From positions 1 through 20,002 of the forward strand of contig CAAEUM010000213.1 of NCBI GenBank assembly GCA_900759225.1: DNA of 20,002 nucleotides. The letters run 5' to 3'. The DNA is from Lachnospiraceae bacterium (GTDB lineage: Bacteria; Bacillota; Clostridia; Lachnospirales; Lachnospiraceae). This document shows, piece by piece, positions 1 to 20,002 of the stretch (positions are counted from its first letter, which is position 1; each line of letters starts with the position of its first letter). Both the position numbers and the translations under genes were made by a program. The notes under the pieces are model-generated. The model ran no database searches, was not told the DNA's origin, and saw nothing but the letters and a program-made list of their open reading frames with translations.

Positions 1-785
1 CCCATATTCAGGGCCTGCCGCCGGTTCTCCACATTCTTTTCGTGCTTTTGTGCGGTTTTATCGGAGGCGCTTTGTGGGGCCTGATCGTTGCAGTGCTGAA
101 AATGAAATTTGGAGCCAGTGAGCTGATCACTACGATCATGCTTAACTATATTGCATTGGAGTTTGTAAGCTTCTGCGTTACAAACCCGCCCTTCCGCGAT
201 GCTACACCGGGAGCAGCGCCGCGTATGCCGTCCGTTGTGGATGCAGTAAAGCTTCCGATCATCCTGCCGCAGACAAGACTGCATTTTGGAATTATCCTGG
301 CATTGATCGCAGTGCTTGTTTATTATGTATTTATGTGGAAGACCACCCGGGGCTATGAGATGCGTGTTATTGGTATGAATCCGAATGCGGGCCGTTACTC
401 CGGCATGAATATTCCTGTAAACTCTCTGATGTCCATGTTCATTGCAGGCGGCTTCGCAGGGCTTGGAGGCATCATAAACATTATCGGCCTTCAGTATTTC
501 CTTACAGAAGGCTTCTCCAACAATTTTGGTTTCAGCGGTGTTGCAGTTGCCCTGCTTGGAGGCTGTACGCCTTTTGGCATTATTGTGTCCGGCATCCTGT
601 TTGGTGCCTTAAATGCCGGCGGTGTTAAGATGCAGCTTCTGGCAAAGGTGCCTTCCGCTTCTATTTATATGATACAGGGCATGATCATTATCTTTGCTGT
701 AAGCCGTGAGCTGTTTATCTGGTTTGGCCGCAAGGTACATACAGAGAAGGCCCATACTGTAGCAGGAGGTGAGAACCATGGCTGA
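1..785 (+). CDS. ABC transporter permease, NupP/YufP-like (5' truncated by window edge)
   Basis: The reading frame is open to the left edge (first whole codon at position 3) and ends at TGA 783-785, so the N-terminus lies outside the window. About 260 residues are visible, with repeated hydrophobic segments. The sequence contains the family-typical stretch ASELITTIMLNYIA and, later, the Gly/Ala-rich GFSGVAVALLGG. This matches the COG4603-type permease of BMP-dependent importers for nucleosides or related compounds (B. subtilis NupP, Treponema PnrD relatives). It would form the inner-membrane channel together with the next permease. It overlaps the next gene by 8 bases, which implies translational coupling. 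The family is clear; the substrate is inferred only from relatives. Confidence 0.88.
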   Translation, partial: HIQGLPPVLHILFVLLCGFIGGALWGLIVAVLKMKFGASELITTIMLNYIALEFVSFCVTNPPFRDATPGAAPRMPSVVDAVKLPIILPQTRLHFGIILALIAVLVYYVFMWKTTRGYEMRVIGMNPNAGRYSGMNIPVNSLMSMFIAGGFAGLGGIINIIGLQYFLTEGFSNNFGFSGVAVALLGGCTPFGIIVSGILFGALNAGGVKMQLLAKVPSASIYMIQGMIIIFAVSRELFIWFGRKVHTEKAHTVAGGENHG

Positions 786-1686
786 TTTCATTACAAACTT
801 TTTGACGGCGGATATCCGTACAGCTACGCCGCTTCTTCTTGCGGCTCTGGGCCTGGTGTTTAGTGAGCGTGCGGGAATTGTAAATATTGGAACTGAAGGA
901 ATTATGCTGGTAGGAGCTCTTTTAGGCTGCCTGGGAGCAGCGCTTACAGGTTCTCCTCTTATGGGAGCTCTTTTGGCCATTGCAGGCGGTTTTGTTATGG
1001 CTCTTATCTTTGCATTTTTCACGATTACCCTGCGCTCCAATCAGATTGTAGTTGGCACAGCCTTTAATATTTTTGCCGGAGGCTTTACGGTTACCCTAAA
1101 CCGTCTCCTTCTGAATGGTACAAAGGTAAACGGATATACCGCGCATCCGATACCGGGGCTGTCTAAAATCCCGATTGTGGGAGATGTGCTTTTTAACTGG
1201 TCATTGCCGGTTTACCTAGCATTTTTAAGCGTACCTCTCTGTTGGTTTGTGCTGCAGCGCACCAACATTGGACTGAAGATACGCGCAGTAGGCGAGTATC
1301 CCAAGGCCTGCGATACGGTGGGAATTAACGTGTTCCGCATCCGCTACGGGGCAGTCCTTTTCTCCGGGATGATGGCAGGTTTGGCAGGCTCCTTTGTTTC
1401 CATGGGACAGCTGTCTTCTTTTACAGAGAATATGGTGTCAGGAAAAGGCTTTATGGCACTGGCTGTATGTGTATTCGGAAACTATTCTCCCAAAACAGTA
1501 CTCTGGGCAGCACTTTTATTCGGCGCAGCAGATGCTCTGAAATACCGTCTGCTGACAACCGGAATTGGAAGCTATTACCAGTTCTTAAATATGCTTCCTT
1601 ATTTCATTACGATAGTGGCACTGTGTATGTTTGCAAAGCGCAGCAATAAGCCGGCCTGCAGCGGTGTTGCTTACAGAAAGGAATAA
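778..1686 (+). CDS. ABC transporter permease, NupQ/YufQ-like
   Basis: This 302-residue polytopic membrane protein is the second permease of the importer (COG1079 type). It has about eight hydrophobic segments and the family motif RAGIVNIGTEGIMLVGA near the N-terminus. The start is placed at ATG 778, because AGGAGG at 764-769 sits 8 bases upstream. A GTG at 769 in the same frame overlaps that ribosome site and is unlikely to be used. The start lies inside the end of the preceding permease gene (8-base overlap), as expected for subunits made in equal amounts. By homology it pairs with the first permease and the ATPase encoded next to import nucleosides or a similar small solute bound by a BMP-family lipoprotein, which is not in this window. 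Confidence 0.88.
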   Translation: MADFITNFLTADIRTATPLLLAALGLVFSERAGIVNIGTEGIMLVGALLGCLGAALTGSPLMGALLAIAGGFVMALIFAFFTITLRSNQIVVGTAFNIFAGGFTVTLNRLLLNGTKVNGYTAHPIPGLSKIPIVGDVLFNWSLPVYLAFLSVPLCWFVLQRTNIGLKIRAVGEYPKACDTVGINVFRIRYGAVLFSGMMAGLAGSFVSMGQLSSFTENMVSGKGFMALAVCVFGNYSPKTVLWAALLFGAADALKYRLLTTGIGSYYQFLNMLPYFITIVALCMFAKRSNKPACSGVAYRKE

Positions 1687-1698
1687 GGAGGGGTAGGG

Positions 1699-3222
1699 AT
1701 GTCTGAATATATTTTGGAGATGAAGCACATTACCAAGCGTTTTGCTTCGGTAGTTGCAAATGAGGATGTAAATTTAAGCGTGAAAAAAGGCGAGGTTCAT
1801 GCCCTTCTGGGGGAGAACGGAGCGGGAAAATCCACACTTATGAACTGCCTTTACGGTATGTATGACAGCTACGAGGGCGAAATCTGGTTTGATGGGAAAA
1901 AAGTTACTATTGATGACCCCAAACAAGCCATTGCATTGGGAATCGGAATGGTACATCAGCATTTTATGCTGATCCCGGCATTGACGGTTATTGAAAATGT
2001 GGTCCTGGGCTTAAAGGAAAATAAGCAGGTGCTGGATTTAAAGGCAGCGGCAGAGCGATTTACGGAGCTTGGGAAACGCTATAATATGGAGATCGACCCA
2101 TGGGTACGGGTAGAACAGCTCTCTGTAGGCCAGCAGCAGCGTCTGGAAATTTTAAAGGCCCTTTACCGGGATGCCAAGCTTCTTATTTTAGATGAGCCTA
2201 CGGCAGTGCTTACGCCGGATGAGGTGGACAGTCTTTTTGATATGATGAATAAGCTGACGGGAGAGGGACATACCGTTATTTTTATCAGCCATAAGCTGAA
2301 TGAGATCATGAAAATCTGTGACCGCTGTACAGTCCTGCGTCAGGGAAGGCTGGCGGCAACGGTGGAAATTTCCGAGGTACATAACCGTCAGGAGCTGGCA
2401 AACCTTATGGTAGGTCATGAGGTAGAGCTAAAGACAGAGCGCAGACCTCCGGAATATACAGGGGAAAAGCTGAGGGTAGAGCATCTTACCAGCCTGAACG
2501 ACCGGGGCCTTCCGGCAGTAAAGGATATTAGCTTCAGCCTTCAGGGCGGTGAAATCCTGGGTGTCTGTGGTGTGGACGGAAATGGACAGTCAGAGCTGAT
2601 ACAGTGCATTACAGGTCTTAGAAAGCCTGCCAGTGGAAAGATCACCATCTGCGGCAAGGATACAACCAATTATAATCCCAAGCAGATTTTGAATCTGGAT
2701 GTGGCCCATATTCCGGAGGACCGCCATAAATACGGCATGGTTGGGGCCATGTCTGTAGAGGAAAATCTGATCCTTGTAAGCTATGACCAGAAGCTGTTTT
2801 CACTGCATAAATTCTTAAACTGGAAGTGGATTGCAGACCATAGCAGGAAAATTTGTGACCTCTTTAAGGTAAAGACCCCTACAATCAAAGAGCGGGCTAT
2901 AAACTTGTCCGGCGGAAACCAGCAGAAATTTGTGGTTGGCCGCGAGCTTGACCGTACGCCGCAGCTTCTTGTGGCAGTCCATCCGTCAAGAGGTCTTGAT
3001 ATCGGTGCCACCAAGTATATCCAGTCCCAGATTATGGGACAGAGAGACAGGGGCACAGCAGTGCTTATGGTATCAACGGAGCTGGACGAGCTGATCGAGC
3101 TTTCTGACCGTATTATGGTCATGTTTGAAGGCGAGATCATGGGCATTATAGACCAGAAGGATGCATCAAGGGAAACCCTTGGTCCGCTGATGGCTGGGTT
3201 GAGGGGAGAGGAAAAGCAATAA
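1699..3222 (+). CDS. ABC transporter ATP-binding protein with two nucleotide-binding domains, NupO/YufO-like
   Basis: This 507-residue protein has two fused ABC ATPase domains. Domain 1 is complete: Walker A GENGAGKST at residues 38-46, signature LSVGQ at 141-145 and Walker B LLILDEP at 161-167. Domain 2 has a degenerate P-loop (GVDGNGQSE, 291-299) and a good signature (LSGGNQQK, 403-410). Its Walker B region reads LLVAVHPSRGLD (423-434), without the usual Asp-Glu pair. One active and one degenerate site is normal for the RbsA/YufO-type importers. ATG 1699 is preceded by AAGGAGGGG at 1685-1693. It should energise the two permeases encoded just upstream. The ATPase follows the permeases here, whereas it usually precedes them in B. 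subtilis-type operons. Confidence 0.92.
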   Translation: MSEYILEMKHITKRFASVVANEDVNLSVKKGEVHALLGENGAGKSTLMNCLYGMYDSYEGEIWFDGKKVTIDDPKQAIALGIGMVHQHFMLIPALTVIENVVLGLKENKQVLDLKAAAERFTELGKRYNMEIDPWVRVEQLSVGQQQRLEILKALYRDAKLLILDEPTAVLTPDEVDSLFDMMNKLTGEGHTVIFISHKLNEIMKICDRCTVLRQGRLAATVEISEVHNRQELANLMVGHEVELKTERRPPEYTGEKLRVEHLTSLNDRGLPAVKDISFSLQGGEILGVCGVDGNGQSELIQCITGLRKPASGKITICGKDTTNYNPKQILNLDVAHIPEDRHKYGMVGAMSVEENLILVSYDQKLFSLHKFLNWKWIADHSRKICDLFKVKTPTIKERAINLSGGNQQKFVVGRELDRTPQLLVAVHPSRGLDIGATKYIQSQIMGQRDRGTAVLMVSTELDELIELSDRIMVMFEGEIMGIIDQKDASRETLGPLMAGLRGEEKQ

Positions 3223-3240
3223 ATACTCAATAGCATAGAG

Positions 3241-3286
3241 ACAGCCGTCTTTCGCAGGAGTTTACCTGTGAGAGGCGGCTGTTTTT
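3241..3286 (+). terminator. Rho-independent terminator of the ABC importer operon
   Basis: An 18-bp stem (3241-3258 with 3265-3282, three G-U wobbles and no mismatch) closes a 6-base loop and is followed by a T run. It starts 18 bases after the ATPase stop codon. Confidence 0.9.
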
Positions 3287-3363
3287 GTAGAAAAAACTGA
3301 TTTTAAAATCGGCCTGACAGAAGCGCTACAGAAGCGATTTCTCAGATTTTTCAAATAATAATA

Positions 3364-3392
3364 GTGCAAAATTGCAAAAAAACGAGTATAAT
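3364..3392 (+). promoter_or_regulatory. Possible sigma-A promoter for the SH3-domain gene
   Basis: A perfect TATAAT lies at 3387-3392, but the best -35 at 17-bp spacing is the weak GTGCAA (3364-3369). If used, the 152-bp hairpin element that begins at 3396 would form almost the whole 5' leader of the downstream mRNA. The region is AT-rich, so a chance match is possible. Confidence 0.3.
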
Positions 3393-3395
3393 AAA

Positions 3396-3547
3396 ATAAT
3401 AGTTCAGCCATGCGAAGATTTAGGCAGTAAAATAGTGTTGAAAGCTTGCTTTCATAAGCGTTTTACTGCCTAAATCTTCATAGGGCGGACGCCCGGCGCT
3501 TCTTGGACGCTTACAGCGGACAAGAAGATGTATGGCTGAACTGTTAT
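3396..3547 (+). mobile_element. MITE-like element, copy 1 (152 bp)
   Basis: This non-coding element has 16-17-bp terminal inverted repeats: 3395-3411 against 3532-3548, with one wobble. Inside are a perfect 19-bp stem (3414-3432 with 3461-3479, inner GAAAGC/GCTTTC hairpin), a small GGGC/GCCC hairpin at 3483-3494, and a second stem (CTTCTTG..CGCT with AGCG..CAAGAAG, 3499-3527). Folded, it forms a four-way junction. It is nearly identical, in reverse orientation, to the element at 8132-8283. No clean target-site duplication remains here: the flanking octamers are ATAATAAA and TATAAGAT. Its tips also read ATAAT rather than GTAAC, so this copy may be older. It lies 40 bases upstream of the next start codon. 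Confidence 0.85.
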
Positions 3548-3587
3548 TATAAGATAGTTGATATCTGCATACAAAGGAGGACGTCTT

Positions 3588-4589
3588 ATGTCGAATGTGG
3601 AAAGGACAACCAGCTGGCAGCAGATTCAGCAGGGGATTAAGGACGCAGAGCGTCTGATTGCACGCAAAGAATATAATCTTGTAATGATAAAAGCCCGGCA
3701 GACGCTGGAATGTATGGTGCGCTGCCTGACAGAGCGGGCCTGTCTGGTAGAGGGGGATTTATCAGAAAATATAGACCAGCTTTATGATGGCCGGTGGATC
3801 GATAAAGCCACCAGGGATAATTATCACACAATCCGTATTTTAGGGAATAAAGCAGTACATGAGGGGGATGATACAGCCTATGATGCAAATCAGGCATATC
3901 AGCTTTTAACCCAGGAGGTATATGCATTTGCCAATGAATTCAAAGGAAGAGGAGCCCAGGGCGCCCGCCCGGCGCGGACATCGCAGAATCGGCCGCCGGT
4001 TCAGAGACAAAATTCTGCAAGGCAGGAAAGCAATCCCTCCAGAAACAACCGCAAAGGGCAGTCTGCCAGAAGGAATACAGCCCGTTCCGGCTATTCCGGT
4101 GCTCAGCGTTCCGGCGGGGCCAGGAAGAAAAAACGCAGAAGAACCTCCAACGCGTATTACATTGGCAGGCTTCTGGTGCCGGTTTTGATCGTAGTTCTTT
4201 TGATCGTAGTTATCCGTATGCTGATTCCGGACAAGGAAAAAACGATGGAAACGCAGCCGTCCTCCGCAGTTGTGACGACAGCTCCGACTGAAACGGCACC
4301 TACAGCTCCTCCGGAACCAGTGACAGAGCCGGAGACTCAGGCGCCTGCAGAGGTATACAGAACAACCGGAAGTACAGTGAATGTGCGCAGTGAACCTTCT
4401 ACAGACAGCAGCATTTTAGGTCAGCTGCCTAAGGGAACAGAGGTTGAATATGTGAAGCGGTATAATAATGAGTGGACGGTCATTAATTATGACGGCAGGG
4501 AAGCTTATATATCCAGCCAGTACATTGAGCTGGTAGCGCCTGAGGGTGAAGCCCAGCCTGAGGAAGGGGCAGAAGCTCCGGCGGCATAA
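3588..4589 (+). CDS. Membrane protein with DUF4145/HEPN-like domain, Arg-rich linker, one TM helix and SH3b domain
   Basis: This 333-residue protein has four parts. Residues 1-118 form a helical domain with ARQTLECMVR and ILGNKAVHEGD, resembling DUF4145/HEPN-like domains. Residues 119-187 are a low-complexity linker rich in Arg, Ser, Gln and Asn, ending in KKKRRR. One transmembrane helix follows at about 191-213, then a Thr/Pro/Glu-rich stalk (220-254). A bacterial SH3 domain lies at about 257-316 (STVNVRSEP, EAYISSQYIEL), with an acidic tail. The basic stretch before the helix predicts the N-terminus inside and the SH3b domain outside, where such domains often bind cell wall. ATG 3588 is chosen because AAAGGAGG (3574-3581) precedes it; a TTG 30 bases upstream has no ribosome site. 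It appears to be a single-gene transcript. The specific function is unknown. Confidence 0.8.
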   Translation: MSNVERTTSWQQIQQGIKDAERLIARKEYNLVMIKARQTLECMVRCLTERACLVEGDLSENIDQLYDGRWIDKATRDNYHTIRILGNKAVHEGDDTAYDANQAYQLLTQEVYAFANEFKGRGAQGARPARTSQNRPPVQRQNSARQESNPSRNNRKGQSARRNTARSGYSGAQRSGGARKKKRRRTSNAYYIGRLLVPVLIVVLLIVVIRMLIPDKEKTMETQPSSAVVTTAPTETAPTAPPEPVTEPETQAPAEVYRTTGSTVNVRSEPSTDSSILGQLPKGTEVEYVKRYNNEWTVINYDGREAYISSQYIELVAPEGEAQPEEGAEAPAA

Positions 4590-4602
4590 ATATGAAAGCA
4601 AT

Positions 4603-4650
4603 AAAAATACTGATGATGACCGTTTTGAGGGAATCATCAGTATTTTTTCT
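4603..4650 (+). terminator. Rho-independent terminator after the SH3b gene
   Basis: A perfect 15-bp stem (4603-4617 with 4633-4647) ends in a T run and encloses a 15-base loop. The A-run on the left arm makes it potentially bidirectional. It separates the SH3b gene from the V-ATPase operon. Confidence 0.85.
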
Positions 4651-4732
4651 GGAAAATTCTCCATAAATATATTGTTAGAAATTTAATTAATGTTGCACTA
4701 TTGCTCTGGTTTTTTTGAAAAAAAGGAGTATT

Positions 4733-4801
4733 ATGGTATCAGTCTGGCAGTGCGAAGATTTACAAGATGCATGCCGGGATCAAAACAGAACGATTATATG
4801 A
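4733..4801 (+). CDS. Possible 22-residue leader peptide upstream of the V-ATPase operon
   Basis: ATG 4733 follows AAGGAG (4723-4728) at a workable distance and opens a 22-codon frame ending TGA 4799-4801. That stop overlaps an ATG (4798) in the frame of the next gene in the ATGA arrangement typical of translational coupling. The peptide is not recognisable, and most of the frame coincides with a likely decayed copy of the MITE family. It may therefore be accidental. Confidence 0.25.
   Translation: MVSVWQCEDLQDACRDQNRTII
4736..4786 (+). mobile_element. Probable decayed MITE copy (about 51 bp)
   Basis: Positions 4736-4762 match the end of the 8132-8283 element (read on the minus strand from 8283) at 22 of 27 positions. 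The match includes an uninterrupted 12-base run, TGCGAAGATTTA. The right part (AGATGCATG, then CCGGGATC) only weakly resembles the other end. No target-site duplication can be seen. The size resembles the 50-bp derivative at 9069-9118. Confidence 0.4.
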
Positions 4802-4827
4802 AAAACAAGAAGAGGAGGTATGCAGCA

Positions 4828-5139
4828 ATGGATATGATAATCGACAGGTTGTCCGAGATAGAGCAGGCAGCAGGCTCCATTGTGGATGGGACAGCGGCCC
4901 GAAAAAAGGCCCTGGCAGAAGAAATGGCAGAAAAAACAGCCGCCTTTGATGAAGCCCTGGAGAAGGAAACAGCGGCGAAGATTGCCGCTATTCAGAAAGA
5001 AAAGGAAGCGGACTTAAACGGATTACTTTCAAAGCAGACAGCAGACTCCGAAGCATTTTTAAAGCAGTTGGAAGAAACCTATGAAAATCACCACAGGGAA
5101 TATGTGCAGGCCTTATTCCGGAAAATGGTAAAGGGGTGA
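4828..5139 (+). CDS. V-type ATPase peripheral-stalk-like coiled-coil subunit (G/H)
   Basis: This 103-residue hydrophilic protein is rich in Ala, Glu and Lys. Residues 15-90 look like one continuous coiled coil without Pro, as in the G/H subunits that pair with subunit E in the peripheral stalk of V/A-type ATPases. It is the first gene of the V-ATPase operon, 4 bases before ntpC. ATG 4828 is supported by AGGAGG at 4813-4818. ATG 4798 in the same frame would add ten mostly basic residues and has no ribosome site of its own, though it overlaps the stop of a possible leader peptide. Assignment rests on size, composition and position; short coiled coils carry little family-specific sequence. Confidence 0.7.
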   Translation: MDMIIDRLSEIEQAAGSIVDGTAARKKALAEEMAEKTAAFDEALEKETAAKIAAIQKEKEADLNGLLSKQTADSEAFLKQLEETYENHHREYVQALFRKMVKG

Positions 5140-5143
5140 GAAA

Positions 5144-6166
5144 ATGGGAAACCTGATTGCCTATAGCGGTATTTCCACAAAAATAAAGGCAATGGAGCGC
5201 TGGCGCATCCGGGAAGCCCAGTTTGAAGCAATGTCCCATCTGCAGACAGTTTCAGAGGCAGTCCAGTTCTTAAAGCAGTTTCCTCCCTATGCATCGCTGT
5301 TTGCAGGAGCTGAGGAGGGGGAGCTTCACCGGGGCGACATTGAGAAACGTTTAAATCAATCCCAGTACAGTGATTTTGCAAAGCTGTACCGGTTTGCAAG
5401 TGTGTCCCAGCGCAAATTTCTTGATCTGTATTTTCAGCATTATGAGCTGGATACGATTAAAACCTGCCTCCGCAACGCAGCCGGACACCGGGAGCACAGG
5501 CAGGATCTTTCCATGTTTCAGGAATTTTTTGAACATCATTCAAAGATTGATCTGATCAAGCTGTCAGAGAGTCAGGATATAGGGCAGCTTATTGATAATT
5601 TAAAAGGGACTGCCTATTACAGCACCTTAAAAATGCTGGAGCAGAACGGAAGTGCGACCCTTCCGGCCTGTGAATCGGCTCTTGACATGATGTATTTTAA
5701 GGCGATCTGGAAACGGGCAGGGAACATGGACTCCAAACGGGAGCGGGAAATTATAAAAGAGTGCTTTGGCACAAGGATGGATATGCTGAACCTTCAGTGG
5801 ATATGCCGTTCAAAAAAATATTACAGGCTGCCGCCCGGTACTATTTATGCCATGATCATCCCGATTAATTACCATCTTACAAAGCAGGAAATAAACGGCA
5901 TGGTTCAGGCAGAAAATCTGGAGCAGGTGTATGGCTTGATCCGCACAGGCTGGTATGGAAGGCTTGAGGCAGTCTCGGGGGAAGCCAGGCTGGATCTGGA
6001 GAAGCTGGCAGGGGAGATAAACAGCAGGATCTATGAAATAAGCTGCCGCAAGGATCCGTATTCCATTGCATCCCTTAACTCCTATCTTTATTTTAAGGAG
6101 CAGGAAATTAAGCGTATTATAAACACCATAGAAAAAATACGTTATGGCGTGTACGGCAGTGAATGA
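5144..6166 (+). CDS. ntpC: V-type ATPase subunit C (central-stalk socket, AC39/d family)
   Basis: This 340-residue soluble, largely helical protein has the usual length for NtpC/AtpC (about 330-350 residues). Family-like features are the N-terminal YSGISTKIKAMERWRIREAQF segment and the repeated helical bundles with DMMYFKAIWK and WICRSKKYYRL. In the enzyme it sits as a funnel between the rotating D/F shaft and the proteolipid ring, coupling ATP turnover to ion movement. ATG 5144 has a purine-rich ribosome site (AAAGGGGTGAG, 5130-5140). It is placed just before ntpI, whereas in Enterococcus hirae ntpC follows ntpE. Confidence 0.88.
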   Translation: MGNLIAYSGISTKIKAMERWRIREAQFEAMSHLQTVSEAVQFLKQFPPYASLFAGAEEGELHRGDIEKRLNQSQYSDFAKLYRFASVSQRKFLDLYFQHYELDTIKTCLRNAAGHREHRQDLSMFQEFFEHHSKIDLIKLSESQDIGQLIDNLKGTAYYSTLKMLEQNGSATLPACESALDMMYFKAIWKRAGNMDSKREREIIKECFGTRMDMLNLQWICRSKKYYRLPPGTIYAMIIPINYHLTKQEINGMVQAENLEQVYGLIRTGWYGRLEAVSGEARLDLEKLAGEINSRIYEISCRKDPYSIASLNSYLYFKEQEIKRIINTIEKIRYGVYGSE

Positions 6167-6179
6167 AAGGGGTAACGAC

Positions 6180-8126
6180 GTGATTGAAAGAATGAAGTTT
6201 TTAAGTATTACCGGCCCCAAGGCAGATATTGACAGGGTGGTGGGAACCTATCTTTCACGATATGAGATCCACCTTGAAAATGCCTTGTCAGAGCTGAAGA
6301 CAGTCAGGGATCTAAGGCCTTATATTGAGACCAATCCCTATAAGGCGGAGCTGGAGGAGGCCAGGGAGCTGGCTGGGGCCTTCCAGGGGGAAGAAGCTTT
6401 AAAGACCGGGAATATGCAGATCGAGGATGCAGTCCGCATTGTGCGGGAGATGAAGGAGCAGCTGGGGGGGCTTGGGGAAAAGAAGGAGCGGCTGGAAGCA
6501 GAAAAGGCTTCTTTGGAGGAATCCAGAAACCAGGTAGTTCCCTTTACCGGTCTTAACTATGACGTGAAAGCTATTTTAAAGTTTCGCTTTATGAAGATCC
6601 GTTTTGGCCGGATGCCAAAAGAGTATTATGAGAAGTTTTCTAACTATGTTTATGATACCATAGATACAGTCATGTTTAAATGTGAGGAAAACGATACTCA
6701 TGTATGGCTGGCTTATTTTGTTCCTGAGAAGCTGGCAGATAAGGTTGACGCCATTTATGCGTCCATGCATTTTGAGCGTTTCTTTCTTCCGGATGAATAT
6801 GAGGGAACACCGGAGGAGGCAGGCCATGACCTGGATGATAAGATCCGGCAGGCACAGTCAGAAATTGACAGCCTTAACCAGCAGATGCAGGCTGCGTTGT
6901 CTGAACGTAAGCAGGAGATCCTTGGAGCATTCCGGTGTCTGGAGCAATTTTCCATTAATTTTGATGTGCGCAGGATGGCGGCATGTACTAAGCATGATGA
7001 GCACACCTTCTACATCCTATGCGGATGGATGACGGAGCGGGATGCAATGGCTTTCAGTAAGGAGATTGAGAAGGATGATGACACCTTCTGTATTATTGAG
7101 GATGATCATAACAACATTATGAGTACACCTCCTACCAAAATGCGTAATCCAAAGCTGTTTAAGCCCTTTGAAATGTATGTGGAGATGTATGGGCTTCCCT
7201 CTTATAACGAGATTGACCCTACGATTCTGATCGGCCTTACCTATTCCTTTTTGTTCGGCTTTATGTTCGGGGATGCGGGACAGGGCCTGTGCCTTCTGAT
7301 CGGCGGATTTTTGCTGTACCGGTTTAAGAAGATGCGTCTGGCTGGGATCATTTCCTGCTGCGGTTTCTTTTCCACTATCTTCGGCTTCCTTTTTGGAAGC
7401 ATCTTCGGGTTTGAGGATATTATAGATGCAGTGTGGCTGCGGCCCCAGGAGGCGATGACAGAGCTGCCCTTTATCGGAAAGCTCAATACCGTGTTTGTAG
7501 TGGCGATCGCTATTGGCATGGGCATTATCCTTCTGTGCATGATATTAAATATGATCAACAGTGCTAAAAGCCATGACGCGGAGAAGATGTACTTTGACAC
7601 AAACGGAGCAGCCGGCTTTGTATTTTATCTGGCGCTGGCGTCCACCATTGTGCTGTATATGAGCGGAAAGCCCCTTCCTGCAACCGTTATCCTGGCAGTT
7701 ATGTTCATAATCCCGCTGCTTCTTATTTTCTTTAAGGAGCCTCTGGCAGCCATGGTGGAGAAAAAGGCAGAGAGGATAGAGGGCGGTGTGGGGATGTTCA
7801 TTACCCAGGGCGTTTTCGAGCTATTTGAAGTGCTTTTAAGCTATTTTTCCAATACCCTTTCCTTTGTCCGTGTGGGAGCCTTTGCAGTGAGCCATGCAGC
7901 CATGATGCAGGTGGTCCTGATGTTAGCCGGGGCAGAGGTAGGAGATCCAAACTGGGCGGTGGTCATTGGCGGAAATCTTTTTGTCTGCGGCATGGAGGGC
8001 CTGATCGTAGGCATCCAGGTGCTGCGTCTGGAATATTATGAGCTGTTCAGCCGGTTCTACCGGGGCAGCGGACGACCCTTTAAGCCATATGGAGAGGCAG
8101 TAAAGGGGTCGACCCTGATATCATAA
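6180..8126 (+). CDS. ntpI: V-type ATPase subunit I (membrane stator, a-subunit homologue)
   Basis: The product has 648 residues, near the family norm of about 650. The N-terminal half (to about residue 335) is soluble, with coiled-coil arms near 85-125 and 215-245. The C-terminal half has about seven or eight membrane helices. Family motifs are LFGFMFGDAGQGLC in the first helices and SFVRVGAFAVSHAAM, whose Arg (residue 564) corresponds to the conserved half-channel arginine facing the proteolipid carboxylate. GTG 6180 is chosen because AAAGGGG (6166-6172) lies 7 bases upstream and the resulting N-terminus fits the family. A GTG at 6144 lies within ntpC without a good site, and ATG 6192 is too far from the site. 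An inserted MITE follows 5 bases after the stop. Confidence 0.92.
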   Translation: MIERMKFLSITGPKADIDRVVGTYLSRYEIHLENALSELKTVRDLRPYIETNPYKAELEEARELAGAFQGEEALKTGNMQIEDAVRIVREMKEQLGGLGEKKERLEAEKASLEESRNQVVPFTGLNYDVKAILKFRFMKIRFGRMPKEYYEKFSNYVYDTIDTVMFKCEENDTHVWLAYFVPEKLADKVDAIYASMHFERFFLPDEYEGTPEEAGHDLDDKIRQAQSEIDSLNQQMQAALSERKQEILGAFRCLEQFSINFDVRRMAACTKHDEHTFYILCGWMTERDAMAFSKEIEKDDDTFCIIEDDHNNIMSTPPTKMRNPKLFKPFEMYVEMYGLPSYNEIDPTILIGLTYSFLFGFMFGDAGQGLCLLIGGFLLYRFKKMRLAGIISCCGFFSTIFGFLFGSIFGFEDIIDAVWLRPQEAMTELPFIGKLNTVFVVAIAIGMGIILLCMILNMINSAKSHDAEKMYFDTNGAAGFVFYLALASTIVLYMSGKPLPATVILAVMFIIPLLLIFFKEPLAAMVEKKAERIEGGVGMFITQGVFELFEVLLSYFSNTLSFVRVGAFAVSHAAMMQVVLMLAGAEVGDPNWAVVIGGNLFVCGMEGLIVGIQVLRLEYYELFSRFYRGSGRPFKPYGEAVKGSTLIS

Positions 8127-8131
8127 AAATT

Positions 8132-8283
8132 GTAACAGTTCAGCCATATATCTTCTTGCCCGCTTACAGCGGACAAGAAGCATCGGGCGTCCGCCCTATG
8201 AAGATTTAGGCAGTAAAACATTTATGAAAGCAAGCTTTCAACACTTTTTTACTGTCTAAATCTTCGCATGGCTAAACTGTTAC
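8132..8283 (-). mobile_element. MITE-like element, copy 2 (152 bp) with 8-bp target-site duplication
   Basis: The 16-bp terminal inverted repeats (8132-8147 and 8268-8283, one mismatch) begin GTAAC and end GTTAC. They are flanked directly by a perfect 8-bp duplication, TAAAAATT at 8124-8131 and 8284-8291, which is direct evidence of transposition. Internal hairpins match copy 1 (3396-3547), which is in the opposite orientation and the same length. It carries no ORF. It sits between ntpI and ntpK, widening that gap to 194 bases, and leaves the ntpK ribosome site intact. GTAA tips and 8-bp duplications are typical of the IS66 family; the link to IS66 is inference. Confidence 0.92.
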
Positions 8284-8320
8284 TAAAAATTAACATATGT
8301 GAGAAAAGGAGAAATGAATT

Positions 8321-8752
8321 ATGAGTTTATTAGTAAAGATAACATTATGTGCAGCACTGATTTTAAGCATTGGGGTTCCCTTTGGGGCATTTGCGGCAGG
8401 TGAAAAGACAAAGGGGCGTTATAAGACAGCTCTTGCAGTTAATGTGTTCCTGTTTTTCGGAACGATGCTGTTTGCAGCGGTAGTCCTTTTCTCCGGTGAT
8501 GCGTTTGCAGCGGAAGAAACAGCTGCAGCCGGTGCTTCAGCAGCAGGGATGGGATATTTGTCCGCAGCTCTCGCAACCGGACTCTCCTGCCTTGGCGGCG
8601 GTATTGCCGTATCTGCAGCAGCCAGCGCAGCATTGGGAGCGATCAGCGAGGATGGCTCCATTCTTGGTAAATCATTGATCTTCGTCGGACTTGCCGAAGG
8701 TGTGTGCCTTTATGGCCTGATTATTTCCTTTATGATCTTAGGTAAGCTGTAA
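8321..8752 (+). CDS. ntpK: V-type ATPase subunit K (proteolipid c-ring subunit)
   Basis: This 143-residue protein has four membrane helices in two hairpins. The second hairpin (about 76-142) is a canonical c-subunit: a Gly/Ala-rich helix GLSCLGGGIAVSAAASAALG, the polar loop AISEDGS, then a helix with the ion-binding carboxylate E126 in GLAEGVCLYGL. The first hairpin (about 3-58) is less Gly-rich and has no membrane carboxylate. An Ala/Glu-rich linker (60-75) joins them, so there is one carboxylate per four helices, as in other V-type K subunits. No Gln is evident in the third helix and E126 is followed by Gly, which gives no support for sodium coupling; that inference is weak. AAAGGAG at 8305-8311 serves ATG 8321. 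Confidence 0.92.
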   Translation: MSLLVKITLCAALILSIGVPFGAFAAGEKTKGRYKTALAVNVFLFFGTMLFAAVVLFSGDAFAAEETAAAGASAAGMGYLSAALATGLSCLGGGIAVSAAASAALGAISEDGSILGKSLIFVGLAEGVCLYGLIISFMILGKL

Positions 8753-8756
8753 GCCT

Positions 8757-9065
8757 ATGAAGATGTATCTTATCAGCGATAACATCGACACTCTGGCAGG
8801 TATGCGCCTGGCTGGGGTGGAGGGGGCTGTAGTCCATAAGAGGGAAGAGCTGAAAGCAGAGCTGGATAAGGTTCTGGCCGATAAAAACATTGGCATTGTC
8901 CTTCTGACGGAGAAATTCGGCAGGGAATTCCCGGAAATCATTGACAATGTAAAGCTGGAGCGCAAGCTTCCGCTGATCGTAGAGATTCCTGACCGCCATG
9001 GTACCGGCCGCAAGCCGGACTTTATCACCTCTTATGTAAACGAAGCCATTGGACTAAAACTTTAA
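8757..9065 (+). CDS. ntpF: V-type ATPase subunit F (central rotor shaft)
   Basis: This 102-residue protein has the length and alpha/beta pattern of NtpF/AtpF: N-terminal MYLISDNIDTLAGMRLAGVEG, then GIVLLTEKFG and LPLIVEIPD. It binds subunit D in the rotor and is often a regulatory contact. The gene starts 4 bases after ntpK. ATG 8757 has no strong ribosome site, so coupling to ntpK translation is likely; ATG 8763 is an alternative. The TAA stop (9063-9065) lies within the left copy of an 8-bp target duplication made by the 50-bp MITE that follows. The coding sequence is left intact. Confidence 0.9.
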   Translation: MKMYLISDNIDTLAGMRLAGVEGAVVHKREELKAELDKVLADKNIGIVLLTEKFGREFPEIIDNVKLERKLPLIVEIPDRHGTGRKPDFITSYVNEAIGLKL

Positions 9066-9068
9066 ACC

Positions 9069-9118
9069 GTAACCGTTCAGCCGCAGGCGGGCAGGAAGAT
9101 GTACGGCTGAACAGTTGC
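9069..9118. mobile_element. 50-bp MITE deletion derivative with 8-bp target-site duplication
   Basis: The ends 9069-9083 and 9104-9118 are inverted repeats (13 of 15 paired) with GTAAC at the left tip. They contain the GTTCAGCC core of the 152-bp elements, with only 20 bases between them. A perfect 8-bp direct repeat, TTTAAACC, flanks the element at 9061-9068 and 9119-9126. The right half (AGGAAGATGTACGGCTGAAC) resembles the right end of copy 1. Both large internal hairpins are missing. It lies between ntpF and ntpE. Confidence 0.88.
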
Positions 9119-9147
9119 TTTAAACCTATAGAAAGCAGGTGAGGAGC

Positions 9148-9729
9148 TTGACAATAGAGGAAAAGCTGCAGCATTTTCAGGAAATCTGCATGACAGATGC
9201 CAGGGACAGAAGTGCGAAAATGCTGGATGATTATATAAAGGGACTTGAGGAAACCTTTGAAGAACATAAAAAGGAAGCCAGAGAACGGGCAAAGCTGCGT
9301 GTGGAGGCTGAAACGGAGAAGCTGGAGCGGGAGATTAATAAGCGTCTTTCGATTGGGCAGCTGGATTTAAAACGTGAGGTAAGCCACCGGCAGGAGGAGT
9401 TAAAGGATAAGCTCTTTGTGGAGCTTCGGGATGAGCTGGCAAATTTCATGGAAAGCCGTGAGTATCAGTTCTATCTGGAGGAAGAGGTGCGAAAGGCCAA
9501 GGAATTTGCAGGCAGTGAGCCCATGGTCATTTATATGGACCCGTCAGATGAGGATAAGCTTCCGCGCATTGCCATGCATGTGGGAGCAGAGATCAAGGTC
9601 AGCGAGTATTCCTTTATTGGCGGGATCCGTGCAGTGATTCCGTCAAAACATATTTTAATTGACAATTCCTTCCAGACAAAGCTGGAGGAAGCACGTCATG
9701 AATTCAAATTTGAAGCAGGAGGGAAGTAA
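9148..9729 (+). CDS. ntpE: V-type ATPase subunit E (peripheral stalk)
   Basis: The product has 193 residues. Residues 1-105 form a long charged coiled coil (for example EEHKKEARERAKLRVEAETEK). The globular C-terminal part ends in GGIRAVIPSKHILIDNSFQTKL, the typical E-subunit C-domain that contacts the A/B head. It would pair with the short coiled-coil protein at the start of the operon to make the peripheral stalk. TTG 9148 is chosen: AGGTGA (9137-9142) is 5 bases upstream, and the N-terminus MTIEEKLQHF fits. GTG 9139 overlaps that site. The start lies 21 bases beyond the right target duplication of the 50-bp MITE. The stop TAA directly precedes the ntpA start. Confidence 0.87.
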   Translation: MTIEEKLQHFQEICMTDARDRSAKMLDDYIKGLEETFEEHKKEARERAKLRVEAETEKLEREINKRLSIGQLDLKREVSHRQEELKDKLFVELRDELANFMESREYQFYLEEEVRKAKEFAGSEPMVIYMDPSDEDKLPRIAMHVGAEIKVSEYSFIGGIRAVIPSKHILIDNSFQTKLEEARHEFKFEAGGK

Positions 9730-9730
9730 A

Positions 9731-11497
9731 GTGGCTAAGACAGGTGTAATTTACGGAATTAACGGCCCCGTTGTTTCTCTTGCCGGGGATCCGGGCTTTC
9801 AGATGAATGAAATGGTTTATGTGGGAAAGGAGAACCTGGTAGGTGAAGTCATTGGCCTTACCTCCGAAAAGACTACGATCCAGGTTTATGAGGAGACCAG
9901 CGGCTTAAGGCCCGGCGAGATTGTAACTGGAACCGGTGCGCCGGTGTCAGTTACCCTGGCCCCTGGTATCTTAAATAATATTTTTGACGGAATTGAGCGT
10001 CCCTTAAGCCAGATTGCAGAAAAAAGCGGCTACTATATCAGCAGAGGTATCAGCGTCAGCTCTCTGGACACAGAAAAGAAATGGGATACCCATATGACTG
10101 TAAAAGAAGGGGAGAGACTCCTTCCGGGAACTATTATTGCAGAGGTGCCTGAGACAAGGGCTATTGTTCATAAGGTTATGGTTCCTCCGGATGTGGAGGG
10201 CTATGTACTTAAGGTGGTTCCGGATGGCTCTTATACCATCAGCGAGCCTCTTGTGAAGCTTCAGCTTCTGGATGGAAGCGAGAAGGAGCTTACCATGTGT
10301 CAGAAATGGCCGATCCGTGTGCCAAGGCCTGCTGCAAAGCGCTTCCCTGCTTCCAAGCCCCTGATTACAGGACAGAGGATCCTTGATACCATGTTCCCGC
10401 TGGCAAAGGGGGGAACAGCGGCTATTCCCGGTGGTTTCGGAACGGGAAAGACCATGACCCAGCATCAGATCGCAAAATGGTCCGATGCAGATGTGATCAT
10501 TTACATTGGCTGCGGAGAGCGCGGAAACGAGATGACCCAGGTTCTGGAGGAATTTTCAGAGCTGATCGATCCCAAAAGCGGAAATCCACTGATGGACCGG
10601 ACGACCCTCATTGCCAACACCTCCAACATGCCGGTTGCAGCAAGAGAGGCAAGCCTTTATTCCGGCCTGACCTTGGCAGAATACTACAGGGATATGGGAT
10701 ACCATGTGGCGATCATGGCAGATTCAACCTCCCGCTGGGCGGAAGCCTTAAGGGAGCTGTCGGGCCGTCTGGAGGAAATGCCTGCAGAGGAAGGCTTCCC
10801 GGCCTATCTGGCATCCAGGCTTTCCGGTTTTTATGAGCGGGCAGGAATGATGCAGAATTTAAACGGAAGCGAAGGCTCTGTTACGATCATTGGAGCCGTA
10901 TCCCCTCAGGGAGGCGACTTCTCCGAGCCTGTGACCCAGAATACAAAGCGTTTTGTCCGCTGCTTCTGGGGACTGGACAAATCCTTGTCTTATGCAAGGC
11001 ATTTCCCTGCGATTCACTGGCTTACCAGCTATTCTGAGTATGTAAACGATCTGTCCTCCTGGTATATGGACAACGTAGACAAGAATTTTGTGGATTACAG
11101 AAACCGCATGATGGCGATCCTGACCCAGGAAAGCAGCCTGATGGAGATCGTAAAGCTCATTGGTGCAGATGTGCTTCCGGATGACCAGAAGCTGGTGCTG
11201 GAGATCGCGAAGGTTATCCGAGTAGGCTTCCTGCAGCAGAATGCCTTCCATAAGGATGATACCTCCGTGCCGCTTTCAAAGCAGTTTAAGATGATGGAGG
11301 TGATCCTCTATCTCTATAAGAAATCCAGGGCTCTGATCGCCATGGGCATGCCTATGTCTGTGCTTAAGGAGGATCCTATTTTTGACAAGATCATTTCGAT
11401 CAAATATGATGTGCCCAATGACAGGCTTGATATGTTTGATGAATATAAGAAGCAGATAGACCAGTTCTATGAAAATGTAATGGAACGCAATGCATAA
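9731..11497 (+). CDS. ntpA: V-type ATPase catalytic subunit A
   Basis: This 588-residue protein has the standard length. The P-loop GGFGTGKT is at residues 234-241. The N-terminal beta-barrel begins [15 protein letters not shown], the non-homologous insertion lies at about 110-190, and the ATPase core contains [22 protein letters not shown] and SGRLEEMP. It hydrolyses or makes ATP in alternating A/B dimers. GTG 9731 is chosen because AGGAGGG (9717-9723), inside the end of ntpE, lies 7 bases upstream. The frame stays open further left to TTG 9659, but that would overlap ntpE by more than 70 bases without a site. Confidence 0.96.
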
Positions 11498-11508
11498 GGA
11501 GGCTTAAG

Positions 11509-12897
11509 ATGGCCATTGAATATTTAGGTTTAAGCGCGGTTAATGGCCCCCTGGTGGTGCTGGAGGGTGTTCAGAATGCCGCTTATGACGAAATCGTGGA
11601 AATGACCGTAGGGCGCACCACGCATAAAATAGGACGTATTATCGAACTCTATGGGGACAAGGCCATTATCCAGGTGTTTGAGGGCACAGACGGAATGGCC
11701 CTGCGAAACACACATACAAGGCTCACCGGCCACCCTATGGAGATTGCGGTTTCAGAGGAAATGCTGGGCCGTACCTTTAACGGCATCGGCCAGCCCATTG
11801 ACGGTCTGGGTGATATTGTATCGGATATGAAGCTGGACATCAACGGCCAACCCTTAAACCCGGTTTCCCGCGAGTACCCAAGAAACTATATCCGCACCGG
11901 AATTTCTGCCATTGACGGACTGACTACCCTGATCCGCGGGCAGAAGCTGCCGATCTTCTCTGGAAACGGCCTTCCCCATGACCAGCTGGCAGCCCAGATC
12001 GTACAGCAGGCTTCCCTGGGGGATGATTCAGACGAGAAATTTGCTATTGTATTCGGCGCGATGGGCGTAAAGCATGATGTGGCAGATTTCTTCCGCCGTA
12101 CCTTCGAGGAGAGCGGTGTTTCAGAGCATGTGGCAATGTTTATCAACCTGGCAAATGATCCGGTGGTGGAGCGCCTTATTACCCCGAAAATTGCATTGAC
12201 TCTGGCCGAGTACCTTGCCTATGAAAAGGGGATGCATATCCTTGTAATTCTCACAGATATGACCTCCTATGCGGAGGCGCTGCGTGAGGTTTCCTCCTCC
12301 AAGGGTGAGATTCCTTCCAGAAAGGGCTTCCCGGGCTATCTTTACAGCGATCTGGCTTCTCTTTATGAGCGTGCAGGTATTGTGGCAGGCCGTCCGGGCT
12401 CTGTAACCCAGATTCCTATCCTTACTATGCCAAATGATGATATTACCCACCCGATTCCCGATCTGACCGGTTACATTACCGAGGGGCAGATCGTACTTGA
12501 CCGCCAGTTAAACGGCCAGTCCATTTACCCGCCTATTAATGTGCTGCCTTCCCTTTCACGACTGATGAAGGATGGTATCGGAAAGGGCTACACAAGGGAG
12601 GATCATCAGGATGTGGCAAACCAGCTGTTCTCCTGCTATGCAAAGGTAGGAGATGCAAGAGCGCTGGCTTCTGTTATCGGAGAGGATGAGCTGTCACCCA
12701 TTGATAAAAAGTATCTGAAATTCGGCGAAGCCTTCGAGCATCACTTTGTAGGACAGGCAGAGCATGAGAACAGGAGTATTTTAACAACCCTTGATATTGG
12801 CTGGAAGCTTCTGGGAATGCTGCCCAGAGAGGAGCTTGATCGGATTGACACCAAGGTACTTGATATGTATTATAAGCCGGCCGAAGAGGAGGCATAA
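11509..12897 (+). CDS. ntpB: V-type ATPase subunit B (regulatory/non-catalytic head)
   Basis: The product has 462 residues, the usual family length. It has the fold of the A subunit but lacks a true P-loop; SGNGLPHD occupies that position (151-158), as expected for B subunits. Other family motifs are [34 protein letters not shown] and the [18 protein letters not shown] region. It alternates with subunit A in the hexameric head and contributes the arginine finger. TAAGGAGG (11496-11503) overlaps the ntpA stop and serves ATG 11509. Confidence 0.96.
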
Positions 12898-12911
12898 GGA
12901 GGCGAAGCAGT

Positions 12912-13532
12912 ATGGATCCAAATTCATTCCCGACAAAAGGAAACCTGATGCTTGCCAAGAATTCCTTAAATCTGGCAGTTATGGGCTACGGGCTCATGGA
13001 CAAGAAACGCAACATTTTAATCCGGGAGCTGATGGGCCTTATTGATGAGGCCAAGGGGATACAGTCGGAGATTGATTCTACCTTCCGGGCGGCTTACGCA
13101 GCCCTTCAGAAGGCCAATATTGAGCTGGGGATCAATTATGTGCAGGAGATTGCAGTGTCAGTGCCGGTGGATGATGGCGTAAAGGTGAAGGTACGCAGTA
13201 TTATGGGAACAGAGATACCACTGGTACAGCATGAGGAAAAGCCCATGGAGCTGACCTATGGCTTTTACAATACGACTCAGTCCCTGGACGAGGCCAGATA
13301 CCATTTTGAGAAGGTAAAGGAGCTGACCTTAAAGCTTTCCATGGTGGAAAATTCTGCCTACCGGCTTGCAAATTCCATTAAAAAGACTCAGAAGCGGGCC
13401 AACGCCTTAAAGAATATTACGATCCCCCATTATCAGGAGCTGAGCAGGAATATTTCCAATGCCCTGGAGGAAAAGGAGCGTGAAGAGTTTACCCGTCTGA
13501 AGGTGATCAAGAGGACAAAGAGCAAGGTATAA
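12912..13532 (+). CDS. ntpD: V-type ATPase subunit D (central rotor shaft)
   Basis: This 206-residue protein has N- and C-terminal helices that form the antiparallel coiled-coil shaft. The family-typical N-terminus is FPTKGNLMLAKNSLNLA, and the C-terminal segment RRANALKNITIP-like (here KRANALKNITIPHY, about residues 161-174) is highly characteristic. It rotates inside the A/B head and binds F and C. ATG 12912 follows TAAGGAGG (12895-12902), which overlaps the ntpB stop. It is the last structural gene of the ATPase, and mazG starts almost at once with no terminator between. Confidence 0.94.
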   Translation: MDPNSFPTKGNLMLAKNSLNLAVMGYGLMDKKRNILIRELMGLIDEAKGIQSEIDSTFRAAYAALQKANIELGINYVQEIAVSVPVDDGVKVKVRSIMGTEIPLVQHEEKPMELTYGFYNTTQSLDEARYHFEKVKELTLKLSMVENSAYRLANSIKKTQKRANALKNITIPHYQELSRNISNALEEKEREEFTRLKVIKRTKSKV

Positions 13533-13550
13533 AGCATGCAGGAGAAGGAA

Positions 13551-13931
13551 ATGTATACATTTAGGGATTTAGTGGAAATTACAGAGACGCTGCGGGGGCC
13601 AAAGGGCTGTCCCTGGGATAAGGAGCAGACACTGGAGAGCTTAAAGCAGTATCTGAAAAATGAGTCGGAGGAAGTGTTTGAGGCTGTGGATTCGGGAGAT
13701 ATGGAAAATCTCTGCGAGGAGCTGGGGGATGTACTGTTCCAGGTAATGATCAACAGCCAGGTCGCAAAGGAAATGGAGGCCTTTTCCATTGATGATGTCG
13801 TGGACGGGATCTGCAGAAAAATGGTCCGCAGGCACCCTCATGTTTTCGGTGATGTGAAGGTGAATTCTGTCCAGGAGGGGAATGCCCTGTGGAATGAGAT
13901 AAAAATGCAGGAAAAGGCCAAAAAACCTTGA
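13551..13931 (+). CDS. MazG-type nucleoside triphosphate pyrophosphohydrolase, single domain
   Basis: This is a single MazG domain of 126 residues. The sequence shows RGPKGCPWDKEQTLESL, then the metal-binding ExxE..ExxD pattern: E40, E41 and E44 in NESEEVFE, E57 and D60 in EELGDVLFQV. The conserved KMVRRHPHVFGDV follows. The domain converts NTPs, often damaged or non-canonical ones, to NMP plus pyrophosphate. It stands where B. subtilis has yabN, but yabN also carries a tetrapyrrole-methylase domain that is absent here. The start at ATG 13551 is preferred because AGGAG (13540-13544) precedes it; ATG 13536, 3 bases after ntpD, is an alternative adding five residues. It probably shares the V-ATPase transcript. 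Confidence 0.88.
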   Translation: MYTFRDLVEITETLRGPKGCPWDKEQTLESLKQYLKNESEEVFEAVDSGDMENLCEELGDVLFQVMINSQVAKEMEAFSIDDVVDGICRKMVRRHPHVFGDVKVNSVQEGNALWNEIKMQEKAKKP

Positions 13932-13956
13932 CAAATCATAGCAAAACAGATATAAA
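13928..13956 (+). promoter_or_regulatory. Strong sigma-A promoter for hup-rqcP
   Basis: A consensus TTGACA (13928-13933) is followed by a 17-bp spacer and TATAAA (13951-13956). The -35 box overlaps the mazG stop codon. Transcription should start near 13963 and give a leader of about 67 bases. Confidence 0.85.
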
Positions 13957-13989
13957 TGATAAAGTACACCAGGCTCAGAATGAACGAAT

Positions 13990-14008
13990 CCGGGGGGTGT
14001 TTTCCCGG
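13990..14008 (+). other. Small hairpin in the hup leader
   Basis: CCGGG (13990-13994) pairs with CCCGG (14004-14008) around a 9-base loop. It lies between the predicted transcription start and the ribosome site AGGAGG (14016-14021). It is too short to be a convincing terminator and may only stabilise the transcript. Confidence 0.4.
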
Positions 14009-14029
14009 TAATTTTAGGAGGACGAAATA

Positions 14030-14305
14030 ATGAATAAGACAGAATTAATTGCAGCTGTTGCTGAGAAGGCAGAACTTTCCAAGAAGGACGCAGAGAAGGC
14101 TGTTAAGGCATTTACAGATGCAGTAGCAGAGGAGCTGGTTAACGGCGGAAAGGTACAGTTAGTTGGTTTCGGTACATTTGAGGTAGTTGAGCGCCCTGCA
14201 AGAGAGGGAAGAAATCCAAAGACCAAGGAAACGATCACGATCGCTGCTTCCAGAACACCAAAATTCAAGGCAGGAAAGGCCCTGAAGGATGAGGTTAATA
14301 AATAA
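14030..14305 (+). CDS. hup: HU-family DNA-binding protein
   Basis: This 91-residue protein shows complete HU architecture. The N-terminal helices begin [20 protein letters not shown]. The dimer core contains [11 protein letters not shown]. The beta-arm has the characteristic GRNPKT and then [12 protein letters not shown] at the C-terminus. It binds and bends DNA non-specifically in the nucleoid. The gene has its own strong promoter (13928-13956) and an AGGAGG ribosome site, which fits the high abundance of HU. It is inserted between the mazG and rqcP equivalents of the conserved yab block. The 3-base gap to rqcP implies co-transcription. Confidence 0.96.
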
Positions 14306-14308
14306 TTT

Positions 14309-14548
14309 ATGAGATTAGACAAGTTTCTCAAGGTGTCCCGTCTTATTAAGCGCAGAACTGTGGCAAATGAGGCCTGTGATGCAGGCCGTGTCCTTGTCAA
14401 TGGAAAGCAGGCTAAGGCCTCTGTCCAGGTAAAGGCAGGAGATATAATTGAAATCCAGTTCGGGGCAAAGGCTGTAAAAGCGGAGGTCCTGGATGTGCAG
14501 GAAACTGTAAGAAAGGATGACGCCAGGGAGCTTTACCGTTTCCTGTAG
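14309..14548 (+). CDS. rqcP: S4-domain RNA-binding protein, RqcP/YabO family
   Basis: This 79-residue protein consists of one S4 RNA-binding domain: MRLDKFLKVSRLIKRRTVANE, then GRVLVNGKQAKASVQVKAGD and IEIQFG. In B. subtilis RqcP (YabO) acts with RqcH on stalled 50S subunits in ribosome-associated quality control. Length and position in the yab block fit this rather than the heat-shock HslR branch. ATG 14309 is 3 bases after the hup stop with no strong ribosome site, so translation is probably coupled to hup. Confidence 0.87.
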   Translation: MRLDKFLKVSRLIKRRTVANEACDAGRVLVNGKQAKASVQVKAGDIIEIQFGAKAVKAEVLDVQETVRKDDARELYRFL

Positions 14549-14586
14549 CTGGACTGTTATGCTTTTAAGAGGCTGCACGGTGAGGT

Positions 14587-14613
14587 ATAGAATGATGATC
14601 CTTCCCATATATT
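14587..14613 (+). promoter_or_regulatory. Candidate sigma-E-type promoter for yabP-yabQ
   Basis: ATA (14587-14589), a 16-base spacer, and CATATATT (14606-14613) resemble the sigma-E pattern ATA-N16-18-CATACANT, with one mismatch in the -10 element. B. subtilis yabP is sigma-E dependent. The predicted start near 14620 falls in the loop of the terminator-like hairpin, so this transcript would lack the left arm. Confidence 0.45.
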
Positions 14614-14646
14614 TAACGTATGTTAGATATGTGGGGAGGTTTTTTT
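14600..14646 (+). terminator. Terminator-like hairpin overlapping the yabP ribosome site
   Basis: A continuous 18-bp stem (14600-14617 with 14622-14639, wobbles only) has a GTAT loop and is followed by seven T (14640-14646), then the yabP ATG. It should end transcripts arriving from hup-rqcP. The right arm contains GGGGAGG (14633-14639), the yabP Shine-Dalgarno sequence, so the folded stem would also hide it. Confidence 0.8.
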
Positions 14647-14934
14647 ATGGAAGAAAAGGGCACAGTGGGACGTCCGCATAAGGTTGTGCTGTTAAACAGG
14701 ACATCCGTAAATATCACCGGCATAAGCGATGTGGTTTCTTTTGATGAAAACAGCGTTGTGCTGGATACGGACATGGGGCTTCTGACTATAAAGGGGAGAG
14801 GGATGCATGTAAGCCGCCTCACCCTGGAAAAGGGGGAGGCAGATATTGAGGGAAATGTGGAAAGCATCCAGTACAGCTCCAACGAGGCGCTGCGCAAGTC
14901 AGGGGAATCTCTGTTTACGCGTCTGTTTAAATAA
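14647..14934 (+). CDS. yabP: Sporulation protein YabP
   Basis: This 95-residue protein is close to the B. subtilis YabP length (100). The sequence is beta-rich, with HKVVLLNRTSVNITGISDVVSFD, LDTDMGLLTIKGRGMHV, then LTLEKGEADIEGNVESIQY, which is highly characteristic of the YabP/YqfC family. It is a mother-cell sporulation protein that works with YabQ in spore-coat and cortex formation. ATG 14647 follows GGGGAGG and a run of seven T. The frame extends further left to a TTG-type start, but that runs through the hairpin and is rejected. yabQ follows after 8 bases. Confidence 0.9.
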   Translation: MEEKGTVGRPHKVVLLNRTSVNITGISDVVSFDENSVVLDTDMGLLTIKGRGMHVSRLTLEKGEADIEGNVESIQYSSNEALRKSGESLFTRLFK

Positions 14935-14942
14935 GGGGGGAT

Positions 14943-15320
14943 ATGAGCAGGGAAATCGTATATGAGGCATGGCTTTTACTTTTAAGCCTTCTTATGGGAG
15001 TCTGGCAGATGATGGTGTATGACTGCCTGCGGGTGCTGCGGCTGATGCTTCGCCACAACAGCTTCTGGGTGGGCGTGGAGGATTTTTTTTATTGGTGTTA
15101 TGCAGGCCTTTCGGTGTTTATGCTTTTGTATGAACAAAATGACGGAAGCTTCAGGGCTTATGTGATCGCAGGCGTGTTTTTCGGCATGGCAGCATATGAC
15201 CGGCTTATCAGCAGAATTTTGTTCAGAGGCTTGAAAAAGGCGGGAAAATGCTTTAAAATAGCAGGTAGGAAAATGGGCCGTTTCTGGCCTTTTCACAGGA
15301 CAAGCAGGACAGGTGGGTAA
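14943..15320 (+). CDS. yabQ: Spore cortex biosynthesis protein YabQ
   Basis: This 125-residue membrane protein has hydrophobic helices at about 8-27, 46-61 and 71-85, followed by a basic C-terminal tail. The family-like pattern is DCLRVLRLMLRHNSFWVGVEDFFYW, then NDGSFRAYVIAGVFFGMAAYD. B. subtilis YabQ is a membrane protein of the outer forespore membrane required for cortex synthesis; it is longer (about 210 residues) because of its C-terminal region. ATG 14943 follows AAGGGGGG (14933-14940), which overlaps the yabP stop. It is expected to be co-transcribed with yabP. Confidence 0.88.
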   Translation: MSREIVYEAWLLLLSLLMGVWQMMVYDCLRVLRLMLRHNSFWVGVEDFFYWCYAGLSVFMLLYEQNDGSFRAYVIAGVFFGMAAYDRLISRILFRGLKKAGKCFKIAGRKMGRFWPFHRTSRTGG

Positions 15321-15323
15321 GGA

Positions 15324-15641
15324 ATGAAAGCCTATGGGAGATCCAAGAGAATGAAACGGGAAACGCTGGCAAATCGGATGGCGATCATCGGAATTACGAT
15401 GGTTGTTATTTTTCTTGCGGTGGCTGTGGAGGCAAAGGGCGGGAGCCTAAAGCAGGAGGAGCTTGAGTGCCAGATAAAGGAGGAGGAGATCCGGGCTCAG
15501 CTGGAGGCAGAGGAACAGCGTACCAAGGAGCTTCAGGAATACAAGATTTACGTAAAAACAAAGCAGTATGCCGAGGAGGTAGCCAAGGATAAGCTGGGAC
15601 TGGTCTATCCGGACGAGATCCTTTTGAAACCCACTAAATAA
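15324..15641 (+). CDS. divIC: Cell division protein DivIC/FtsB family
   Basis: This 105-residue bitopic protein has a basic N-terminus, one membrane helix at about 18-37, and an extracytoplasmic coiled coil at about 41-75 rich in Glu, Gln and Lys. The short C-terminal segment YAEEVAKDKLGLVYPDEILL is the signature end of septum-formation initiators. In the divisome it forms a complex with FtsL and DivIB/FtsQ that activates septal wall synthesis. ATG 15324 has a GGGTAAGGA ribosome site overlapping the yabQ stop. The order yabP-yabQ-divIC is the same as in B. subtilis. Confidence 0.88.
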   Translation: MKAYGRSKRMKRETLANRMAIIGITMVVIFLAVAVEAKGGSLKQEELECQIKEEEIRAQLEAEEQRTKELQEYKIYVKTKQYAEEVAKDKLGLVYPDEILLKPTK

Positions 15642-15660
15642 TGGCAGGAAGGTATTTCCT

Positions 15661-15677
15661 TGTTGAAACAGGGCGAA
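15661..15677 (+). promoter_or_regulatory. Candidate Spo0A boxes upstream of spoIIE
   Basis: TGTTGAA (15661-15667) differs by one base from the 0A box TGTCGAA, and GGGCGAA (15671-15677), a weaker match, lies one helical turn downstream. B. subtilis spoIIE is activated by Spo0A-P. The boxes lie about 26-42 bases upstream of the proposed -35. Confidence 0.35.
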
Positions 15678-15702
15678 AACTTTTTAATAAAAATACGGTA
15701 AT

Positions 15703-15735
15703 ATGACAGAATATTCCCTTCTGGATGCGTATACT
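15703..15735 (+). promoter_or_regulatory. Candidate Spo0A-type spoIIE promoter with a 21-bp spacer
   Basis: ATGACA (15703-15708) and TATACT (15730-15735) are separated by 21 bases. This over-long spacing is a hallmark of the Spo0A-activated sigma-A promoters of B. subtilis spoIIE and spoIIG. It places a start near 15742, upstream of the AGGAGGG ribosome site (15752-15758). Confidence 0.5.
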
Positions 15736-15765
15736 GAAAGCTGCGCAGATTAGGAGGGATTTTTT

Positions 15766-17184
15766 GTGTTTTCAGAGAAAAAAAGAATGAGGCAGAGGCC
15801 GGATGTAAATTTTTATACTGCAAGAAGGCTGGGGGATATGGCCCAGTCACTGGAACAGCTTGCAAAGTCATTTGATGAGGAATTAAACCGGGACGAAAAG
15901 CTTACAAGGGATGACGGCCTGGCAGCGATGCAGACCTCTGCGGCTGTGGTGTGTGAGGGCTGCGGCCAGTGCAGCATGTATGAGGACAGTGAGAGGGAGG
16001 ACAGCTATTATCTGTATTATCTTCTGCGGATGTTTGAGCAGAAGGGCTGCGTCTCTTATGAGGACATGCCTCAGACCTTTAAGGCAGGCTGCAGACGTGA
16101 GGAGCTGTATCTGGAGCAGTTAAACCGGAGCCTGGGCCGCGCATCTATGAATCTGTCCTGGAAGAACCGCTTTTTGGAAAGCAGGGATGCTGTGGTATCC
16201 CAGTTCCGCCAGCTTTCGGTCATACTGGAGGAATTTTCTCACCAGCTGGATCATGCCACAGATATTACCCAGGCATACGCTCCGGCTTTAAAAAAAGTGT
16301 TCCGCAGGCATCAGATGGTTGTGGGAAGCATGATGATGCTGGAATATGAAAATGGACAGAAGGAGGTCTACCTTACAGTACGCACTGTAAACGGGCGCTG
16401 TGTTACTGTAAAGGATGCGGCGCAGCTGATGGGACAGGTGGCGCCGCGGACAAAGTGGGGACCAGCAAAGGACAGCCGGAGCATTATCACAAGGCAGTAT
16501 ACGACGGTGCGTTTCCTAGAGGAGGGAGGATACCGGATCCTTTACGGCGCAGCCCGGGTTCCCCGTCAGGGTGAGAGCTGCTCCGGTGACAGCTATATTG
16601 TCTGTGAGACTCAGGGAAGCCAGGCTGTTATGGGGCTTTCTGACGGTATGGGAAGCGGGCAGCAGGCCTTTCGGGAAAGCAGTCAGACAGTGGAGCTTAC
16701 AGGACAGCTGCTGGAAACAGGCTTTACGCCCAGGGCAGCGCTTAAGCTTGTAAATACGGTATTACTTTTATCAGGGCCTGGACAGAGTCCGTCTACGATG
16801 GATATCAGCTGCATTGACCTGCATACGGCAGTGCTGGAGGTGATGAAATTCGGTGCAGTGCCCTCTTTTCTTGTGGGAGCAAAGGAAGTGGAGGTCCTGG
16901 AATCGGGTCAGGTGCCCTTGGGCGTATTAAATGAGGCGGAGCCCCAGCTGGTTTCAAGGAAGCTATGGGATGGAGACCGCATTGTTATGGTGACGGACGG
17001 GGTGCTGGATGCCCTTCCGGGAAATGATAAAGAGCAGGCCATGTGCCAGTTTCTGGAAAGCATGGAATCCCTTCCGCCCCAGGAGCAGGCAGAGCAGATC
17101 CTTGAATTTGCTATGTCCTTTATTGCGGCTCCCAGGGATGATATGACAGTGTTTGTGGCAGGGCTTTGGGAACGGCGCAGATAA
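15766..17184 (+). CDS. spoIIE: Stage II sporulation protein E phosphatase lacking the membrane domain
   Basis: This 472-residue protein dephosphorylates SpoIIAA to activate sigma-F. It has a linker region with clustered cysteines (CEGCGQC, 63-69, plus C95 and C109), a helical regulatory part (about 110-180), and a PP2C-type phosphatase domain (about 245-467). Metal-binding aspartates are visible: D275 in CSGDSY, D293 in LSDGMGSG, D411 in TDGVLD and D458/D459 in RDDMT. B. subtilis SpoIIE is about 827 residues with ten N-terminal membrane helices; none exist here. An in-frame TAG at 15751 and a gap of only 124 bases after divIC leave no room for them. GTG 15766 follows AGGAGGG (15752-15758). 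Confidence 0.92.
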   Translation: MFSEKKRMRQRPDVNFYTARRLGDMAQSLEQLAKSFDEELNRDEKLTRDDGLAAMQTSAAVVCEGCGQCSMYEDSEREDSYYLYYLLRMFEQKGCVSYEDMPQTFKAGCRREELYLEQLNRSLGRASMNLSWKNRFLESRDAVVSQFRQLSVILEEFSHQLDHATDITQAYAPALKKVFRRHQMVVGSMMMLEYENGQKEVYLTVRTVNGRCVTVKDAAQLMGQVAPRTKWGPAKDSRSIITRQYTTVRFLEEGGYRILYGAARVPRQGESCSGDSYIVCETQGSQAVMGLSDGMGSGQQAFRESSQTVELTGQLLETGFTPRAALKLVNTVLLLSGPGQSPSTMDISCIDLHTAVLEVMKFGAVPSFLVGAKEVEVLESGQVPLGVLNEAEPQLVSRKLWDGDRIVMVTDGVLDALPGNDKEQAMCQFLESMESLPPQEQAEQILEFAMSFIAAPRDDMTVFVAGLWERRR

Positions 17185-17191
17185 AACCTGC

Positions 17192-17220
17192 TTGCGCAGC
17201 CCGGCGATTACAGGTATACT
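17192..17220 (+). promoter_or_regulatory. Possible sigma-A promoter for tilS-hpt-ftsH
   Basis: TTGCGC (17192-17197), a 17-bp spacer and TATACT (17215-17220) lie in the 116-base gap after spoIIE. The -35 matches only the first half of the consensus. Downstream, GCGGG/CCCGC (17256-17269) can form a small hairpin. Confidence 0.35.
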
Positions 17221-17300
17221 GACGGGAGAAAGGAAGCGAGGGCATGGGGAGCTTGGCGGGCTTGCCCGCTTTGCTTTCAGGGCCGCAGGTGGAGCAGGAC

Positions 17301-18707
17301 ATGAATAAGCTGGTGCAGAGGGCGGAACAGACCATAAAAGAACATCATATGCTGGAGCAGGGGGACCGGGTGATCGCGGCATTGTCGGGAGGGGCAGACT
17401 CAGTCTGCCTTTTTCGGCTGCTTTTAGCGGTCAGGGAGAAAATGGGGCTTAAGCTGCAGGCGGTTCATGTTCATCACGGGCTCAGAGGCTGTGAGGCAGA
17501 CCGGGATGCGGAATTTGTGGAGGCCCTCTGTGGGAAATACAGCGTTCCCTTCCATATAATAAGAGTAGATGTGCGCAGGGAAGCGAAAGAACGGGGAATG
17601 TCGGAGGAGGAAGCCGGAAGGCTTCTTCGCTATGAGGCGCTGGAGCGGGAGGCCAAAGCCTGGGAGCAGCAGGAGGAGGGAAGGATGGTCCGGATTGCTG
17701 TGGCCCACCACAGCGGTGACCAGGCGGAGACGATTCTCCATAACCTGTTTCGGGGGACCGGGCTTTTGGGGCTGGGAGGGATCCCCTATGAGCGCGGCAG
17801 GATCATCCGCCCGCTGCTTGATGCAGGACGCCGGGAAATTCTTGCCTGGTTAGAGGAGAAGGGACAGGATTTTGTGGAGGATTCCACTAATTCATCGGCA
17901 GATTATACAAGAAACCGAATCCGCGGTACCCTGCTTCCTGCCATTGAAAGCCAGGTAAATCCAGGGGCTGCAGGAAATATCCTTCGTATGGGGAAGCTGG
18001 CGGCCATGGCGGATGAATATCTTATTTCCCAGGCCAGGTGCTGGATCAAAGACCAGGTCATAAAGGAGGAAAAGGGCTTTTTGATCCCTTTGGAGGGCTT
18101 TTTGCCTCAGGCACCTATTATCCAGTCCTATGTTATGATGGAGCTTATAAAGCAGCTTTCCGGTTCTGCAAAGGATCTGGGCTTTGTACATGGGGAGCAG
18201 GCAGCTGCGCTGAAGGAAAAAACAGTGGGAAAACAGGTGAATCTGCCTTATGGTATCATTGCCAGAAGGGGGTATGAGGGGATTTATCTGGAAAAAAGAG
18301 AAAAAAAGGAGTCCGTATCCCATAAGGCACTGCCCGGCCTGCAGATGCAGGAATTCTCTTACAAAAAAGGCACACAATTTCCGAAAAACGGGTATACGAA
18401 ATGGTTTGACTGTGATAAAATAAAAGATACGCCCATGGTTCGGACGCGGCAGCCTGGGGATTATCTTATTTTGGAGGACGGGAGCCGCAAGGCGTTAAGA
18501 CGTCTGATGATCGATGAGAAGATCCCAAGGGATTTAAGGGAGGATGTGCCTCTTCTGGCAGATGGGGATCATGTGATGTGGGTGATCGGATACCGCATCA
18601 GCGCATATTACAAAGTAGGACCTAAGACAAAAAGGATACTGCAGGCTTCATTGGAGGAGCCGGACGGTATGACAGGCGAAACGGAGGATAAACGGAATGG
18701 CAGATAA
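17301..18707 (+). CDS. tilS: tRNA(Ile)-lysidine synthetase
   Basis: This 468-residue protein adds lysine to the wobble C34 of tRNA-Ile(CAU), changing its decoding to AUA. The ATP-pyrophosphatase motif SGGADS is at residues 29-34. Further motifs are VHVHHGLRG, then AHHSGDQAETILHNLFRGTGLLGLGGI, a strong TilS signature. The C-terminal TilS domain spans about 385-455 (RQPGDYLILEDGSRKALRRLMIDEKIP). ATG 17301 gives the usual N-terminus MNKLVQRAEQTIKEHHML and has GGAG (17291-17294) 6 bases upstream. ATG 17244 would add 19 residues running through a GC hairpin, but it has an AAAGGAAG site and cannot be fully excluded. The gene overlaps hpt by 11 bases. Confidence 0.94.
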   Translation: MNKLVQRAEQTIKEHHMLEQGDRVIAALSGGADSVCLFRLLLAVREKMGLKLQAVHVHHGLRGCEADRDAEFVEALCGKYSVPFHIIRVDVRREAKERGMSEEEAGRLLRYEALEREAKAWEQQEEGRMVRIAVAHHSGDQAETILHNLFRGTGLLGLGGIPYERGRIIRPLLDAGRREILAWLEEKGQDFVEDSTNSSADYTRNRIRGTLLPAIESQVNPGAAGNILRMGKLAAMADEYLISQARCWIKDQVIKEEKGFLIPLEGFLPQAPIIQSYVMMELIKQLSGSAKDLGFVHGEQAAALKEKTVGKQVNLPYGIIARRGYEGIYLEKREKKESVSHKALPGLQMQEFSYKKGTQFPKNGYTKWFDCDKIKDTPMVRTRQPGDYLILEDGSRKALRRLMIDEKIPRDLREDVPLLADGDHVMWVIGYRISAYYKVGPKTKRILQASLEEPDGMTGETEDKRNGR

Positions 18708-19227
18708 GATTCGTGTATTACTGACGGAAGCTGAAGTTGATAAGCGCATTAATGAGGTGGCAGAAACAATCAGCCGCGATTATGAGGGGAAGCAGATCCA
18801 TTTGATCTGTATCTTAAAGGGCGGCGTATTTTTTACCTGTGAGCTGGCAAAACGCCTTACAGTGCCGGTGACAATGGATTTTATGTCCGTATCAAGCTAT
18901 GGCTCAGGTACTGTATCAAGCGGGATCGTAAAAATCATTAAGGATCTGGATGAGCCCTTAGAGGGAAAGCATGTGCTGATCGTGGAGGATATTATTGATT
19001 CCGGGCAGACACTGGCTTACCTGATCGAAGTTTTAAAACAGAGAAATCCGCAGGATATACGCCTTTGTACCCTTCTTGACAAGCCGGAGAGGCGTGTAAA
19101 GAAGCAGGTAAAGGTGGATTACACCTGCTTTACTATACCGGATGAATTCGTTGTAGGCTATGGCCTCGACTATGATCAGAAGTACCGCAACCTTCCGTAT
19201 ATTGGGGTCGTGGAACAGGAACAATAA
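18697..19227 (+). CDS. hpt: Hypoxanthine(-guanine) phosphoribosyltransferase
   Basis: This 176-residue enzyme salvages hypoxanthine and guanine to IMP and GMP using PRPP. The PRPP-binding loop VLIVEDIIDSGQT is at residues 93-105, with the acidic pair E97/D98. LKGGVFF (40-46) and the Lys-containing C-terminal segment PDEFVVGYGLDYDQKYRNLPYIGV are also family-typical. ATG 18697 lies within the end of tilS and is served by GGAGG (18683-18687). The order tilS-hpt-ftsH is conserved across Bacillota. Confidence 0.95.
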   Translation: MADKIRVLLTEAEVDKRINEVAETISRDYEGKQIHLICILKGGVFFTCELAKRLTVPVTMDFMSVSSYGSGTVSSGIVKIIKDLDEPLEGKHVLIVEDIIDSGQTLAYLIEVLKQRNPQDIRLCTLLDKPERRVKKQVKVDYTCFTIPDEFVVGYGLDYDQKYRNLPYIGVVEQEQ

Positions 19228-19245
19228 ATCCAAGGAGGCAGTTCG

Positions 19246-20002
19246 TTGAGACAGCAGCAAACGTTTAGAAGTTTTTTATTAGTGCTCCTGATGCTGATCT
19301 TCTTCGCTTTTGCGTTGAAGCTACCGTATGCAGGGGGGATGAATGAGCTTACCAGACAGGAATTTGAGGATGTGCTGGAGAGCGGAAAGGTATCGGAAAT
19401 AACAATCCGGCCGAATGCCCAGACACCTACAGGTATGGTGATCGTCACCCTGGAAAATGGTGATATCGTCCGTCAGAATGTGTCGGATGTAAAACAGGCA
19501 GAAGAGCTTATGGCCTTGAAAAATCTCGATTATTTCATGGATGAGGTTCCGCAGGAGAATTACCTTGTAACGATCCTGGTGCCATTTATGCTTTCCGTTG
19601 CAGTCATTATCGTCATTATGATGGTGATGAACCGCAATGCAGCAGGAGGCGGCGGAAACGCCCGGATGATGAATTTCGGAAAGAGCAGGGCGCGGCTCAG
19701 CCGGGACAGCAAGGTGAATTTTAACAATGTAGCCGGGCTTGAGGAGGAAAAGGAGGAGCTTGAGGAGGTAGTTGACTTCCTGCGCAATCCTCAGAAGTAT
19801 ACCAGCGTGGGGGCAAGAATCCCCAAAGGCCTTCTTCTGGTGGGCCCTCCGGGAACGGGTAAGACCCTTCTTGCAAAGGCAGTGGCAGGAGAGGCGGGAG
19901 TTCCCTTCTTCTCTATTTCCGGTTCTGATTTTGTAGAGATGTTTGTAGGCGTGGGTGCATCCCGCGTCAGGGATCTGTTTGAGGAAGCAAAGAAAAACGC
20001 CC
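19246..20002 (+). CDS. ftsH: ATP-dependent zinc metalloprotease FtsH (3' truncated by window edge)
   Basis: The first 252 codons are present and the frame is open at the right edge. Visible are a first membrane helix at about 9-24, an extracytoplasmic domain (about 30-103, [20 protein letters not shown]), a second helix at about 107-128, a Gly-rich linker, then the start of the AAA+ domain. That domain begins [14 protein letters not shown] and has Walker A GPPGTGKT at 200-207. The HEAGH protease site lies beyond the window. The start is TTG 19246, supported by AAGGAGG (19232-19238) 7 bases upstream, 18 bases after the hpt stop. FtsH degrades unassembled membrane proteins and short-lived regulators. 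Confidence 0.95.

Follow-up and report, generated by a model that had tools for sequence, protein, structure and literature searches.

A multicopy MITE family, probably mobilised by an ISBst12-like IS66 transposase, with insertions in a Lachnospiraceae V-ATPase operon

Between the genes for subunits I and K of a V-ATPase operon in a Lachnospiraceae genome lies a 152-bp stretch that has inverted ends, holds no gene and is flanked on both sides by the same 8 bp. The question raised by this locus, which we studied in a window of 20,002 nucleotides (the whole stretch of DNA analysed, from contig CAAEUM010000213.1), is what this element is and what moved it there. We conclude, with a probability of roughly 0.85, that it and its relatives are copies of a non-autonomous MITE family moved by an IS66/ISBst12-type transposase. 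The hosts of these MITEs are Enterocloster-like and related bacteria.

The window contains three copies (Table 1). The first-pass annotation, made from the letters alone, had described an ORF-free element with 16-bp inverted ends (one mismatch) between exact repeats of TAAAAATT, a second 152-bp copy in reverse orientation and a 50-bp derivative, and each of these was confirmed on re-examination. Copy 2 is copy 1 reversed, as 150 nt of the two pair at 90% (88.8% identity in the alignment); its tips are decayed and its flanks, ATAATAAA and TATAAGAT, match at 2 of 8 positions, leaving no clean duplication. The 50-bp copy, internally deleted, proved to have an exact duplication of its own, TTTAAACC, which the annotation had missed. 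At both MITE ends the terminal inverted repeats carry GTAACNGTTCAG, and the ORF list of the window has no frame of at least 80 aa inside the copies. Scored against the family model, copy 1 gives 136.5 bits (E 5.1e-35) and copy 2 gives 125.3 bits, both being among the 30 sequences of that model.

Table 1. Positions of the elements and their parts in the window
Feature	Position	Strand	Remarks
MITE copy 1, full length	8132-8283	+	152 bp; between V-ATPase subunits I and K
Copy 1, left target duplication TAAAAATT	8124-8131		first 3 bases are the subunit I stop
Copy 1, right target duplication TAAAAATT	8284-8291		8 bp, exact
Copy 1, left terminal inverted repeat GTAACAGTTCAGCCAT	8132-8147	+	from the sequence
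Copy 1, right terminal inverted repeat ATGGCTAAACTGTTAC	8268-8283	-	1 mismatch in 16 to the left repeat (reverse complement)
Internal hairpin 1 CTTCTTGCCCGCTTACAGCGGACAAGAAG	8152-8180	+	fold; consensus helix 2
Internal hairpin 2 GGGCGTCCGCCC	8185-8196	+	fold; consensus helix 3
Long internal hairpin GAAGATTTAGGCAGTAAAA...	8200-8265	+	fold; most compensated changes
MITE copy 2, full length	3396-3547	-	152 bp; ABC-transporter gene on one side, SH3-domain gene downstream
MITE 50-bp copy, internally deleted	9069-9118	-	between V-ATPase subunits F and E
50-bp copy, left duplication TTTAAACC	9061-9068		contains the subunit F stop (9063-9065)
50-bp copy, right duplication TTTAAACC	9119-9126		8 bp, exact

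Evidence for transposition comes from the flanks of the family's copies. After opposite-strand matches and same-place repeats were dropped, 165 distinct copies remained, the model-building sequences included (alignment A2 comprises 150 of 167 matches). Duplications were counted in the 121 copies that have both tips and 12-nt flanks, drawn from related genomes and including the two full window copies; the 44 with damaged tips or short flanks were left out. An exact 8-bp duplication flanks 42 of the 121, compared with 0.1% of random pairings of left and right flanks, and at least six of the eight bases agree in 88 of them, compared with about 4% of such pairings. The length is specific: exact repeats of 4, 5, 6, 7, 9, 10 and 11 bp occurred 2, 0, 2, 1, 1, 1 and 0 times, respectively. 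The targets are AT-rich, and insertion would be into AT-rich 8-bp sites.

The empty sites anticipated by the first-pass annotation were also found, in that the family model detected no copy (0 of 44) at orthologous V-ATPase loci. The I–K gap could be located in all 44 of these loci; 37 also showed the F–E gap, and 16 the SH3 gene. Among these relatives, the best segment of the window's subunit I reaches no more than 76% identity. A BLAST search with the window copies likewise gave no match in the 44 loci. In 11 of the 12 loci L001–L012 the I–K gap is 23–74 nt long, against 182 nt in L010 and 194 nt in the window. The exceptions to emptiness are L010 and L011, whose I–K gaps hold other tip-bearing elements, described below.

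Insertions avoid long reading frames: an open frame of at least 100 aa spans 44 of 117 insertion sites but 464 of 585 control positions. By a crude ORF caller, 52 of the 121 elements share more than 20 nt with a called ORF, and avoidance of genes is therefore a tendency and not a rule. With the same crude caller, and read without a genome baseline, the neighbouring genes are tandem in 61 cases, divergent in 33, convergent in 25 and incomplete in 2. Of the earlier claim that the family chooses intergenic sites inside operons, the avoidance of long frames is thus upheld, whereas a preference for operons does not follow from these neighbour counts. Insertions between genes may be those that survive best.

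Copies of the family are widespread in related genomes. With a copy from [Clostridium] asparagiforme DSM 15981 (genome G004, which carries locus L010) as query, 14 of the 17 genomes of its genus gave matches, 54 of them in G004 itself, and together with the 42 exact duplications among 121 copies this bears out the proposal of a multicopy MITE family making 8-bp duplications. At least one exact tip is present in 13 of 14 genomes. G004 has 41 exact tips and G022 has 103, with no occurrence of the reversed pattern in either, and G002 has neither. The copies closest to the window element are 88.1% (L066, genome G014) and 78.8% (L058, genome G017) identical to it, and the G004 type, at 62% identity, has the same 152-bp layout. 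The 121 two-tipped copies are between 104 and 192 bp long. A BLAST search with the window element itself gave weak matches in two of eight genomes and none among plasmid and phage nucleotide sequences. In a family-level sample of 397 genomes, a covariance model built from 30 copies gave matches in 65 at E 0.001 and in 21 at E 1e-15 or better, with seven candidates per genome scored and some of the weak matches consisting of the long hairpin only.

Tips also occur outside complete copies. The 16-base tip pattern was seen in ten viral contigs, by our estimate about the number expected by chance, save for L054, L050 and L052, in which the tips are paired. Contig L054 carries an 80-bp tip-bearing element (662–741) with an exact GTTTATTT repeat, and L052 a 105-bp one (1621–1725) with a 7/8 repeat. 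Since short tip-bearing elements occur on viral contigs, phages may move them from one host to another. Elsewhere, 22 of 81 tips have no partner within 320 nt. The idea that these solitary tips mark the ends of longer elements was set aside, as only L077 and L087 were found to share an end. These two loci, both in genome G014, have the same 54-bp end, which starts at the tip GTAACAGTTCAG, and differ beyond it; they are perhaps a deleted element or a further, third type of MITE.

Both full window copies are predicted to fold into an outer stem with three hairpins (−71.5 kcal/mol and z −13.7 for copy 1, z −13.2 for copy 2), and the pairing is conserved across the family. Compensated changes affect 23 of the 47 pairs among 30 copies, a number reached by none of 500 shuffles; the long hairpin (helix 4) is changed on both sides at 14 of its 16 pairs. 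For four of the five covariation measures none of the 500 shuffles attained the observed value, whereas 7 of 500 did so for the fifth, further pair types; in this test relatedness alone can exceed the shuffles. Sliding the pairing partners lowers the proportion of paired cells from 96.3% to 33–46%. On the modelled strand, the 165 copies, which are not independent of one another, contain 158 G-U pairs and 219 A-C mismatches and thus no excess of wobble pairs; on the opposite strand, where the A-C mismatches read as wobble pairs, the excess is 1.4-fold, which we consider small.

In 34 pairs of copies less than 5% apart, 46 cells are changed on one side only and 6 are compensated, whereas copies at least 35% apart show 7696 one-sided and 17497 compensated cells. 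It looks as if the mobile lineage preserves complementarity while resident copies lose it, the fold belonging to that lineage and not to a host RNA. Two questions that tend to be run together come apart here: compensated pairing is strong, yet it is no pointer to a host RNA, given that the modelled strand shows no wobble enrichment and inserted copies decay. Compensated changes would arise in the mobile source lineage, with inserted copies decaying thereafter.

Not all of the fold appears to be needed for movement. In G004, derivatives of 98 bp (L347, L348 and L356) and 103–105 bp (L349–L353) lie at separate sites; in these hairpin 1 is absent, hairpin 2 is wholly or partly absent and the long hairpin is kept. 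Four of the eight have a duplication matching at 7 or 8 of 8 positions, and in the survey of derivatives a tip pair was present in 10 of 12 regions. The occurrence of short derivatives at several sites argues that the small hairpins are dispensable, and the tips, perhaps with the long hairpin, may suffice for movement without them.

What keeps the hairpins complementary is a separate matter. One answer is compatible with a transposon: since one arm of a palindrome can template the other, the hairpins may be maintained by template-switching correction and not by selection. Compensated changes free of wobble bias on the modelled strand are what such correction would leave behind, but close copies mostly hold uncorrected one-sided changes, which indicates that correction is not fast at resident sites and leaves room for slow action or for action on source copies. 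We regard this as a real possibility, though one to which we give rather less than even odds. That the internal fold is itself selected for mobility in this IS66-type class of MITEs seems to us unlikely. If it were, the outer stem and the long hairpin, extruded in DNA, would aid the transposase in finding, pairing or copying the element, and source lineages would rewrite whole helices by compensated changes as resident copies decayed.

As to the machinery, the first-pass annotation had invoked IS66 elements, and IS66 transposases are present in 10 of the 17 genomes of the genus (57 matches, of which 30 loci were read). Clean ends were identified in five of these 30 loci (L118, L136, L140, L144 and L147, each about 2.5 kb) and have the sequence GTAAGCGTCAAATAA; a sixth locus, L121, ends in GTAAATCCATCGATGGTC. 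We rejected these GTAAGCG-ended copies as parents because their ends, GTAAGCGTCAAA, have four mismatches to the MITE tip, and a tnpA/tnpB/tnpC element with the same ends as the MITE, which the annotation had envisaged, was not found: the five ~2.5-kb loci of the genus carry GTAAGCGTCAAATAA. Matches to IS66 of some kind are present in G004, G010, G016 and G020, and none were obtained in the MITE-rich genomes G011, G019, G021 and G022, so that no resident partner is shown in those four. The reverse of the MITE-rich genomes is seen in G018, with 31 IS66 transposase matches (25 of them outside the 30 loci read) and only two weak MITE matches.

A better match came from an IS66 fragment in G016, L123, which has CTGAATAGTTAC directly after its stop codon. 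The L123 protein as query matched in 25 of 299 genomes, and the 487-aa protein of L179, which is IS66 by PF03050 and NF033517, matched in 6 of 392 genomes at E 1e-60. We then took 26 matches extending close to the C-terminus, 22 of them from the L123 search and 4 from the L179 search. In 14 of the 26 loci the tip, with no or one mismatch, lies no farther than 300 nt from the point where the C-terminal match ends; the reversed tip does so in none of the same 26. By the same test, 1 of 21 genus loci (of the 30 read) has a matching tip, namely L123 itself, which is the same place as L178 of the first set. L212, outside the 26, also has a tip beyond its stop.

The tips of this single-gene branch of IS66 are GTAACTRTTCAG, and MITE tips agree at 10 or 11 of 11 fixed positions with the sequence following the 14 transposase stops. 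At tip position 6 the IS66 tips read have T, and A is found in 78 and 98 of the 121 MITE ends; the tips are all that MITE and IS66 elements were found to have in common. Five IS66 elements, L179, L186, L208, L209 and L212, carry both tips. A single long frame on the coding strand is present in L179 (1824 bp, 487 aa), L186 (2267 bp, 550 aa) and L212 (1453 bp, 469 aa), and the transposase frames of L208 and L209 are broken. L209, 1696 bp long, has the tips GTAACTATTCAG at both ends and a perfect 8-bp duplication, ATATTTTT, and is the only one of the five with a duplication.

The proposal of IS66 mobilisation is therefore supported after refinement: the ends of the canonical IS66 elements read in the genus differ, and those that match are found on a one-gene branch of IS66 similar to the ISBst12 group. 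The best candidate parent is an ISBst12-like transposon, which has probably since been lost from many MITE-bearing genomes. Such a transposase would recognise the tips and move the MITEs in trans. A transposase of another family could have done so instead, given that IS256, ISL3 and ISAs1 also make 8-bp duplications and that the MITE-rich genomes yielded no intact matching IS66; the fit of the tips at 10–11 of 11 fixed positions after 14 of 26 IS66-type transposase stops, and their resemblance to published ISBst12-group ends, make this very improbable in our view.

The operon around copy 1, as the first-pass annotation had proposed, is a real V-ATPase operon: subunits I, K, F, A, B and D match Pfam models above cut-off, and subunit E falls just below (22.6 against 24.2). 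The clean duplications overlap the stop codons of subunit I (TAA, 8124–8126) and subunit F (TAA, 9063–9065), and since each includes the stop of the upstream gene, the stop was duplicated and kept; the I, K, F and E genes are all unbroken. No terminator-like site was detected inside the window elements, and read-through is accordingly expected, giving an mRNA with a branched hairpin before subunit K. The insertions in the operon are probably transcribed, on the predicted fold, as a branched hairpin within its mRNA. That each element is instead a regulatory element or structured RNA which the host maintains at its site, with no transposon involved, could draw on this position in a transcribed operon, on the very stable branched fold (z −13.7 and −13.2), on the covariation at 23 of 47 pairs and on the 1.4-fold wobble excess if the opposite strand is read, but it is scarcely credible in the face of 8-bp duplications and orthologous sites without a family copy, of zero Rfam matches at gathering score in the window, of 158 G-U against 219 A-C on the modelled strand of 165 copies and of 46 one-sided against 6 compensated cells in copies less than 5% apart.

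The I–K gap holds elements of other kinds in two relatives. In L010 a 132-bp element (7960–8091) has the same tips, another interior and a duplication at 6 of 8 positions; a MITE of the same type at L168 (1501–1657), with which it has the hairpin TGCGCACTTGCTGCGCTGACC in common, has exact GTCAATTG on both sides. By their sequences the L010 and L168 elements make up a second type of MITE, which differs in its interior and not in its tips. The I–K gap of L011 (7389–7454) contains a 32-bp tip remnant with AGAAAAAC on either side, and a 49-bp mini-element with a 7/8 duplication lies at 2650–2698 of the same locus, upstream of the gene for the SH3 protein. The L011 elements thus occupy the same two gaps, I–K and upstream of the SH3 gene, as elements in the window. 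Together with the window copy, the L010 and L011 elements make three cases that suggest repeated landing in the I–K gap, an observation made after the fact to which we attach no statistical claim.

Palindromic repeats of the REP/REPIN and ERIC types are, like the MITE described here, intergenic and present in many copies. Unlike this family, REPINs are not known to make clean 8-bp duplications. ISDge4 of the ISBst12 group has one gene and an 8-bp repeat, and its ends are GTGACTACTCAGCA and GTAACTGCTCAGCA (PMC12898284); the group resembles the MITE in its GTAACTGCTCAGCA-type tips and 8-bp direct repeat and differs in having a single transposase gene, where the MITE is gene-less with a hairpin interior of its own. 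IS66 elements in general are described with GTAAGCG ends and 8-bp repeats (PMC11946415), and canonical IS66 thus has in common with the MITE the GTAA start and 8-bp duplication, while beyond GTAA the ends diverge. MITEPsy1 of Pseudomonas syringae is 100 nt long, makes a 4-nt duplication and is tied to ISPsy2 (PMC3189936); it too is short and gene-less, with inverted ends, a target duplication and supposed movement in trans, but the family here differs in its 8-bp duplication, IS66-type tips and conserved branched interior. IS66 is mentioned once, and a MITE not at all, in the available text of a paper comparing C. bolteae and C. clostridioforme (PMC5073890), and in open-access literature on MITEs, IS66 and ISBst12 the family is not described in the titles or abstract openings of the matches listed. 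We accordingly rate the MITE family as new and the kind of element as already known.

The finding adds a MITE family with a likely parent type in bacteria such as Enterocloster, and its empty sites and duplications can be used for dating insertions. It also carries a caution for RNA-discovery pipelines in which covariation in repeated elements counts as proof that an RNA exists. To our knowledge, transposition that depends on the fold would, if true, be new in a DDE family, and in an IS66-type system it becomes testable.
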